From Microcella alkalica (GTDB lineage: Bacteria > Actinomycetota > Actinomycetes > Actinomycetales > Microbacteriaceae): a DNA stretch of 64,000 bases. The notes beneath the pieces were generated by a model. The model was not told the origin of the DNA and ran no database searches. It saw only the letters and a list, made by a program, of their open reading frames with translations. Below, piece after piece: positions 1-64,000 of this stretch. The stretch lies in NCBI RefSeq assembly GCF_014595885.1, contig NZ_JABUKC010000001.1, positions 558,001-622,000 of the forward strand. Reading direction: 5' to 3'. Position 1 is the first letter of the stretch. Each line of letters begins with the position of its first letter. The position numbers and the translations under genes were made by a program.

Positions 1-1
1 G

Positions 2-1117
2 ATCGTCGTCGTGGCAATGCTGCTCACGGTCGTGCCCGTCACCGTCACCGTGCTCGACCGCGGGGGCTCGGTGCCGCACCTTCTCGTCGCGGTCGCCTGC
101 CTGCTCGTCACCGCCGGTCTTGCACTGCAGCTGCTGCTCGCGCCCAGCGTCGGTCGCGCCGTGCTCTTCCTCGTCGGCGGCTCGGTCGTCTCCTCGGTGT
201 ACGCCGTCGCCCTGCTGCGGTCGGGCGCCGACCTCACCGAGCCGGCGCCGTTCCTCGTCAACCGCATCGCCGTCGCGCTGCTGATGGTCGGCGCCCTCAG
301 CGCCAGCGCCCGCGTGGGGCTCGTGTGGACCGTGCTCGGCTTCGCCGCGGGCGAGCTCTCGCTCATCGTCGGCTTCGCCCTCGCGGGGGAGGCCGCGCCC
401 ACTGGGGTCGCTCCGTTCCTCGCGCTCGCCGTCGTGCTCGCCGTGTACGGGGCCTTCGAGATCGGCGGCCGCCGGCTGCGCAGTCAGCTGGCCGACATCG
501 GCGCGCTCCAGTCGGAGCTCGCGGAGGTCGAGCATCAGCGCGAGCTCGAACGGCGCGCCTCGCGCATCGTGCACGACACCGTGCTCGCCGACCTCGCGAT
601 CGTCGCCGCTCGCTCGGGCCCCGTCGACGGGGCGGCGCGAGCGCGCCTCGAGCGCGACGTCGCGGCCGCCGCCGCCGGCACGGTCGCGCTGCGGGGAGCG
701 GGGGCCGCGCCCGCCCGCTCGAGGGTCGGCGACGAGCTGCTCGACCTCGCTCGCGACTACCAGTGGAGCGGCGTGCGCATCGACATCTCCGGTTTCGACG
801 CACTCGACGCGGAGGTCGACGACGACGTGCGCGAGGCCGTCATCGGTGCGACGCGCGCCGCGCTCGACAACGTCGTGCGGCACGCCGGCGCCGACCGGGC
901 CGAGGTCGTCGTCGGGGTGCGCGACGGCACGCTCTCGGTGCTCGTCGTCGATGACGGCATCGGCTTCGCCGCCGACGACGTCGACCCCGACCGCCTGGGC
1001 GTCCGTTCGTCGATCGATGAGCGCGTGCGCCGTGTCGGGGGCGCCGTGCGCGTGTGGTCGGGCGACGAGGGCACGACCGTCATGCTGACCGTGCCGGCTC
1101 GAACGGGCGCATCATGA
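2..1117 (+). CDS. Sensor histidine kinase, 5' end cut by the window
   Basis: The reading frame is open to the left edge, and its first codons already lie in a membrane helix, so the gene probably starts upstream (an in-frame GTG at 11 is the first visible start). The N-terminal ~150 residues form several hydrophobic segments. A short coiled coil follows, then RIVHDTVLADL, which matches the HDxxL phosphoacceptor box of NarL-partner (HisKA_3-like) kinases. The C-terminus is a HATPase_c domain with an N-box (ALDNVVRHAGA) and G-box (VVDDGIGF). It should autophosphorylate and signal to a response regulator, which is not in the window. Its stop overlaps the next start as ATGA, so the two are translationally coupled. 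The kinase fold is well supported; the signal is unknown. Confidence 0.8.
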   Translation: MVVVAMLLTVVPVTVTVLDRGGSVPHLLVAVACLLVTAGLALQLLLAPSVGRAVLFLVGGSVVSSVYAVALLRSGADLTEPAPFLVNRIAVALLMVGALSASARVGLVWTVLGFAAGELSLIVGFALAGEAAPTGVAPFLALAVVLAVYGAFEIGGRRLRSQLADIGALQSELAEVEHQRELERRASRIVHDTVLADLAIVAARSGPVDGAARARLERDVAAAAAGTVALRGAGAAPARSRVGDELLDLARDYQWSGVRIDISGFDALDAEVDDDVREAVIGATRAALDNVVRHAGADRAEVVVGVRDGTLSVLVVDDGIGFAADDVDPDRLGVRSSIDERVRRVGGAVRVWSGDEGTTVMLTVPARTGAS

Positions 1118-2406
1118 GAGGCGCAGCGATGCGAGCACCGCGCACGCCCCGCAGCGCCACGGGCGAGCGGCTCGGCTCACTGTGGTCGGCCGACCCGCTC
1201 AGTTGGCTCGCCACGCGGTGGCTCGCCGCCGGGTGCGCGATCAGCGCGGTGCTGCTGGCGGTGGTGATGCTCGTGCTGTTCGCCGGCAGCTCGGCGCGCC
1301 TGCCCGTGCAGATCGCCGCGCTCGCCGTGTCGACCGCCGCGTTCGCGCTCGTGCACGTCGCCACGCGCCCGCACCGCGGCGGGCTGCCCGAGTCGACCGC
1401 GTGGGCCGCACTGGCCCTGTCGCTCGCGGGCGTCGGCCTCTCGGCGGCGGGCTACGTCGGCCTGGACTTCCGCGTGCAGTTCTGGTGGGCGCCGGTGAGC
1501 GTCTCACTGCTGCTCATCGCGCTCACCCCTTTCTCGACGGCGGCGCAGGTGGCCCGCTACGGCGCGGCGTCGTTCGTGGTGTGCGGCGGCCTCGCCGTCG
1601 GGCTCGCCTCGACCGGCACCCTGCAGTGGCCGATGCTCGTCATCATCTACCTCGTCGAACTGCAGATCGTGATCGCGACGGTGGGCTGCATCGTCTTCAC
1701 CACGGTCGTCACGCGCCTGCTGCGCGGCTGGAACGAGCGCCCCCTGCCGGCCGTCGCGACAGGGCCCGAGCCCGAGCCCGATCCTGATGCGCGGCGCGAG
1801 CCGAACGAGGCCGACGACCGCGCGGAGTCCGCGCGCGCCGAGCTCGCCGCCCGCGTCGATGAGGCCATGTCGGCGCGGCTCGCGGCGCCGCTGCAGCTGC
1901 TGCGGGGCATCCTCGATCGGGGCGTCGTCGAGCCGGAGGATCAGCGGCGCGCGCTCGAACTCGCCGCCGCGCTGCGCGCCGACCTCGTCGCGCAGGCCGA
2001 CGCCACGTGGCTCGACCGCCTCGTCGACGGCCAGCCGGTGCGGGTCGTCGATCCCGAGCGCCTTGCCGATCGCCTGAGCCTGCCGCAGCGGTCGGCGCTG
2101 CGCGCGATGCTGGATGCCCTGCTCGCGCACCCCGCATCGGGCTTCGTCGAGGGCCGCATCGAGCTGCTGCCCGCCGATCGCGGCACCGTGGCCGTGGCGC
2201 TGCGCATCGTGACGACACTGCCGGAGGGCCGCCGCGAGACCTTCCTCGCGCCGTACTACGTCACGCTGCAGACCGTCGTGAACGGCATCCGCTGGCGCAA
2301 CGGCACCGCGCTCGAGGTCGACTTCGAGGTGCCCGTCGCCGAGGCGACGAGCCGGCCGGTCGTGCAGCGCTCACCAGCTCCGAGCCCGCAGCGACCGACC
2401 GGCTGA
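1114..2406 (+). CDS. Polytopic membrane protein coupled to the sensor kinase
   Basis: 430 aa. The start is the ATG in the ATGA overlap with the kinase gene; a second in-frame ATG lies 5 codons later. About six hydrophobic segments fill residues ~25-200, followed by a charged Glu/Asp/Pro-rich linker and a ~180-residue soluble domain with helices rich in Leu, Ala and Arg. I see no phosphoacceptor His and no ATP-binding N or G box, so it is not a functional kinase as it stands. The layout (membrane sensor part plus cytosolic domain, fused operonically to a kinase) suggests an accessory or degenerate sensor subunit. That role is inference, and I do not recognise the family. Confidence 0.7.
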   Translation: MRGAAMRAPRTPRSATGERLGSLWSADPLSWLATRWLAAGCAISAVLLAVVMLVLFAGSSARLPVQIAALAVSTAAFALVHVATRPHRGGLPESTAWAALALSLAGVGLSAAGYVGLDFRVQFWWAPVSVSLLLIALTPFSTAAQVARYGAASFVVCGGLAVGLASTGTLQWPMLVIIYLVELQIVIATVGCIVFTTVVTRLLRGWNERPLPAVATGPEPEPDPDARREPNEADDRAESARAELAARVDEAMSARLAAPLQLLRGILDRGVVEPEDQRRALELAAALRADLVAQADATWLDRLVDGQPVRVVDPERLADRLSLPQRSALRAMLDALLAHPASGFVEGRIELLPADRGTVAVALRIVTTLPEGRRETFLAPYYVTLQTVVNGIRWRNGTALEVDFEVPVAEATSRPVVQRSPAPSPQRPTG

Positions 2407-2412
2407 GGTCGA

Positions 2413-3441
<1,029 letters not shown>

Positions 3442-3598
3442 GGCGCTCCTTTGCGGGATGGGGCGGTGGTGGATGTCGACGCCAGTCTAGCGACGGGCTC
3501 CGCCACGCCGACGGGCCGCGCGCTAGGGTGGGAGCGCGCTGTCTACCACCCGGCGCGTCCGTCATCGCAGCCCGCCACGACTCGAGAGGACGCCACTC
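3442..3598. promoter_or_regulatory. Divergent fba/glpX promoter region
   Basis: 157 bp between the two start codons. On the minus strand a TAGACT -10 box (complement of 3484-3489) fits fba, giving a ~35-nt leader with its AAAGGAG site. On the plus strand TAGGGT (3524-3529) fits glpX, giving a ~60-nt leader ending in AGAGGA 8 nt before ATG. No clear -35 box or dyad is visible. The assignment rests on the TANNNT pattern only. Confidence 0.55.
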
Positions 3599-4591
3599 AT
3601 GGTGACCACGCAGACCGGTTCGCTCTACCTCCAGCCCGACCGCAACCTCGCCATGGAGCTCGTGCGGGCGACCGAGGCCGCCGCGATCCGCGCCACCCCG
3701 TTCATCGGCAAGGGCGACAAGAACGCCGCCGACGGTGCCGCTGTGGATGCGATGCGCAAGTTCCTCGGAACGGTCAACTTCTCCGGCGTCGTCGTCATCG
3801 GCGAGGGCGAGAAGGACAAGGCGCCCATGCTCTTCAACGGCGAGGAGGTCGGCAACGGATACGGCCCCGCGTGCGACATCGCCGTCGACCCGATCGACGG
3901 CACCTCGCTCACCGCGGCGGGCCGCTCGCACGCGATCTCGATGCTCGCCGTCGCCGACCGCGGCTCGATGCTCGACGCCTCGAGCGTGTTTTACATGGAG
4001 AAGATCGTCACCGGCAGCGAGGGCATCGGCGTCGTCGACATCCGCCAGTCGGTGGGCGAGAACATCCGGGCGCTCGCGAAGGTCAAGGGCAAGCCGGTGG
4101 AGGAGATGCGCATCGCGGTGCTCGACCGGCCGCGCCACGAGGGGCTCATCGAGGAGATCCGCAGCGCCGGTGCCGGCACCCGCATCATCCTCGACGGCGA
4201 TGTCGCCGCGGGCATCAACGCCGCCCGCCACGACTCGCGCATCGACATGGCGATCGGCATCGGCGGCAGCCCTGAGGGGGTCGCGACGGCCTGCGCCATC
4301 CGCGCGCTCGGCGGCTTCATCCAGGGCCGTCTCGCGCCGGGCTCGCAGGAGGAGATCGACCGGGGCCTGGCCGCGGGCCTGAAGTTCGACCACGTCTACG
4401 AGGCCAACGAGCTCGTGCGCAGCGACAACACCTTCTTCGTCGCCACGGGCGTCACCGACGGCGAGCTCGTGCGCGGCGTGCGCCGCCAGGGCGACATCAT
4501 CACGACCGAGTCGATCGTGCTGCGCTCGCGCTCGGGCACCGTGCGCCGCGTCGTGGCCGACCACCTCGCCTCGAAGTGGCTCGACTTCTGA
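3599..4591 (+). CDS. glpX: Class II fructose-1,6-bisphosphatase
   Basis: 330 aa. Hydrolyses fructose 1,6-bisphosphate to fructose 6-phosphate in gluconeogenesis. GEGEKDKAPM (residues ~68-77) and DPIDGTS (97-103) are the metal-binding motifs of the GlpX branch of the lithium-sensitive phosphatase fold; LDGDVAAGI and the GGSPEGV loop further down are also typical. The ATG has AGAGGA 8 nt upstream; GTG is the second codon. GlpX is the usual sole FBPase in actinobacteria, and its position divergent to fba fits co-regulation. Confidence 0.94.
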   Translation: MVTTQTGSLYLQPDRNLAMELVRATEAAAIRATPFIGKGDKNAADGAAVDAMRKFLGTVNFSGVVVIGEGEKDKAPMLFNGEEVGNGYGPACDIAVDPIDGTSLTAAGRSHAISMLAVADRGSMLDASSVFYMEKIVTGSEGIGVVDIRQSVGENIRALAKVKGKPVEEMRIAVLDRPRHEGLIEEIRSAGAGTRIILDGDVAAGINAARHDSRIDMAIGIGGSPEGVATACAIRALGGFIQGRLAPGSQEEIDRGLAAGLKFDHVYEANELVRSDNTFFVATGVTDGELVRGVRRQGDIITTESIVLRSRSGTVRRVVADHLASKWLDF

Positions 4592-4656
4592 GCCGCTGAC
4601 GCTGACGGCGAACGCGACCGCGCGGCCTCGTGCGGCGGGTGAAGAATGAGCGCACG

Positions 4657-6390
4657 ATGCTCGCGCGAATCCTCAGGACGCACCTGCGCCCATCCCTGCC
4701 CCTCATCGTCGGGGTGATCGCGTTCCAGCTCGCGCAGGCGCTCGCCTCGCTCGTGCTGCCCGCGCTCAACGCCGACATCATCGACCGCGGCATCGCGCGC
4801 GGCGACACCGGCTACATCCTCGGCGTCGGCGGCGTCATGCTCGCCGTCACGCTCGTGCAGATCGCGTGCGCGATCGCCGCCGTCTACTTCGGCGCGCGCG
4901 TCGCGATGGCCCTCGGGCGCGACCTGCGCGGCGTGATCTTCGCCCACGTCGGCACCTTCAGCGAGCGCGAGGTCGCGCGCTTCGGGGCGCCCTCGCTCAT
5001 CACGCGCACGACGAACGACGTGCAGCAGGTGCAGATGCTCGTGCTCATGACCTCGACGATGCTCGTGAGCGCACCGATCCTCGCCGTCGGCGGTGTCATC
5101 ATGGCTCTGCAGCAGGATGTCGGGCTGTCGGCGATCATGGCCGTCGCGATCCCCGTGCTGCTCATCGCCGTGAGCCTCATCATCGTGCGGATGGTGCCGC
5201 TGTTCCGCGTCATGCAGGAGCGCATCGACGGCGTCAACCGCGTGCTGCGCGAGCAGCTCGCCGGCATGCGCGTCGTGCGGGCCTTCGTGCGCGAGCGCCA
5301 CGAGGTCGAGCGCTTCGGCGAGGCGAACGCGGCCCTGACCGACACGGCGCTGCGGGCGGGCCGGCTGTTCGCCCTGATGTTCCCCATCGTGCTGCTCGTG
5401 CTCAACGCCTCGAGCGTCGCGGTACTCTGGTTCGGCGCCAGCCGCATCGACGCCGGCCTCATGCGGGTCGGCGCGCTCACGGCCTTCCTCACCTATCTCA
5501 TCCAGATCCTCATGGCCGTGCTCATGGCGACGTTCATCGCCGTGATCCTGCCGCGCGCGACCGTCTCGGCTGATCGCATCGGCGAGGTGCTCGACACGCC
5601 CTCGTCGGTCGTCGTGCCGGCGGCCCCCGTCACCGAGCTCGCCACGACAGGTCGCGTCGAGCTGCGCGGTGTGAGCTTCGAGTACCCCGGCGCGGAGGAG
5701 CCCGTGCTCGCCGGCATCGACCTCGTCGCCGAGCCGGGTACCGTCACGGCGCTCATCGGCAGCACCGGCGCGGGCAAGACGACCCTTGTGAATCTGCTGC
5801 CGCGGCTCATCGACGCGACCGCCGGGCAGGTGCTCGTCGACGGGGTCGACGTGCGCGACCTCGACCCCGACACGCTCTGGAACCGCATCGGGCTCGTGCC
5901 GCAGCGGCCCTTCCTGTTCTCCGGCACGATCGCCTCGAACCTCCGCTTCGGCAAGCCCGACGCAAGCGACGACGAGCTGTGGCAGGCGCTCGAGATCGCG
6001 CAGGCGGCCGACTTCGTGCGCGCGATGCCCGAGGGGCTCGAGACCGCCGTCGCGCAGGGCGGCACGACCGTCTCGGGCGGCCAGCGGCAGCGCCTCGCGA
6101 TCGCCCGCGCGCTCGTGAAGCGACCCCCGATCTACGTCTTCGACGACTCGTTCTCGGCCCTCGACACGGCGACGGATGCCCGACTGCGGCAGGCGCTGCG
6201 GCGTCACGTCGCCGACGCCACCGTCATCGTCGTCGGCCAGCGCGTCGCGACCGTGCAGGACGCCGACCAGATCGTCGTGCTCGAGGATGGCCGCATCGTC
6301 GGCCGCGGCACGCACGCCGAGCTGCTCGCGAGCAGCGACACCTACGCCGAGATCGTGAGCAGCCAGCAGCGGGCGGAGGTGGCGTCGTGA
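4657..6390 (+). CDS. ABC exporter subunit with degenerate ATPase site
   Basis: 577 aa from the chosen ATG; in-frame GTGs at 4630 and 4639 are alternatives. Six membrane helices (residues ~1-310) precede a nucleotide-binding domain. Walker A is GSTGAGKTT and the signature is VSGGQ (canonical). Walker B reads VFDDS, with Asp where the catalytic Glu should be, and the switch loop reads VVGQRVA, with Gln for His. These are the changes expected in the degenerate half of TM287/288- or LmrCD-type heterodimers, where one ATP site hydrolyses and the other only binds. It overlaps the partner gene as GTGA. Substrate unknown; multidrug or lipid export is the usual guess. Confidence 0.9.
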   Translation: MLARILRTHLRPSLPLIVGVIAFQLAQALASLVLPALNADIIDRGIARGDTGYILGVGGVMLAVTLVQIACAIAAVYFGARVAMALGRDLRGVIFAHVGTFSEREVARFGAPSLITRTTNDVQQVQMLVLMTSTMLVSAPILAVGGVIMALQQDVGLSAIMAVAIPVLLIAVSLIIVRMVPLFRVMQERIDGVNRVLREQLAGMRVVRAFVRERHEVERFGEANAALTDTALRAGRLFALMFPIVLLVLNASSVAVLWFGASRIDAGLMRVGALTAFLTYLIQILMAVLMATFIAVILPRATVSADRIGEVLDTPSSVVVPAAPVTELATTGRVELRGVSFEYPGAEEPVLAGIDLVAEPGTVTALIGSTGAGKTTLVNLLPRLIDATAGQVLVDGVDVRDLDPDTLWNRIGLVPQRPFLFSGTIASNLRFGKPDASDDELWQALEIAQAADFVRAMPEGLETAVAQGGTTVSGGQRQRLAIARALVKRPPIYVFDDSFSALDTATDARLRQALRRHVADATVIVVGQRVATVQDADQIVVLEDGRIVGRGTHAELLASSDTYAEIVSSQQRAEVAS

Positions 6391-8363
6391 GCGAGGCCGC
6401 CGCGTCCCCGGCCCCCGCGCCCTCCGGCCGTGCCGTGAGCGCGGCCGCGTCGACCGCCCCGACGGCGCCCGCGGCGCCGGAGCGCCCGGTCGGCCCGCCC
6501 GGCGGCATGCGCCGCGGCGGCCCCATGGGCGGGCCGATGGGCGGCATGGGCATGCCCGCCGAGAAGGCCGTGTCGTTCGGCCCGTCCGCGAAGCGGCTCA
6601 TCGGGCGTCTGGCGCCCGAGCGCGCCGGCGTGGTCTGGGTCGTCGTGCTCGGCGTCGTGAGCGTCGTACTGAGCGTCGTCGGCCCCGCCCTGCTCGGGCT
6701 CGCCACCAACCTCATCGTCGTCGGCGTCTCCGGCAGCGACGACCTCTCGGGTGCGCTCGGCTCCGGCCCCGGCATCGACTTCGCGGCCCTGCAGGCGCTG
6801 CTCGGCGGCGTGCTGCTGGTCTACGTGCTGTCGTCGGTGTTCTCGTGGCTGCAGGCGTACGTGCTCAACGGCATCACGCAGCGCACCGTGTTCCGGCTGC
6901 GCGAGGAGGTGCAGGCCAAGCTCAACCGGCTGCCGCTGTCGTACTTCGACCGGGTGCAGCGCGGTGAGGTGCTCAGTCGCGTCACGAACGACATCGACAA
7001 CGTCTCGCAGAGCCTGCAGCAGACCCTCAGCCAGCTGCTCACCTCGCTGCTGACCGTGCTCGGCGTCATCGTCATGATGCTCGTCATCTCGCCCGTGCTG
7101 ACGCTCGTCGCGCTCATCACGATCCCGCTCACGCTCGTCATTACTGCGATCATCGCCCGCCGCTCGCAGGCGCTCTTCGCCGCGCAGTGGCGGCACACCG
7201 GCGAGCTCAACGCCCAGATCGAGGAGACCTTCACCGGTCACGCGCTTGTGAAGGTGTTCGGGCGGCAGCGCGAGGTGCAGGCGCGCTTCGACGCGAAGAA
7301 CGCCGAGCTGTTCGACGCGAGCTTCGGCGCGCAGTTCGTCAGCGGCATCATCATGCCCGCGATCATGTTCGTCGGAAACCTGGTCTACGTCGGCATCGCC
7401 GTCGTCGGTGGCCTGCTCGTCACGAACGGCGGCATGACGATCGGCGGGGTGCAGGCGTTCATCCAGTACTCGCGGCAGTTCACGCAGCCGCTCGGGCAGC
7501 TGGGCTCCATGGCGAACCTGCTGCAGTCGGGCGTCGCGAGCGCCGAGCGCGTGTTCGAGCTCATGGACGCACCGGAGCAGGCACCGGACCCGGCCTCGCC
7601 GGCGCGCCCCGAGGCATCCGCCGGCCGGCTCGTCTTCGAGGACGTGTCGTTCCGCTACGAGGCCGACCGCCCCCTCATCGAGCATCTGTCGCTCGTCGCC
7701 GAGCCCGGACAGACCGTCGCGATCGTCGGCCCGACCGGGGCGGGCAAGACGACGCTCGTCAACCTCATGATGCGCTTCTACGAGCTCGACGGCGGGCGCA
7801 TCACGCTCGACGGCGTCGACATCGCCACGTTGACGCGCGACGAACTGCGCTCGCGCACCGGCATGGTGCTGCAGGATACCTGGCTGTTCGGCGGCACCAT
7901 CCGCGACAACATCGCCTACGGGCGACTCGACGCCACGGAGGAGGAGATCGTCGAGGCGGCCCGCGCCACCTACGTCGACCGCTTCGTGCACTCGCTGCCC
8001 GACGGCTACGACACGGTGCTCGACGACGACGGCGGCAACGTCAGCGCGGGCGAGAAGCAGCTGCTGACGATCGCGCGGGCGTTCCTGGCGCGCCCGAGCG
8101 TGCTGATTCTCGACGAGGCGACGAGCTCGGTCGACACGCGCACCGAGGTGCTCGTGCAGCAGGCCATGAGCGCGCTGCGCCGCGACCGCACGAGCTTCGT
8201 CATCGCGCACCGGCTCTCGACGATCCGCGACGCCGACCTGATCCTCGTCATGGAGGCGGGCCGCATCGTCGAGCAGGGCACTCACGACGAGCTGCTCGCG
8301 GCGGGCGGCGCCTACGCGCGACTCTACGAGGCGCAGTTCGCCGAGCCCTTGGGCGAGGCGTAG
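6387..8363 (+). CDS. ABC exporter subunit with canonical Walker B
   Basis: 658 aa from the GTG that overlaps the upstream stop; reading frames further upstream are shadows of the first subunit. A ~60-residue Ala/Pro- and then Gly/Met-rich cytosolic extension (GGPMGGPMGGMGM) precedes six helices. The NBD has Walker A GPTGAGKTT, Walker B LILDEATSS with the catalytic Glu, and switch AHRLST. Its signature is VSAGEK instead of SGGQ. Degenerate signature here plus degenerate Walker B in the partner mark the classic asymmetric heterodimer. The stop lies inside a tandem repeat (see 8343-8432). Confidence 0.9.
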   Translation: MSEAAASPAPAPSGRAVSAAASTAPTAPAAPERPVGPPGGMRRGGPMGGPMGGMGMPAEKAVSFGPSAKRLIGRLAPERAGVVWVVVLGVVSVVLSVVGPALLGLATNLIVVGVSGSDDLSGALGSGPGIDFAALQALLGGVLLVYVLSSVFSWLQAYVLNGITQRTVFRLREEVQAKLNRLPLSYFDRVQRGEVLSRVTNDIDNVSQSLQQTLSQLLTSLLTVLGVIVMMLVISPVLTLVALITIPLTLVITAIIARRSQALFAAQWRHTGELNAQIEETFTGHALVKVFGRQREVQARFDAKNAELFDASFGAQFVSGIIMPAIMFVGNLVYVGIAVVGGLLVTNGGMTIGGVQAFIQYSRQFTQPLGQLGSMANLLQSGVASAERVFELMDAPEQAPDPASPARPEASAGRLVFEDVSFRYEADRPLIEHLSLVAEPGQTVAIVGPTGAGKTTLVNLMMRFYELDGGRITLDGVDIATLTRDELRSRTGMVLQDTWLFGGTIRDNIAYGRLDATEEEIVEAARATYVDRFVHSLPDGYDTVLDDDGGNVSAGEKQLLTIARAFLARPSVLILDEATSSVDTRTEVLVQQAMSALRRDRTSFVIAHRLSTIRDADLILVMEAGRIVEQGTHDELLAAGGAYARLYEAQFAEPLGEA

Positions 8364-8432
8364 TCAGCACGGTGCGGAGCCCTTGGGCGAGGCGTAGTTC
8401 AGCACGGTGCCGAGCCGCTCGGCGAGGCGTAG
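8343..8432 (+). repeat. Tandem repeat carrying the ABC-gene stop codon
   Basis: Two near-identical units of 34 and 35 bp (8343-8376 and 8377-8411), beginning GAGCCCTTGGGCGAGGCGTAG, followed by a diverged partial third copy (8412-8432). The first unit encodes the last residues and stop of the exporter subunit. Each later unit repeats the same end-of-gene sequence including TAG. It looks like slippage or unequal duplication at the 3' end of the gene and makes the short spacer to the VOC gene. Confidence 0.85.
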
Positions 8433-8439
8433 CGGCGCC

Positions 8440-8850
8440 TCAGACGAGCGCGGCGTCGTCGGCCGGCGGATTCTGCAGCACGGCGATGATGTTGCCGGCC
8501 GGGTCGGTGAACCAGCCGATGTCGGGGCCGCGTCCGCTGGCGATGCCGCGGGCGATGCCGCGCTCGTCCTGCGCGAAGCCGTCGTAGCGCTGCAGGGCGA
8601 CGCCGGCGGCCTCGAGCTCGTCGACGGCGCGGTCGATGTCGTCGACCTCGAGGTTGAGCACGGTGTACGTCGCGGGGGTGTGGTCGGGCTTGGGGTAGAC
8701 GAGCACCCAGCCGCCGCCGGGCAGTTCGAGGGAGAGCTGCCCCATCGACTCGACGGCGACCTCGAGCCCGAGCACGTCGCGGTAGAAGCGGTGGGCGGCG
8801 TCGATGTCGGGCACGGCGAAGCCGGCGAACGCGAACGTCGTGGCGATCAT
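8440..8850 (-). CDS. VOC (glyoxalase/bleomycin-resistance fold) protein
   Basis: 136 aa single-domain VOC protein. The N-terminal pattern AVPDIDAAHRFYRDVLGLE and the C-terminal WFTDPAGNIIAVLQ are typical of the paired beta-alpha-beta-beta-beta units that hold a metal. The ATG is 7 nt after a reverse-strand TAGCCT box (complement of 8858-8863), which suggests a leaderless transcript. Family members include lyases, dioxygenases and drug-binding proteins; the reaction here cannot be told. Convergent to the ABC operon. Confidence 0.8.
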   Translation of the reverse strand: MIATTFAFAGFAVPDIDAAHRFYRDVLGLEVAVESMGQLSLELPGGGWVLVYPKPDHTPATYTVLNLEVDDIDRAVDELEAAGVALQRYDGFAQDERGIARGIASGRGPDIGWFTDPAGNIIAVLQNPPADDAALV

Positions 8851-8893
8851 GGCCGCGAGGCTACTCCCGCGTGGCGAGCGCGTCGACGGCCAG

Positions 8894-9859
8894 TCACAGC
8901 AGGTTGGGGATCTTCTGCTCCGCCGCGGTGTTTGCCCGGCGGAAGACGATCGTCACGACGGTGGAGATCAGCACGATGAACAGCGAGTACAGCGCCGGCA
9001 CGATGAGGATCAGCCCGATGTCGGGGCTGCCGCTGTAGGTGAGCAGGATGATCGCGATCGCGAGCGGCCCGTTCTGGATGCCCGTCTCGAGCGCGATCGT
9101 GCGTGCGTTCGCCGGGTGCAGCCTGATCGCCTTCGAGATGCCGTAGGCGATGAGGATGCCGAACAGGCCCAGCCCGATGGAGACCACGTAGGTCTGCCAC
9201 GGGGTGGAGGTCAGCAGCCCCCAGTTGCGCGGCACCCACGTCGCGAGCAGGAACACGATGAAGAAGAGCCCGAAGAACCCGCCGAGCAGCTCGAGCACGG
9301 CACCGATGTTGGCGCTGAAGCGTCGGATGAGCATCCCCAGCACGACCGGGATCAGCAGCAGCGCGATCGTGGCGATGATGTTGCCGATCGGGATCTCGAA
9401 CTCCGAGGCCTCGGTGAAGAGCAGCCCGCCGAAGATCGCGAGGGCCAGCGGGGTCATGACGATCGCCCAGAGGGTCGAGTTGGTCGTCATCATGACGCTG
9501 AGGGCGAGGTTGCCCTTCGAGAAGTACGTGAACATGTTCGAGGTGGTGCCGGCGGGTACCGAGCCCATGAGCAGCGCGCCGATCGCGACCGGCACCGCGT
9601 ACTCGGGCGCGAGCTGGAACAGGAACGCCAGGCACAGCACGTACGCGAGCACCGGCATGATGCCGAACTGGGTGAGGAACCCGATGATGAGCCCGGCGGG
9701 GCGCTTGAGCGCGAGCTTGAAGTCACGCGGGGTGAGGCCCGCGCCGAGGCCGAACATGATGACGAACACGAGCCCGACGAGCAGGTTCTGCTCGAAGGGC
9801 GTCACGACGTCCTGCTCGCTGATGCCCGCTTGCGCGGCGATGACGGATGCTGCGCTCAC
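8894..9859 (-). CDS. BASS-family (bile acid:sodium symporter-like) transporter
   Basis: 321 aa with about ten hydrophobic segments. The region GSVPAGTTSNMFTYFSKGN matches the conserved crossing-helix motif of the SBF/BASS family, which moves organic anions with Na+. It starts with GTG overlapping the stop of the acyl-CoA ligase gene (GTGA), so the two are coupled. A transporter for an organic acid coupled to an acid-activating ligase suggests uptake followed by CoA activation, but the substrate is not evident. Confidence 0.88.
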   Translation of the reverse strand: MSAASVIAAQAGISEQDVVTPFEQNLLVGLVFVIMFGLGAGLTPRDFKLALKRPAGLIIGFLTQFGIMPVLAYVLCLAFLFQLAPEYAVPVAIGALLMGSVPAGTTSNMFTYFSKGNLALSVMMTTNSTLWAIVMTPLALAIFGGLLFTEASEFEIPIGNIIATIALLLIPVVLGMLIRRFSANIGAVLELLGGFFGLFFIVFLLATWVPRNWGLLTSTPWQTYVVSIGLGLFGILIAYGISKAIRLHPANARTIALETGIQNGPLAIAIILLTYSGSPDIGLILIVPALYSLFIVLISTVVTIVFRRANTAAEQKIPNLL

Positions 9860-11598
9860 GACAGCTCCCGCCCCTGCGTCTCGACGGCCGCTGTCGCGGA
9901 GGTGACCGCCTCGGCCCGCAGCTCGCGCCGCAGGATCTTCCCGATCGGGCTCTTGGGCAGCTCGTCGACGAAGCGCACCGACTTCGGCACCTTGTAGGCG
10001 GCGAGGCCCTCGCGGCAGTGGGCGAGCACCGCCTCCTCCGTGGGCGGCGCGCCGCTCGGCACGATGTAGGCGCGCACGCTCTCGCCGGTGCGCTCGTCGG
10101 GCAGCCCGATGACGCCGACCTCGAGCACGCCGGGCAGGGCGGCGATGTGCTCTTCGACCTCATTGGGGTACACGTTGAAGCCGCTGACGAGGATCATGTC
10201 CTTCTTGCGGTCGACGATCGTGAAGTAGCCGTCCGCGTCCATCTCGGCGATGTCGCCGGTGCGGAACCAGCCGTCGACGATGCTCTCGGCGGTGTCGGCC
10301 GCTCGGTTCCAGTAGCCGAGCATGATCTGCGGGCCGCGCGCGGCGAGCTCGCCGGGGGTGCCCACGGGCACCTCGGCACCGGCGTCGTCGATGCAGCGCA
10401 GCTCGGTGGAGGGCACGGGGATGCCGATCGAGCCATCGCGCGCTCCGGCGCCGAGCGGGTTGAAGCTCAGCACGGGGGAGGTCTCGGTGAGGCCGTAGCC
10501 CTCGACGATCGGCGAGCCGGTGACGCGGCGCCACTCGGCGGCGACGGCGTCGTGCAGCGCCATGCCGCCCGCGGCGGCGCCCTGCAGGTGGCGGGGCGGG
10601 CTGTCGAGGAACCACCGCTCGTTGAGCAGGGCGTTGAAGAGCGTGTTGACGCCGCTGAGCCACGTGATGCGGTAGTTCTCGAAGGCGCGCTTGAGGTTGC
10701 TCGGCGGCCTCGGCGAGGGCACGAGGATGTTGCGGGCGCCGACGTGGAAGAAACCGAGCAGGTTCACGGTGAAGGCGAACACGTGGTACAGCGGCCGGGC
10801 GGTCAGCACCGTCTCCTTGCCGGGGCGGATGCCGTCGCCGAGCATCTGGATCATCTGCACCGTGTTGCTCACGAGGTTGCGGTGGCTCAGCATCGCGCCC
10901 TTCGCGACGCCGGTCGTGCCGCCGGTGTACTGCAGCGCGGCGAGCGAGTCGGGGCCGAGCCCGTCGAGGTAGTCGGCGACGTCGTGGCCGCGCCGCTCGT
11001 CGGCGCCCGCCGCGAGCGCTGCGCCGAGCGGCACGTGCGGCACGGTGATGGGCGGCAGCGAGCGGTTCCACCACCTCTGCACCATGCGGATGACGCCGGC
11101 GATGACGGGCGGGAAGAACTCGGTGATGCGCACCGTCACGACAGTCTCGATGCTCGTCTGGGGCAGCACCTCCGGCAGGCGGTCGGCGAACATGTCGATG
11201 ATGACGAGCACCGTGGCGCCGGAGTCGGTGAACTGGTGCACCATCTCGCGCGGGGTGTACAGCGGATTGGTGTTGACGAGCACGCAACCGGCCTTGAGCA
11301 CGCCGAAGGCGACCACGGGGTAGCTGAGGCAGTTGGGCATCTGCACGGCGACGCGGTCGCCCTGCTGCAGCCCGAGCACGTCGCGCAGGTACGAGGCGAA
11401 GTCGTCGGAGAGCTCGTCGACGCGCTCGAAGCTCAGCGAGCCGTTCATGCCGTTGGGCATGCACTGGGTGAAGGCCGTCGTGCCGGCGTAGGTGGTGGCC
11501 GCGCGGCGCAGCATCGCGGGCAGGTGCGCTTCGAGGTGCGCGGGCAGCTCGGGCGCGACGCCGTCGGGGTAGTGGGCGATCCAGGGGCGTTCGGTCAT
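9856..11598 (-). CDS. fadD: Long-chain fatty acid-CoA ligase type enzyme
   Basis: 580 aa ANL-superfamily ligase that adenylates a carboxylic acid and transfers it to CoA. The P-loop YTGGTTGVAKGAM, the GYGLTETSP motif, DGWFRTGDIAEMD and the hinge DRKKDMILVSGFNVYPNE are all present in order, and the C-terminal KSPIGKILRREL holds the catalytic Lys. The start is ATG with only a weak GAAAGA site. FadD by overall similarity, but acid chain length cannot be read from sequence. Coupled downstream to the BASS transporter. Confidence 0.88.
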   Translation of the reverse strand: MTERPWIAHYPDGVAPELPAHLEAHLPAMLRRAATTYAGTTAFTQCMPNGMNGSLSFERVDELSDDFASYLRDVLGLQQGDRVAVQMPNCLSYPVVAFGVLKAGCVLVNTNPLYTPREMVHQFTDSGATVLVIIDMFADRLPEVLPQTSIETVVTVRITEFFPPVIAGVIRMVQRWWNRSLPPITVPHVPLGAALAAGADERRGHDVADYLDGLGPDSLAALQYTGGTTGVAKGAMLSHRNLVSNTVQMIQMLGDGIRPGKETVLTARPLYHVFAFTVNLLGFFHVGARNILVPSPRPPSNLKRAFENYRITWLSGVNTLFNALLNERWFLDSPPRHLQGAAAGGMALHDAVAAEWRRVTGSPIVEGYGLTETSPVLSFNPLGAGARDGSIGIPVPSTELRCIDDAGAEVPVGTPGELAARGPQIMLGYWNRAADTAESIVDGWFRTGDIAEMDADGYFTIVDRKKDMILVSGFNVYPNEVEEHIAALPGVLEVGVIGLPDERTGESVRAYIVPSGAPPTEEAVLAHCREGLAAYKVPKSVRFVDELPKSPIGKILRRELRAEAVTSATAAVETQGRELS

Positions 11599-11626
11599 CG
11601 TCGATCTTTCGCCGAGTGGGTCACCG

Positions 11627-11665
11627 CCCCGTCATCGTCGACGGGGGGCCGTGCGCCCGATGGTA
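11627..11665 (-). promoter_or_regulatory. fadD promoter and leader hairpin
   Basis: Just after the rmuC stop, the minus strand has TACCAT (complement of 11660-11665), a plausible -10 for fadD. The resulting leader contains a perfect 7-bp dyad CCCCGTC/GACGGGG (11627-11633 and 11640-11646) with a 6-base loop. It could be a weak rmuC terminator or a leader structure. No T-run follows. Confidence 0.35.
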
Positions 11666-11669
11666 GCCG

Positions 11670-12995
11670 TCAGGCCGCCGGCTCTGAACCCTCTTCGCTT
11701 ATGGATCCGCTGATGATCGACTCGGTGAGCTCCGGCGCCGTGAGCTGCTTCGGCTGCTCATCGATCGTGCGGGGAGCCGCGATGACCTTGCTCTCGTCGA
11801 GGCCGTCGAGCCGTCGCGCGGTCACGAGCACGCGGCTCTCGAGCGAGCTCGCGAACTGGTTGTAGGCCTTGACGCTGCGCTCGATCGCGCCGCCGAGGGC
11901 GTCGGCGTGCTCGGCGAGCTTCGCCACGCGCGTGTAGAGCTCCTTCGAGAGGTCGAACAGCAGCTTCGCCTCGTCGGTCAGCACCTCCTGCTGCCAGGTG
12001 AAGGCCACCGTCTTCAGCACCGCCCAGAAGCTCACCGGGCTCGCGAGCGCGATGCGCTTGGAGAATGCGTACTCCAGCAGGGTCGGATCCTTCTCCAGCG
12101 CCGCCGCCAGCAGCGGCTCGTTGGGGATGAACGCGATCGTGAACTCGGGGCTCGCCTCGAGACCCGTGAAGTAGTGCTTGGCGGCGAGGGCGTCGACGTG
12201 CGCCTTGATGCGCTTGGCGTGCTCGGCGAGCAGCGCCGAGCGCCGGGCTTCCTCCTCGCCCGTCGCGGTCGCCGGGATCGCGCTGGCCTCGATGTAGCTG
12301 TTGTAGGGCACCTTCGCGTCGACCGCGATCGACTTGCCGCCCGGCAGGCGCAGCACCATGTCGGGGCGGCGCGCGGCGCCGTCGGCCTCGATCGATTCCT
12401 GCAGGAAGAAGTCGACCCGGTTCAGCAGCCCGGCCGACTCCACGAGCGTGCGCAGCTGGGTCTCCCCCCACACACCGCGCGTGGCGTTGTTGCGCAACGC
12501 GCTCGCGAGCGATTCGGCCGTCGCGCGCAGGCGCTCCTCCGCCTCCGTCGCCTGACGCAGCTGCTGCGAGAGCTCGCCGTGCTGCTGACTGCGCTGCGTC
12601 TCGAGCTCGGTGACCTTCGCCTGCATGCTGCGCAGCATCTCCTGTACGGGGGTCAGCTGCTGCAGCACGCGGCTCTCGGCTCGCTCGCGCTCCGCCTGCG
12701 CCTGCTGCTCGACGCGCTGGCGGTCGAGCAGCTCGCGGTACTGCTCCTGCTGCTGTGCCAGCTGCTCGCGCAGCGCGCTCGCCGTCGCCTGCAGGCCCGA
12801 GAGCTCGGCGGTGAGGGCGGCGCGGTGCGCGGCTTCCTCCGCCCGCACCTCGGCGAGCAGCGCCTGGTGCCGCGCTTCGACGACCGCCGGGTCCTCCGTC
12901 GTGGGGCGCGCGCGCCGAGCCACGAGCAGCCCGACGGCGAGACCGAGCAGCAGGCCGAGGAGCGCGCCGACGAGGAGGGGGAGCAGGAAGTCCAT
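11670..12995 (-). CDS. rmuC: DNA recombination protein RmuC
   Basis: 441 aa. An N-terminal membrane anchor (residues ~3-25) is followed by a long Gln/Glu/Ala-rich coiled coil (~40-170) and the RmuC nuclease-like core, with VWGETQLRTLVE, PGGKSIAVDAKVPYNSYIEA and FIPNEPLLAAAL motifs. RmuC limits DNA inversions and is thought to be a nuclease of the PD-(D/E)XK type. I chose the ATG giving MDFLLPLL because a CACACT box lies 7 nt upstream; an in-frame ATG at 13025 adds 10 residues. Divergent from the LysR gene. Confidence 0.88.
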   Translation of the reverse strand: MDFLLPLLVGALLGLLLGLAVGLLVARRARPTTEDPAVVEARHQALLAEVRAEEAAHRAALTAELSGLQATASALREQLAQQQEQYRELLDRQRVEQQAQAERERAESRVLQQLTPVQEMLRSMQAKVTELETQRSQQHGELSQQLRQATEAEERLRATAESLASALRNNATRGVWGETQLRTLVESAGLLNRVDFFLQESIEADGAARRPDMVLRLPGGKSIAVDAKVPYNSYIEASAIPATATGEEEARRSALLAEHAKRIKAHVDALAAKHYFTGLEASPEFTIAFIPNEPLLAAALEKDPTLLEYAFSKRIALASPVSFWAVLKTVAFTWQQEVLTDEAKLLFDLSKELYTRVAKLAEHADALGGAIERSVKAYNQFASSLESRVLVTARRLDGLDESKVIAAPRTIDEQPKQLTAPELTESIISGSISEEGSEPAA

Positions 12996-13056
12996 AGCCA
13001 GCAGTGTGGCAGGGGCATCCGACATCGACGCCGTCGCCGGGTCGTAGGGTGAGCGC
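12996..13056. promoter_or_regulatory. Divergent rmuC/lysR leaderless promoters
   Basis: Only 61 bp separate the two starts. For lysR, TAGGGT (13045-13050) sits 6 nt before ATG. For rmuC, CACACT on the minus strand (complement of 13003-13008) sits 7 nt before ATG. Both fit -10 boxes with transcription starting at or next to the start codon. Confidence 0.5.
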
Positions 13057-13968
13057 ATGGCCGCGCCCCGCCCGCACGACGTCAGCACCGACGACGTGCG
13101 CTACCTCATCGCGGTCGCGCGGGTCGGGCGGCTGACCTCCGCCGCGGCGCTGCTCGGCGTCGATCACACGACCGTGCGGCGGCGCATCGACCGGCTGGAG
13201 GCCGCGCTCGCGGCCCGGCTGCTCGACCGCGGCGCCGACGGGTGGGAGCTCACCGCGATCGGCCGCGAGGTGGTCGAGCGGGCATCCGCGCTCGAGGGCA
13301 TCGTCGAGCAGGTCGTCGCGGCGGCCGCGGGTGACGCCTCCGTGCGCGGCACCGTGCGCGTCGCGGCCCCCGACGGTTTCGGCGCGGTGTTCGTGGCGCC
13401 GGCCCTCGCGCGGGTGCGGGCCGAGCATCCGGGCGTCGCGCTCGAGCTCGTCACCTCGACCCGCCCGCTGAGCCTGCGCGGCTCGGGGTTCGACCTCGCG
13501 GTGACGATCGGCGCGGCGGGCGGTGCGCGCGTGCAGTCGGAGCCGCTCGCCGAGTACGCGCTGCGCCTCTACGCCTCGCCCGACTACCTCGCCGCCCGAC
13601 CGCCCGTGCGCGCGCTGGCCGACCTCGAGGGCCATGACCTGGTGTTCTACGTGGATGCCCTGCTCACGGTGCGCGAGCTCGACCTCGCCCCCGTGCTCGG
13701 CGGCATGCGCCTCGGCCTCGGCTCGACGAGCGTGTTCGCGCAGGTCGAGGCGACCGCGGCGGGCGCGGGCATCGGCCTGCTGCACGCCTTCATGGGTGAG
13801 GGGGATTCCCGGCTCGTGCCCGTGCTGCCCGAGCTGGTCGACTTCCGGCTCCGGTTCACGCTGTCGACGCGGCCGGAGAGCCCCGCGGTCGATGCCGTGC
13901 GCCTCGTGCGCGAGGCGCTGCACGAGGAGGTCGCGCGTCGGCGCGACGAGCTCGTGCCCCGACGCTGA
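13057..13968 (+). CDS. LysR-family transcriptional regulator
   Basis: 303 aa. The N-terminal winged helix-turn-helix (residues ~12-70, LTSAAALLGVDHTTVRRRIDRLEA) is followed by a substrate-binding domain (FDLAVTIG, LRLYASPDYLA). The target is probably the co-directional mmsA gene 110 bp downstream, because the gap holds two dyads. The start codon follows a TAGGGT box by 6 nt. Ligand unknown; by context a propanoate, valine or inositol breakdown intermediate is possible. Confidence 0.88.
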   Translation: MAAPRPHDVSTDDVRYLIAVARVGRLTSAAALLGVDHTTVRRRIDRLEAALAARLLDRGADGWELTAIGREVVERASALEGIVEQVVAAAAGDASVRGTVRVAAPDGFGAVFVAPALARVRAEHPGVALELVTSTRPLSLRGSGFDLAVTIGAAGGARVQSEPLAEYALRLYASPDYLAARPPVRALADLEGHDLVFYVDALLTVRELDLAPVLGGMRLGLGSTSVFAQVEATAAGAGIGLLHAFMGEGDSRLVPVLPELVDFRLRFTLSTRPESPAVDAVRLVREALHEEVARRRDELVPRR

Positions 13969-13970
13969 GG

Positions 13971-14040
13971 CGATGTGCGTTTCCGCACATCGAGTGTGCG
14001 TGCTTGGTGCTTGATCGCAGATGCGACGCGCGCGCACACT
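13971..14040. promoter_or_regulatory. Two nested dyads between lysR and mmsA
   Basis: The first is a perfect 9-bp inverted repeat CGATGTGCG/CGCACATCG (13971-13979, 13984-13992) with a 4-base loop; it could be the lysR terminator or an operator. The second is AGTGTGCGTGC (13993-14003) against GCGCGCACACT (14030-14040), matching at 10 of 11 positions across a 26-bp gap. Both share the GTGTGCG/GATGTGCG core. The position just upstream of mmsA fits LysR recognition and activation sites. Confidence 0.55.
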
Positions 14041-14078
14041 GAGATCACCTTCCCTTCCCTCTCGACAGGAGCACCACC

Positions 14079-15566
14079 ATGTCGCTCGTGCAGCACTGGG
14101 TCGACGGCGCCACGTTCGCCGGAGCATCCACTCGCACCGCCCCCGTCTACAACCCGGCCACCGGTGCCGTGCAGCGCGAGGTCGCGCTCGCCACGACCGA
14201 CGACGTCGCGGCCGCCGTCGCCGCCGCCAAGAAGGCGCTGCCCGGCTGGGCCGGCATGTCGCTCGCGAAGCGCCAGCAGCTGCTGTTCGCCTTCCGCGAG
14301 GTCATCAACGCCCGCAAGGAGGAGCTCGCGGCGATCCTGACCGCCGAGCACGGCAAGGTCACCTCCGACGCGCTCGGCGAGATCGCGCGCGGCCTCGAGG
14401 TCGTCGAGCTCGCCACCTCGCTGCCGCAGCTGCTCAAGGGCGAGTACAGCGAGAACGTCTCCACCGGTGTCGACGTGTACTCGATCAAGCAGCCCGTCGG
14501 CGTCGTGGGCATCATCAGCCCCTTCAACTTCCCGGCGATGGTGCCGCTGTGGTTCTTCCCGATGGCGATCGCCGCGGGCAACACCGTCGTGCTGAAGCCC
14601 TCGGAGAAGGACCCGTCGGCGTCGATCTGGCTCGCCGAGCGCTTCCAGGAGGTCGGCCTGCCCGACGGCGTGCTCAACGTCGTCAACGGCGACAAGGAGA
14701 GCGTCGACGCCCTGCTCGACCACCCCGACGTCGCGGCGATCAGCTTCGTCGGCTCGACGCCCATCGCGAAGTACATCTACGAGCGCGGCACCGCCAACGG
14801 CAAGCGAGTGCAGGCCCTCGGCGGCGCGAAGAATCACATGCTGGTGCTGCCCGACGCCGACCTCGACCTCGTCGCCGATTCGGCCGTCAACGCCGGCTTC
14901 GGTTCGGCCGGCGAGCGCTGCATGGCGATCTCGGTCGTCGTCGCCGTCGAGCCGGTCGCCGACGAGCTCATCGGCAAGATCACCGAGCGCATGAGCGGCC
15001 TGAAGGTCGGCGACGGCACGCGCAACTGCGACATGGGCCCGCTCATCACGAAGGAGCACCGCGACAAGGTCGCCGGCTACCTCGACGTCGCGACGGCCGA
15101 CGGCGCGTCGATCGTCGTGGACGGCCGCGGCGTCGAGGTCGACGGCGAGGCGAACGGCTTCTGGCTCGGCCCGACCCTCATCGACCGCGTGCCGACCACC
15201 TCGCGCGTCTACACGGAGGAGATCTTCGGCCCCGTGCTCTCGATCGTGCGCGTGAAGAGCTACGAGGAGGGCCTGGCCCTCATCAACGGCTCGCAGTACG
15301 GCAACGGCACCGCGATCTTCACCAACGACGGCGGCGCCGCCCGCCGCTTCCAGAACGAGGTGACCGTCGGCATGGTCGGCATCAACGTGCCGATCCCCGT
15401 GCCGGTCGGCTACTTCTCGTTCGGCGGCTGGAAGGACTCGCTGTTCGGCGACACGAAGGCCTACGGCACGCAGGCGATGCACTTCTTCACGCGCGAGAAG
15501 GCCATCACCTCGCGCTGGCTCGACCCGAGCCACGGCGGCATCAACCTGGGGTTCCCGCAGAACTGA
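14079..15566 (+). CDS. mmsA: CoA-acylating methylmalonate-semialdehyde dehydrogenase
   Basis: 495 aa. Converts methylmalonate or malonate semialdehyde to propionyl- or acetyl-CoA with NAD+, in valine, inositol and beta-alanine breakdown. The catalytic Cys281 lies in AGERCMAIS. ISPFNFPAMVP, GSTPIAKYIY and the MmsA-specific end GINVPIPVPVGYFSFGGWK set it apart from ordinary aldehyde dehydrogenases. AGGAG lies 7 nt before ATG. It follows the LysR gene and ends in a strong hairpin, so it appears monocistronic. Confidence 0.93.
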   Translation: MSLVQHWVDGATFAGASTRTAPVYNPATGAVQREVALATTDDVAAAVAAAKKALPGWAGMSLAKRQQLLFAFREVINARKEELAAILTAEHGKVTSDALGEIARGLEVVELATSLPQLLKGEYSENVSTGVDVYSIKQPVGVVGIISPFNFPAMVPLWFFPMAIAAGNTVVLKPSEKDPSASIWLAERFQEVGLPDGVLNVVNGDKESVDALLDHPDVAAISFVGSTPIAKYIYERGTANGKRVQALGGAKNHMLVLPDADLDLVADSAVNAGFGSAGERCMAISVVVAVEPVADELIGKITERMSGLKVGDGTRNCDMGPLITKEHRDKVAGYLDVATADGASIVVDGRGVEVDGEANGFWLGPTLIDRVPTTSRVYTEEIFGPVLSIVRVKSYEEGLALINGSQYGNGTAIFTNDGGAARRFQNEVTVGMVGINVPIPVPVGYFSFGGWKDSLFGDTKAYGTQAMHFFTREKAITSRWLDPSHGGINLGFPQN

Positions 15567-15603
15567 TCGGTGCCCTCCCGGGCGAGACCCCGGGGGCGGA
15601 TGC

Positions 15604-15629
15604 GGGGCTCGCGCTGCGGCGCGAGCCCC
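15604..15629 (+). terminator. Terminator-like hairpin after mmsA
   Basis: Perfect 11-bp inverted repeat GGGGCTCGCGC/GCGCGAGCCCC around TGCG, 38 bp after the mmsA stop. There is no T-run, which is common for actinobacterial terminators. Confidence 0.6.
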
Positions 15630-15648
15630 GTTCCGGTGTCGCGGCGCA

Positions 15649-15668
15649 TGACGTCGTGTGACGTCGTG
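15649..15668 (+). repeat. Tandem 10-mer upstream of the OsmC gene
   Basis: TGACGTCGTG occurs twice head to tail, followed by CGACG and more TGACG/GTGACG words up to 15714. It lies between the mmsA hairpin and the OsmC promoter, so it could be a binding array. No regulator is identified. Confidence 0.4.
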
Positions 15669-15745
15669 CGACGCAGCATGACCGAGCGTTGCGCGACGTG
15701 ACGAGCCCGCGTGACGCGCGCCGAGCATCCGCCTAGCGTGCCCGC

Positions 15746-16297
15746 ATGAGCCTTCTCACCGCACCCGCCGTTCCCGACACCGCCGCCGACGAGCGCGCCG
15801 CGCGCCTCACCGAGGCCGCCGCCGCATGGGGCGAGCGCATCGCGCAGAACCCCGCCTCTGCCCAGCTGACCTACCGCGTCTCGGGCGCGGGCGAGGGCTC
15901 GGTCGCCACGACGATCCGCGCCGGCAGGCACGAGTTCGTCGTCGACGAGCCGGCCGCCCTCGCGGGCGACGACGTCGCCGCGAGCCCCGTCGAGTACGCG
16001 CTCGGCGCGCTCATCTCGTGCCAGGTCGTCGTCTACCGCCTCTACGCGCAGGCGCTCGGCATCGTCGTCGACGAGATCGACGTGCAGGCCGAGGGCGACC
16101 TGGATGCTCGGCGCCTGTTCGGCATCGACGAGTCGGTGCGCGCCGGGTTCAGCGACATCCGCCTCGTCATCACCCTCACCGGCCCCGAGTCGGAGGAGCG
16201 CTACCAGGAGCTCCGCGCCGCCGTCGACGCGCACTGCCCCGTGCTCGACCTCTTCGCCAACCCCACGCCCGTGAGCTCGGTCGTGCGCAAGGGCTGA
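15746..16297 (+). CDS. OsmC/Ohr-family peroxide-handling protein
   Basis: 183 aa. The two reactive-cysteine contexts of the family are present: GALISCQVVVYRLYA and AHCPVLDLF. Family proteins reduce organic hydroperoxides with two thiols. The sequence is closer to the general OsmC/YhfA group than to Ohr. ATG lies 6 nt after TAGCGT (15734-15739), so leaderless transcription is likely. The upstream region carries a tandem repeat. Confidence 0.85.
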   Translation: MSLLTAPAVPDTAADERAARLTEAAAAWGERIAQNPASAQLTYRVSGAGEGSVATTIRAGRHEFVVDEPAALAGDDVAASPVEYALGALISCQVVVYRLYAQALGIVVDEIDVQAEGDLDARRLFGIDESVRAGFSDIRLVITLTGPESEERYQELRAAVDAHCPVLDLFANPTPVSSVVRKG

Positions 16298-16385
16298 GCC
16301 TGCGCTCGCGACGTCTCGCGCCCACCGCCAGCCGCCGCTGTCAACGCCCTCACGGCGTCGACGGCGGCGGCTTACGTTCTCGGCC

Positions 16386-16793
16386 ATGAACGACACGCAG
16401 ACCACCACCGTCATCATCGTCGTCATCGTCGTGCTGCTGCTCGTCGCGGCGATCGCGGTCGTCGTCGCCCGCCGCGGCAAGGCCCAGCGGCAGGAGCAGG
16501 AGCGCCGCCGCGCCGACGAGCTGCGCCAGCAGGCCGAGCGCGACCGCCTCACGGCCGCCGACCGCGAGGCGCGCGCCGCGCAGGCGCAGGCCGAGGCGCA
16601 GCGGGCCGAGGTCGAGGCCCAGCGCCTGCGGCAGGAGGCCGACGAGCACGCCCGGTCAGCGCAGCAGGTGCACCACCGCGCCGACGAGCGGCTCGGCGAG
16701 GCGCACAAGCTCACCGGCGATCGCGGGCGCCCCCTCGACTCGAACGACATCGACGGCGCCCATGCGCGCCGCGACGGCGACGCTCGGCGCTAG
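16386..16793 (+). CDS. Small single-pass membrane protein with coiled coil
   Basis: 135 aa. One strong hydrophobic helix (residues ~8-28, rich in Val and Ile) is followed by ~85 residues of Gln/Arg/Glu/Ala heptad-like sequence (repeats such as AQAQAEAQRAEVEAQ) and a polar tail. ATG lies 7 nt after TACGTT (16373-16378). I do not recognise a function; topology suggests a membrane-anchored cytoplasmic coiled coil. Confidence 0.7.
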   Translation: MNDTQTTTVIIVVIVVLLLVAAIAVVVARRGKAQRQEQERRRADELRQQAERDRLTAADREARAAQAQAEAQRAEVEAQRLRQEADEHARSAQQVHHRADERLGEAHKLTGDRGRPLDSNDIDGAHARRDGDARR

Positions 16794-16803
16794 GCGCTCG
16801 GCA

Positions 16804-17418
16804 CTAGGCGAGTGCGGCGGGGCGGCGCTCGGCGGCGAGCTCGTCGGCCGCCGCGCCGATCGCGCCGATGCTCGCCCCCGTGATGCGGGCGAGCTCGTCG
16901 ACGTCGGCAGCGTCGTGCCGCTTCGCCGCGTGCACGACGATCGCGGCACAGGCCTGCGCGTCGGCGAGCGCGTCGTGGTGCTGGAAGTCTTCGAAGCCCG
17001 CCGCCATTGCGGCCACCGGCAGGCGGTACGAGTCGAGGTGGTAGGTGCGGCGCGCCACCCGCAGGCTGCACAGGTAGCGCAGGCTCGGCACCTCGAGGAA
17101 GCTCGCCTCGGTCGCCGCGCGCAGCACGCCCATGTCGAACCCCGCGTTGTGGGCCACGAGCACGTCGCCGTCGACGAACTCGAGCAGGGCATCCAGCTGA
17201 TCGGCCCACAGGGGAGCGTCGGCGATGTCGGCAGCGGTGATGCCATGGATGCGCGTGTTCCACTCGAGCATGTGGTCGTAGCCGAGCGGCGGGCGGATGA
17301 ACCAGCTCGCCGCATCGACCGCGCGACCGTCGACGACCTTCACGAGCCCCACCGAGCAGGCCGAGGCCGCGTGGTTGTTGGCGGTCTCGAAGTCGATGGC
17401 GGTGAAGTTCAGCGGCAC
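16804..17418 (-). CDS. DnaQ-like 3'-5' exonuclease
   Basis: 204 aa DEDDh exonuclease. Exo I AIDFETAN begins at residue ~7, Exo II is VAHNAGFDMGVL, and Exo III is HDALADAQACA with its His. It resembles the epsilon-subunit proofreading fold but has no polymerase partner here, so repair or RNA trimming is equally possible. GTG start, with GGAGGG directly adjacent. The first 13 bases around the start are an inverted copy of those of the divergent EamA gene. Confidence 0.85.
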   Translation of the reverse strand: MPLNFTAIDFETANNHAASACSVGLVKVVDGRAVDAASWFIRPPLGYDHMLEWNTRIHGITAADIADAPLWADQLDALLEFVDGDVLVAHNAGFDMGVLRAATEASFLEVPSLRYLCSLRVARRTYHLDSYRLPVAAMAAGFEDFQHHDALADAQACAAIVVHAAKRHDAADVDELARITGASIGAIGAAADELAAERRPAALA

Positions 17419-17539
17419 CCCTCCAGGGTCGCACGGGGCTCCGACGGCGGGGGTGCGGCGCTCCGCGCGCGCCGCCGCGCGGATGCGCCGGCGCCCGCGT
17501 CATCGTTCGGGCCCGCACGGTTCTAGCCTGGAGGGGTGC
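17415..17539. promoter_or_regulatory. Divergent promoters with a 13-bp inverted repeat over both start codons
   Basis: GCACCCCTCCAGG (17415-17427) and CCTGGAGGGGTGC (17527-17539) are exact inverted copies. Both GTG start codons sit at the same place in the repeat, with GGAGGG touching the codon. On the plus side TAGCCT (17524-17529) is 6 nt before GTG; on the minus side the equivalent hexamer is GACCCT. The adjacent GGAGG is too close for normal Shine-Dalgarno use, which fits leaderless starts or a shared operator. Confidence 0.5.
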
Positions 17540-18531
17540 ACTCCCTCCGCCGCTTCGCGCCGCCCGTGCTGGCGCAGCTGTTCTGGGCCACCAACTTCAT
17601 CTTCGGCTCCCGGCTCATCCAGGAGTTCACGCCCCTCGAGCTGACCACCTACCGCTGGTTGGGCGCGCTGCCGCTGCTGCTGCTCATCGCGTGGTGGCTC
17701 GAGCGCCCCGACTGGCGGGCGGCGTGGCGCGAGTGGGGCTGGCACCTGCTGCAGGCGCTGCTCGGCATGGTCGGGTACACGCTCTTCCTCTACGCGGCGC
17801 TCGAGACGAGCTCGTCGGTGAACGCGGGCGTCATCAGCGCCATGAGCCCGGCGACGATCACGATCGCGGCGGTCATCCTGCTGGGCGAGCGCGTCACGCG
17901 CATCGGCGTCGCGGGCATCGCCCTGTCGATCGTGGGCGTGCTGCTCGTCGTGCTCGCGGGCCAGAGCGGAGCATCCGGCCTCGCGGTCAGCGTCGGTGAC
18001 CTGCTGCTCGTCGCCTCCGTGGTCGTCTGGACGGCCTACGTCATCGTCTCGCGCCGCCTGCGCACGCCGCCGATCACCGCGACGGCGGTGCAGGTCGCGC
18101 TGAGCGTCGCCGTGCTGCTGCCGGTGCTCGCGATCGTCGGCGCGCCCGCCGAGCCGACCGCCGCGGGATGGTTCGGCCTGGCGTGGATCATCGTCTTCCC
18201 GAGCGCGCTCGCCTACCTGCTGTGGAACATCGCCGCCGCGACCCTCGGTCCGGCGAAGACGGGCGTGTTCTTGAACCTGCTGCCGGTGTTCACGACGATC
18301 ATCGCGCTCGCGCTCGGCGACGTCGTGACGGTGTGGCAGATCGTCGGCGGCGTCATCGTGCTCGTGGGCGTGTACCTGGCGACGCGTCCGCCGCGGGTGC
18401 CCGCCGACCCGCCCCTCGTCGCCGACGGCGCGGCCGAGCCCGGGGCGACGCACACGGCGCCGATCGAGATCGTCGGCCACGGGCATCCTGCGACGGATGC
18501 TCGTGCCGAGGAGTCGCGGCGCGAGGAATAG
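17536..18531 (+). CDS. EamA/DMT-family transporter
   Basis: 331 aa with ten predicted membrane helices in two EamA repeats (residues ~10-145 and ~155-285), then a ~45-residue polar tail. FWATNFIFGSRLI and the second-repeat LGPAKTGVFLNLLPVFTTII are typical. Members export or import metabolites such as amino acids. The GTG start sits 6 nt after TAGCCT. It diverges from the exonuclease gene; substrate unknown. Confidence 0.85.
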   Translation: MHSLRRFAPPVLAQLFWATNFIFGSRLIQEFTPLELTTYRWLGALPLLLLIAWWLERPDWRAAWREWGWHLLQALLGMVGYTLFLYAALETSSSVNAGVISAMSPATITIAAVILLGERVTRIGVAGIALSIVGVLLVVLAGQSGASGLAVSVGDLLLVASVVVWTAYVIVSRRLRTPPITATAVQVALSVAVLLPVLAIVGAPAEPTAAGWFGLAWIIVFPSALAYLLWNIAAATLGPAKTGVFLNLLPVFTTIIALALGDVVTVWQIVGGVIVLVGVYLATRPPRVPADPPLVADGAAEPGATHTAPIEIVGHGHPATDARAEESRREE

Positions 18532-18553
18532 CCGCGCCGAAGCATGCGTTCGC

Positions 18554-19612
18554 ATGAGCATGACGCGCCTCGGCTTCCTCTCGTTCGGCAACTGGAGCAA
18601 CGTTCCCGGCTCGCTGACGCGCACCGGCGGCGACGCGATCCTGCAGGGCATCGAGCTCGCCGTCGCGGCCGAGGAGGCCGGCGTCGACGGCGCCTTCTAC
18701 CGCGTGCACCACTTCGCGAAGAACTACTCGTCGCCCTACCCGATGCTCGCCGCCGCGGCCGCGCGCACCTCGCGCATCGAGCTCGGCACCGGCGTGATCG
18801 ACATGCGGTACGAGAACCCGCTCGCGATGGCCGAGAACGCCGCCGCGACCGACCTCATCTCGGGCGGGCGCCTGCAGCTCGGCATCAGCCGGGGGTCACC
18901 CGAGACGTCGATCGCGGGGTACGAGGTGTTCGGGCACGTGCCGGGGGCCGCTGACGGGGTGTCGGCGTCGGAGACCGATGCGGACATGGCGCGGCGGCAC
19001 ACTGCCGCTTTTCGCGAGGCTCTGACCGGGGTCGGGCTCGCGCCGGCCAACCCGCAGATGGTCGGCACGGTCGGGCTGCTGCCCGTCACGCCGCAGTCGC
19101 CCGGCCTCGCCGACCGCATCTGGTGGGGAGCCGGCACGCGCGCGACCGCCGTCTGGGCCGCCGAGCAGGGCATGAACCTCATGAGCTCGACGCTGCTCAC
19201 CGAGGACACGGGTGTTCCGTTCGACGAGCTGCAGGCGGAGCAGATCGCGCTGTTCCGGCAGGCGTGGGCCACCGCCGGGTGGGAGCGCGAGCCGCGCGTA
19301 TCGGTCAGCCGCAGCATCATCCCGCTCATCGACGACGAGACCGAGCACTACTTCGGGCTGCACGCGCAGGCGGAGCAGCGCGACCAGGTCGGCATGCTCG
19401 ACGGGTCTCGCTCGCGCTTCGGGCGTCAGTACATCGGCACGCCCGACCGCCTCGCCGAGGAGCTCTCGCGCGACGCCGCGGTGCTCGCCGCCGACACGCT
19501 GCTCGTCACCGTGCCGAACCAGCTCGGGGTCGACTTCAACGCGCGCATCCTGGGCGCGCTCGCGCGCGACGTGATGCCGGCGGTGCGGGCAGCGGTGCCG
19601 TCGCTCGCGTGA
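18554..19612 (+). CDS. LLM-class flavin-dependent oxidoreductase
   Basis: 352 aa TIM-barrel luciferase-like protein that should use reduced FMN or F420. RIELGTGVIDMRYENPLAMAE and GRLQLGISRGSPE are the conserved flavin-binding strands. The ATG giving MSMTRLGF is chosen; the earlier frame overlaps the EamA gene. The 22-bp gap to the EamA stop contains CATGCG-TT-CGCATG, a small dyad ending on the start codon. Substrate unknown. Confidence 0.85.
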   Translation: MSMTRLGFLSFGNWSNVPGSLTRTGGDAILQGIELAVAAEEAGVDGAFYRVHHFAKNYSSPYPMLAAAAARTSRIELGTGVIDMRYENPLAMAENAAATDLISGGRLQLGISRGSPETSIAGYEVFGHVPGAADGVSASETDADMARRHTAAFREALTGVGLAPANPQMVGTVGLLPVTPQSPGLADRIWWGAGTRATAVWAAEQGMNLMSSTLLTEDTGVPFDELQAEQIALFRQAWATAGWEREPRVSVSRSIIPLIDDETEHYFGLHAQAEQRDQVGMLDGSRSRFGRQYIGTPDRLAEELSRDAAVLAADTLLVTVPNQLGVDFNARILGALARDVMPAVRAAVPSLA

Positions 19613-19652
19613 TCCCGGCTGACGAGGGCGGCGTGATCAGGCGGATGATCGG

Positions 19653-20114
19653 CTAGCCGACCTCGCCCTCGATCACGGCGGCGAACACGGCGCCGGAGCC
19701 GCCGCGCAGCACGCCGTCGAGCGTGACCTCGGTGATGCGGTCCCGCGGGTCGGGCAACTTCACGCGCGTGGGCTCGCCGTCGCACACCACATCGGTCTCC
19801 AGCCCCACGCTGCCCCCGGAGTGCTGGGCTTCGACGCTCATCGCTGCCTCGCCGTCGCCGAAGCAGACGAGCTCGATGAGGTCGACGCGCGTCGGGCCGG
19901 GGAAGGTGAGCGTGGTGCCCTCGCCCGGGGCGCGGTCGTCGCCAGCGGACATCCGGCCGGACGCACCGCCGAGCGCGCCGGCCCCGCCACCCGATTCGAG
20001 GAACGCGTCGGCCCGCGCCTGCGCCGCATCCCAGTCCGGCTCCGCAGTCGTGCAGCCTGAGGCGCTCACGGCGGCGGCGACGGCGATGGCGAGCACTGCT
20101 CGAGTACGGCGCAT
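19653..20114 (-). CDS. Putative small lipoprotein
   Basis: 153 aa. An N-terminal Arg pair and hydrophobic stretch end in the lipobox VSASGC, with acylation expected at Cys21. The mature part is Gly/Ala-rich, then a beta-rich domain with two further cysteines (ELVCFGDG and DVVCDGEP) that could form a disulfide. ATG is 6 nt after TAGCGT on the minus strand (complement of 20121-20126). No family recognised. Confidence 0.7.
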   Translation of the reverse strand: MRRTRAVLAIAVAAAVSASGCTTAEPDWDAAQARADAFLESGGGAGALGGASGRMSAGDDRAPGEGTTLTFPGPTRVDLIELVCFGDGEAAMSVEAQHSGGSVGLETDVVCDGEPTRVKLPDPRDRITEVTLDGVLRGGSGAVFAAVIEGEVG

Positions 20115-20154
20115 GGCGCGACGCTACCACCGGATGCTCGCCTAGGGTGCTCGC
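20115..20154. promoter_or_regulatory. Minimal divergent leaderless promoter pair
   Basis: Forty bases separate the lipoprotein ATG and the phosphodiesterase GTG. TAGCGT (minus, complement of 20121-20126) and TAGGGT (plus, 20143-20148) are each 6 nt from their start codons, so two promoters must overlap almost completely. Confidence 0.55.
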
Positions 20155-20667
20155 GTGAGGATCCTGCTGCTCAGCGACACCCACCTGCCCGTGCGGGCTC
20201 GCGAGCTGCAGCCGCAGGTCTGGCGGCTCGTCGACGAGGCCGAGCTGGTCATCCACGCCGGCGACTGGGTCGACGTCGCGACGCTCGACGCACTGCAGGC
20301 CCGCGCACGGCGGCTCATCGGCGTCGCGGGCAACAACGACGGGCCGGAGCTGTGGGCGCGGCTCGGCGAGGTTGCGCGCGTCGAGGTCGAGGGCGTGCGC
20401 ATCGCGGTCATCCATGAGACGGGGGCGGCGGCGGGTCGCGAGGTGCGCTGCGACGCCCGCTTCGGCCCGTCGTCGGATGCCCCGGCCGACGTGCTCGTCT
20501 TCGGCCACTCGCACATCCCCTGGGCTTCGACGACGCCCGGCGGCGTGCGCCTGCTCAACCCGGGCTCGCCCACCGACCGGCGGCGGCAGCCCGTCGGCAC
20601 GGTCATGACGCTCGAGGTCGAAGACGGCGCCGTGCGCAGCGTCGAGCTCGTGCCGACGCCGCGCTAG
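20155..20667 (+). CDS. YfcE/MJ0936-type metallophosphoesterase
   Basis: 170 aa, the normal size for this small phosphodiesterase group. Metal-ligand motifs in order are SDTHLP, HAGDWVD, GNND, VIHETG (the group's usual His-containing TH-G is changed), FGHSHIP and NPGSPTDRR. It should hydrolyse phosphodiesters with two metal ions; the physiological substrate is unknown. GTG start directly after a TAGGGT box. Convergent with ggt, 10 bp apart. Confidence 0.88.
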   Translation: MRILLLSDTHLPVRARELQPQVWRLVDEAELVIHAGDWVDVATLDALQARARRLIGVAGNNDGPELWARLGEVARVEVEGVRIAVIHETGAAAGREVRCDARFGPSSDAPADVLVFGHSHIPWASTTPGGVRLLNPGSPTDRRRQPVGTVMTLEVEDGAVRSVELVPTPR

Positions 20668-20677
20668 CCCGTGTGCC

Positions 20678-22519
20678 CTACCGGCCGGCCGCGTACCCCT
20701 GCGCCCCGCGCGAGTTCGATGCCGCGTACATCCAGCCGCGCTCGCGGTCGATGCCGACGCAGCTCATGCGGCCAAGCGTCCACGGTCCGACGACCGTCAC
20801 ATCGTGACCCCGCGCCTTCAGTCCTTCGATCACCTCGTCGCCGAGCCTCGACTCGACCGTGAGCGACGCGACCTGCACCGTGCGCGGCTGGAACGACGCC
20901 ACCATCGCGTCCGTGTGGAACATCGGCGCATCGATCGCCTGCTGCGGCTCGTACCCGCCGACGATGCGGCGCAGCAGGTAGAGCAGCTGCCACTGATCCT
21001 GCTGGTCGCCGCCGGGCGTGCCGAGCGCCTCGAACACGACCCCGTCGCGTGCGAGCATCGTCGGCGAGAGCGTCGATCGGGGGCGGATGCCCGGCTGCAG
21101 CCGCGACGGAGACGCCGGGTCGAGCCACATCATCTGCGCGCGCGTGCCGAGGCAGAAGCCGAGGGTGGGGATCGTGGGGGAGGACTGCAGCCACCCGCCC
21201 GAGGGGGTCACCGACACGAGTGTGCCCCACTGGTCGACGACGTCGAGGTGGCACGTGTCGCCGCGGGAGCGGCCGCTGCGGTCGATCGTCGGCTCGCCCG
21301 CGCCCGACGACGAGGCCGCGCCGCCCGCGACGGCGGCCCCGTGGTCGACGACCGGGGGCATCCACGGCCATCGGCCGCCGGGGCTGCCGGGCCGCACCTC
21401 GCGCGAGGCCTCGTCGCCGATCTGCTTGGCCCGCGACGCCAGGTACGAGGGCGACAGCAGGTCGGTGAGCGGCACGTCGACCGCCGCCGGGTCGGCGAAC
21501 CACGCGTCGCGGTCCGCGAGCGCGAGCTTGAGCGCCTCGACGATGGTGTGCACGCCGAGCTCGGTCGAGGGGTCGAGCACACCGTCGCCGTGCGTCGCGG
21601 CGCGCGCCTCGAGGATGCCCAGCGCCATGAGCAGGGCGGGCCCCTGCGTCCACGGCCCGGCCTTGACGACATCGACGCCGCGGAAGGTCGTGACGACCGG
21701 CTCCTCCTCCGCCGGCGCGAACGCCGCGACGTCGGCCGCCGTGATGACGCCCGCGTGATCGCCGCCGGTCGAGTGCCGCACGGGGGTCTGCACGAACGCC
21801 TCGATCTCCTCCGCGACGAAGCCGTGCTGCCACATGCCGATCGCGGCATGGATGCGATCCTCGCGCGAACCCGTCGACTCGCCGGCCGAGATCAGTCGCC
21901 GCAGCACCCCGGCCCACGCCTCGTTGCGGATCATGTCGCCGGGCGCGGGGATCTCGCCGCCGGGCATCCACTGCGCCTTCGAGGTCGGCCAGTGCTCCTC
22001 GAACAGCGGGGCCACCGCGCGGATCGTGCGCACCACGTTCTCGTGCACGGGGTGGCCGTCGGCGGCGTAGCGCAAGGCGGGGGCGAGCACGTCGCGCAGC
22101 TCCCAGGTGCCGCGGTCGGCGAGCAGGGTCAGCCACGTCACGACCGAGCCCGGCACGGCCGCGGCGAGCGGTCCCGCGCCAGGCACCTCGTCGAGGCCCA
22201 GCCCGCGGTAGTGCGCGATCGTCGCGCCCGCGGGCGCCGCGCCCTGCCCGGCCAGCACGATCGGCGCCTCGCCCGCCGGCGCCACGAGGCCGGTCAGGTC
22301 GCCGCCCGGCCCGTTCAGGTGCGGCTCGACGACGTGCAGCACGAACGCGCACGCCACCGCGGCGTCGATCGCGGTGCCGCCGCGCTCGAGCACCGACTGG
22401 GCGGTCGCGGTGGCGAGCCAGTGCGTGCTCGCCGCCATGCCGAAGGTGCCGCGCAGCTCGGGGCGGGTGCGATCGGTGGGGGCGGGGGTGAAGGGGGCGT
22501 CGTCGGTGACGGGGGTCAT
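20678..22519 (-). CDS. ggt: Gamma-glutamyltransferase-family protein
   Basis: 613 aa Ntn-hydrolase proenzyme. GGTAIDAAVACAFVLHVVEPH and GPGGDLTG are the substrate-loop signatures of the large subunit. Self-cleavage should occur before Thr422 in SRGDTCHLDVVD, and FEALGTPGGDQQDQWQLLY is the small-subunit glycine loop. No clear export signal is seen, so it may act in the cytosol, unlike classic periplasmic GGT. ATG is 6 nt after TAGCCT (complement of 22526-22531). Could also be a cephalosporin-acylase-like hydrolase. Confidence 0.87.
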   Translation of the reverse strand: MTPVTDDAPFTPAPTDRTRPELRGTFGMAASTHWLATATAQSVLERGGTAIDAAVACAFVLHVVEPHLNGPGGDLTGLVAPAGEAPIVLAGQGAAPAGATIAHYRGLGLDEVPGAGPLAAAVPGSVVTWLTLLADRGTWELRDVLAPALRYAADGHPVHENVVRTIRAVAPLFEEHWPTSKAQWMPGGEIPAPGDMIRNEAWAGVLRRLISAGESTGSREDRIHAAIGMWQHGFVAEEIEAFVQTPVRHSTGGDHAGVITAADVAAFAPAEEEPVVTTFRGVDVVKAGPWTQGPALLMALGILEARAATHGDGVLDPSTELGVHTIVEALKLALADRDAWFADPAAVDVPLTDLLSPSYLASRAKQIGDEASREVRPGSPGGRWPWMPPVVDHGAAVAGGAASSSGAGEPTIDRSGRSRGDTCHLDVVDQWGTLVSVTPSGGWLQSSPTIPTLGFCLGTRAQMMWLDPASPSRLQPGIRPRSTLSPTMLARDGVVFEALGTPGGDQQDQWQLLYLLRRIVGGYEPQQAIDAPMFHTDAMVASFQPRTVQVASLTVESRLGDEVIEGLKARGHDVTVVGPWTLGRMSCVGIDRERGWMYAASNSRGAQGYAAGR

Positions 22520-22609
22520 CCTTCGAGGCTAACCCGGGCATCCGCCCCCGATCTGAGCGCGCCGCCGTGCAGGCGAGCGCCGCGCGCCCCGCCGGTAGGC
22601 TGGTGCCTC
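22520..22609. promoter_or_regulatory. Divergent leaderless ggt/ychF promoters
   Basis: TAGCCT on the minus strand (complement of 22526-22531) lies 6 nt from the ggt ATG, and TAGGCT on the plus strand (22596-22601) lies 8 nt from the ychF GTG. Confidence 0.5.
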
Positions 22610-23683
22610 GTGGCTCTCACTATCGGCATCGTCGGCCTGCCCAACGTCGGCAAGTCCACCCTGTTCAACGCGCTGACCCAGAACGACGTGCTCGCGGCGA
22701 ACTACCCGTTCGCGACGATCGAGCCGAACGTCGGCATCGTCGAGCTGCCCGATGAGCGCCTGCAGGTGCTCGCGGGCATCTTCGGCAGCGAGCGCATCCT
22801 GCCGGCCACGGTGTCGTTCGTCGACATCGCCGGCATCGTCAAGGGCGCGAGCGAGGGCGAGGGGCTCGGCAACCAGTTCCTCGCCAACATCCGCGAGTCG
22901 GATGCGATCGCGCAGGTCGTGCGCGCCTTCACCGACAGCGACGTCGTGCACGTCGCAGGCCAGGTCGACCCGGCCAGCGACATGGAGACCATCAACACCG
23001 AGCTCATGCTCGCCGACCTGCAGACGCTCGAGAAGGCGATCCCGCGCTACGAGAAGGAGGTCAAGGGCAAGAAGCTCGACCCCTCGGTGCTGCAGGCGGC
23101 GCAGGATGCTCACGCGCTGCTCTCCGCGGGCACTACCCTCTCGGCGGCGGGCTTCGACGCGTCGCCCATCCGCGAGCTCGGCCTGCTCTCGGCCAAGCCG
23201 TTCATCTACGTCTTCAACGTCGACGAGGGAGTGCTCGGCGACCCGGCGCGCATGGACGCGCTCGCGGCGCTCGTTGCGCCGGCGAAGGCCGTCTTCCTCG
23301 ACGCGAAGATCGAGAGCGAGCTCATCGGCATGGACGCTGAGGATGCCGCCGAGCTGCTGGCCTCGACCGGCCAGACCGAGAGCGGGCTGCACCAGCTCGC
23401 TCGCATCGGCTTCGACACGCTCGGCCTGCAGACCTACCTCACCGCCGGCCCCAAGGAGTCGCGCGCCTGGACGATCGGCAAGGGCTGGAAGGCTCCGCAG
23501 GCGGCGGGCGTCATCCACACCGACTTCGAGAAGGGCTTCATCAAGGCGGAGGTCATCTCGTTCGACGACCTCGTCGCGTGCGGTTCGGTGGCCGAGGCCC
23601 GCGCCCGCGGAAAGGCGCGCATCGAGGGCAAGGACTACGTCATGCAGGACGGCGACGTGGTGGAGTTCCGCTTCAACGTGTGA
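22610..23683 (+). CDS. ychF: Redox-regulated ribosome-associated ATPase YchF
   Basis: 357 aa Obg-like P-loop ATPase. G1 is GLPNVGKST (residues ~8-16), the G3 region is FVDIAGIVKGASEGEGLGN, then a helical coiled-coil insertion, and a C-terminal TGS domain ending YVMQDGDVVEFRFNV. YchF binds ribosomes and hydrolyses ATP rather than GTP because the G4 motif is altered (here FNVDEG). The GTG start 8 nt after TAGGCT fixes the N-terminus at VALTIGIVG. Confidence 0.95.
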   Translation: MALTIGIVGLPNVGKSTLFNALTQNDVLAANYPFATIEPNVGIVELPDERLQVLAGIFGSERILPATVSFVDIAGIVKGASEGEGLGNQFLANIRESDAIAQVVRAFTDSDVVHVAGQVDPASDMETINTELMLADLQTLEKAIPRYEKEVKGKKLDPSVLQAAQDAHALLSAGTTLSAAGFDASPIRELGLLSAKPFIYVFNVDEGVLGDPARMDALAALVAPAKAVFLDAKIESELIGMDAEDAAELLASTGQTESGLHQLARIGFDTLGLQTYLTAGPKESRAWTIGKGWKAPQAAGVIHTDFEKGFIKAEVISFDDLVACGSVAEARARGKARIEGKDYVMQDGDVVEFRFNV

Positions 23684-23765
23684 CAGCAGCGCTCGCGGGG
23701 CGCGACGCAGGTTCTGCGCCCTGTCGCCAACCGTTCCAGCGCGTGCTGCATGTGAGGATGAGCGC

Positions 23766-24023
23766 ATGACCGCCGCCCAGCCGCCCCGCACGAACACGCT
23801 CGCCCTCGTCGGCTTCATCGCGAGCTTCGTGATCCCGGTCGTCGGCATCGTGCTCGGCGTCATTGCTCGGCGGCAGATCGAACGCACCGGGGAGGACGGT
23901 CGAGGACTGGCCCGCGCCGCAGTGATCATCGGTGCGATCGGGGCGACCGCGCAGGTAGTCTTCTTCATCGTCTGGCTGTCTTTGTTCTCGACCGCGATCA
24001 GCCAGGCGACATTCCTCCTCTGA
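23766..24023 (+). CDS. Small DUF4190-like membrane protein
   Basis: 85 aa. Two hydrophobic helices (residues ~12-32 and ~50-75) flank the motif ARRQIERTGEDGRGLARAAVIIG, the loop found in DUF4190 proteins. GAGG lies 8 nt before ATG. An upstream hairpin (GGGC..GCAG/CTGC..GCCC, about 23698-23721) may end the ychF transcript. Function unknown. Confidence 0.75.
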   Translation: MTAAQPPRTNTLALVGFIASFVIPVVGIVLGVIARRQIERTGEDGRGLARAAVIIGAIGATAQVVFFIVWLSLFSTAISQATFLL

Positions 24024-24036
24024 GACCGGTGCAGGC

Positions 24037-24615
24037 TCAGCCCCCCGCCAGCTCCTCCCGCAGCCGCGGCTCGACCCGATGCTTCGGGTGGTGTCCCGCC
24101 TTGTCGGCGTAGTACGCCCGCACCCGATCCATGTCGGCCCCGACGTCGCCCGTGAGCTCGAACGTCGGTCCGAGCCCGGTGGTCATGGTGGTGCGGTCGA
24201 CATACCCGAGCGTCACCGGCATCCCCGTTTCGCGCGCGATGCGGTAGAAGCCCGACTTCCAGTGCGTGTGGCCCGAGCGGGTGCCGTCGGGCGTGACGAC
24301 GAGACTGAAGCGCTCACCCGAGCGGATGCGCTCGACCACCTCGCGCACCACGTCGCCGGGAGCATCCCGATCGACAGGGATGCCGCCGAGGCGACGCATG
24401 ATGGGCCCCCGCCAGCCGGCGAACAGGCTCTTCTTGCCGAGCCAGCGGATGTGCAGGTCGAGCTTCCATGCGATGCCGAGCATGAACACGAAGTCCCAGT
24501 TCGACGTGTGCGGGGCGCCGATGAGCACGGTGGGGCGGTCGGGCGCCGGCTCGGTGACGAGGCGCCAGCGGCTGAGCGCCCAGAAGATCCGGGCGATGAG
24601 GCGGCGGAGGTGCAT
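24037..24615 (-). CDS. PlsC-like acyltransferase
   Basis: 192 aa. HTSNWD is the H-x4-D catalytic motif, GGIPVDRD the second block, and VVTPDGTRS the glycerol-phosphate-binding block (usually E-G-T-R-S; here Asp replaces Glu). Compact relative to full-length PlsC. It should transfer acyl groups to a lysolipid. ATG is 6 nt after TACCCT on the minus strand (complement of 24622-24627), which discards an upstream Arg/Pro-rich extension. Confidence 0.83.
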   Translation of the reverse strand: MHLRRLIARIFWALSRWRLVTEPAPDRPTVLIGAPHTSNWDFVFMLGIAWKLDLHIRWLGKKSLFAGWRGPIMRRLGGIPVDRDAPGDVVREVVERIRSGERFSLVVTPDGTRSGHTHWKSGFYRIARETGMPVTLGYVDRTTMTTGLGPTFELTGDVGADMDRVRAYYADKAGHHPKHRVEPRLREELAGG

Positions 24616-24671
24616 CCGTCCAGGGTAAGTCGCTCTCGCCGCCCGGGCTCTCGCGGGAGTACGGTCGCGCC
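24616..24671. promoter_or_regulatory. Divergent leaderless promoters
   Basis: 56 bp between starts. TACCCT (minus) and TACGGT (plus, 24660-24665) are each 6 nt from an ATG. Confidence 0.5.
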
Positions 24672-25100
24672 ATGTCCTTCCCTGAGCTCTCCTGGCTGGC
24701 CATCCTCGCCGGCTTCGTCGTCTACTTCGTGACCGGCGCCATCTGGTTCGGCCCGAAGACCTTCTACCCCGCCTGGATGCGCCTGCGCGGCAAAGATCCG
24801 GCCGAGCCGCAGGGCAGCCACGGCATGGCGGTCGTCTTCGGCGCGACGGCGGTCGGCGCACTCGTGCAGGTCTTCACGCTCGCGGTGATCCTCGGCTTCG
24901 TCGCGCAGGCGACGGGCGACCCGGTCGGACCGCTCGGCGGGGCCCTCGGCGGCCTGCTCTTCGGCCTCGGCCTCGTCGCGGCGAGCTCGCTCTCGCACCG
25001 GCTCTTCGGCGGCGACGGCTTCAGGGTGTGGGCGATCGAGGTCGGCGGCGACGTCGTCGGCCTGACCCTCGCCGGTCTCGTCGTCGGTCTGCTCAGCTAG
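24672..25100 (+). CDS. DUF1761-family membrane protein
   Basis: 142 aa with four hydrophobic helices. The N-terminal GFVVYFVTGAIWFGPKTFYPAW with a conserved Trp-Phe-Gly-Pro and the C-terminal VWAIEVGGDVVGLTLAGLV match DUF1761. No function is known for the family. Leaderless start. Confidence 0.78.
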   Translation: MSFPELSWLAILAGFVVYFVTGAIWFGPKTFYPAWMRLRGKDPAEPQGSHGMAVVFGATAVGALVQVFTLAVILGFVAQATGDPVGPLGGALGGLLFGLGLVAASSLSHRLFGGDGFRVWAIEVGGDVVGLTLAGLVVGLLS

Positions 25101-25181
25101 CGGCACGGTTCCGGGCGCACGCGGCGACGGGCGACGGTGCGGCCAGGTGCGGCGCCCAGCCGCATCCGGCACGATAGGCGC

Positions 25182-25745
25182 GTGGATGCTCCCCGCGCGC
25201 TCGCCGAGGCCCGCGCCGCGCTCGCCGCGGCCGCCGCCGAGCTCGCCGCCGCGGGTGCGCGCCCCGAGCAGCTGGCCGTGCTCGAGCCGCCGCGTCGCGC
25301 GCTCGGGTTCATTCCGGTGCGCGAGAAGCTGCGGCGCACCGGCGAGGGATTCCTCCTCGGCGCACTGCTCGCCACGCGAGACGGCGACGTGCTCGACCCT
25401 GGCCGCATCGTCCGCGCGAGCCGGCAGGTGCTGCCGGGCCATCAGTCTGCGAGCGCGCAGGAGCGCCGCGCCCTGCGCCAGCTCGCCCTCGACTCCGGCT
25501 TCGATGAGGGCGAGACCCTCGTGCTCGGCTCGCGGCCGATCCCGCTCGACGACGTCGCGGCGATGCGCGCCGAGCGCGGGCCCCTCGTGCTGCGCGAGAA
25601 CGCTGGCTCGGCCGAAGTCCTCGTCCGCTGGATCCCGACCGCCCCCGACAGCGCGCTGCGCCCGCTCGCGGCCTACCTCGCCGAGCGCGTTGAGCTCGCG
25701 CGCGGGGCGCTCGTCGCCTCTCAAGCCGAGGGCGAGCATCCGTGA
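25182..25745 (+). CDS. Conserved hypothetical protein
   Basis: 187 aa from GTG; a GATAGGCGC word sits directly upstream. Ala-rich helix (residues ~2-28), then a mixed alpha/beta domain with FIPVREKLRRTGEGFLLGALL and PLVLRENAGSAEVLVRWIPTA. No transmembrane segment. Its stop overlaps the next start as GTGA, making the first gene of a three-gene coupled operon with the DUF2461 and VOC genes. I do not recognise it. Confidence 0.65.
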   Translation: MDAPRALAEARAALAAAAAELAAAGARPEQLAVLEPPRRALGFIPVREKLRRTGEGFLLGALLATRDGDVLDPGRIVRASRQVLPGHQSASAQERRALRQLALDSGFDEGETLVLGSRPIPLDDVAAMRAERGPLVLRENAGSAEVLVRWIPTAPDSALRPLAAYLAERVELARGALVASQAEGEHP

Positions 25746-26419
25746 CAGCAACGACCGACGCGACCCCCTTCTCGGGCCTCGACCCTGACGCCTTCGCCTT
25801 CTACGCCGAGCTCGAGCAGCACCAGAACCGCGAGTGGTGGCTGGCCAACAAGCGGCGCTACGACGAGCGCGTGAAGGCCCCGGTCGAGCGCCTCGTCGAC
25901 GCGCTCGGCGGCGAGTTCGGGCCGCTGAAGATCTTCCGGCCCTACAAGGATGTGCGGTTCTCCGCCGACAAGCGCCCCTACAAGGATCACCTCGGCCTCG
26001 TGAGCGCCGACCAGTCGGGCCCCGCCTTCTACCTGCAGCTCTCGCACCACGGCCTCATGCTCGCGGGCGGGCTGTACCAGCCGACGCGCGAGCAGCTGGC
26101 CCGGTTCCGCGAGATCTGCGACGACAACCGCCTCGTCGGCGATCTCGAGGCGACCCTCGAGGAGGCTGCCGATCACGGCTTGCAGATCATGACGACGGAT
26201 GCCCTCGCCACCGCCCCGCGCGGCTTCCGGGCCGACCACCCGAAGATCGCCCTGCTGCGGCTGAAGCGCCTGGCCGTCGCCGCCGAGCACGCGCCAGCCG
26301 AGTGGATGACCGCGCCCGAGTGCCTCGACCGCGTGCGCGCGGGCTGGCGCGCCGTGCGCGAGTGGAACGACTGGCTCGTCGAGAACCTGCCCGCCCCTGT
26401 GGAGAGGAGCGCATCGTGA
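25742..26419 (+). CDS. DUF2461-family protein
   Basis: 225 aa. FYAELEQHQNREWWLANKRRYDE, KIFRPYKDVRFSADKRPYKDH and GGLYQPTREQLARFRE are the conserved blocks of DUF2461 (TIGR02453). Function unknown. Coupled by 4-bp overlaps on both sides. Confidence 0.88.
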   Translation: MTATTDATPFSGLDPDAFAFYAELEQHQNREWWLANKRRYDERVKAPVERLVDALGGEFGPLKIFRPYKDVRFSADKRPYKDHLGLVSADQSGPAFYLQLSHHGLMLAGGLYQPTREQLARFREICDDNRLVGDLEATLEEAADHGLQIMTTDALATAPRGFRADHPKIALLRLKRLAVAAEHAPAEWMTAPECLDRVRAGWRAVREWNDWLVENLPAPVERSAS

Positions 26420-26784
26420 AGCTGCGCCAGGTCGCCCAGCGCGCCGTCGATCTCGATCGCGCGATCGCCTTCTACCGCACCGTGCTCGGGCAGGGGCCGA
26501 TCGCCCGCTTCGATCCGCCCGGTCTGGCCTTCTTCGACCTCGACGGCACGCGGCTGCTGCTCGACGTGAACGCGCCGAGCTCGCTCGTCTACCTCGAGGT
26601 CGACGACGTGCCGACCGCGATCGCGCGCCTGCGTACCCTCGGCGTCGAGGTCGACACCGAGCCGCACGTCGTCTTCACCGACCCCGACGGCGTCTTCGAC
26701 GCGCCCGGCGACGAGTGGCTGGCGTTCGTGCGCGACTCCGAGGGCAACCTCCTCGGCCTCATGAGCCGACGCACGACGGGCTGA
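26416..26784 (+). CDS. VOC-family protein
   Basis: 122 aa from GTG overlapping the DUF2461 stop. RAVDLDRAIAFYRTVLGQGP and WLAFVRDSEGNLLGLMSRR mark the two halves of a VOC domain. The last 196 bp lie on top of the 3' end of the convergent EamA gene. Reaction unknown. Confidence 0.8.
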   Translation: MKLRQVAQRAVDLDRAIAFYRTVLGQGPIARFDPPGLAFFDLDGTRLLLDVNAPSSLVYLEVDDVPTAIARLRTLGVEVDTEPHVVFTDPDGVFDAPGDEWLAFVRDSEGNLLGLMSRRTTG

Positions 26785-27629
26785 CCGAGCGCGATTCCGA
26801 CGAGCACCGTCACCATGCCGAGCAGCTGCGGCGCGGTGAACGACTCGCCCGCGATGAGGGCTCCGAGCACGACGCCCGTGACGGGGTTGAGCAGGCCGAT
26901 GAGCCCCACCGAGCCCGCGGGCAGTCGCTGCAGCGCGCTGAACCAGGCGACCCAGGCGAGCGCGGTGGCGATGAGGGTGATGTAGGCCTGCCCGGCCCAG
27001 CCGGCGGCATCGAGCGCCGGGGGAGCGCCTTCGACGAGCACGGCCACGGGCGCGAGCGCGAGGCCGCCGGCGGTGAGCTGCCACGCCGTCATCGAGCGCG
27101 GCGGCACCCCGCCGCCCCAGCGCTTGGCGAGCACGAAGCCGATCGACGACATGAGCATGGCCGCGAGCGAGGCCGCGACCCCGCCCAGGTCGACGGCGGT
27201 CGCGCCGCTGGAGAGCATGACGACGACGCCGACGAAGCCGAGCACGGCGCCCGTGAGCGACAGCACGTGGGGCCGCTCGGCGAGCAGCGGCCAGGCGAGC
27301 AGCATCATGACCGCGGGCGAGACGGCCATGAGCATCGCGGCGAGGCTCGAGGGCAGCAGCTGCGCGGCGAGGTAGATGAGCACGAAGAAGGCTCCGACGT
27401 TGAGCACGCCGAGAACGAGCGAGCGCCACCACCAGGGGCCGGTCGGCAGGCGACGCGCTCCGCGCGCGACGGGTAGCGCGAGCAGCAGCAGGCCCGCGGG
27501 CAGGGCGCGCAGCACCGCACCCCACAGCGGGGTCTCGGGCGGCAGCAGCTCGGCCGTCACGAGGTAGGTCGAGCCCCACGCCACGGGCGCGATCGCTGCG
27601 ACGAGCATCCATCGCCAGATGTTTTCCAT
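26589..27629 (-). CDS. EamA/DMT-family transporter with antisense-encoded tail
   Basis: 346 aa. Ten membrane helices in two EamA repeats end near residue ~290 (VGIALGQPVVRRLM). The frame then stays open ~55 codons through the complement of the VOC gene, giving a Ser/Thr/Arg-rich tail unlike the family. The start is ATG in ATGGAAAAC, which forms part of the palindrome TTCCATGGAA. It diverges from a MarR gene that probably represses it, so it may be a drug or metabolite exporter. Confidence 0.83.
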   Translation of the reverse strand: MENIWRWMLVAAIAPVAWGSTYLVTAELLPPETPLWGAVLRALPAGLLLLALPVARGARRLPTGPWWWRSLVLGVLNVGAFFVLIYLAAQLLPSSLAAMLMAVSPAVMMLLAWPLLAERPHVLSLTGAVLGFVGVVVMLSSGATAVDLGGVAASLAAMLMSSIGFVLAKRWGGGVPPRSMTAWQLTAGGLALAPVAVLVEGAPPALDAAGWAGQAYITLIATALAWVAWFSALQRLPAGSVGLIGLLNPVTGVVLGALIAGESFTAPQLLGMVTVLVGIALGQPVVRRLMRPRRLPSESRTNASHSSPGASKTPSGSVKTTCGSVSTSTPRVRRRAIAVGTSSTSR

Positions 27630-27669
27630 GGAAGAGATAATGTCTTCCACGGAAGGTAATATTCCCGAC
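27624..27669. promoter_or_regulatory. Two MarR-type palindromes between divergent leaderless genes
   Basis: TTCCATGGAA (27624-27633, perfect) and TTCCACGGAA (27645-27654, one mismatched pair) are 21 bp apart centre to centre, so on the same helix face. The first covers the EamA start codon and the second overlaps both -10 regions (TTATCT on minus, TAATAT 27657-27662 on plus, 7 nt before the marR ATG). This is the expected layout for autoregulation by the MarR protein. Confidence 0.7.
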
Positions 27670-28182
27670 ATGGTCGACGACGACGGCACGGCGCCCGATA
27701 GGGTCGCGCGCATCCAGCAGGAGTGGCGGCGCGAGCGCCCCGACCTCGACCCCTCGCCGCAGGGCGTCTTCGGCCGCCTCGCCCGACTGCACGGCCACCT
27801 GAGCGAGCAGCTCGCGATCGTCTTCCGCGCCCACGGGCTCACCGAGGGCGAGTTCGACGTGCTCGCCGCCCTGCGTCGCGCCGGCGACCCCTTCGAGCGC
27901 ACGCCGAGCGAGCTCGCGGCGAGCGTCATGATCTCCAGCGGAGGGCTCACCAAGCGTGTCGACCGGCTCGAGGCCGCCGGGCTCGTCGCGCGACGACCGC
28001 ACGAGGGCGACGGGCGCAGCCGCGTGGTGGCGCTCACCGCCGCCGGGCGAGACCTCGTCGACCGCGCGTTCGAGGCGCACCTGGCGAACGAGCATCGGCT
28101 GCTGGCCGCGCTCGAGGAGGGCGATCGACACGCCCTCGAGGGCATCCTCACGCGCTGGTTGCGGGCCAGCGGCGAGGAGTGA
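27670..28182 (+). CDS. MarR-family regulator
   Basis: 170 aa winged-helix dimer. The recognition region is TPSELAASVMISSGGLTKRVDRLEAAGLV and the wing RRPHEGDGRSRVVALTAAG. The ATG 7 nt after TAATAT is chosen over an upstream in-frame ATG at 27619. It most likely represses itself and the divergent EamA transporter through the two palindromes in the 40-bp gap. Confidence 0.9.
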   Translation: MVDDDGTAPDRVARIQQEWRRERPDLDPSPQGVFGRLARLHGHLSEQLAIVFRAHGLTEGEFDVLAALRRAGDPFERTPSELAASVMISSGGLTKRVDRLEAAGLVARRPHEGDGRSRVVALTAAGRDLVDRAFEAHLANEHRLLAALEEGDRHALEGILTRWLRASGEE

Positions 28183-28271
28183 CGAGCGGCGCGCCCGCCG
28201 CGTGACGGCGCGTGACGTCGCCTGCGCACGACGCTCGCCCGGTGTCGGAGCTGCGACATAGTCTCGACTCC

Positions 28272-28865
28272 GTGCTCCTCGAGACCCACGTGCTGCAAGA
28301 CACCGACCCCGACCTCGATCGGCTGCTCGTCGACGGCTTCGCGGTCGTCGGCGAGTCGTGGGGCGCCGAGCTGCGGCTCGACTCGGTCGCGCAGGTCGAC
28401 GAAGCGGTGGATGCCCTGCGCGAGCGCGTCGCCGCCGCCGAGCAGGCGGGGCTAGCCGTGCGCGAGCTGCACCCCGCCGACGCCGCCGCGATCGCCGCGC
28501 TCGACGCCGCGAGCTGGGCCGACGTGCCCTCCACGCCCGCGACGACGCACAGCCCCACGACCGAGGCAGAGGCCCGCGCGTGGGCCGGCCGCGGCCGGCG
28601 CGGCTTCGGCGCCTTCGACGGCGACCGGCTCGTCGGCCTGTGCGTCGGCGCGGGCGGCGACAACGATTTCATCGTCGTCGCGGCGACCCATCGCGGCCGG
28701 GGGCTCGGTGCGGCCGTCGTGGCGGCGTGGATGCTCGCGGCCATCGAGGCGGGCGAGCGCGCGTTCACGGTCGGCGGCGCCGCCGAGAACGTCCGCAGCC
28801 TCGCGCTCGTGCGCAGCGTGGGCTTCCGCGTGACCGAGCGCTGGCTGAGCCTGCAGCGGCCCTGA
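28272..28865 (+). CDS. GNAT-family N-acetyltransferase
   Basis: 197 aa from GTG, 7 nt after TAGTCT (28259-28264). The acetyl-CoA loop is ATHRGRGLGAAVVAAWM, followed by GGAAENVRSLALVRSVGFRV. The first ~65 residues are a less conserved helical segment. Acceptor unknown. Confidence 0.82.
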   Translation: MLLETHVLQDTDPDLDRLLVDGFAVVGESWGAELRLDSVAQVDEAVDALRERVAAAEQAGLAVRELHPADAAAIAALDAASWADVPSTPATTHSPTTEAEARAWAGRGRRGFGAFDGDRLVGLCVGAGGDNDFIVVAATHRGRGLGAAVVAAWMLAAIEAGERAFTVGGAAENVRSLALVRSVGFRVTERWLSLQRP

Positions 28866-28993
28866 CCCTCGAGCGTCGCGCTGCACCCACGGGTCTGTCG
28901 ACTACCGGGTCGCTGTGCAGGGGAGTACTGTGCGCCGCACACCGGCATTCGGGGTCGGCGCCGCTCTCGCTCGCACGCTCGAAGGAGCCTCTC

Positions 28994-30385
28994 ATGGCCG
29001 CATCCGGAACGTCACCCATCCACTCGTCGACGCGGCGGTCGGCTCGGGCCGGCCGGCGGCGGCTCCGGCCGATCGCGGCGGCGTCGACGCTCGCCGTGGC
29101 GGTCACGATCGCCCTCGCGCCGCCGGCCGCCGCCGAGACCAGCACCCCGATCGCCTCCGCCTCCGCCCACGGCGTCGCGCTTGAGCTCGATCGCGTGATC
29201 GGCACGCCGGAGTGGGCGTTCGGGCCCGACGAGTGGCGGTACTACCGCCTCCAGGCGCAGCTCACCGGTGAGGAGGAGGTCACCCTCGGGCTCTCCGTCG
29301 ACCTGCTGGAGGAGCGCGTCTTCGAGGAGCTCTGGCGATCGCCCACGCTCGCGCTCCTCGACGACGGGGCCATCCTGCGCAGCTTCTTCAGCACCTCCGT
29401 CACCTCGGGCGGCATCGACACTCCCATCCCCGACTGGCCCGGGCTCACCTACGTCTTCTCCGTGCTGGATTCGGAGACCCTCGACCCGATCGGCGAGGTG
29501 CTGCGCGTCACCAACGAGGGCCTGCACGTGCCCTTCCTGGATTACAGCCGACCGGGGTACGGCATCAATCTCGCCAGCCTCAGCGGGGCGGACCTCTTCC
29601 CGGGCATGACGGCGACTGTGACCGCCGCGAACATGCCGCCCGGGCGCGAGCTCGGCGTCTGGATGGCTCCCGGCCTGAACTACGTCTTGTTCATGCTCGC
29701 CGGCGCGCAGCTGCCGCCCGGGGCGATCGAGGCGGGTCGTGCCGTCGTCGGTGCCGACGGTCACTACTCGGCGACGTTCACGCTGCCGCCCTCGACGCCC
29801 ACCGGGCACTACCAGCTCGTGGTCGGCGACCCCGCGACGCGCGCGTGGCCGGCGGGCACCGAGCAGGCGTTCCTGGTCTCCGCCGCGGCGACGCAGCAGT
29901 CGGTGCCGACCCCGACGGGGGCTGGCGTGCAGACCGCCCTCGGGCCGCCGACGTCGACGATCACCGTCACCTACGACACCGTCTCGACGGCCGGCGACAC
30001 CACCGCGATCGTCTCCAGCACGGGGCCGCTGCTGTCGGGCTTCCAGTTCGCGCTCACGCCGCCCGAGTACGTGCACCTCTCGACGACCGCGACGACGAGC
30101 GGCCCGCGCGAGGTGTGCCTCACCTATGACCCGGCGCGCGCGGCCACACCGCCCCGGCTGTACCACTTCGACGTCGATCGCTGGGTCGACGTCACGACGG
30201 TGCGCGAGGTCGGCCGGGTCTGCGGCGTCACCACGAGCTTCTCGCCGTTCGTGCTGGGGTACTCCACGGGTGTCGAGCTCGCGAACAAGCAGCAGTGCAA
30301 GAACGACGGCTGGCGCACGAGCACCCTGCCGCGATTCGTCAACCAGGGCGACTGCGTGAGCTGGTTCGAGGCGCGCCGATGGTGA
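28994..30385 (+). CDS. Large secreted protein with C-terminal paired-Cys motif
   Basis: 463 aa. A twin-Arg-rich N-region and hydrophobic core end in PPAAAETS (signal peptidase I site near residue 41). The mature part is beta-rich with Thr/Ser stretches. The C-terminus has KQQCKNDGWRTS and NQGDCVSWFE, a short two-cysteine element I recall at the ends of several actinobacterial secreted proteins. AAGGAG lies 6 nt before ATG; TACTGT (28927-28932) is a likely -10. No catalytic domain recognised. Confidence 0.75.
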   Translation: MAASGTSPIHSSTRRSARAGRRRLRPIAAASTLAVAVTIALAPPAAAETSTPIASASAHGVALELDRVIGTPEWAFGPDEWRYYRLQAQLTGEEEVTLGLSVDLLEERVFEELWRSPTLALLDDGAILRSFFSTSVTSGGIDTPIPDWPGLTYVFSVLDSETLDPIGEVLRVTNEGLHVPFLDYSRPGYGINLASLSGADLFPGMTATVTAANMPPGRELGVWMAPGLNYVLFMLAGAQLPPGAIEAGRAVVGADGHYSATFTLPPSTPTGHYQLVVGDPATRAWPAGTEQAFLVSAAATQQSVPTPTGAGVQTALGPPTSTITVTYDTVSTAGDTTAIVSSTGPLLSGFQFALTPPEYVHLSTTATTSGPREVCLTYDPARAATPPRLYHFDVDRWVDVTTVREVGRVCGVTTSFSPFVLGYSTGVELANKQQCKNDGWRTSTLPRFVNQGDCVSWFEARRW

Positions 30386-30535
30386 GACGGCGAAGGCGTT
30401 TCACGCCCCGCACCCCCGCGTCAACCCCCTGGGGGCCGGTTCTCGGCACCCGTTAGCGTCGCGCCATACCGACAGGCCGTCGGGGGTCATCGGCACGAGC
30501 CGAGGCGCGATCCGCGGCCGGAAGGAGCAACCACC

Positions 30536-30679
30536 ATGGCAACACTTCTCTGGATCATCGCGGCCATCCTCGTCATCGCCGGGATCGTCACGCTCGTGCG
30601 CGGTCAGGTGCTCTGGGGCATCGTGCTGATCGTGCTCGGCCTGCTCGTCGGCCCCGGAGGCGTCAGCCTCTTTGCCTGA
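30536..30679 (+). CDS. GPGG-motif small membrane protein
   Basis: 47 aa. Starts MATLLWIIAAILVIAG, has a short loop VRGQ, a second helix GIVLIVLGLLV and ends GPGGVSLFA. The two-helix layout and GPGG ending match a small actinobacterial membrane protein family. AAGGAG lies 8 nt before ATG, and TAGCGT near 30454 may be its -10. Two strong hairpins follow. Function unknown. Confidence 0.8.
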   Translation: MATLLWIIAAILVIAGIVTLVRGQVLWGIVLIVLGLLVGPGGVSLFA

Positions 30680-30682
30680 GCC

Positions 30683-30719
30683 CGCTCGCTCCACGCCCGT
30701 CGGGGGCGCGGAGCGAGCG
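30683..30719 (+). terminator. Hairpin after the GPGG gene
   Basis: CGCTCGCTCC pairs with GGAGCGAGCG; after one mismatch a further 5 bp pair around a 5-base loop. Starts 4 bp after the stop codon, so it is a likely terminator without a T-run. Confidence 0.6.
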
Positions 30720-30753
30720 ATCACCGTCGGCGACCGGTCACGTCGCCGCCGCC

Positions 30754-30789
30754 CGAGAGGCGGGGCCGCCCACACGGCCCCGCCTCTCG
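30754..30789. terminator. Second, perfect 15-bp hairpin
   Basis: CGAGAGGCGGGGCCG pairs exactly with CGGCCCCGCCTCTCG across CCCACA. It lies 65 bp before TACCGT (30861-30866), the probable -10 of the lipoprotein gene, and may insulate the two units. Confidence 0.55.
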
Positions 30790-30901
30790 CCGCGTGCGGA
30801 ACGCCCGGCGCCTCCTGCAACGGGACCTTCGGCCCTGCCCCGCACCGCAAGCGCGGGGCTACCGTGTCCCCACCCGGCAGGCCGCCCCACGGGAGGTTCC
30901 C

Positions 30902-31750
30902 ATGAGTCGCCGTCGACACACCCGCCCCCGGGCTCTCACCCCGCTCGCGCCCGCGGTGCTGACGCTGCTGATGCTCTCCGCGTGCGGTGGCCCGCCGCCC
31001 AGCGGGCCCAGCGCCGAGCCGACTCCGAGCCCGAGCGCGACGGCCCAGGTCGAGCTGTACTTCGCCGTCGCGCATCCCGCCGACCTCGACCTCGTCGGCG
31101 AGGTGCGCGAGATCACCCACGACGGCGACGTGCTGGAGGCGGCGATCCGAGGCCTCGTCGAGGGCACCATCGCGCCGCTCGATCCCGATTACGACGACCT
31201 CTGGAGCGGGGTCCCGCTCCGCGGCCTGGAACGCGACGGCGACGTGCTGCGCGTCGACCTCGGCGGCGCGCTGACGAACGTCGGCGCCGAGGCCGAAGCG
31301 GTCGCGATCGAGCAGCTGGTCTGGACGGCGGCGGGCATCGAGCCGAGCATCCGCGCCCTCGCCTTCACGATCGACGGCGCGACCCCCGAGACCCTCGGCG
31401 GCCACGTGGATGCCCGGGGCCAGTTCGCGCGCGGGCTTCCCGAGAGCACGCTCACGCCCCTGCAGATCGACGCGCCCCGCGAGGGGCAGACGGTCGACGG
31501 CCCGCTGCGCGCCTCCGGTGTCGCGTGCGTGTTCGAGGCCACCTTCGGCTGGGAGCTTCTGCAGGGCGGCACCGTCATCGACCAGGGCACGGCGATGAGC
31601 GCCGAGTCGTGCCCCGCCCGCGCGCCGTGGAGCCTCGACCTCGGCGCCCGGCCGGCGGGGGAGTACACGCTCGTCATCACCGAGTACTCGATGAAGGACG
31701 GCGCCGTCGCGAGCACCGACTCGAAGACGTTCACCGTGAGCGGGCGCTGA
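30902..31750 (+). CDS. GerMN/Gmad2-type lipoprotein
   Basis: 282 aa. Arg-rich start and hydrophobic core end in the lipobox LMLSAC. A GerMN-like domain follows (VELYFAVAHPADLDLVGEVRE, then VDLGGALTN and AIEQLVWTA), with a C-terminal immunoglobulin-like Gmad2 region (IDAPREGQTVDGPLRASGVA, ending TKTF-like DSKTFTVSGR). Members are cell-surface proteins of unclear role, in spore formers and non-spore formers alike. GGGAGG is 5 nt before ATG. Confidence 0.82.
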   Translation: MSRRRHTRPRALTPLAPAVLTLLMLSACGGPPPSGPSAEPTPSPSATAQVELYFAVAHPADLDLVGEVREITHDGDVLEAAIRGLVEGTIAPLDPDYDDLWSGVPLRGLERDGDVLRVDLGGALTNVGAEAEAVAIEQLVWTAAGIEPSIRALAFTIDGATPETLGGHVDARGQFARGLPESTLTPLQIDAPREGQTVDGPLRASGVACVFEATFGWELLQGGTVIDQGTAMSAESCPARAPWSLDLGARPAGEYTLVITEYSMKDGAVASTDSKTFTVSGR

Positions 31751-31775
31751 CCGCGCCCCGCCCACGGCGAGGGCC

Positions 31776-32597
31776 TCAGCCCAGCAGGTCCTTCATCTGC
31801 GAGTGGATGAGCGCGGCCGCGCGCTTCGGCGACAGCCGGCTCAGCCGCGACATGAACGTCGCATCCTGCCCGATGAAGATCTCGTAGCTGCCGCGCTCGA
31901 TCGCCTCGACGATCTGTCGGCCGGCCTCCTGCGGCGACGTCGTCTTCCGCTGCTTGCCGTCGCCCGCCTTCGCCGCCATCGCCTCCATCTCGGCGGCGGT
32001 CATGACGCCGGAGTTCGCAGCGATGTTCGTGCCGATCGCGCCGGGGAAGACGCCCGTGACCGCGACCTTCGTGCCCATGAGCTCGGAGTGCAGGCTGCGG
32101 CTCAGCTGCGCGACCGCGGCCTTCGTCGCGCCGTACACCGACTGGCCGGGCACGGGAGCGTAGGCGCCCATGCTCGCGACGGTGACGAGCGCCGCGTCGG
32201 GCCGCTGCACGAGCTCGGGCAGGAATGCCTTGATGGTGTTGATCGTGCCCCACAGGTTGACGTTCACGACGCGCTCGATCTGGTCGAAGTCGAGCTGGGC
32301 GACGGGCACGAACCTCTGGATGATGCCCGCGATGTTGAGCAGGGCATCCACCTGCCCGTGGGCGGCGATGATCGCCGCCGGCAGCGCCGCCACCTGCGCG
32401 CGGTCGGTGATGTCGACGACGTGGGTGGAGATCGCGTCGCCCTTCGCACCGGCCAGGCGCACGGTCTCGGCGAGACCGGCCTCGCTGAGGTCGAGGGCGG
32501 CGACGCGGCCGCCCTTCTCGACGAGCTGGAGCGCCACCTCGCGCCCCATGCCGTTGCCGGCGCCGGTGATGGCGAAGACCTTGCCGTTGATCTGCAT
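31776..32597 (-). CDS. Short-chain dehydrogenase/reductase
   Basis: 273 aa Rossmann enzyme. The cofactor loop is TGAGNGMG, LNIAG is the structural Asn motif, and VYGATKAAV holds the catalytic Tyr-x3-Lys. Asp in ALDLSEAG favours NAD(H). AAGGAG lies 5 nt before the chosen ATG, so the longer upstream frame is rejected. TAGCCT (complement of 32638-32643) is the likely -10. Substrate unknown. Confidence 0.87.
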   Translation of the reverse strand: MQINGKVFAITGAGNGMGREVALQLVEKGGRVAALDLSEAGLAETVRLAGAKGDAISTHVVDITDRAQVAALPAAIIAAHGQVDALLNIAGIIQRFVPVAQLDFDQIERVVNVNLWGTINTIKAFLPELVQRPDAALVTVASMGAYAPVPGQSVYGATKAAVAQLSRSLHSELMGTKVAVTGVFPGAIGTNIAANSGVMTAAEMEAMAAKAGDGKQRKTTSPQEAGRQIVEAIERGSYEIFIGQDATFMSRLSRLSPKRAAALIHSQMKDLLG

Positions 32598-32749
32598 GCT
32601 GCTCCTTCGAAGGATGCCCTCAGGTGGGCTCATCGCGAGGCTAGTGCCGCGCATCCGCCGATCGGCAGGGGCGAAGGTCACCCGATCGTTCCGCGTGTCG
32701 CGCCCGCAACCCCGTCGAATCGCCCAGGTTGCGGTGCGACGCTGGAGGC

Positions 32750-33454
32750 ATGACGGTGATGCCGATGTTCCCGCTGGGCTCGGTGCTGTTCCCGGCGATG
32801 CCGACGGCGCTGCGCATCTTCGAGGAGCGCTACATCGTCATGCTCTCGGAGGTGTTACAGCAGGAGCCGGCCGAGTTCGGCATCGTCCTCATCGAACGCG
32901 GCTCGGAGGTCGGCGGCGGCGAGCAGCGGTTCCCGATCGGCACGATCGCGCGCATCGCGCAGGTGCAGGCGAGCGAGGGCTTCATCGGCCTCATCGCGCA
33001 GGGCACGCAGCGCATCCAGGTCGAGGAGTGGCTCGACGACGACCCCTACCCGCGGGCTCACGTGCGGGTGCTGCCCGAGCTGGAGTGGCACGACGCCCTC
33101 GGTCCGCTCTTCGACGAGGCCGAGTCGACGGTGCGGCGCGCCCTCGCGCAGGCGAGCGAGTTCGTCGAGCAGCAGTGGGGTGCCGACGTCGAGCTCAGCG
33201 CCGACCGCGTCGAGGCGATGTGGCAGCTCGCCGGCATCGCGCCGCTCGGCCCGCTCGATCACGTGCGGCTGCTGCAAGCGGCCGACGCCGAGGCCCTGCT
33301 GCGCGCGCTCATCGACGCCGCGAACGACGCGACCGAGGTGCTCGCGGTCACGTGGGACGACACCGACGACTTCCCGACGGCCGACGACTTCCGCGACCCC
33401 GGCGATGCGGGTGATGCTGACGGCGCCGACGCGCCCGACGACGAGGGGCGATGA
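32750..33454 (+). CDS. LON substrate-binding-domain protein
   Basis: 234 aa. The N-terminal MFPLGSVLFPAMPTALRIFEERY and QRFPIGTIARIAQ, IGLIAQGTQRI match the N domain of Lon proteases, but no AAA+ or protease domain follows. The end is Asp-rich. Stand-alone LON-domain proteins are common in actinobacteria and of unclear function. Overlaps the next small gene by ATGA. Confidence 0.85.
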   Translation: MTVMPMFPLGSVLFPAMPTALRIFEERYIVMLSEVLQQEPAEFGIVLIERGSEVGGGEQRFPIGTIARIAQVQASEGFIGLIAQGTQRIQVEEWLDDDPYPRAHVRVLPELEWHDALGPLFDEAESTVRRALAQASEFVEQQWGADVELSADRVEAMWQLAGIAPLGPLDHVRLLQAADAEALLRALIDAANDATEVLAVTWDDTDDFPTADDFRDPGDAGDADGADAPDDEGR

Positions 33455-33600
33455 CGCGGATGCTCGCCTTCCCGATCCCGACCGACCCCGGCACCGCGGC
33501 CGCCGCCGGGCCGCTCTTCGTCGCCATGGGCCTCGTGACCGTCGGGGTGCTCGTGTGGCAGGCCGTGCGGTACTTCCGCGACTCCCGCGACGACGACTAG
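33451..33600 (+). CDS. Very small membrane protein coupled to the LON-domain gene
   Basis: 49 aa. Begins MTRMLAFPIPTDP, one hydrophobic helix (residues ~20-36, PLFVAMGLVTVGVLVW), ends YFRDSRDDD. The ATGA overlap and full coding-type GC3 support a real gene. No family recognised. Confidence 0.6.
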   Translation: MTRMLAFPIPTDPGTAAAAGPLFVAMGLVTVGVLVWQAVRYFRDSRDDD

Positions 33601-33627
33601 CGCCGCGCGGTCGCGCCGCGGCGGGCG

Positions 33628-35160
33628 TCAGCTCCGGCCGCGCGCCATCCAGGCCTCGACCTCGTCGGCCGTGCGCGGGATGCCCGCCGACAGGCTCTCG
33701 CAGCCGTCGGCCGTGACGAGCACGTCGTCCTCGATGCGCACGCCGATGCCGCGGTACTCCTCCGGCACGGTGAGGTCGTCGGGCTGGAAGTACAGGCCTG
33801 GCTCGATCGTGAACACCATGCCCGGCTCGAGCACGCCGTCGAGGTAGAGCTCGCGGCGGGCCTGAGCGCAGTCGTGCACGTCGAGGCCCAGGTGGTGCGA
33901 GGTGCCGTGCACCATGTAGCGGCGGTGCTGGCCGCCCTCCGGCTGCAGCGCCTCCTCCGCGCTGACAGGCAGCAGACCCCACTCGGCGGTCCTCGTCGCG
34001 ATGACCTCCATCGCCGCGGCGTGGATCTCGCGGAACCGGATGCCCGGCCTCACGATCGCGAACGCGGCGTCGGCCGCCTCGCGGACGGCCTCGTAGACGC
34101 GCCGCTGCACCTCGGTGAACGTGCCGCTCACCGGCAGCGTGCGGGTGATGTCGGCGGTGTAGTAGCTCTCGAGCTCGACGCCGGCGTCGATGAGGATGAG
34201 GTCGCCCGGCACCACGGGGCCGTCGTTGCGGGTCCAGTGCAGGATGCACGCGTGCGGGCCGCTCGCCGCGATCGTGTCGTAGCCGACCGTGTTGCCCTCG
34301 GCGCGCGCGCGGCGGTCGAAGGTGCCCTCGACGAGGCGCTCGCCGCGCGGGTGCGCGACGATCTCGGGCAGGTCGGCGATGACGTCGTCAAAGCCCTGCT
34401 TCGTCGCCTCGACGGCCCGGCGCAGCTCGGCGATCTCGAAGGCGTCCTTCACGAGCCGCAGCTCGCTGAGGTCGCGGGCCAGGTCGGCGTCGCGCTCGGC
34501 GAGCTCGTCGGCGAGGGGCGACTCAGCGGCGGCAGCGTCGGCGTCGCCGAGCAGCAGGCGCTGAGCATCCACCCGGTCGGTGATCGCGCGGTCGGCGTCG
34601 CGCACGACGAACGTGTCGGCGTCGACGCCGTCGAGCACGGCCTCGAGCTCGCCGAGCCCGCGCGTCGCGAGGCCCAGGTCGAGCGCGACATCGGCGGCCG
34701 TGGGGCGCGGGCCCGTCCAGAACTCGCCGATCTCGGGGTTGGCGTAGAACTCGTCCGAGTCGCGGCCGGCGGCCTCGCGGAAGTACAGCACGGCCTCGTG
34801 GCCGTCGGGCTCGCCCGACTCGGTGGTGCGAGGCTCGAGCACGAGCACGCTGCCGGGCACCGTGTCTGCGCCCCAGCCGGTGAGGTGCGCGAAGGCGGAG
34901 TGCGCGCGGTACGGGTAGTCGGTGTCGTTCGAGCGCTGCTTGGCCGGCCCGGCCGGCACCAGGATGCGCGCCGTCGGGTGCAGCGCCGAGAGGCGCGCGC
35001 GGCGCTCGGCCGCGAAGGCGGCCTGCTCGCGCGGCCCGGTCGTCGCGCTCGGGCGCTCGGCCCAGCCCTGCGAGATGTAGGTCTTGAACGCGTCGGAGCC
35101 GGGGGTCGTCGACCGGTTCGCGGTCGCGCGCGGGGCATCCTTCTGGTGGGTCTCAGCCAT
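33628..35160 (-). CDS. pepP: Xaa-Pro aminopeptidase (aminopeptidase P family)
   Basis: 510 aa from the second of two near ATGs; the first, at 35169, is only 1 nt after GAGAGG, while 35160 has a 9-nt spacing. The C-terminal pita-bread domain carries the dinuclear metal ligands: LILIDAGVELESYYTADITRT, HGTSHHLGLDVHD, FTIEPGLY and GVRIEDDVLVT. It removes N-terminal residues before Pro. Lies directly downstream of the phosphatase-family gene on the same strand. Confidence 0.92.
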   Translation of the reverse strand: MAETHQKDAPRATANRSTTPGSDAFKTYISQGWAERPSATTGPREQAAFAAERRARLSALHPTARILVPAGPAKQRSNDTDYPYRAHSAFAHLTGWGADTVPGSVLVLEPRTTESGEPDGHEAVLYFREAAGRDSDEFYANPEIGEFWTGPRPTAADVALDLGLATRGLGELEAVLDGVDADTFVVRDADRAITDRVDAQRLLLGDADAAAAESPLADELAERDADLARDLSELRLVKDAFEIAELRRAVEATKQGFDDVIADLPEIVAHPRGERLVEGTFDRRARAEGNTVGYDTIAASGPHACILHWTRNDGPVVPGDLILIDAGVELESYYTADITRTLPVSGTFTEVQRRVYEAVREAADAAFAIVRPGIRFREIHAAAMEVIATRTAEWGLLPVSAEEALQPEGGQHRRYMVHGTSHHLGLDVHDCAQARRELYLDGVLEPGMVFTIEPGLYFQPDDLTVPEEYRGIGVRIEDDVLVTADGCESLSAGIPRTADEVEAWMARGRS

Positions 35161-35173
35161 GCGACCCATCCTC

Positions 35174-36181
35174 TCAGGGCGCCAGCCTCGCCACCACCGG
35201 GCGGTGATCGCTGCCCGCGTCGTCGCGGGTCGTGATCACGCGGAAGCCTCGGATCTCCAGGTCGGGCGTCGCGAGCACGTGGTCGATCGGGGCGCCGAGC
35301 AGCGGCGGCAGGCGCGTCGGCCACGTGCCGACGGCTCCCGCACCCGAGGCGAGGGCCGCGTCGACGCATGAGCCGAGGCCTGGCCCGTCGTCGGTCGCGG
35401 TGAAGTGGTCGGCGGTCGCGTTGAGGTCGCCGGCCATGATGACGCGCTCGCCCGTGCAGACCTCGTCGAGCCAGGCGAGATCGGCGCGCCAGTTGGCGAG
35501 CTCACCGGGCACCGGCGCGATGGGATGCACGCCGATGATCGTCGGCCCGTCGCCGTCGGCGGGTCGCAGCACGATGCTCGGCAGCACGGTCGTCGAGCCG
35601 ACGGTGTCGTCGCGCACGTACTCGCCGAGCCCGGCGGAGATCAGCACGCTCGTCGATCGGGCCTTGAGCTCGAGCTCCGGGTCGAACTGCAGGGCGTGCA
35701 CCCACATGGGGCGGCCGCTCGCGCGCAGCGACTCCGCCGCGGCGATCGCGGTCTCCTCCGTCGTCTCGGGCAGCACGATGACGTCGGCCTGCTGCTCGAG
35801 GGCCAGGTCGGCGATGGCCTGCGCGCCGGTCGCGTCGCCGAGGGTGTTCCAGGCGAGTACCACGAGCTCGTCGTCGGCGGGCGCGGGCAGGGCATCCGTC
35901 GCGAAGCCGCGACTGGAGAGCACGGCGAGATTGAGGGCGGCGAAGGCGAGCGCGATGACCGCGAGGCCGGCCAGGAAGCGTCGCGCCGCGGGCCAGCCCG
36001 CCGCGACGATGAGCAGCGCGATCGCCGCGACCACGGCGACGAGGGCGAGGGCGGCGCGCAGCGACACGAGCTGCGCGATGACGGGGGCGCCGGCGAGCCC
36101 GAACAGGCTGGGCCAGCCGATCACGAGCAGGGCCGCCGCGACGCCGACCAGCAGCACGGCGGCAGCGGTACGGCGGATCAT
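35174..36181 (-). CDS. Membrane-anchored endonuclease/exonuclease/phosphatase protein
   Basis: 335 aa. Three hydrophobic helices (residues ~5-95) precede an extracytoplasmic EEP domain with LAWNTLGD, VLPETTEE, IMAGDLNATADH and the final GSDHRPVVARL. It may act on a phosphodiester or phospholipid outside the membrane. ATG follows TAGGCT (minus) by 9 nt. Probably transcribed with pepP. Confidence 0.82.
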   Translation of the reverse strand: MIRRTAAAVLLVGVAAALLVIGWPSLFGLAGAPVIAQLVSLRAALALVAVVAAIALLIVAAGWPAARRFLAGLAVIALAFAALNLAVLSSRGFATDALPAPADDELVVLAWNTLGDATGAQAIADLALEQQADVIVLPETTEETAIAAAESLRASGRPMWVHALQFDPELELKARSTSVLISAGLGEYVRDDTVGSTTVLPSIVLRPADGDGPTIIGVHPIAPVPGELANWRADLAWLDEVCTGERVIMAGDLNATADHFTATDDGPGLGSCVDAALASGAGAVGTWPTRLPPLLGAPIDHVLATPDLEIRGFRVITTRDDAGSDHRPVVARLAP

Positions 36182-36262
36182 GACCCGGCGAGCCTACCCC
36201 GGTGCTGCGTGCGCACCCGTCGCCCGGCGTGCGTGCGGCCCGCCCTGCGTAGCATGAGGAGC
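36182..36262. promoter_or_regulatory. Divergent promoters (EEP protein/PHP protein)
   Basis: TAGGCT on the minus strand (about 36191-36196, complement) and TAGCAT on the plus strand (36250-36255), the latter 7 nt before ATG, fit leaderless or near-leaderless starts. Confidence 0.45.
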
Positions 36263-37114
36263 ATGCCCGAGCCGCGGATCGACCTGCACAGCCACAGCAG
36301 CGTCTCCGACGGCACCGAGACGCCGACGCAGCTCGTGCGCGCGGCGCTCGCCGCCGGCCTCGACACGATCGCGATCACCGATCACGACTCGACCGCGGGC
36401 TGGGATGAGGCGGTCGCCGCCGCCGCGGGCACGGGCCTGCAGATCATCCGCGGCATGGAGCTGTCGACGCGGCACGAGTGGCGCAGCGTGCACGTGCTCG
36501 GCTACCTCTTCGACCCGAACGATGCCGACCTCGTCGCCGAGACGGGCCGCATCCGCGACGACCGGCTGACGCGCGCCGAGCGCATGGTCTCGCGCATCGC
36601 AGAGGACTACGACGTCACATGGGACGACGTGCTCGCCCAGTCGGGCGGCGTCTCGATCGGCCGGCCGCACATCGCCGACGCGCTCGTGGCGCGCGGCATC
36701 GTGCGCACGCGCAGCGAGGCCTTCGAGACGATCCTGCACTTCAGCGCCGGCTACTACCTGCCGCACGCGGCCCCGACGGTGCTCGACGGCGTGCGCATCA
36801 TCGCCGAGGCCGGGGGAGCGCCCGTCATCGCGCACCCGGCCACGCGCGGTCGCGAGGCCGTCATCGATGAGCGGATGCTCGCGCAGCTGGTCGACGCCGG
36901 TCTCGTCGGCCTCGAGGTCGACCACCGCGAGAACACCGCCGAGGGCCGCGAGACGCTGCACCGCTACGCGGCCCGCTTCGGGCTCGTCATGACCGGGTCG
37001 AGCGATTACCACGGCGACGGCAAGCCGAACCGGCTGGCCGAGCACACGACGAGCCCCGAGGCGCTCGAGGCGATCGTCGCGCGCACCCGCGGGGTCACAC
37101 CCGTGCGCTCCTGA
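36263..37114 (+). CDS. PHP-domain phosphoesterase
   Basis: 283 aa. DLHSHSSVSDG, AITDHDST, the RGMELST motif and GSSDYHGDGK supply the PHP metal ligands. Closest to the TrpH/YciV group that removes phosphate from 3',5'-nucleoside bisphosphates or 5' ends of oligoribonucleotides. ATG fixed by the TAGCAT box. Confidence 0.88.
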   Translation: MPEPRIDLHSHSSVSDGTETPTQLVRAALAAGLDTIAITDHDSTAGWDEAVAAAAGTGLQIIRGMELSTRHEWRSVHVLGYLFDPNDADLVAETGRIRDDRLTRAERMVSRIAEDYDVTWDDVLAQSGGVSIGRPHIADALVARGIVRTRSEAFETILHFSAGYYLPHAAPTVLDGVRIIAEAGGAPVIAHPATRGREAVIDERMLAQLVDAGLVGLEVDHRENTAEGRETLHRYAARFGLVMTGSSDYHGDGKPNRLAEHTTSPEALEAIVARTRGVTPVRS

Positions 37115-37149
37115 CGCGCGCCGCGCGCGCCCCGCGTAGCCTCGCTCGC

Positions 37150-37509
37150 ATGATCAGCGAGCTCGGACCCGACGAGGTGTTCGTCTTCGGCTCCAACGCC
37201 GACGGCTGGCACGCCGGCGGCGCCGCGCGCACCGCCCTCGAGCGCTTCGGGGCGGTGTGGGGCGAGGGGCACGGGCACCACGGCCGCTCGTACGCGATCG
37301 ACACGATGAGCGGGCTCGGGGTGCTCGCGGAGGAGATCGCCGCCTTCGTCGACTACGCCCGCGCCCACCCCGAGCTGCGCTTCCTGCTCACGCCCGTCGG
37401 CACGGGCATCGCCGGCTACGCGCCGGAGGAGGTGGCGCCGCTCTTCGTCGACGCGCCCGACAACGTGGTGCTGCCGCCCGAGTTCGTGGAGGCGCTCGCC
37501 GCCGAGTGA
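37150..37509 (+). CDS. Small FGSN-motif (phage-associated family) protein
   Basis: 119 aa. The start VFVFGSNADGWHAGGAAR, then ALERFGAVWGEG and HGRSYAIDT resemble a family seen in phages and bacteria with FVFGSN-x-xG-x-H-x-x-GAA, possibly a macrodomain-like nucleotide binder. ATG is 7 nt after TAGCCT (37137-37142). The last 94 bp overlap the MFS gene tail to tail. Function unknown. Confidence 0.7.
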   Translation: MISELGPDEVFVFGSNADGWHAGGAARTALERFGAVWGEGHGHHGRSYAIDTMSGLGVLAEEIAAFVDYARAHPELRFLLTPVGTGIAGYAPEEVAPLFVDAPDNVVLPPEFVEALAAE

Positions 37510-39146
37510 GCGCCGGCGGGGCGCTGCTCGCCTTCGTCGTGCCCGGCGTCGTGCTGCTCGGCGTCGCCCGTCGTCGCGTCCTCGGCCGTCGGCTCCTCGC
37601 TCGCCCCGTCGGCGCCCTCGGGCGCAGCGTGACCGCCGTGCGGCTGCGTCATGGGGGTGCGCCGCACGAGCAGCACGAGCGGGATGGTGATGAGCGAGAT
37701 GAGGGCGCCGACGATGAACGCGGCACGCACGCCCTCCGCCGTCACCGACTCGGTGGCGCCGCCGCCCGTGCCGGCGAAGGCCGCGGCGACCGAGATGAAC
37801 AGGGCGATGCCGGCGGCGCCGGCGACCTGCTGGATGGTGCCGACGATCGCGCTGCCGTACGAGTTGAGCTGCGGCGGCAGCGACGACATGCCGTTCGTGA
37901 TGAGCGGCGTGAACAGCAGCGCGAGGCCGAGGCTCGTGCCGAGGTTCGCGACCGAGACGAGCCACAGGGGCGTCGTGGCGGTGAACAGCGTCATGCCCCA
38001 CAGGGAGGCCGAGAGCAGGATGGCGCCCGGCACGATGAGCGGGCGCGGCCCGACGGCGTCGAAGCGGCGACCGATGACCGGCGCCGCGAAGGCCATGAGC
38101 AGCCCGCCCGGGAGGATGAGCAGACCCGAGACGACCGCTTCGGCGCCGAGCACGTCCTGCACGTAGAGCGGGATGAGGATGATCGCGCCGAAGAGCGCCA
38201 TCGAGGCGATCGTGACGGTGCCGATGGCGAGCGCGAACTCGCGCGAGGCGAAGGTCCGCAGGTCGAGCAGCGCGCCGTCGGTGCGCTGCAGCACGATCTG
38301 GCGCCAGGCGAAGAGCGCGAGCACGACGACGCCGATGCCGAGCGACACGAGGCCCGGCACGAGCTCGCCGCCGCCCTCGCCGAGCAGGCTGAGGCCGTAG
38401 ACGAGCCCGCCGAAGCCGGGCACGGACAACGCGACGGAGAGCAGGTCGAGGCGCACCGGTCGCTGCTCGCCCACGTTGACGATGCGCGCGGCGCCGAGCG
38501 CGAGGCCCGCGACCGCGAACGGCAGCATCGTGATGAACAGCCAGCGCCAGTCGGCGATCGAGAGGATGAGCCCCGAGACGGTCGGCCCGAGCGCGGGGGC
38601 GACCGAGATCACGATCGAGATGTTGCCGACCACCCGGCCGCGCAGGTGCGGCGGCACGAGCGCGAAGACCGTCGTGAACAGCAGCGGCATCATGATCGCC
38701 GTGCCGCTGGCCTGCACGACGCGCGCGATGAGCAGCACCGTGAAACCCGGCGCGATCGTCGCGATCGCCGTGCCGAGCGTGAAGAGCGACATCGCCGCGA
38801 GGAACATCGTGCGCGTCGAGAAGCGCAGCATGAGGAAGCCCGTGATCGGGATGACGACCGCGAGCGTGAGCATGAAGGCGGTCGTGAGCCACTGCGCCGC
38901 CGACGCCGAGATGTTGAGGTCGGCCATGAGCTCGGGAATCGCGACGCCCATGAGCGTCTCGTTGAGAATCACGACGAAGGCGGAGACGATGAGCAAGCGG
39001 ATCACGCCCATGGTGCGCTTGAGGTCGTCGGCGTCGGTCAGGGTCTGATCGGTGGTGGGAACGGGGAAGCGGGCACGAGACTCCTCGTGGTGTTCGGTGG
39101 TGGCGGGGGCGCGGCGAGGATCGCTCGCCCGCGAGTGCGGGGGCAC
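37416..39146 (-). CDS. DHA2-family MFS efflux transporter
   Basis: 576 aa with about 14 hydrophobic segments. NETLMGVAIPELMADL and the Arg-containing motif C region (VISVAPALGPTVSGLIL) place it with EmrB/QacA drug:H+ antiporters. A ~85-residue polar tail (Glu/Gly/Ser/Thr) follows the last helix, and its final 30 codons lie antisense to the FGSN gene. The GTG start at 39146 is uncertain: no good ribosome site is seen; TACGTT (complement of about 39172-39177) may be the -10. Confidence 0.85.
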   Translation of the reverse strand: MPPHSRASDPRRAPATTEHHEESRARFPVPTTDQTLTDADDLKRTMGVIRLLIVSAFVVILNETLMGVAIPELMADLNISASAAQWLTTAFMLTLAVVIPITGFLMLRFSTRTMFLAAMSLFTLGTAIATIAPGFTVLLIARVVQASGTAIMMPLLFTTVFALVPPHLRGRVVGNISIVISVAPALGPTVSGLILSIADWRWLFITMLPFAVAGLALGAARIVNVGEQRPVRLDLLSVALSVPGFGGLVYGLSLLGEGGGELVPGLVSLGIGVVVLALFAWRQIVLQRTDGALLDLRTFASREFALAIGTVTIASMALFGAIILIPLYVQDVLGAEAVVSGLLILPGGLLMAFAAPVIGRRFDAVGPRPLIVPGAILLSASLWGMTLFTATTPLWLVSVANLGTSLGLALLFTPLITNGMSSLPPQLNSYGSAIVGTIQQVAGAAGIALFISVAAAFAGTGGGATESVTAEGVRAAFIVGALISLITIPLVLLVRRTPMTQPHGGHAAPEGADGASEEPTAEDATTGDAEQHDAGHDEGEQRPAGAHSAASASTNSGGSTTLSGASTKSGATSSGA

Positions 39147-39253
39147 GTGCGAGAACGCCAGGAACGCTCAACGTACGGTACTCCTCCGACATTCCCGACG
39201 GCAGGGGCGGGATGCGGAGCGCGGTGGTGCGCAGCGGCCGGAGGGGCCGCCGA

Positions 39254-40690
39254 TCAGGCCTGCGCGGCCGAGCTGCCCTCGGCGGCGGCGCCGCCCGAGC
39301 CGCCCGAGCGACGACGGCGGCGACGGCGCTTGGCCGAGGCCGACGTGCCCTCGCCCGCGGGCGACGCGGGAGGGGCATCCGCGGCCTTCTCGCCGCCCTC
39401 GCCGCTGCGACGCCGCTCGCGCGGCGGACGCGAGCCGTCGCCGGAGCCCGACCGGGAGCGCGAGCGCGGCGGGTGCGAGGCGTCCTTCTCAGCCTTCGGA
39501 ATGGGCGTCGCCTTGAGGCGGCCCTTCGAGCCTTCGGGGATGTTGAGGTCGGTGAACAGGTGCGGCGACGAGGAGTACGTCTCGACCGGCTCGGGGATGC
39601 CCATCTCGAGCGCGCGGTCGATGAGCGCCCACTTGTGCATGTCGGCCCAGTCGACGAACGTCACCGCGATGCCCGTCTTGCCGGCACGACCGGTGCGGCC
39701 GGCGCGGTGCAGGTAGGTGTCGTGGTCGTCGGGCACGGTGTGGTTGATCACGTGCGTGACGTCGTTGACATCGATGCCGCGCGCCGCGACATCGGTCGCG
39801 ATGAGGATGTCTTTCTTGCCGGCCTTGAACGCGGCCATCGAGCGCTCGCGCGCCTCCTGGCTCATGTCGCCGTGCACCGCGCCGGCGTTGAAGCCGCGGT
39901 CGGTGAGCTCTTCGACGAGCTTCGCTGCAGCGCGCTTCGTGCGCGTGAAGATGACGGTCTTGCCGCGGCCCTCGGCCTGCAGGATGCGGCCGATCACCTC
40001 GTCCTTGTCGAGCGCGTGCGCGCGGTAGACGATGTGCTCGATGTTGGCCTGCGTGAGGCCCTCGTCGGGGTCGGTCGCGCGGATGTGGATCGGTCGGGTC
40101 ATGAACCGACGCGCGAGCGCGACGATCGGGCCGGGCATGGTCGCCGAGAACAGCATCGTGTGCCGCGTCGGCTTGGTCTGCGCGAAGAGCTTCTCGATGT
40201 CGGCGAGGAAGCCGAGGTCGAGCATCTTGTCGGCCTCGTCGAGAACCATGACCTCGACGTTCGCGAGGCTCAGCAGGCGCTGGCTCGCGAGGTCGAGCAG
40301 GCGGCCTGGGGTGCCGACGACGATCTGCGCGCCGGCCTTGAGCTGCTCGATCTGCCCCTCGTAGGCCTTGCCGCCGTAGATGGAGACGATCTTGACGTCG
40401 CGGTTCTTCGCCGCGAGCTCGAGGTCTTCGGTCACCTGCACGCACAGCTCGCGCGTGGGCACGACGACGAGCGCCTTGACGCCCGGCTCGGGGTGGAGGC
40501 CGAGGCGCTGGATGAGCGGGAGGCCGAAGCCGAAGGTCTTGCCGGTGCCGGTCTTGGCCTGACCGATGATGTCCTGCCCGGTGAGGGCCAGCGGGATGGT
40601 CTGCTGCTGGATGGGGAAGGGCTCGATGATGCCCTTGCTTGCGAGGGCATCGACCAGATCGGTCTCGATGCCCAGTTCGGTGAAAGTCAC
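39254..40690 (-). CDS. rhlE: DEAD-box RNA helicase
   Basis: 478 aa. Q motif FPIQQQTIPLAL, motif I AKTGTGKT, Ia PTRELCVQ, II VLDEADKM, III FSATMPG, V ATDVAARGID and VI HRAGRTGRAG are all present. A basic Arg/Ser/Gly tail of ~75 residues with (R)8 probably binds RNA. The GTG start at VTFTELGI removes an upstream Pro-rich extension; TAAACT (complement of 40725-40730) is a likely -10. It opens the conserved block that continues with the ferritin-like, DUF3107 and adnAB genes. Confidence 0.92.
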   Translation of the reverse strand: MTFTELGIETDLVDALASKGIIEPFPIQQQTIPLALTGQDIIGQAKTGTGKTFGFGLPLIQRLGLHPEPGVKALVVVPTRELCVQVTEDLELAAKNRDVKIVSIYGGKAYEGQIEQLKAGAQIVVGTPGRLLDLASQRLLSLANVEVMVLDEADKMLDLGFLADIEKLFAQTKPTRHTMLFSATMPGPIVALARRFMTRPIHIRATDPDEGLTQANIEHIVYRAHALDKDEVIGRILQAEGRGKTVIFTRTKRAAAKLVEELTDRGFNAGAVHGDMSQEARERSMAAFKAGKKDILIATDVAARGIDVNDVTHVINHTVPDDHDTYLHRAGRTGRAGKTGIAVTFVDWADMHKWALIDRALEMGIPEPVETYSSSPHLFTDLNIPEGSKGRLKATPIPKAEKDASHPPRSRSRSGSGDGSRPPRERRRSGEGGEKAADAPPASPAGEGTSASAKRRRRRRRSGGSGGAAAEGSSAAQA

Positions 40691-40784
40691 GTGGAGGTTC
40701 GCCCTGTCTTGTCTTGGTGCAGCCAGTTTAGCCGCCGGGGGAGCCCGCGGCGGGTGCGGTCGGCGCATCGCCTAGGCTGTCGGC

Positions 40785-41501
40785 GTGGCCTCGTGGTTCC
40801 GTCGCTCCCGCCCGCGCACGCCCGCGCCCACCCTCACCTCGCGCGACACCGCGACCGCGGCGACGCGCGTCGACCTGCACGAGCTCACTCCGGCGACCGA
40901 CGTGTTCCTCGGCCACTGCGCCGCGCTGCACCTGACGTTCTTCGAGCAGCTGAGCCACGCGGTCGCGAACGCTCCGCGCGTCGCCGAGAAGGATGCCCTG
41001 GCTCGCGCCGCGGCGACGACCCTCGCGCGCTACGAAGCCCTCGTGGCCGAGATCGGCCGCCAGCGCCTCGACGCCACCGCGGTCATGGAGCCGCACCTGC
41101 GCGGCGTGCAGGAGTTCGAGCGCCGCACGATGGGCGCCGACTGGCACGAGCAGGTGGCGAGCGCCCACGTGACCATCGGGTTCCTCACCGACTTCTGGGT
41201 GCGCCTGGCCGCGGGCCTGCCGCGCGACGCTCGTGAGGGCGTCGAGGAGGCCCTCCGCCGCGGCGAGCTCGAGCAGCCGCTGCACGCCATCATCGAGCAG
41301 GCGATCGCCGCCAACCCGCGGCTGTCGTCGCGCCTCGCGCTCTGGTGCCGCCGCCTCGTCGGCGACACGATGCTGCAGGCCCGCTCGGCGCTCGCGCTGC
41401 ACGCCGACCGCGTACGCGACGAGGAGCAGATCGAGCCGGTGTTCACCGAGCTCATCGCCGAGCACACGCGGCGACTCGACCGCCTCGGGCTCACCGCCTG
41501 A
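40785..41501 (+). CDS. Ferritin-like-fold protein (MiaE-related)
   Basis: 238 aa, helical, GTG start 6 nt after TAGGCT (40773-40778). HLTFFEQLSH, ARYEALVAEI, HLRGVQEFERRT and the last helices give the four-helix layout of actinobacterial ferritin-like proteins related to tRNA hydroxylase MiaE. The diiron ligands are not all obvious, so catalytic activity is uncertain. Its place between rhlE and DUF3107 is conserved in actinobacteria, from memory. Confidence 0.72.
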   Translation: MASWFRRSRPRTPAPTLTSRDTATAATRVDLHELTPATDVFLGHCAALHLTFFEQLSHAVANAPRVAEKDALARAAATTLARYEALVAEIGRQRLDATAVMEPHLRGVQEFERRTMGADWHEQVASAHVTIGFLTDFWVRLAAGLPRDAREGVEEALRRGELEQPLHAIIEQAIAANPRLSSRLALWCRRLVGDTMLQARSALALHADRVRDEEQIEPVFTELIAEHTRRLDRLGLTA

Positions 41502-41525
41502 TCGACGCCGCCTGGCGGGCTCGGC

Positions 41526-41843
41526 TCAGGCCGTGCGGGCCGCGACCGGCTGCCCCGGCCGCATGAGGCTCGCGAGCAGGGCCTCGTCGGCGGCGCGCCG
41601 GCGCGGGGGCAGCAGCAGCGCGAAGGCGAGCGCGACGGCCGGGCCGATCACGAGGCTGAACACCCAGATCCAGCCGCCGTCGAACGTGAACCCCAGCCAG
41701 ACCAGCAGCACCCACGTCGCGGCGGTCGCGGCGGCACCGATCGCCGGCACGAGCAGCAGACCGTGCGTCTCGCGACCCGGCACGGCGTAGCGCACGCCGA
41801 GTGCGAGCGCGGCGCCGATGACCGTGACGAACAGCAGCTCCAC
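41526..41843 (-). CDS. Small membrane protein
   Basis: 105 aa, GTG start 2 bp after the DUF3107 stop. Three hydrophobic helices (residues ~3-18, ~28-52, ~58-78), then a polar end PPRRRAADEALLASLM. Probably co-transcribed with DUF3107. No family recognised. Confidence 0.7.
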   Translation of the reverse strand: MELLFVTVIGAALALGVRYAVPGRETHGLLLVPAIGAAATAATWVLLVWLGFTFDGGWIWVFSLVIGPAVALAFALLLPPRRRAADEALLASLMRPGQPVAARTA

Positions 41844-41845
41844 GG

Positions 41846-42067
41846 CTAGCCGACGAATCCGATGCGGCGGGTCGACTCCGACCCGATCTCGACGTAGCCA
41901 ATGGAGGCGGCGGGCACGACGTACTGCTTGCCCTTGTCGTCGGCGATCGACAGCACGGTGCCGGAGGCGAGCGCCTCGGTCACGGCCTGCTCGATCTCGG
42001 CGGCGGTCTTCGAGCTCTCGAACGAGAGCTCACGGGGGCTGTTGAGGATGCCGATGCGAATGTCCAC
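41846..42067 (-). CDS. DUF3107 protein
   Basis: 73 aa. VDIRIGILNSPRELSFES at the start and YVVPAASIGYVEIGSESTRRIGF at the end match the actinobacterial DUF3107 family (TB9.4 of M. tuberculosis). GTG start 7 nt after TACAGT (complement of 42075-42080), so leaderless; the longer frame from 42100 is rejected. Function unknown. Confidence 0.9.
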   Translation of the reverse strand: MDIRIGILNSPRELSFESSKTAAEIEQAVTEALASGTVLSIADDKGKQYVVPAASIGYVEIGSESTRRIGFVG

Positions 42068-42181
42068 GAGCGTCACTGTACCCCGGCGCCCGAGTCGCAT
42101 CGGGCGCGTTCACCGAGAGCGGAGCGCCGGGCATCCGCTGCGCCGCGCCGCGGTGTCGGAGGGCGCCGCTACCGTGATCGC
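42068..42181. promoter_or_regulatory. Divergent DUF3107/adnA leaderless promoters
   Basis: TACAGT on the minus strand (complement of 42075-42080, 7 nt from GTG) and TACCGT on the plus strand (42170-42175, 6 nt from ATG). Confidence 0.55.
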
Positions 42182-45100
42182 ATGCCCTCCCTCGACACCG
42201 CTCAGCGCGCGGTGCTCGAGGCGCGCCGGGGCCGCGGCGCGGTCGTGCTGGGGGCTCCGGGCACCGGCAAGACCACGGCCGCGATCGAGCTCGTGGCGGC
42301 GGCGATCCTCGACGACGGCCTCGCCCCGGCCGACGTGCTCGTGCTCACGCCCTCGCGCCGCACGGCGACCGCCCTGCGCGATCGACTCGCCCTGCGCCTG
42401 GCCGAGCTCGATGAGGCGCAGGCTCCCGTGCTGCCTGGCCCGCTCGCGCGCTCGATCGCCTCGTACGCCCATGCGATCGTCACGGCGGATGCCCGGCTGA
42501 GCGGTGCCGCCGACCCGAGGCTGCTCTCCGGCGCCGATCAGGATGCCGACCTCGCCGAGCTGCTGCTCGGCCACGAGCTCGACGGCCGGGGGCCCGTCTG
42601 GCCGGAGCACCTCGGGCCAGAGGTGCGTTCGCTCGCGGCGTTCCGCACCGAGCTGCGCGATCTCGTCTCTCGGCTGTCGGAGCACGACTGGTCGAGCGAT
42701 GACCTGCGTGCTGCCGCCGCGCGGCGCTCGCGCCCCGAGTGGGCGGCCGTCGCCGAACTCGTCGACGAGTACCGGCTCGTGCTCGGCGGTGCTCGCGCCG
42801 ATCAGGTCGACCCTGCCGAGCTCGTGCGCGCCGCCGTCGGCCTCGTGCGCGACCCGCATCCGGCGGCGCCGCCCGTGCCGCGCCTGGTCGTGCTCGACGA
42901 TGCGCACGACGCGACCCCGAGCGGCTTCGACCTGCTCGCCGCGCTCGCCGCCCGCGGGGCCGCGGTCGTCGTGCTCGGCGACCCGGACGTCGCCACGAAC
43001 ACGTTTCGCGGGGCGGAGCCCGAGGCGGTCGCGCGCTTCGCGGCCCTCGTCGAGGGGGCGAGCCTGCCGACGATCGTGCTGGGCACGGCGCATCGGCACG
43101 GGCCGGGCATCCGCTCGCTCGTCGCCGCTCTCGCAGCTCGCATCGGCACGGCGGCGGCCGGCCCGCAACGCCGGGCCGTGCCCGGCCGCGACGCCGACGC
43201 GGAGGCGGTCGGAGAGCGCCCGGCGCTCGCGCCGCCGCTGCTCGCCCTCACCGCCGCGAGCGGCGCGCGCGAGCGGGCGCTCGTCGCCGACCTGCTGCGC
43301 GAGCGGCACGTGCTCGACGCCGTGCCGTGGTCGCGCATGGCCGTCGTCGTGCGCAGCGGCGCCCAGGTGCCGCTCGTCGCGCGAGCGCTCACCGCCGCGG
43401 AGGTGCCGGTGCGCACGACCGCGGCCGGTCGACCGCTGCGCGAGCACCCGGCGGCGCGCGCGCTCATCCGGTTCGTCGACATCGGCGTGGGGCGCAGCGC
43501 GCTCGACGCCGCGGCCGCCACCGAGCTGCTGCTCGGTCCGCTCGGCGGGCTCGACCGCATCGGGCTGCGCCGGCTGCGGCGGGCCCTGCGCGCGGAGGAG
43601 CTCGCGGGCGAGGGCGATCGCCCGGCCGACGCGCTGCTGGTCGAGGCGCTGCAGGCGCCCGACCGGCTCGAGACGATCGACCATCGCGTCGCCCGCCGTG
43701 CTGCGCGGGTGGCGCGCACGCTCGCCGGCATCCGCGCTCGCCACGAGGCGGGCGCCACCGTCGACGAGCTGCTCTGGCGGGCCTGGAGCGACGCGCGCGT
43801 CACCGACGACTGGGCGGCGCGCTCGGCCGCGGGTGGCCCCGCGGCGGCCGAAGCCGACCGCGCGCTCGACGCCGTCGTGTCGGTCTTCACCGCGGCGACC
43901 ACGATCGTCGACACGGTGCCCGAGGCGACCGTCGAGACCTTCCTCGCGCGCGTGCTCGACAGCGACGTCGCCGACGACCTGCTCGCCCCCGTGCGCGTCG
44001 CCGAGTCGGTGCTCGTGACGACCCCGGCCTCGGCGACCGGCCTCGAAGTCGACGTCGTCGTCGTCGCGGGGCTGACGGAGGGCGTCTGGCCGAACCTGCG
44101 CATCCGCGGCTCGCTGCTGCACGCCCCCGCCGTGAGCCGCCTGGCCCGCGGCCTGCCCGTCGACGACCTCGACGAGCGTCGCCTCGTGCTCGACGACGAG
44201 CTGCGCATGGCCGTGCTCGCGTTCTCCCGCGCCCGGCAGCAGCTCGTCGTGACGGCGACCTCCGGCGACGACGAGCAGCCGAGCGCGCTGTGGCAGCTCG
44301 TCGCCGACGCGGCCGAGCAGCTCGCCCTCGCCGCGGATGCTGATGCCGACGCTGCTGTCGCCCCCGGCGCCGCCGCTGACGCACGGGGTGGTGGCCCCGG
44401 CCGCGCGGCCGTCGCCGCGATCGCGCGCCGCGGCAGACCGCGGTCGCTGCGGCGTCTCGTCGGGCACCTGCGGCGCATCCTCACCGAGCCCTCGACGGGC
44501 GAGACCGCGCGCGCCGAGGCCGCCATCGCGCTGCGCCGGCTCGCCGAGGCGGGCGTCGCCGGCGCCGACCCGGCGGAGTGGTGGGGGCTGCTCGAGCCGT
44601 CGACCACCGAGCCGCTCTTCGCCGACGCCGAGCACGTCGCCCTCTCGCCGTCGAAGCTCGAGGCGATCGAGGCGAGCCCGCTCGACTGGTTCCTCGACCG
44701 GGTCGCCCCCGAGGAATCGAGCCCGGCGATGGGCATCGGCACGATCGTGCACGGCGCGATGGAGACCGCGACCGACCCGAGCGTCGACGCCGTGTGGGCC
44801 GCGATCGAGGCGCGCTGGGGCGAGCTCGTGTTCGAGTCGCCGTGGCTCGCCGAGCAGCAGCGACGACTCGCCCGCCGCTACGCCCAGGGCGTCGCCGCCT
44901 ACCTGCAGGATGCCGCCGCGGCCGGGCGCGCGCTCGTCGCCGCCGAGCGCGGGTTCTCGGTCGACGTCGGTCGCGCGCGCCTGCGCGGCACCGTCGACCG
45001 CATCGAGCGCGACGCCGACGGCTCCGTGCGCATCATCGACCTCAAGACGGGCCGACCTCTCACCGACCAGCGGAAGGTCGCCGAGCACGCCCAGCTCGGC

Positions 45101-45406
45101 GCCTACCAGCTCGCCTACGCCGACGGCGCCTTCGACGAGGCGCTCGACGCTCTCGGCCCCCACCACGCGGAGGGCGCGCGGCTGCTCTACGTGCGCGAGG
45201 GGGTGAGCGGCAAGCCCTATCGCGAGGCGACGCAGCCGGTGCTGGACGAGGCCGCGCTCGAGGCGTTCCGCGAGCGGCTGCGCCAGGCGGTCTCGGCGAT
45301 CGCCGTCGCCGAGCTCACGGGCGTGCGCGCTGCCGGCCGGTACGACCTCGGCGCGCGCCGCCACCGCATCCACCGCGTGCCGCCCGTGACGGGAGACGAC
45401 GCATGA
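42182..45406 (+). CDS. adnA: AdnA-like helicase-nuclease subunit
   Basis: 1074 aa. N-terminal SF1 motor with Walker A GAPGTGKTT (residues 24-32) but a non-canonical motif II, VVLDDAHD (~238-245), instead of DEYQ. The C-terminal RecB-like nuclease has GTVDRIE, VRIIDLKTGRP (~947-957) and QLGAYQLAY. Architecture, size and coupling to the next gene match mycobacterial AdnA of the AdnAB end-resecting complex, which replaces RecBCD in double-strand break repair. ATG is 6 nt after TACCGT; the stop overlaps adnB as ATGA. Confidence 0.85.
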   Translation: MPSLDTAQRAVLEARRGRGAVVLGAPGTGKTTAAIELVAAAILDDGLAPADVLVLTPSRRTATALRDRLALRLAELDEAQAPVLPGPLARSIASYAHAIVTADARLSGAADPRLLSGADQDADLAELLLGHELDGRGPVWPEHLGPEVRSLAAFRTELRDLVSRLSEHDWSSDDLRAAAARRSRPEWAAVAELVDEYRLVLGGARADQVDPAELVRAAVGLVRDPHPAAPPVPRLVVLDDAHDATPSGFDLLAALAARGAAVVVLGDPDVATNTFRGAEPEAVARFAALVEGASLPTIVLGTAHRHGPGIRSLVAALAARIGTAAAGPQRRAVPGRDADAEAVGERPALAPPLLALTAASGARERALVADLLRERHVLDAVPWSRMAVVVRSGAQVPLVARALTAAEVPVRTTAAGRPLREHPAARALIRFVDIGVGRSALDAAAATELLLGPLGGLDRIGLRRLRRALRAEELAGEGDRPADALLVEALQAPDRLETIDHRVARRAARVARTLAGIRARHEAGATVDELLWRAWSDARVTDDWAARSAAGGPAAAEADRALDAVVSVFTAATTIVDTVPEATVETFLARVLDSDVADDLLAPVRVAESVLVTTPASATGLEVDVVVVAGLTEGVWPNLRIRGSLLHAPAVSRLARGLPVDDLDERRLVLDDELRMAVLAFSRARQQLVVTATSGDDEQPSALWQLVADAAEQLALAADADADAAVAPGAAADARGGGPGRAAVAAIARRGRPRSLRRLVGHLRRILTEPSTGETARAEAAIALRRLAEAGVAGADPAEWWGLLEPSTTEPLFADAEHVALSPSKLEAIEASPLDWFLDRVAPEESSPAMGIGTIVHGAMETATDPSVDAVWAAIEARWGELVFESPWLAEQQRRLARRYAQGVAAYLQDAAAAGRALVAAERGFSVDVGRARLRGTVDRIERDADGSVRIIDLKTGRPLTDQRKVAEHAQLGAYQLAYADGAFDEALDALGPHHAEGARLLYVREGVSGKPYREATQPVLDEAALEAFRERLRQAVSAIAVAELTGVRAAGRYDLGARRHRIHRVPPVTGDDA

Positions 45407-48400
45407 GCTGGGTCGCCGACGTGCCGGGCGCGCGCGTGAGCGCCGATCGCATCGCCGACGCCATCGGGCAGCACCGCCCGACGGCCGAGCAGCGCGCCGT
45501 GATCGAGGCGCCGCTCGGTCCGGCGCTCGTCGTCGCCGGGGCCGGCTCGGGCAAGACCGAGACCATGTCGGCCCGCGTGCTCTGGCTCGTCGCCAACGGC
45601 TTCGTCGCACCCGAGCAGGTGCTCGGCCTGACGTTCACGCGCAAGGCCGCCGGAGAGCTCGGGCACCGCATCCGCGAGCGGCTCACCGCGCTCGGCCGCA
45701 GTGACCTGCTGGGCCGCGGCGCCGACGACCCGCCGCTCGTCGACGCCTTCACCCAGCCGACCGTCTCGACCTACAACGCCTTCGCCTCCACCCTCTACCG
45801 CGACCACGCCGTGCTCATCGGGCGCGACCCGGATGGCGCCGTGCTCGGAGAGGCGAGCGCCTGGCAGCTGGCACGCGAGCTCGTGACCTCCGCGTCGGAT
45901 GCCCGGCTCGCCGACCTCGACCTGCCGGTCGACCGCCTCACCGCCGCCGCGCTGCAGCTCGCCCACGCGGTCGCCGAGCACGACGCCGACATCGCCGACG
46001 TGCGCGCGTACCTCGAGCGCTTCCTGCGCGTCGCCGACCTGCCGCTCGGAGACCGGCACGAGCGGCGGGCCGGCATGGAGGCGCTCCTGAAGCTCGACGC
46101 GACGCTGCCGATCGTCGACCTCGTCGAGCGGTTCCAGGCCGCCAAGGCCCGCGATGGGCTCGTCGAGTTCAGCGACCAGGTGAGCCTCGCGCTGCGCATC
46201 GTGGGGCGGCACAGCGACATCGCGGCGAGCATCCGCGACCGCTACCGGGTCGTGCTCCTCGACGAGTACCAGGACACGAACGTCGCCCAGGCGCGCCTGC
46301 TCGCCGCGCTGTTCGCGGGCATGCCCGTCATGGCCGTCGGCGACCCGCACCAGTCGATCTACGGCTGGCGCGGGGCGAGCGCCTCCAACCTCGACGACTT
46401 CGCCCGGCGCTTCGCGGGTGACGCTGAAGGCGGGGGAGCCTCGACCGTCGCGCGGTACTCGCTCAGCACCTCGTGGCGCAACGGCACGGGCATCCTCGAC
46501 GTCGCCAACGCGCTCGTCGAGCCGCTCGCCGCGCGTGGCGGCGTGCCCGTCGAGACGCTCGCACCCGGCCCGATGGCCACGCACGACCCGGTCGAGCTCG
46601 TGCAGCTCGAGACGATCGACGACGAGGCCGACGCCGTCGCGCAGTGGCTCAAGGCCCGCCTGGCCGAGCCCGTGCGCGGCGCCGCGCCGGGCGCGCTCGA
46701 CGCCGAGGGCCGCCCGCTGCGGCCGAGCGCGGCGCTGCTCATGCGCAACCGCACGCTGCAGCCGGCGTTCCTGGCGGCGCTCCGTCGGCACGAGGTGCCC
46801 TTCCACGTGCTCGGCATCGGCGGCCTGCTCGCCGAGCCCGAGATCGCCGACCTCGTCAGCGCCCTCGCCGTCGTCGACGACCCCGCGGCCGGCACCGAGC
46901 TCGTGCGCCTGCTCGCCGGGCCGCGCTGGCGCATCGGGCTCGCCGACCTCGAGACGCTGCGCGGCATCGCCTCGTGGCTGCGGGAGCGCGACCTCGCCCA
47001 GCGGGCGTTCACGCCGGAGGTGATCGAGCGCATGCGCGCCTCCGTCGCCGCGACCGACGGCGTCTCGCTCGTCGACGCCCTCGACTTCGTCGCCACCGCG
47101 CCCGAGGGGCACGGGCAGCTCGCGCGGCTCAGCGATGTCGGGCGCGAGCGGCTGCGCGAGGCCGGCCAGCTGTTCGCGCGCCTGCGCTCGCGCACCGCGC
47201 TCGACCTCGCCGACCTCGTCGCCGCCGTCGAGCACGAGCTGCAGCTCGACATCGAGGTCGCCGCCAACCCCGCGCGCGTGCTGCGCGACGCGCCCCGGGA
47301 AGCCTTCCTCGACGCGCTCGACGGGTATCTCGCGCTCGCCGATCACGCCACGCTCGGCGGGTTCCTCTCGTGGCTGCGCGAGGCCGAGTGGCGCGACAAC
47401 CTCTCGCCGCGCAGCGAGGAGCCGGAGCCCGGCACCGTGCAGGTGCTGACGATCCACGGCTCCAAGGGCCTGGAGTGGGACGCCGTCGCCGTGCCGCGCT
47501 TCGTCGTCGACGAGCTGCCGGCGAAGCCGCGCGAGGGCACGAGCGGCTGGCTCAGCCTCGGCGTGCTGCCCTACGAGCTGCGCGGTGACGCCGCCGAGCT
47601 GCCCGTCTTCGCCTGGCAGAGCGCCGAGACCCGCAAGGAGCTCCTCGAGCGGCGCGAGCAGTACGGGGCGGAGGTCGGCGCGCACCTCGAGCGGGAGGAG
47701 CGACGGCTCGCCTACGTCGCCGTGACGCGGGCGCGGCACCGACTGCTGCTCTCCGGCTCGTTCTGGGCGGGGCACGCCAAGCCGCGGGCGACGAGCGGCT
47801 TCCTCACCCCGCTCATCGAGTGCGAGGTGCTGCCTGCGGTGCCTGAGGCGAGCATCCACGAGGAGAACCCCCTCGTGCAGGAGGACGACACGGCGCCCTG
47901 GTGGCCCGGCGACCCGCTCGGCGGGCGCCGAGCCGCCGTCGAGCGCGCCGCCGCCCGCGTGCGAGCCGCGCATCCCGACGCCGCGAGCGCCTGGCACGAC
48001 GACATCACCCTGCTGCTCGCCGAGCGCGAGGCGCGACTCGCCGGCGCGCAGCGCGTCGAGGTGCCGCTGCGCGTCGCCGCCTCCACCGTCAAAGAGTTCG
48101 TCACCGACCCCGCCGCGATCGCCCAGCGGCTGCGTCGACCCCTGCCGCAGCGCCCCTACCGCGCGACGCGGCTCGGCACCGTCTTCCACCGCTGGGTCGA
48201 GCAGCGCAGCGGGGTCACCGCCCTCGAGGAGAGCGTCGACGGCCTCGGGCTCGACCTCGGTCTCGACGACGAGGTCGGCGGCGACGCCGTCGAGCGCGAG
48301 CGGCTCGCCGAGCTGCAGCGCACCTTCGAGGCCTCGCCGTGGGCGACCCGGCGGCCCCTCGACGTCGAGCGCGAGCTGCACGTGCCGCTCGAGGGGCGCA

Positions 48401-48702
48401 TCCTCGTCTGCAAGATCGACGCCGTGTACCCGCTGGAACCCGGCCCGGACGGCGGGGAGCGCGTCGAGATCGTCGACTGGAAGACCGGCCGGGCCCCGCG
48501 CGACGACGCCGACCGCGCCGCCAAAGAGCTGCAGCTCGCCGTCTACCGGCTCGCCTACGCGCGCTGGCGCGGCCTGCCGCTCGAGAGCGTCGAGGCGGTC
48601 TTCTACTTCGTCGCCGACGACGCCGTGCTGCGGCCCGAGCGCCTGCCCGACGAGGCCGAGCTGCGCGTGCTGTGGCGCGAGGCGATCGGCGCGCAGGGCT
48701 GA
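45403..48702 (+). CDS. adnB: AdnB-like helicase-nuclease subunit
   Basis: 1099 aa. Q-motif region PTAEQRAVIEAP, Walker A GAGSGKTE (45-52), motif Ia TFTRKAAGEL, motif II VLLDEYQDTN (~284-293), motif III GDPHQSIYGWRGA, motif V IHGSKGLEWD, motif VI VAVTRARHRLLLSG. The C-terminal nuclease has KIDAVY, VEIVDWKTGR (~1020-1029) and LQLAVYRLAYA. A fully canonical motor next to the odd one in AdnA supports the heterodimer. Convergent at its 3' end with the first gene of the catabolic island, 19 bp away. Confidence 0.88.
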   Translation: MSWVADVPGARVSADRIADAIGQHRPTAEQRAVIEAPLGPALVVAGAGSGKTETMSARVLWLVANGFVAPEQVLGLTFTRKAAGELGHRIRERLTALGRSDLLGRGADDPPLVDAFTQPTVSTYNAFASTLYRDHAVLIGRDPDGAVLGEASAWQLARELVTSASDARLADLDLPVDRLTAAALQLAHAVAEHDADIADVRAYLERFLRVADLPLGDRHERRAGMEALLKLDATLPIVDLVERFQAAKARDGLVEFSDQVSLALRIVGRHSDIAASIRDRYRVVLLDEYQDTNVAQARLLAALFAGMPVMAVGDPHQSIYGWRGASASNLDDFARRFAGDAEGGGASTVARYSLSTSWRNGTGILDVANALVEPLAARGGVPVETLAPGPMATHDPVELVQLETIDDEADAVAQWLKARLAEPVRGAAPGALDAEGRPLRPSAALLMRNRTLQPAFLAALRRHEVPFHVLGIGGLLAEPEIADLVSALAVVDDPAAGTELVRLLAGPRWRIGLADLETLRGIASWLRERDLAQRAFTPEVIERMRASVAATDGVSLVDALDFVATAPEGHGQLARLSDVGRERLREAGQLFARLRSRTALDLADLVAAVEHELQLDIEVAANPARVLRDAPREAFLDALDGYLALADHATLGGFLSWLREAEWRDNLSPRSEEPEPGTVQVLTIHGSKGLEWDAVAVPRFVVDELPAKPREGTSGWLSLGVLPYELRGDAAELPVFAWQSAETRKELLERREQYGAEVGAHLEREERRLAYVAVTRARHRLLLSGSFWAGHAKPRATSGFLTPLIECEVLPAVPEASIHEENPLVQEDDTAPWWPGDPLGGRRAAVERAAARVRAAHPDAASAWHDDITLLLAEREARLAGAQRVEVPLRVAASTVKEFVTDPAAIAQRLRRPLPQRPYRATRLGTVFHRWVEQRSGVTALEESVDGLGLDLGLDDEVGGDAVERERLAELQRTFEASPWATRRPLDVERELHVPLEGRILVCKIDAVYPLEPGPDGGERVEIVDWKTGRAPRDDADRAAKELQLAVYRLAYARWRGLPLESVEAVFYFVADDAVLRPERLPDEAELRVLWREAIGAQG

Positions 48703-48721
48703 GCCGCGCGCGCGGGCCTCG

Positions 48722-49945
48722 CTAGACCGTCGCCGACGGCATGCTGAACCGCGAGCGGTAGCTCTGCACCAGCGAGCGCATGCCGATGCCGCACACCCCC
48801 ACGAGCGTCTCGCCGCGGAAGTACTCGACCACGCACTCGTCATCGAGCGAGCCCGCGACGAGCTCGCGGCGATCAGCGAGGTAGGTCATGCCGAAGGCGA
48901 GCAGGTGCATGTCGTACTGGTCGCTCCAGAACGACGGCAGCGGCGCGAAGCCGGCCGCCGCGAGCGGCTCGCAGTCGTCGCCCCGCAGATGCGCGGCGAT
49001 GAGCTGCCCGGCGCGCTTGCCGGTCTCCGTCGGCAGGTTCCAGTGCTCGACCCGCCGCGGCACGTCGTCGAAGAGCGGGTTCGGGTAGCGGGCGACGTCG
49101 CCCACCGCGAACACGTCAGGGCGCACGACGCCGTCGACGCCGATCGCGCGCAGGCCCGCATCCACGAGCACGCCGTCGCTCACGTCGAGGCCCGAGCCCT
49201 GCAGCCACTCGGTGTTCGGGTCACTGCCGATCGCCACGACGAGCACGTCGCACTCGAGCATGACGCCGCTCGTGAGGATCACCCGCTCCACCGCGGTCTC
49301 GCCGACGAGCCCGAAGAGTCCGTCGCGGGTGAAGAAGCGCACGCCATGCGCCTCGTGCCGCCGGCGCACCTCGCCACCGAGCTCGGGCCCGAGCGCGCGG
49401 TCGAGCGGCACGGCGCTCTGCGTCACGATCGAGACCGAGCATCCGTTCTTCGCCGCCGTCGCCGCGATCTCGCAGCCGACGAAGCCCGACCCGAGGATGA
49501 CGACGTTCGCGCCCGGCCGCAGCGCCGAGCGCAGGCCGACGGCGTCGTCGAGCGTGCGCAGCACGTGGATGCCGCCGAGCCCGTGCGAGGGGATCGGCAG
49601 CGGCTTCGGCCGCAGCCCCGTCGCGATCACGAGCGATGAGTACGGATGCTCGACTCCGGCCTCGTCGACGACGACCCGTCGCTCGGCGTCGAGCGAGGCG
49701 GCCGCGCGACCGAGCGTCCACGTGACGCCCTGCTCGAGCGCCGAGCGGATGGGGAAGGCCACCTCGTCGTGCCCGTGCCCCTCGGTCTGCAGCAGCTCCT
49801 TCGACAGGGGCGGCCGGTTGTACGGCGCGTGCGCCTCGGCCCCGAGGAACTCGATGGGGCCGTCGTAGCCGGCGCGCCGAGCCCCCTCCGCGGTGCGGAG
49901 GCCGGCCATCGACGCGCCGACGATGAGGAGCGGGGCATCCGTCAT
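48722..49945 (-). CDS. FAD-dependent ferredoxin reductase
   Basis: 407 aa. Two Rossmann folds: FAD loop IVGASMAGLRTAEGAR at the start and NAD loop VILGSGFVGCEIAATAAKNG in the middle, then the FAD Asp motif DVFAVGDVARYP. HxxNRPPLSKELL-type sequence (YNRPPLSKELL) marks the rubredoxin/ferredoxin reductase group that feeds P450s and Rieske oxygenases. Last gene of the five-gene hpa operon, 6 bp after the ferredoxin gene, so it probably reduces that ferredoxin for the P450. Confidence 0.9.
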   Translation of the reverse strand: MTDAPLLIVGASMAGLRTAEGARRAGYDGPIEFLGAEAHAPYNRPPLSKELLQTEGHGHDEVAFPIRSALEQGVTWTLGRAAASLDAERRVVVDEAGVEHPYSSLVIATGLRPKPLPIPSHGLGGIHVLRTLDDAVGLRSALRPGANVVILGSGFVGCEIAATAAKNGCSVSIVTQSAVPLDRALGPELGGEVRRRHEAHGVRFFTRDGLFGLVGETAVERVILTSGVMLECDVLVVAIGSDPNTEWLQGSGLDVSDGVLVDAGLRAIGVDGVVRPDVFAVGDVARYPNPLFDDVPRRVEHWNLPTETGKRAGQLIAAHLRGDDCEPLAAAGFAPLPSFWSDQYDMHLLAFGMTYLADRRELVAGSLDDECVVEYFRGETLVGVCGIGMRSLVQSYRSRFSMPSATV

Positions 49946-49951
49946 GGGGGC

Positions 49952-50146
49952 CTACTCGCGCGTCAGCATGATCGCCTGCATCGGGCAGACGTCGGCCGCA
50001 GCCTCGAGGTCGGCGAGCATCTCGTCGGGCGCCTCTGCCTTGTACTCGAGCTTGTCGTCGGCGTTCAGCTGGAACACCTCCGGCGCCTCGAACACGCACT
50101 GCCCGTAGTGCTGGCACTTGTTCATGTCGACGTCGATCTTGATCAT
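49952..50146 (-). CDS. 3Fe-4S ferredoxin
   Basis: 64 aa. The cluster ligands are Cys11 and Cys17 (CQHYGQC) and Cys54 in DVCPMQAI; the Cys-x5-Cys spacing with no fourth Cys gives a 3Fe-4S cluster as in ferredoxins that serve actinobacterial P450s. The start overlaps the upstream stop as ATGA. Its probable electron acceptor, the P450, is transcribed from another promoter of the same regulon. Confidence 0.93.
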   Translation of the reverse strand: MIKIDVDMNKCQHYGQCVFEAPEVFQLNADDKLEYKAEAPDEMLADLEAAADVCPMQAIMLTRE

Positions 50147-51051
50147 GCGTCTTCTTCCTCCTGGACGGTGGACGGGTAGAGATCCTTCGAGGGAGTGCGG
50201 ATGCCGCGGAACTCCCAGTCGCCGCCGAGCGCGGTCGAGACCACCTCTTCGCTCTCGGTCGGCTGCGCGCCGACGTCGGTGCGGATCGGCGTCGGCCCCT
50301 CGACGATGCGGTTGCGCAGGCGACCGAGGCCCTCGACCTCGACCTCGACGACGTCGCCGGGCTGCACGGGTCGCGAGTTCGCCGGCGTGCCGGAGAAGAT
50401 CATGTCGCCGGGCTCGAGCGTGATCGTGCGCGCGAGGTCGGCGACGAGGTAGTGCATGTCCCACTCCATGTTGTCGGTCGAGTCCTCCTGCTTGAGCTCG
50501 CCGTTGACGTAGGTGCGGATCATCTTGTCCCGGAAATCCCAGCCCTCCACGAGGCCCGGCCCGACCGGCCCGAGCGTGTCGGAGCCCTTCACGCGCAGCA
50601 TCGAGCCGGCGTCGGTGTCGCGGAAGTCGTGCAGCCCGTAGTCGTTGCCGACCGAGTAGCCGGCGATGTAGTCGCCCGCCTCCTCGGGGCTCACGTTGCG
50701 GCACGTGCGCCCCATGATGATGACGATCTCGCCCTCGTAGTTCAGCCACTTGCAGCCGGCCGGGCGCACGACGTCGCCGTCGTGGCTGTTGAGCGCCGTG
50801 ATCGGCTTGTGGAAGTACGTCGGCGCCGGGGGGAGCTTCGTCATGAACTCCTCGGTGCGGCTGGCGTAGTTGAGGTGCACCGCGATGATCTTCGAGGGGA
50901 TGCTCGGCGCGAGGTGCACCGCCTCCGAGATCGCCACGCGGCGGCCGTCGGGCGCCACGAGCTCCTCGCCGTCGCGACGCACGCGCACGGGCGCGCCGCC
51001 GAGCAGGATGCGGCGGTACTCGGTCGTCTCTGCCGGGGTCGTCTCGCCCAT
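50143..51051 (-). CDS. HpaG-like fumarylacetoacetase-family isomerase/decarboxylase
   Basis: 302 aa. KIIAVHLNYASR, YFHKPITAL, NYEGEIVIIMG (metal ligands), GYSVGNDYGLHDFRDTD and DMIFSGTPANS are the FAH-fold signatures. In homoprotocatechuate breakdown such enzymes decarboxylate 5-oxopent-3-ene-1,2,5-tricarboxylate or isomerise 2-hydroxyhepta-2,4-diene-1,7-dioate. It is a single FAH unit, unlike the two-domain E. coli HpaG. GGGAG lies 8 nt before ATG; 2 bp after the HpaD-like gene. Confidence 0.85.
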   Translation of the reverse strand: MGETTPAETTEYRRILLGGAPVRVRRDGEELVAPDGRRVAISEAVHLAPSIPSKIIAVHLNYASRTEEFMTKLPPAPTYFHKPITALNSHDGDVVRPAGCKWLNYEGEIVIIMGRTCRNVSPEEAGDYIAGYSVGNDYGLHDFRDTDAGSMLRVKGSDTLGPVGPGLVEGWDFRDKMIRTYVNGELKQEDSTDNMEWDMHYLVADLARTITLEPGDMIFSGTPANSRPVQPGDVVEVEVEGLGRLRNRIVEGPTPIRTDVGAQPTESEEVVSTALGGDWEFRGIRTPSKDLYPSTVQEEEDA

Positions 51052-51053
51052 GC

Positions 51054-51965
51054 TCAGCGCTCCCGCGAGAGCACGAGGTCGCGCGGCTGCGGGAACCCGC
51101 CCTCGGGCTCGGGGAAGTAGACGTGCACCTGGCCGGTGCCGATCGAGTTCTCGTACTCCGAGTACATGACGCCCTTGGCGGTGTTGGCGCCCTCGCCGGT
51201 CGCGCCCGCCATGGTGAGCCAGTGGCTGAAGTTGGCCTCCGGCTTGTACTTCTTGAACTCGTCCATCGTGTCGAGGATGCGCTGGTGGTCGCCGGCCTTC
51301 ATCCACTCGATGCGCTCGAGGTCGGCCTCGCGCGCCTCGGGGCTGTAGATGTGGCTGGGGTCGCTCGACTCGTGCTGGCGCAGGTCGCGCAGCTTGTAGA
51401 AGGTGTGCGAGAGCGCGCCGGAGGCGAGCAGCAGCACCTTGCGGTCGCTGTCGCGGATGGCCTCGCCGAGGGCGCGGCCAGCGCGGAGGAAGTCCTCCGT
51501 CTCGGCGGTCTGGCAGACCGACATGCTGACCCAGCGCTTGTCGAGGCCGCGACCGAGGTAGTGCCACAGGTTGACGGTCGCGTAGAAGATCGGCAGGTGC
51601 GGGTCGCTGATGGGCGTCACCCAGGTGCCGTTCTTCTCGTCGTAGTCGGCGACGGCGTTGGCGAGCTCGGGGTCGCCCTTGAAGGCGTACGGGATCTGCG
51701 ACATGCCGCGCGGCAGCTCCTCGCTCGTGAAGAGCCCGGAGCGCTCGGCCTGCGCGGTGATGACGAACTCGACCGTCGTGGCCCAGTGGGAGTCGAGCAC
51801 GACGACGGTGTCGTAGTCGAGGGTCTCCATGACCTCCTCGCGCAGGCGCTTGAGGCCCGGCACGAGGCTGATCTCCTTGCCCTCGTTCAAGTCGTACCGC
51901 ACGTCCTGCGGCAGCATGATGGTGGGCACGTGCGCCAGGATCGCGGCGCCGACGACCTTTCCCAT
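51054..51965 (-). CDS. hpaD: Class III extradiol dioxygenase, HpaD type
   Basis: 303 aa LigB-fold ring-cleavage enzyme. His12 (LAHVPTIM) and His60 (LDSHWAT) fit iron ligands; SGALSHTF is the next conserved block, and the end GTGQVHVYFPEPEGGF resembles E. coli HpaD closely. It should open 3,4-dihydroxyphenylacetate or a close catechol between C2 and C3. AAGGA lies 6 nt before ATG. Between hpaE and the hpaG-like gene with 2-bp gaps. Confidence 0.85.
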   Translation of the reverse strand: MGKVVGAAILAHVPTIMLPQDVRYDLNEGKEISLVPGLKRLREEVMETLDYDTVVVLDSHWATTVEFVITAQAERSGLFTSEELPRGMSQIPYAFKGDPELANAVADYDEKNGTWVTPISDPHLPIFYATVNLWHYLGRGLDKRWVSMSVCQTAETEDFLRAGRALGEAIRDSDRKVLLLASGALSHTFYKLRDLRQHESSDPSHIYSPEAREADLERIEWMKAGDHQRILDTMDEFKKYKPEANFSHWLTMAGATGEGANTAKGVMYSEYENSIGTGQVHVYFPEPEGGFPQPRDLVLSRER

Positions 51966-51967
51966 GG

Positions 51968-53431
51968 TTATTCCTTCCATCCGGTCGGTGCGTAGACGGT
52001 GTTCTTGACGTCGGCGTAGAAGTCGAACGACCACACGCCGCCCTCGCGGCCGATGCCCGACTTCTTGCTGCCGCCGAACGGTGCGCCGAGGTCGCGCACG
52101 AAGAAGCAGTTGACCCAGATCGTGCCGGCGACGAGGTTCTTCGTCAGGCGCTCGGCACGGTCGCGGTCGCCGCAGACGACGACCGCGGCGAGGCCGTACT
52201 CGGTCGCGTTGGCGACCTCGACGGCCTCCTCGTCGGTGGCGAAGGTCTGCATCGCGAGCACGGGACCGAACACCTCGGCGGTGAGGATCTCGCTGCCCGG
52301 CTTGGCGCCCGTGATGAGTGTCGGGCGGTAGTAGAGGCCGCCGAGCTCGTCGTTGCGGTCGCCGCCGAAGGCGACGGTCGCGCCTTCGGCGCGAGCCCGC
52401 TCGACGAAGCCGGCGACGCGCTCGAGGTGCACGGCGTGGATCTGCGGACCGATCTGCGTGGCCTCCTCGCGCGGGTCGCCCTGCACGATCTGCGCGGCGC
52501 GCTCGGCGAACCGGGCCGAGAAGGCGTCGGCGATGGCCTCGTGCACGAGCAGGCGCGTGCCGGAGAGGCACACCTGCCCGGCGTTGTCGTACTGCTCGAT
52601 GGCGAGGTCGACCGCGAGGTCGAGGTCGGCGTCGTCGGTGACGATGAAAGGGCTCTTGCCGCCGAGCTCGAAGCTGACGGGCGTCAGGTTGTCGGCCGCC
52701 GAGCGCATGATCGCCTTCGCGGTCGGCACGCTGCCGGTGAACGCGATGCGGGCGATGCCGGGATGCGCGACGAGGGCCGCGCCGGCCTCGGCACCCAGGC
52801 CCTGCACGACGTTGAACACGCCAGCGGGCATCCCCGCCTGCTCGCAGAGGTCGGCGAAGACGCTCGCGGTCAGAGGGGTCCATTCGGCGGGCTTCAGCAC
52901 GACCGTGTCGCCCGCGGCAAGGGCGGGGCCGATGCGCCACGTGGCGAGCATGAGGGGCGCGTTCCAGGGCGTGATGATCGCCGCGACGCCCGAGGGATCC
53001 CACGTGACGACGTTGTCGTGCCCGCGGGTCTGCCAGACGGGGTGCGAGAGCTTCTGCATCGCCCAGTCGGCGAAAAAGCGGATGTTCATGGCCACGCGCG
53101 GCATGACGCCGCGGCGGTGGCTGCGCAGCAGCGAGCCGTTGTCGAGCGTCTCGAGCTGCGCGAGCTGCTCGACGTGCTGCTCGATGAGGTCGGCCAGGCG
53201 GTGGAGGATCTCGCCGCGGCCCTGCGGGCCGAGGTCGCGCCAGCCGGGGAACGCCGCACGGGCCGCGTCGACCGCCGCGTCGACCTCGCGCGCCCCGCCG
53301 CGGGCGACCTCCGCGAGCACGGCGCCGTCGACGGGCGAGACGCTCTCGAAGGTGGTCTCGCTCGCGACGCGCTGCCCTCCGATCCAGTGGCGGGTGTCGA
53401 CGGTCAGGCCGGCGAGTTGCACCTGGTGCAC
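51968..53431 (-). CDS. hpaE: Aldehyde dehydrogenase, HpaE-like
   Basis: 487 aa NAD(P)-dependent ALDH. TPWNAPLMLATW, GSVPTAKAIM, FELGGKSPF (catalytic Glu) and Cys288 in NAGQVCLSGTR. By context it oxidises 5-carboxymethyl-2-hydroxymuconate semialdehyde, the HpaD product. GTG start with AGGGAG 7 nt upstream. First gene of the operon; a perfect dyad (site A) lies between the TACTAT -10 box and the start. Confidence 0.87.
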   Translation of the reverse strand: MHQVQLAGLTVDTRHWIGGQRVASETTFESVSPVDGAVLAEVARGGAREVDAAVDAARAAFPGWRDLGPQGRGEILHRLADLIEQHVEQLAQLETLDNGSLLRSHRRGVMPRVAMNIRFFADWAMQKLSHPVWQTRGHDNVVTWDPSGVAAIITPWNAPLMLATWRIGPALAAGDTVVLKPAEWTPLTASVFADLCEQAGMPAGVFNVVQGLGAEAGAALVAHPGIARIAFTGSVPTAKAIMRSAADNLTPVSFELGGKSPFIVTDDADLDLAVDLAIEQYDNAGQVCLSGTRLLVHEAIADAFSARFAERAAQIVQGDPREEATQIGPQIHAVHLERVAGFVERARAEGATVAFGGDRNDELGGLYYRPTLITGAKPGSEILTAEVFGPVLAMQTFATDEEAVEVANATEYGLAAVVVCGDRDRAERLTKNLVAGTIWVNCFFVRDLGAPFGGSKKSGIGREGGVWSFDFYADVKNTVYAPTGWKE

Positions 53432-53462
53432 GTGGCTGCTCCCTTGCAGTGGCGGTCGCGAT

Positions 53463-53480
53463 TCATTCGGATGCGAATGA
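53463..53480. promoter_or_regulatory. Operator site A, hpa operon
   Basis: TCATTCG-GATG-CGAATGA, a perfect 7-bp dyad. TACTAT on the minus strand (complement of 53489-53494) is the likely -10, so the site would cover about +2 to +19 and block transcription when bound. Confidence 0.75.
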
Positions 53481-53539
53481 CTAGGGGGATAGTAGCCGAC
53501 GGCGCCGGGGCGCGACACCCCCGCGCAGCCCGCGTCGCG

Positions 53540-54037
53540 TCAGCGGCGCGCCTCGATGCTCGCCGTGACGTGGCGCAGCAGCTCGGCTAGGCGCTCGCGA
53601 TCGTCGCCGGCCGACTCGGCGACCTGCTGCTCGTGCTGGTTGAACTCGGGGAACAGCGACTGCATGAGCTCGCGCCCCGCCGGCGTCATCGACACGAGCA
53701 CGAGGCGGCCGTCGGTCGTGCTGCGCGAGCGCTCGAGCAGGCCCTTGCCCTCGAGCGTGCCGAGCACGCCCGTGAGGGTCGCCTTCGAGAAGCCGCCCTC
53801 CTCGGCGATCTGCCGCGTCTCGATGGGCTCCCAGATCCAGGTCACCCAGAGCACGACGAAGGCCGTCCACGACAGCCCGTGCGGGGCGAGCACGGTGCGC
53901 TCGAGGTAGTTGCGCGTCGCGTTCGCCGCGCGGAAGAGGTTCGAGACGACGGCGGTCGCGGCGAAGTCGATCGGCAGTCCGCCGAGCTTCTCGGCGACCT
54001 GCAGCTCCGTCTCGGCGAGCGTGTGCGGGCTGGGCAT
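53540..54037 (-). CDS. MarR-family regulator of the catabolic island
   Basis: 165 aa. wHTH with TRQIAEEGGFSKATLTGVLGTLEGKGLLER and wing SRSTTDGRLVLVSMTPAG; N-terminal helix ATAVVSNLFRAANATRNYLER. AGAGGAG lies 6 nt before the chosen ATG; the 49-residue upstream extension runs through the promoter dyads and is rejected. It lies between hpaE and the divergent P450 gene and is the obvious candidate to bind the repeated TCRTTYG-N4-CRAAYGA dyad, including sites before its own gene. Confidence 0.9.
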   Translation of the reverse strand: MPSPHTLAETELQVAEKLGGLPIDFAATAVVSNLFRAANATRNYLERTVLAPHGLSWTAFVVLWVTWIWEPIETRQIAEEGGFSKATLTGVLGTLEGKGLLERSRSTTDGRLVLVSMTPAGRELMQSLFPEFNQHEQQVAESAGDDRERLAELLRHVTASIEARR

Positions 54038-54066
54038 GCGCTGCTCCTCTCCACGAGCATCCAACC

Positions 54067-54084
54067 TCATTCGGCCCCGAAACG
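54067..54084. promoter_or_regulatory. Operator site F, marR leader (weak)
   Basis: TCATTCG-GCCC-CGAAACG. The left arm equals site A, the inner TTCG/CGAA pairs fully, the outer right arm does not. It is 29 bp before the marR start, so it may serve autoregulation. Confidence 0.45.
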
Positions 54085-54091
54085 TGCTGAA

Positions 54092-54109
54092 CCCTCGCGG
54101 ACGCGAGGG
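54092..54109 (-). other. Hairpin in the marR leader
   Basis: CCCTCGCG/CGCGAGGG around two bases, a perfect 8-bp stem between sites F and B. Could shape the marR leader or separate the divergent promoters. Confidence 0.35.
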
Positions 54110-54152
54110 CGACCCGCCGGAGAACGGGGGACTCGACGCGACCCCGAAAAGA

Positions 54153-54170
54153 TTGTTAGCATCCGAATAA
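54153..54170. promoter_or_regulatory. Operator site B and promoter, P450 gene
   Basis: TTGTTAG-CATC-CGAATAA (5 of 7 arm positions pair). The TAGCAT -10 candidate (54157-54162) lies inside the site, so binding would exclude polymerase. Its core GCATCCGAAT is identical to the complement of site A. Confidence 0.6.
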
Positions 54171-54198
54171 TCTCGGCCTCCCACGAAAGCAGGCGCCC

Positions 54199-55440
54199 AT
54201 GTCGACGACGACAGCCCTCACCCTCGCCGACCTCGACCTCTTCGCGCACGGCGCGCCGTGGGAGGTCTTCGAGGAGCTCCGCCGCACGCCCGGCCTCCAC
54301 CACTCGACGGAGGAGGCGCCCAACAGTGGCTTCTGGTCCGTGACCCGCTATCACGAGATCGTGCGCGTGCTACGCGACCCCGAGACCTTCACCTCGACGA
54401 AGTTCACCAACCTCGAGGAGGTCGACCCCGCACTGCAGGATCAGCGTCGCTCGCTGCTGGAGATGGACGGCGTGCGTCACCGCGCCCTGCGCCGCATGCT
54501 GCAGGGCGAGTTCACGCCGCAGGCCGTCGCGAAGTACGAGACCTTCCTGCGCGGCATCACCGCCAAAACGCTCGACGACGCGCTCGCCAAGAAGGAGTTC
54601 GACTTCGTCGACGAGGTGAGCGCCGACTTCCCGATCCGCGTGCTCGCGCGACTGCTCGGCGTGCCCGACAGCGACACCGGGCAGCTCATCGCGTGGGGCA
54701 ACCGCATGGTCGGCAACACCGACCCCGAGCACGCCGACGTGCTCATCGACTCGGCCGACAGCGAGGCGTACCGGCACGTGCCGTTCCGCTCGCCCGCGGC
54801 GATCGAGGTCTACGAGTACGGCCGACACCTCAAGGCCGAGCGCACCGGCAAGGGCGGCACCGACCTCGTCACGCTGCTCGCCGACGGCGTGCCCGGCGAC
54901 GGCAGGCCGCTCACCGAGGACGAGTTCAACACGAACTTCCTGCTGCTCGTCGTGGCCGGCAACGAGACCACGCGCCACACCATCACGCACACGATGAAGA
55001 ACCTGCTGGAGAACCCCGACCAGCTCGCGCTGCTGAAGAACGACCCCTCGCTCATCCCCTGGGCGGTCGAGGAGTTCCTGCGCTACGCCTCGCCGGTCTA
55101 CCACTTCCGTCGCACTGCGACGAAGGACGTCGAGTTCTCCGACACCCAGATCAGGGAGGGCGAGAAGGTCGTCGTGTGGTTCGCCTCCGGCAACCGCGAC
55201 AGCGCCGTCTTCGACGACCCGTACCGCTTCGACGTGACCCGCAACCCGAACGAGCACATGTCGTTCGGTCGCGGCGGCCCGCACATGTGCCTCGGCAACG
55301 CCCTCGCGCGCATCGAGCTGCGCATCATGTTCGAGGAGCTGTTGGCGCGCGACGTCGTGCTCGAGCGCGCGGGCGACATCGACTACCTGCGCAGCAACTT
55401 CGTGCACGGCATCAAGCGGATGCCCGTCCGCGTGGTCTGA
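54199..55440 (+). CDS. Cytochrome P450
   Basis: 413 aa soluble bacterial P450. The I-helix oxygen-binding motif is AGNETTR (about 253-259), the K-helix E-x-x-R is EEFLRYASPV, and heme Cys364 lies in FGRGGPHMCLGNALAR. The AGNETTR and PHMCLG variants recall CYP124/125/142-like enzymes, but family assignment needs alignment. Electrons probably come from the ferredoxin and reductase of the divergent hpa operon. In context it may hydroxylate or demethylate an aromatic side chain. Confidence 0.92.
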   Translation: MSTTTALTLADLDLFAHGAPWEVFEELRRTPGLHHSTEEAPNSGFWSVTRYHEIVRVLRDPETFTSTKFTNLEEVDPALQDQRRSLLEMDGVRHRALRRMLQGEFTPQAVAKYETFLRGITAKTLDDALAKKEFDFVDEVSADFPIRVLARLLGVPDSDTGQLIAWGNRMVGNTDPEHADVLIDSADSEAYRHVPFRSPAAIEVYEYGRHLKAERTGKGGTDLVTLLADGVPGDGRPLTEDEFNTNFLLLVVAGNETTRHTITHTMKNLLENPDQLALLKNDPSLIPWAVEEFLRYASPVYHFRRTATKDVEFSDTQIREGEKVVVWFASGNRDSAVFDDPYRFDVTRNPNEHMSFGRGGPHMCLGNALARIELRIMFEELLARDVVLERAGDIDYLRSNFVHGIKRMPVRVV

Positions 55441-55461
55441 CCGCGCTTCGGCGCGCCCGGC

Positions 55462-56178
55462 TCAGGCCCCCGGCACGAGCCCGGCGACACGCGCCAGGAA
55501 CGCGTCGACGAGCGCGAACGTGCGCTGCCGGGCGGCGCCCTCGACGGCGCGCGTCTGGGCGAGCATGACCTCCGGGTCCTGTCCGTCCTCGCGCACCTTG
55601 GCAGCGCCGCCCCAGTCGAGCCAGCCCTGCAGGCCAGCCGCGTCGAGCTCGGGGTGGAACTGCACGGCGAGCGTGCGCTCGACCGTGAACGCCTGCGAGG
55701 CGACCGGGTTGCGGGCGAGCTCGACGGCGCCGGGCGGCACCTGCCACCGGTCGTAGTGGAACTGGAACCAGGGCCCCTCCGGCACGAGTGAGGCGTCGTC
55801 GCTCCAGATGGCCGTCCAGCCGATCTCGCCCTTCGGCCCGGGCGCGACCGAGCCGCCGAGCGCGCGGGCGACGAGCTGGCCGCCGAAGCAGATGCCGAGC
55901 ACGGGCATCCCGTCGCGGACGGCGTCGCCCAGCCAGTCGAGCTCGGGCAGCAGCCAGCGGCCGATGCACGCGTCGTCCCAGGCGCCCCACGGTGCGCCGA
56001 GCGGCACGAGCACGTCGTAGTCGCGGGCGTCGGGGAAGGTCGTGGCGATGTTGGGCGCCGCGAACGAGGCCTCGGGTACGACGAGATGGGTGTCGATCTC
56101 GAACCCGTGGTGGGCGAAGCGCTCGCCGACGGGCCCGAGCGGGCTCACATGGTCATGCTGGACGAACAGCGCTCGCAT
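55462..56178 (-). CDS. Class I glutamine amidotransferase-like hydrolase
   Basis: 238 aa stand-alone GATase domain. Nucleophile Cys in LGICFGGQL and the His-x-Glu pair in VQFHPELD are in place. No synthetase domain is attached. Divergent from the GS-like gene with a shared operator, so the pair recalls AtdA1/AtdA2 (aniline) or PuuA/PuuD (putrescine), in which a ligase makes a gamma-glutamyl amide and a hydrolase removes the glutamyl group. GAGGAGG is 7 nt before ATG. Confidence 0.85.
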   Translation of the reverse strand: MRALFVQHDHVSPLGPVGERFAHHGFEIDTHLVVPEASFAAPNIATTFPDARDYDVLVPLGAPWGAWDDACIGRWLLPELDWLGDAVRDGMPVLGICFGGQLVARALGGSVAPGPKGEIGWTAIWSDDASLVPEGPWFQFHYDRWQVPPGAVELARNPVASQAFTVERTLAVQFHPELDAAGLQGWLDWGGAAKVREDGQDPEVMLAQTRAVEGAARQRTFALVDAFLARVAGLVPGA

Positions 56179-56218
56179 CGGGCACCCTCCTCATCGACGG
56201 CCGACGCGGCCTACTGTA

Positions 56219-56236
56219 TCGTTTGATACCGAACGA
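56219..56236. promoter_or_regulatory. Operator site C, GS/amidotransferase pair
   Basis: TCGTTTG-ATAC-CGAACGA, 6 of 7 arm positions pair. Two -10 candidates overlap just beside it: TACTGT on plus (56212-56217) and TACAGT on minus (complement of 56213-56218). One bound dimer would control both genes. The smaller dyad GTATC-GTTT-GATAC (56216-56229) overlaps it. Confidence 0.7.
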
Positions 56237-56277
56237 TCCACTGTCGGATCACCAGTCGTGCCACAAGGGAGTCGCAC

Positions 56278-57627
56278 ATGAGTCGGAGCCTCGTCAACCT
56301 GCAGACCGAGCTCACGGAGGCGGGCATCGACGTGCTCCGTGTCATCTACGCCGACATCATCGGCACCGTGCGGTCGAAGGACCTGCTCGTCAGCCAGCTC
56401 GACAAGATCAGCCACGGCGGCCCGGCGTTCTGCCAGGGCGTGTGGGTGACGACGACGCAGGGCGGCGTGCTCGACGGCGGCGACGTGCTCAGCGACGGCC
56501 TGGAGGACTTCATCACCCAGATCGTGCCGGAGAGCTGGCGCGCCCTGCCGTGGGAGCCCGGTGTCGCGTACGTCGTCGCGGGCGCCAACAACCCCGACAT
56601 GACGCCGAACGAGTTCGCGCCGCGCACCCTGCTCGAGCGCATCATGCGCGAGTACGCGGCGCTCGGCCTCACGCCCGTCGTCGGCCCCGAGCTCGAGTTC
56701 TACATCGCCGACCGCAACGACGACGGCACCTTCCGCCGCGCGCTCACCCAGCCCGGCCGGGTGTACACGAGCGGCGCGACGGTCGACCCGAAGGGCACCT
56801 TCCTGCACCTGCTGCGGATGCTCGACCAACTCAAGATCGGCGTCTTCGCCGGCAATCACGAGTTCAGCCCCAGCCAGTACGAGATCAACATCTGGCACGG
56901 CGAGGCCCTCGACGCGTGCGACCGCATCTTCATGCTCAAGGCGGGCGTGAAAGACCTCATCGCGCGGCTCGGCCAGGCGGCGACGTTCTCGGGCAAGCCG
57001 TGGGGCGACGAGGGCGGCAGCGGGTTCCACCTGCACGTGTCGCTCGTCGACGCCGACGGCGAGAACCTCATGCACGACGGGCGCGAGCTCAGCGTGCTCG
57101 CGCAGCGCATGATCGCCGGCATCGTCGCGCACGCGCCGGCCCTCACCGCGCTCTGCAACCCGACGATCAACGCCTTCAAGCGCCTCGGGCCCGACACGCT
57201 CGCGCCCTACCGCGCGAACTGGGGCTACGACAACCGCAGCGCGATGCTGCGCGTGCCGCCGGAGCGCGGCGGCGGCACCCGCCTGGAGATGCGCCTCGCC
57301 GACGGCGCCGCGAACCCGTACCTCATGACCGCGGCGATCCTCGCCGCCGGCCTCGACGGCATCCGTCGCGAGCTCGACGCGCCGCCGCCGGCCGTCGGCT
57401 ACTCCTACGAGGACGAATCGCAGACGGTGCTGCCCATGAGCCTCGATGCGGCCCTGGATGCTCTGCGCGCCGACAGCGCCCTCATCGAGATCCTCGGCGG
57501 CCCCCTCGTCGACGTCTTCGAGGTCATGAAGCGCGACGAGCTCGAGCGCTACACGGCGAGCGTCGACGACCCCGCCACGCGCGACGTCACGGCGTGGGAG
57601 GTGAAGGAATACTTTCTGGATCTCTGA
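56278..57627 (+). CDS. Glutamine-synthetase-like gamma-glutamyl ligase
   Basis: 449 aa GS fold. VGPELEFYI and GNHEFSPSQYEIN hold metal-binding Glu residues, GSGFHLHVSL the ATP/Glu His, NPTINAFKRL and RLEMRLADGAANPYL the C-terminal site. The adenylylation Tyr region of GlnA is missing, and the sequence is nearer PuuA/PauA/IpuC-type enzymes that glutamylate amines. The substrate amine is unknown. GGGAG lies 6 nt before ATG. Confidence 0.87.
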   Translation: MSRSLVNLQTELTEAGIDVLRVIYADIIGTVRSKDLLVSQLDKISHGGPAFCQGVWVTTTQGGVLDGGDVLSDGLEDFITQIVPESWRALPWEPGVAYVVAGANNPDMTPNEFAPRTLLERIMREYAALGLTPVVGPELEFYIADRNDDGTFRRALTQPGRVYTSGATVDPKGTFLHLLRMLDQLKIGVFAGNHEFSPSQYEINIWHGEALDACDRIFMLKAGVKDLIARLGQAATFSGKPWGDEGGSGFHLHVSLVDADGENLMHDGRELSVLAQRMIAGIVAHAPALTALCNPTINAFKRLGPDTLAPYRANWGYDNRSAMLRVPPERGGGTRLEMRLADGAANPYLMTAAILAAGLDGIRRELDAPPPAVGYSYEDESQTVLPMSLDAALDALRADSALIEILGGPLVDVFEVMKRDELERYTASVDDPATRDVTAWEVKEYFLDL

Positions 57628-57635
57628 TCCAGAAA
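57613..57635 (+). other. Hairpin over the GS-like stop codon
   Basis: TTTCTGGATC/GATCCAGAAA around TCT, a perfect 10-bp dyad that includes the TGA. May pause or stabilise the 3' end before the main terminator. Confidence 0.45.
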
Positions 57636-57670
57636 AGACAAGCACAGCTGGAGCCGTTCGAGAGATCAGA

Positions 57671-57709
57671 CCGGAAGGGCCCGAGAGCATCGCTCTCGGG
57701 CCCTTCCGG
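57671..57709. terminator. Bidirectional 18-bp hairpin terminator
   Basis: CCGGAAGGGCCCGAGAGC pairs perfectly with its complement across a 3-base ATC loop. It lies between the convergent GS-like and decarboxylase genes and can end both transcripts. Confidence 0.8.
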
Positions 57710-57723
57710 TTCCGTGCTGTGAT

Positions 57724-58536
57724 CTACACCGACGGGTTCGAGCTGTCGCCGACCAGTCGCCCCCCGTTGAACGTCACGCCGACCTCTCGGTAGTACGCGC
57801 CGATCTTCTCCCGCATGGGCAGGATCGAGGCGAGCTCGTCCCAGGGGGAGTCGTGCAGTTCGAGCTCGAAGTCGCCGCGCCAGGTGGCGCCGATCTCGGC
57901 GTCGGTCGTGCTCATGGTGATGAGCTGGTCGAGGCTGTTGCCGGCGCCGGGCGTGATGGAGGGCATCCACCGCGAATGCAGCATGGGGTGGCCGTTGACG
58001 AAGCCGTTCGTGTCGCTCTCGGCCTCGAGGGTGACGACGAGCGAGGCGAGGCGGTGGTCGTAGGCGGCGAGCGAGGCGCCGATCTTGGCGCCGGGGGCGA
58101 GGCGAGGCGCGGCGCGGCCGACGTTCATGACGCGCGTGACTGCCATCGAGCCGAGCTTCTTGGGGTAGCCCTGGAACCAGCCGCGGGCGATCGCGAAGTC
58201 TTTCGTGACCCAGATGGCGACGCAGCGCGTGTAGGTCTGGCCCTCGTGCTGCACGCGCACGACGGCGAAGGTCTCGAGGTACTGCGAGCGCTGCGGGTCG
58301 AGCAGCTCGGCGCCGGAGGCCGAGCAGGACTGCCAGTCGGCCCAGATGAGCGCGACGGCTCCCGGGTCTTCGGCGGCGAGCTCGAGGCCCTCGGGCAGGA
58401 GGGCGGCGACCTTCTCGGGGTCGGTGCGGTACTCGGCGGTGAGGAGGGTGCCCGAGTAGTACCAGGGCATGTCGGGCACGATCGCGCTCGCGCCGCTGGG
58501 GGTCTTCGGGGCCATGAAGCCGTGGAGGTCTGCCAT
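57724..58536 (-). CDS. Acetoacetate-decarboxylase-family protein
   Basis: 270 aa. The region ARGWFQGYPKKLGSM carries the Lys-Lys pair that in acetoacetate decarboxylase forms the Schiff base; PWYYSGTLLTAEYRTDPEKVAALLPEG is the usual family start. Family members decarboxylate beta-keto acids or do aldol-type chemistry. In this island it may act on a ring-cleavage product. ATG is 7 nt after TACGCT (complement of 58544-58549); operator site D lies directly upstream. Confidence 0.8.
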   Translation of the reverse strand: MADLHGFMAPKTPSGASAIVPDMPWYYSGTLLTAEYRTDPEKVAALLPEGLELAAEDPGAVALIWADWQSCSASGAELLDPQRSQYLETFAVVRVQHEGQTYTRCVAIWVTKDFAIARGWFQGYPKKLGSMAVTRVMNVGRAAPRLAPGAKIGASLAAYDHRLASLVVTLEAESDTNGFVNGHPMLHSRWMPSITPGAGNSLDQLITMSTTDAEIGATWRGDFELELHDSPWDELASILPMREKIGAYYREVGVTFNGGRLVGDSSNPSV

Positions 58537-58554
58537 GCGCTTCAGCGTAGCGAT

Positions 58555-58572
58555 TCGTTCGTAAACAAACGA
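58555..58572. promoter_or_regulatory. Operator site D, decarboxylase promoter
   Basis: TCGTTCG-TAAA-CAAACGA, 6 of 7 arm positions pair. It lies 5 bp upstream of the decarboxylase -10, over the spacer and -35 region. Read on the minus strand it is nearly identical to site C. Confidence 0.65.
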
Positions 58573-58636
58573 TAGGGAATATCGCGCGAGCGCGCCCGCT
58601 TGACGGCGGGTTCTCGCGGGGCCATTCTGTGACCAG

Positions 58637-58654
58637 TCGTTTAGGCCCGAACGA
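58637..58654. promoter_or_regulatory. Operator site E, permease promoter
   Basis: TCGTTTA-GGCC-CGAACGA, 5 of 7 arm positions pair, right arm identical to site C. It is 28 bp before the permease ATG; no clear -10 is seen. Confidence 0.55.
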
Positions 58655-58682
58655 TCATCCGTCTCAATGAGGAGTCTCGGAC

Positions 58683-60203
58683 ATGACCCATTCCACCCCC
58701 ACGGCCCAGGCGGAGCGCTCCTCGCTGCGCGCCGGGCGCCTCGGCGTCATCGGCGTCGTCTTCTTCGTCGTCGCCGCCTCCGCCCCGCTCGTCGGCATCA
58801 CGGGCGCCGTTCCGGTCGCGATGCTCGTCGGCAACGGCGCGGGCACGCCCGGCGCCTACCTCGTCGTCGGCCTGACGCTGCTGCTGTTCAGCGTCGGCTA
58901 CGCCGCGATGAGCCACCGCGTCACGAACTCCGGCGCGTTCTTCGCCTACGTCGGCAAGGGGCTCGGGGTGAACGCGGGCGTCGCCTCGGCCTTCGTGTCG
59001 ATCCTCACCTATGTGACCATCCAGCTGGCGATCTATGGCTTCTTCGGCGGTCTCGTCGCGGGCACGATGGCCGAGCTCGGCGTCGACCTGCCCTGGTACG
59101 TGTGGTCGCTCATCGCCTGGCTGCTCGTCACCGGTCTCTCGCTGCTGACGGTCGACATCGGCGCCAAGGTGCTCGGCGTACTGCTCGTGCTCGAGCTGCT
59201 CTCGCTGCTCGTGGCCGCGATCGCGATGCTCGCCGACGGCGGCCCCGAGGGCTGGAACATCGCCGCCTCGTTCAGCCCCGAGAACATCTTCGCGGGCGGC
59301 TTCGCCGGCGGCGCGGGCATCGCGCTCGCCTTCGCCCTCGCGAGTTTCATCGGCTTCGAAGCGACCGCGATCTACGGCGAGGAGTCGAAGGACCCCAAGC
59401 GCACCGTGCCGCTCGCGACGTACATCGCGATCTCGACCATCAGCATCCTGTTCGCGATCGTGTCGTTCGGCATGGTCACCGGCATGGGCGCCGGCGGCAT
59501 CATCGATGAGGTCGTGACGCGCTCGGCCGACGCCGACGGCAACCCGCTCGTGAACCCCGCGGGTGTGCTCTTCAGCCTCACCGAGCAGTACGTCGGCGGC
59601 TGGCTCGTGACGATCATGACGGTGCTCGTCATCACGAGCCTCTTCGCCGGCCTCCTGGCCTTCCAGAACGCGGCCTCGCGCTACTTCTTCGCCCTCGGCC
59701 GCGGCGGCGTGCTGCCGGCCCGCGCGGCGACGACGAACGGCGCCGGCGCCCCCGTCGGCGGCGTCGTCATCACCTCGGCGCTCGCCGCGCTCGTCATGAT
59801 CGTGTTCGCGATCGCCGGGCTCGACCCGGTCGGCAACCTCTTCTTCTGGATGAGCTCGATCACGGCGATGTCGGTCATCGTCGTGGAGATCCTGGTCTCG
59901 ATCGCGATCATCGTCTTCTTCCGCCGCGAGGGCGGCGGCTCGCTCTGGAAGACCGTGATCGCCCCGGCGCTGTCGGCCGTGCTGCTGGCGCTGGGCCTGT
60001 ACCTCGTGATGTCGCGCTTCAACCTGCTCGCCGGCACCGTGCCGGAGGGCGTCGACCCCACGCTGCCCGAGAGCGCCTTCCAGCTCAACGCGCTCGGCTG
60101 GTTCCTCGTGCTGCTGCCGTTCCTGTTCCTCGTGATCGGGTACGTCGTCGCCCTCATCAACAAGAAGGAGAACGAGCAGCTCGTGCGCGACTTCGCGTCG
60201 TAG
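58683..60203 (+). CDS. APC-family amino acid/amine permease
   Basis: 506 aa with about 12 helices. Helix 1 has the unwound PLVGITGAVPVAMLVGNG and helix 6 ALASFIGFEATAIYGEESKDPKRTVP, the APC substrate-site motifs. GAGGAG lies 8 nt before ATG. Its position and operator suggest that it imports the island's substrate, presumably an amine or amino-acid-like compound. Confidence 0.9.
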   Translation: MTHSTPTAQAERSSLRAGRLGVIGVVFFVVAASAPLVGITGAVPVAMLVGNGAGTPGAYLVVGLTLLLFSVGYAAMSHRVTNSGAFFAYVGKGLGVNAGVASAFVSILTYVTIQLAIYGFFGGLVAGTMAELGVDLPWYVWSLIAWLLVTGLSLLTVDIGAKVLGVLLVLELLSLLVAAIAMLADGGPEGWNIAASFSPENIFAGGFAGGAGIALAFALASFIGFEATAIYGEESKDPKRTVPLATYIAISTISILFAIVSFGMVTGMGAGGIIDEVVTRSADADGNPLVNPAGVLFSLTEQYVGGWLVTIMTVLVITSLFAGLLAFQNAASRYFFALGRGGVLPARAATTNGAGAPVGGVVITSALAALVMIVFAIAGLDPVGNLFFWMSSITAMSVIVVEILVSIAIIVFFRREGGGSLWKTVIAPALSAVLLALGLYLVMSRFNLLAGTVPEGVDPTLPESAFQLNALGWFLVLLPFLFLVIGYVVALINKKENEQLVRDFAS

Positions 60204-60220
60204 CCTCGGATGCTCCGCCC

Positions 60221-60258
60221 GGCCGGGCGGCGCGCGCTGCGGTTCCCGCCGCCCGGCC
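60221..60258 (+). terminator. Hairpin after the permease
   Basis: GGCCGGGCGGCG pairs perfectly with CGCCGCCCGGCC across 14 bases; a competing 16-bp palindrome CCGCCCGG/CCGGGCGG (60215-60230) overlaps its left arm. Likely end of the permease transcript. Confidence 0.55.
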
Positions 60259-60282
60259 CTCACCCCTCGCGAAAGGTCACTC

Positions 60283-60543
60283 ATGGCTCACGACTTCGAC
60301 CTCGACGTCACGCCCGAGCACGACGTCGACGACTCCGCCGTCGACGCGCTCGGCTACGAGGAGCTCGTGGGCCGCATCTCGCAGCTGCCGCCCGAGCTGC
60401 GTGCGCCGATGGGCGCGATCCTGCTGGAGCGGCGCACGTACTCCGACGTGTCGCAGGAGCTGGGCATCCGCCAGCCGGAGCTCGTGCGGGCGGTGCAGCG
60501 CGGTCGCGCGATCATCGCGCGCGCGATCGCCGCGGGCTCCTAG
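60283..60543 (+). CDS. Small sigma-region-4-like HTH protein
   Basis: 86 aa. Acidic N-terminus (residues 3-25), then RISQLPPELRAPMGAILLERRTYSD.VSQELGIRQPELVRAVQRGRAIIARAI, which has the pattern of sigma-70 region 4 (LPP-x-x-R, then helix-turn-helix, then R-x-R). No region 2 is present, so it cannot be a complete sigma factor. It may be an orphan regulator or antagonist. AAAGG lies 6 nt before ATG. Confidence 0.6.
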   Translation: MAHDFDLDVTPEHDVDDSAVDALGYEELVGRISQLPPELRAPMGAILLERRTYSDVSQELGIRQPELVRAVQRGRAIIARAIAAGS

Positions 60544-60567
60544 CCCGCCCGGGAGGCGCCGCGCCGG

Positions 60568-61650
60568 TCAGTCGCGCGGCGTCGGGGGCGTCGGCGGGGT
60601 CACCGCGCTGCCCGCCGATGCCGGCGAGGCCGGCGATGCGGCTGACGCCGGCGAGCCGGCCGGCGCCACCGGCGCCCCGAGGTCGGCGAGCTCGTGCGCC
60701 TCGGTGAGCGTCGCCGGTCGGTCGGCTGCCGCGGTGAGCGGGTTCGTCATGTCGCGATGCACGCGGTCGAGCAGGGCGTGCAGCATCTCGACGGCGTCGT
60801 CGACGATCTCGGTCGAGCGCGTCGTCGTGCCGTGCAGCAGCCAGCGGGCCACTTCGAGCTCGGCGGCGAACACGGCGCGGCGGCCGAGCTCGCGGTCGTG
60901 GATGCCGCGCGCCTCGTGATAGGCCGCGAACGCCGCGTCGGGCACGGCGGCGTCGGAGGAGCCGAGCAGCCAGAACAGGTCGCGGGCCGGGTCGGCGACC
61001 TGCAGTCGAGCCCAGCCGAGCACGCCCGTGACGGTCTCGCCGATCGAGAGGAACGAGCCGGCCGAGAGCGAGCCGTTGATGACGGTGGGGGTGAACTGCC
61101 ACAGCGACTGGTCCTCGCTCGCGAGTTCCCAGCGGCGCAGCAGGCCGGCCGGCACGAGTCCTGTCTCGTGCGCGCGGTCGAGCGTGGCGACGGCCTCGCG
61201 CATGACGTCGACGGCGCGCAGCTGCGGCAGCCCGACGTCGGCGACGACACTCGTCGGCAGCGCGTGCACGGCGGCGATCGCATGCCCCATGGAGGCGGCG
61301 AGCCCCGGCGTGATGGCCTCGAGCGGCACGCTCGTGCCCTCGACGAGCTCGTGCACGACGGCGCGGGAGCCGCCCGCGGGCGTCTGCCCGACGAAGCGCG
61401 GCACGGCGAACGGCAGGCGCGCGCGCACGCCGTCGCTGAGCGCGCGCAGCGCGATGAGGTCGGCCGACTGCTCGGCCTCGGCGGGCTCGGTGCGCGGCAG
61501 CCGGATCACGAGCCGCCGCCCGTCGCGGCTCGTCAGCACGGCCGCGTCGACGTCGCCGCGGCTCGAGCCGAGTCGGGCGGCGTGGGTGACGTCGAGGCCG
61601 GGCACGGCCGCCGTCGCGAGCGCGGCTAGAGTGAGGGGGGATCCGGCCAT
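60568..61650 (-). CDS. Phosphotransferase-fold protein lacking catalytic residues
   Basis: 360 aa with the aminoglycoside/macrolide phosphotransferase fold. The catalytic loop, normally HGD-x4-N, reads NGSLSAGS, and the metal-binding IDW/F position reads VLGWARL; both Asp residues are missing. VADPARDLFWLLG after it fits the family. It should therefore be a pseudokinase. C-terminal Pro/Ala/Ser-rich tail. ATG is 7 nt after TACCCT (complement of 61658-61663). Divergent from nudC. Confidence 0.78.
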   Translation of the reverse strand: MAGSPLTLAALATAAVPGLDVTHAARLGSSRGDVDAAVLTSRDGRRLVIRLPRTEPAEAEQSADLIALRALSDGVRARLPFAVPRFVGQTPAGGSRAVVHELVEGTSVPLEAITPGLAASMGHAIAAVHALPTSVVADVGLPQLRAVDVMREAVATLDRAHETGLVPAGLLRRWELASEDQSLWQFTPTVINGSLSAGSFLSIGETVTGVLGWARLQVADPARDLFWLLGSSDAAVPDAAFAAYHEARGIHDRELGRRAVFAAELEVARWLLHGTTTRSTEIVDDAVEMLHALLDRVHRDMTNPLTAAADRPATLTEAHELADLGAPVAPAGSPASAASPASPASAGSAVTPPTPPTPRD

Positions 61651-61729
61651 GCCCCCCAGGGTAGGCGGCGGGCACCCCACCATCGCCCTGCGCCACGCAG
61701 TTCCCGACCGGCAGACGGAGGCAGCCACC

Positions 61730-62668
61730 ATGCATCGATCGCTCACCGCGATGCTGCCGCTCTCGCGCTACCGCGTCGACCGCGACGACGCCGCCCGCAC
61801 GCGCCCGGCGCTCTTCGACGAGCTGTGGGCCGAGCCGACGACGCGCATCCTGCCGGTGTGGCGCGGCGAGCTGCTCATGGCCTCGCTCGATCCGGCGGCG
61901 CTCGCCCTGCTGCCGGTGCAGGCCGCCCCGACGGATGCCCTGCGCATCTACCTCGGCCGCTCGACCGACGACGCGCCCGACCTCCCGGCCGGCGCGGCCA
62001 TCGTCGCCGTCGTGCTCGACGACGCCAGCGCTCCGGCCCTCGCGAGCGACATCGCCCAGTGGGCGAACCCGCGCACGCTCGGGCACGCGCTCGGCGATCG
62101 CGATGCGGGGCTCGCCGTCGAGGCGCTCGGCATCGCGAACTGGCACGCCGCCCACGCCTTCTCGCCGCTCAGCGGCGCCCCGACCGACCCGGCCCGCGGC
62201 GGCTGGGTGCGCGTCGACCGCGAGACCGGTCGCGAGCTCTTCCCGCGCACCGACGCCGCCGTCATCGTGGCGGTGACCGATCCCGACGACCGGCTCGTGC
62301 TCGGCTCGAACGCGCAGTGGGAGGCCAATCGCTTCTCGCTGCTCGCGGGCTTCGTCGAGCCGGGCGAGTCGCTCGAGGCCGCCGTCGTGCGCGAGGTGCG
62401 CGAGGAGTCGGGGCTCACCGTCGTCGACCCGGTGTACGCCGGCTCGCAGCCGTGGCCGTTCCCGGCCTCGCTCATGCTCGGCTTCCGCGCCCGCCTCGAT
62501 GCGGATGCTCCGCAGGAGCTGCGCCCCGACGGCGCCGAGATCCTCGACCTGCGGTGGTTCAGCCGCACCGAGCTCGCCGCCTCGCTCGACGAGATCAGCC
62601 TGCCAGGGCGCACCTCGATCGCCCGCGCCCTCATCGAGGACTGGTTCGGGGGCCCGATCGACGCATGA
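61730..62668 (+). CDS. nudC: NudC-type NAD(H) pyrophosphatase without zinc ribbon
   Basis: 312 aa. The Nudix box G-x5-E-x7-REVREESGL is intact, and SQPWPFPAS is the NADH-pyrophosphatase signature. The zinc-ribbon cysteines of E. coli NudC are absent: the region reads FSPLSGAPTDPARGGWVRVD. NudC splits NAD(H) and removes NAD caps from RNA. GGAGG lies 8 nt before ATG; overlaps uvrD2 as ATGA. The nudC-uvrD2 pair is conserved in actinobacteria. Confidence 0.87.
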   Translation: MHRSLTAMLPLSRYRVDRDDAARTRPALFDELWAEPTTRILPVWRGELLMASLDPAALALLPVQAAPTDALRIYLGRSTDDAPDLPAGAAIVAVVLDDASAPALASDIAQWANPRTLGHALGDRDAGLAVEALGIANWHAAHAFSPLSGAPTDPARGGWVRVDRETGRELFPRTDAAVIVAVTDPDDRLVLGSNAQWEANRFSLLAGFVEPGESLEAAVVREVREESGLTVVDPVYAGSQPWPFPASLMLGFRARLDADAPQELRPDGAEILDLRWFSRTELAASLDEISLPGRTSIARALIEDWFGGPIDA

Positions 62669-64000
62669 GCGGCACCGACCCCGATCGGCTGCTCGCGCAG
62701 CTCGACGAGCAGCAGCGCGTCGTCGCCGAGAGCCTGCTGGGCCCGGTGTGCGTGCTCGCCGGCGCGGGCACGGGCAAGACCCGCGCGATCACGCACCGCA
62801 TCGCCTACGGCGTCGCGACCGGGGCCTACGACCCGAAGCGCGTCATGGCGCTGACCTTCACGACGCGCGCGGCCGGTGAGCTCGTCGGCCGGCTGCGGGC
62901 GCTCGGGGCCGAGGGCGTCTCGGCCCGCACCTTCCACTCCGCGGCGCTGCGGCAGCTGCACTACTTCTGGCCGACCGTCGTCGGCGGCGCCCCGCCGCGC
63001 GTGCTCGACGGCAAGGGACCGCTGCTCGGCCAGGCGGCCTCGACGCTCAGGCTCGGCCTCGACACCGCCGCGCTGCGCGACGCGGCCGCCGAGATCGAGT
63101 GGCGCAAGGTGCAGAAGCTCTCGCTCGACGACTACGCCCGCGCGGCGGAGAGCCGCACGATGCCGGCGAAGCTGCCGGTCTCGGCGATGGTCGACCTGCA
63201 CCGGCAGTACGAGGCCATCAAGGACGAGCGGCGGCAGATCGACTTCGAGGACGTGCTGCTGGCGATGGCGGGGATGCTCGAGGTCGAGCCGCGCGTCGCC
63301 GAGCAGGTGCGCGAGCAGTACCGCTTCTTCGTCGTCGACGAGTACCAGGACGTCTCGCCCCTGCAGCACGACCTGCTGACGCTGTGGCTCGGCGGCCGGC
63401 GCGAGCTGTGCGTCGTCGGCGACGCCTCGCAGACCATCTACTCGTTCGCGGGGGCCTCGAGCGACTACCTCGTGCGCTTCGGCAGCGAGTACCCGGAGGC
63501 GACGGTCGTGCGCCTGGAGGACAACTACCGCTCGACCGAGCAGATCGTGACGCTCGCCAACCGGCTCATGCGCGGCCGGCCGGGCGCCCTGACGCTGCGC
63601 GCGGCCGCCGCCGAGGGCGGGCCCGCTCCCAGCGTCACGGCGCACGCCGACGACGCGGCTGAGGCATCCGCCGTCGCCGAATCGATCGCGCGCCGCATCG
63701 CCGACGGTGCGGCGCCCGAGTCGATCGCGGTGCTGTTCCGCATCAACACGCAGTCGATCGCGCTCGAGGCGGCGCTGCGGCGCGCGGGCGTGCCCGTGCT
63801 GACGCGCGCGAGCAGCCGCTACTTCGACCAGCCGGAAGTGCGCCAGGCCATCATGCTGCTGCGCGGCGCGGCGATCTCGATCGGCGACGAGCCGCTGTTC
63901 AAGAGCGTCAGCGACGTGCTGCGCGGGCTCGGCTGGCGGCAGGATCCACCGGAGGGCGCGGGGGCCGAGCGCGCCCGCTGGGAGAGCCTGACCGCTCTGC
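62665..64000 (+). CDS. uvrD2: UvrD2-type SF1 helicase, cut by the window
   Basis: The first 445 residues are visible. Walker A AGAGTGKTR (32-40), TFTTRAAGEL, motif II VVDEYQDVS (~223-231), motif III GDASQTIYSFAGAS, motif IV region IAVLFRINTQS. DNA unwinding in repair. The name rests on the nudC neighbour and on similarity to mycobacterial UvrD2; the C-terminal HRDC or zinc region lies outside. Confidence 0.85.
   Translation, partial: MSGTDPDRLLAQLDEQQRVVAESLLGPVCVLAGAGTGKTRAITHRIAYGVATGAYDPKRVMALTFTTRAAGELVGRLRALGAEGVSARTFHSAALRQLHYFWPTVVGGAPPRVLDGKGPLLGQAASTLRLGLDTAALRDAAAEIEWRKVQKLSLDDYARAAESRTMPAKLPVSAMVDLHRQYEAIKDERRQIDFEDVLLAMAGMLEVEPRVAEQVREQYRFFVVDEYQDVSPLQHDLLTLWLGGRRELCVVGDASQTIYSFAGASSDYLVRFGSEYPEATVVRLEDNYRSTEQIVTLANRLMRGRPGALTLRAAAAEGGPAPSVTAHADDAAEASAVAESIARRIADGAAPESIAVLFRINTQSIALEAALRRAGVPVLTRASSRYFDQPEVRQAIMLLRGAAISIGDEPLFKSVSDVLRGLGWRQDPPEGAGAERARWESLTAL

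Follow-up and report, generated by a model that had tools for sequence, protein, structure and literature searches.

Two genes point away from each other in this stretch of DNA, one for a MarR-family regulator and one for an EamA-family transporter, and the question raised by the locus is how the very short interval between them is used: what may bind there, where the two transcripts may begin, and to which signal the regulator may answer. The window analysed here is the whole stretch of 64,000 nucleotides. We read the locus as a PecS/PecM-like autorepressed divergon that is compact, probably leaderless, and has an operator doubling as the start codon of the EamA gene. We give this reading a probability of about 0.78. 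The features on which it is built are as follows.

26589..27629, minus strand: EamA-family (drug/metabolite type) transporter gene, start 27629, stop 26589; open reading frame with a PF00892 match (7.7e-42) on 26721-27629
27624..27633, no strand assigned: O1, putative operator TTCCATGGAA, with the EamA start codon as its centre; the pair occurs in 86/94 orthologous loci
27637..27642, minus strand (27642-27637): likely EamA -10 box CATTAT, between the palindromes, ending 7 nt before the ATG
27645..27654, no strand assigned: O2, putative operator TTCCACGGAA, between the two -10-like boxes
27657..27662, plus strand: likely MarR -10 box TAATAT, just past the O2 core, ending 7 nt before ATG 27670
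27670..28182, plus strand: MarR-family regulator of PecS/MftR/HucR type by sequence and model, 170 aa; PF12802 match (1.1e-15) and matches to PDB chains 8ylf and 8ylh

A divergent gene pair and two palindromes

Translation of the minus strand from 27629 gives an EamA-family protein beginning MENIWRWMLV, which also matches NCBIfam TIGR00950 at 2.3e-47, yet under the cut-off of that family. The MarR start, ATG 27670, lies inside an open reading frame spanning 27619-28182, and this choice of start agrees with the homologues. The earlier note had described a 40-base divergent MarR/EamA gap with two palindromes 21 bp apart, one of them including the EamA start codon, and this description holds in each part. 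The start codons at 27629 (minus) and 27670 (plus) leave 27630-27669, or 40 bp, between them; the palindromes at 27624-27633 and 27645-27654 are 21 bp apart from start to start; and ATG 27629 forms the centre of O1, so that the gap contains all of O2 and part of O1. An ATG in the MarR frame at 27628 shares its CATG with the EamA start on the opposite strand. Downstream of the MarR gene, on the same strand, is a GNAT acetyltransferase gene (28272-28862).

Chance was rejected as the origin of the palindromes, based on shuffles of the window, the count in the genome and shuffled orthologous regions. The pattern TTCCRYGGAA has two copies in the 64-kb window where shuffles predict 0.06, and 1 of 100 shuffles reached two; the 2.49-Mb genome holds it in three places, namely O1, O2 and one other. 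In the orthologous regions, 20 x 110 = 2200 shuffled trials gave no pair with at most two mismatches in all; these were mononucleotide shuffles, which keep base content and not dinucleotide content, and minus-strand loci were not turned round in this test. When one mismatch is allowed, TTCCNNGGAA is not enriched in the 64-kb window (6 found, 6.71 expected). The third genomic TTCCRYGGAA (L003:1501-1510, G000:C2:488580-488589) spans what is likely to be the secG start, GTG-GAA, directly after tpiA, and is probably a chance occurrence. We likewise rejected the idea of a broad regulon: in the window genome CTTCCNNGGAAG with one mismatch is found in 12 places, O1 and O2 included, compared with 53 for a reversed-pattern control, so no further site of this form stands out.

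Conservation of the pair and the start codon within it

Relatives were gathered through the MarR protein and not through the DNA motif. The best 80 of 181 loci were combined with loci L084-L101, added from 60 further related genomes at a MarR identity of at least 57%. Four of these (L085, L086, L087 and L090) were taken to be the same contigs as L004, L005, L008 and L010 and were left out, giving 94 distinct orthologous loci that include the window's own (L084) and have MarR identities of 57-72%. Leifsonia, Microbacterium, Cellulomonas, Sanguibacter, Streptomyces, Kribbella, Herbidospora, Nakamurella, Nocardioides and Amycolatopsis are among the genera represented. All 94 collected loci have a divergent EamA match, upstream on the opposite strand, and all 94 carry an exact TTCCNNGGAA between 150 nt upstream of the MarR start and 20 nt past it. 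Base content at 71% G+C predicts about 0.001 such site per stretch, a value that is probably low because the gap is richer in A+T.

The O1-O2 pair, defined by a spacing of 18-24 bp and at most two mismatches per site, was called in 87 loci. One call (L099) was removed as spurious, as two runs gave differing pairs there and neither lay at the start codon, leaving 86 of the 94. Spacing among the 87 is 21 bp in 74, 22 in seven, 20 in five and 23 in one, and both sites are exact in 70. Within the 86 paired loci, 84 have an exact O1 and 72 an exact O2; among those with 21-bp spacing, nine of the imperfect O2 copies carry A in place of the first C. Each of the eight pairless loci, L099 included, has one exact TTCCNNGGAA. 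Seven are orthologues that lack a pair altogether (L008, L010, L043, L088, L089, L094 and L096), six of them in genomes listed under the window's own genus, and L099 retains one exact site beside a degraded O1; O1 is thus dispensable in some lineages. In several of the seven the remaining site takes the form CTTTCCGTGGAAAG, and their EamA proteins begin M-T or M-H. A strict form of the paired pattern, searched in 396 genomes of the phylum, occurs in two places in two genomes, both at this MarR/EamA gene pair; it is a poor gauge of spread, because even the window, where O1 is preceded by T, is missed by it.

Several loci depart from the simple arrangement. The Austwickia locus has three such palindromes in series upstream of the MarR gene, and the Homoserinimonas locus has several extra ones in that position, some degenerate. 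One record titled Planococcus sp. APC 4015 carries O2 in the form TTACCGGGAA, as in Microbacterium loci, and its title or contig may be misassigned. A plasmid collection has 206 records with a relative of the MarR protein (E 1e-20 or better). Identity lies at 60-80% in 14, and the ten plasmid matches listed all come from Streptomyces.

The centre of O1 is where the two sites differ most clearly. Across the 86 pairs it reads AT in 75 and AC in 11, corresponding to an EamA ATG or GTG, whereas O2 has 15 different dinucleotides at its centre and AT or AC in 18. With one locus taken per 80%-identity cluster (38 clusters, 34 paired), AT or AC is found at O1 in 34/34 and at O2 in 7/34 (Fisher p 1.6e-12). 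In 84/86 the O1 start codon lies in the EamA frame no more than 10 codons from the window's Met1, and in 67/86 it coincides with Met1; the exceptions are L063, with an EamA match in another frame than O1, and L083, where the alignment places Met1 one codon further upstream. O2 hence acts as an internal control: the coding site holds RTG at its centre and the non-coding site does not. These loci form a large and clean natural series in which a putative repressor operator and a start codon occupy the same bases.

The second EamA codon is GAA (Glu) in all 86 paired loci, a choice nearly dictated by the operator motif. Residue 2 is Thr in six and His in one of the seven pairless orthologues, so Glu2 tends to accompany the operator; counting against a strict rule, L099 keeps GTG and Glu2 with a degraded O1. 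Since the loose centre of the palindrome accepts both CATG and its GTG form, one word could serve as operator, transcription start, start codon and codon 2. In the titles and abstract openings of the open-licence papers listed we found no description of this operator or of a start codon within a PecS-type operator. A letter search of the literature gave, among the matches listed, the 12-mer in a Bermudagrass paper (PMC6784090).

Putative promoters and probably leaderless transcripts

The 74 loci with 21-bp spacing yield the consensus TAnCTTCCAYGGAAGnnAnTATAnCTTCCNNGGAAGnTATnnT, in which the outer bases are less fixed at O1. The window departs from it in the outer bases of O1 and at the left edge of O2, with TGTT for TAnC and TG for TA. 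In the family consensus both -10 boxes begin with one of the outer TA pairs of O2; the left pair in the window is TG, and the window EamA box, CATTAT, is without the first T of TANNNT. Across the family, TANNNT stands 7 nt from the EamA start in 69/86 loci, and 6 nt (50 loci) or 7 nt (15 loci) from the MarR start in 65/85, where the first in-frame start was taken and L064 had no MarR start under this rule.

Boxes that end 7 nt before each start suggest leaderless transcripts, and from this spacing both mRNAs are probably leaderless. TANNNT is weak evidence by itself: the pattern also accommodates the operator half-site TAnCTT, and it turns up 23 nt ahead of the EamA start in 73/86 loci and 2 nt ahead in 31. 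The 74-locus consensus shows no evident -35 box. A sigma-70 consensus scan that requires a -35 box reported neither CATTAT nor TAATAT in the window gap. Near the EamA starts of the six same-genus pairless orthologues, no clear EamA -10 box is visible by eye. A loose Shine-Dalgarno-like word is present in 19/86 EamA upstream stretches; the absence of such words was left out of the evidence, because operator letters can themselves yield one. The earlier note had placed two leaderless promoters inside the gap. Of this claim, the -10-like boxes do lie inside the gap and their spacing is kept across loci; against it, the scan missed both boxes and the window's EamA box is not a TANNNT.

An MarR transcript with a leader is the alternative that survives best, and we regard it as improbable while still worth weighing. 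It could arise from the plus-strand GATAAT at 27636-27641, with a leader of about 20 nt, or through an upstream start at ATG 27619, 27628 or 27640. GATAAT, with TCGCCA 18 bp ahead, is the sole site that the scan reported, and the MarR open reading frame extends upstream to 27619. In addition, the nearly invariant columns 13 and 17 in the alignment of pairs would fit a plus-strand box equally well. Counter to this, TANNNT precedes the first in-frame MarR start by 6-7 nt in the 65/85 loci given above, conservation among 36 aligned homologues starts only at about residue 9-10 counted from 27670, and columns 13 and 17 are already accounted for by the EamA box. The reading frame is open across both palindromes and contains the three in-frame ATGs named here. 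We keep the leaderless reading for both genes and, given the box counts, the overlap with the half-site and the outcome of the scan, consider it safer for EamA than for MarR.

The regulator with its probable operator and likely ligand

By sequence and by model, the regulator is a MarR protein of the PecS/MftR/HucR type. It exceeds the cut-offs of two MarR domain profiles (PF12802, 58 bits against 27; PF01047, 41.2 against 24.6), and its closest solved structures by sequence are 8ylf (MftR, 5.4e-39) and 8ylh (PecS, 2.8e-34). An AlphaFold2 model (mean pLDDT 90.6, recognition helix at 90-102) matches MftR bound to operator DNA with Z 19.4 and 1.6 Å over 160 residues at 47% identity. P. atrosepticum PecS, with Z 19.1 and 42% identity, is tied with MftR by the rule of the tool, and HucR follows among other MarR proteins (Z 16.1, about 32% identity). 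W19, D63, R96 and R108 of the window protein align with W20, D73, R106 and R118 of HucR, and are invariant in 94/94 collected orthologues and 12/12 paralogues. We take these four HucR residues to be markers of the urate-responsive PecS/MftR/HucR group. Several PecS proteins, that of S. coelicolor among them, are described as binding urate, with xanthine as a further ligand of the A. fabrum and V. vulnificus proteins (PMC6391409, PMC12288460).

The earlier note had proposed drug sensing. In that account an antibiotic is the ligand of a MarR/EamA efflux switch and the pump exports it, which we now consider unlikely. The transporter's weak NCBIfam matches, all under cut-off, include the exporters YedA and YddG, and Agrobacterium PecM may modestly aid chloramphenicol export; both points favour efflux. 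The regulator, however, is closest to MftR and PecS and then to HucR, and these nearest characterised relatives are described as answering the purines urate or xanthine. The invariance of the HucR-type residues points the same way. By analogy with the family, urate or xanthine is therefore a likelier ligand than a drug.

The strongest indication that the palindromes are bound by the MarR protein itself comes from paralogues. The set comprises 42 loci (L102-L113 and L120-L149), 41 of them distinct as L109 and L132 are one place; 30 of them are those for which a longer list gave loci. Residue 95, in the recognition helix, is Lys in 94/94 collected orthologues; in the 42 listed paralogue loci it is Asn in 38, His in two, Gln in one and Lys in one. 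TTCCNNGGAA is found upstream of none of these 42, and exact TTGANNTCAA is found in 20, all with Asn95; the other 22 have neither in exact form. Conversely, TTGANNTCAA is absent from all 94 orthologous regions. The motif is thus exchanged together with a change in the recognition helix. Residue 95 alone is not shown to be decisive, because the groups differ elsewhere too and a distant homologue with Lys95 (L105, 48% identity) has no TTCCNNGGAA. The aligned position is Asn in MftR and His in PecS. Only one of the 42 listed paralogue loci, L104, has an EamA match, and the window genome has a related paralogue copy of its own (G000:C1:500162-500629).

That the palindromes serve another regulator, with the MarR protein a mere neighbour, is very improbable, since even in distant actinobacteria the motif accompanies the MarR protein, gives way to another in paralogues whose recognition helix differs, and in its strict paired form occurs at this gene pair in both places found in the phylum. 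Conservation and the change of motif in paralogues strongly support the compact divergent switch that the earlier note had read from the sequence, in which one of the two palindromic operators is also coding. More tentatively, and with slightly less than even odds, this may be an actinobacterial PecS-type branch that has placed an operator on the pump start codon and changed specificity relative to its sister group, with Lys for Asn95 and CTTCC for CTTGA. This amounts to a one-residue, two-base hypothesis for operator change among PecS-type regulators. It also predicts the operator and target pump of this regulator across many actinobacteria.

From the sequence, its conservation, the change of motif with the recognition helix, and the family as assigned by sequence and model, we infer binding, transcription starts, repression and ligand as follows. 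MarR dimers would occupy the same face of the DNA at the two TAnCTTCCNNGGAAGnTA sites, whose spacing is two helical turns. A dimer on O2, between the divergent -10 boxes, would block both promoters, and one dimer could suffice because, in the family consensus, each box opens with a TA pair from the edge of O2. A dimer on O1 would cover the EamA transcription and translation start, O1 also being upstream in the MarR promoter. As the mRNAs are probably leaderless, O1 would in addition provide the first two codons of EamA, the start codon and GAA (Glu). A small ligand, by family most likely urate or xanthine, would release the repressor and induce both genes.

The arrangement resembles the PecS/PecM divergons of Dickeya, Agrobacterium, Pectobacterium, Vibrio and Streptomyces coelicolor, which likewise have a PecS-type MarR gene divergent from a pump gene and sites between the two. 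The S. coelicolor pair is SCO2647/SCO2646. In these systems PecS is described as repressing pecS and the divergent pump gene from sites between them (PMC6391409, PMC12288460). The half-site here is CTTCC, compared with TTTCTTGAT in one V. vulnificus PecS site. A test for the V. vulnificus-like half-site TCTTGA, which may not hold for every PecS, gave 0/94 for its form TTGANNTCAA and 94/94 for TTCCNNGGAA, and we call the locus a variant of PecS/PecM because its half-site is not the PecS-type one examined in this test. D. dadantii PecS sites are described as having no distinct palindrome. Site spacing is 21 bp here and 57 bp in the Vibrio PecS/PecM system, and start codons are 40 bp apart here and 96 bp apart in that of A. 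fabrum. Unlike PecS/PecM, one site here holds the pump start codon and both genes look leaderless in sequence.

Other MarR systems share single aspects of the locus (passages of PMC6391409, PMC12288460, PMC3737563, PMC6036246, PMC5401885 and PMC5487221). MftR of Burkholderia thailandensis, the top structural match, is urate-responsive and has Asn where the window protein has Lys95. HucR of Deinococcus radiodurans matches in the four residues, has a divergent gene as well, and loses DNA binding on urate; it differs in that the divergent gene is a uricase, the site is single and identity is about 32%. Among actinobacterial MarR proteins, SCO3205, SAV4189 and CrtR likewise have palindromic sites at their own promoters, with other operators (TTnAAnnnTCAA, TTGCCYKHRSCAA and TTAA) and other targets; these passages describe no operator around a start codon for any of them. 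SCO3205 and CrtR adjoin divergent targets, as here, and crtR is reported to be leaderless, whereas sav_4189 has a 22-nt leader, unlike the proposed leaderless genes of this locus.
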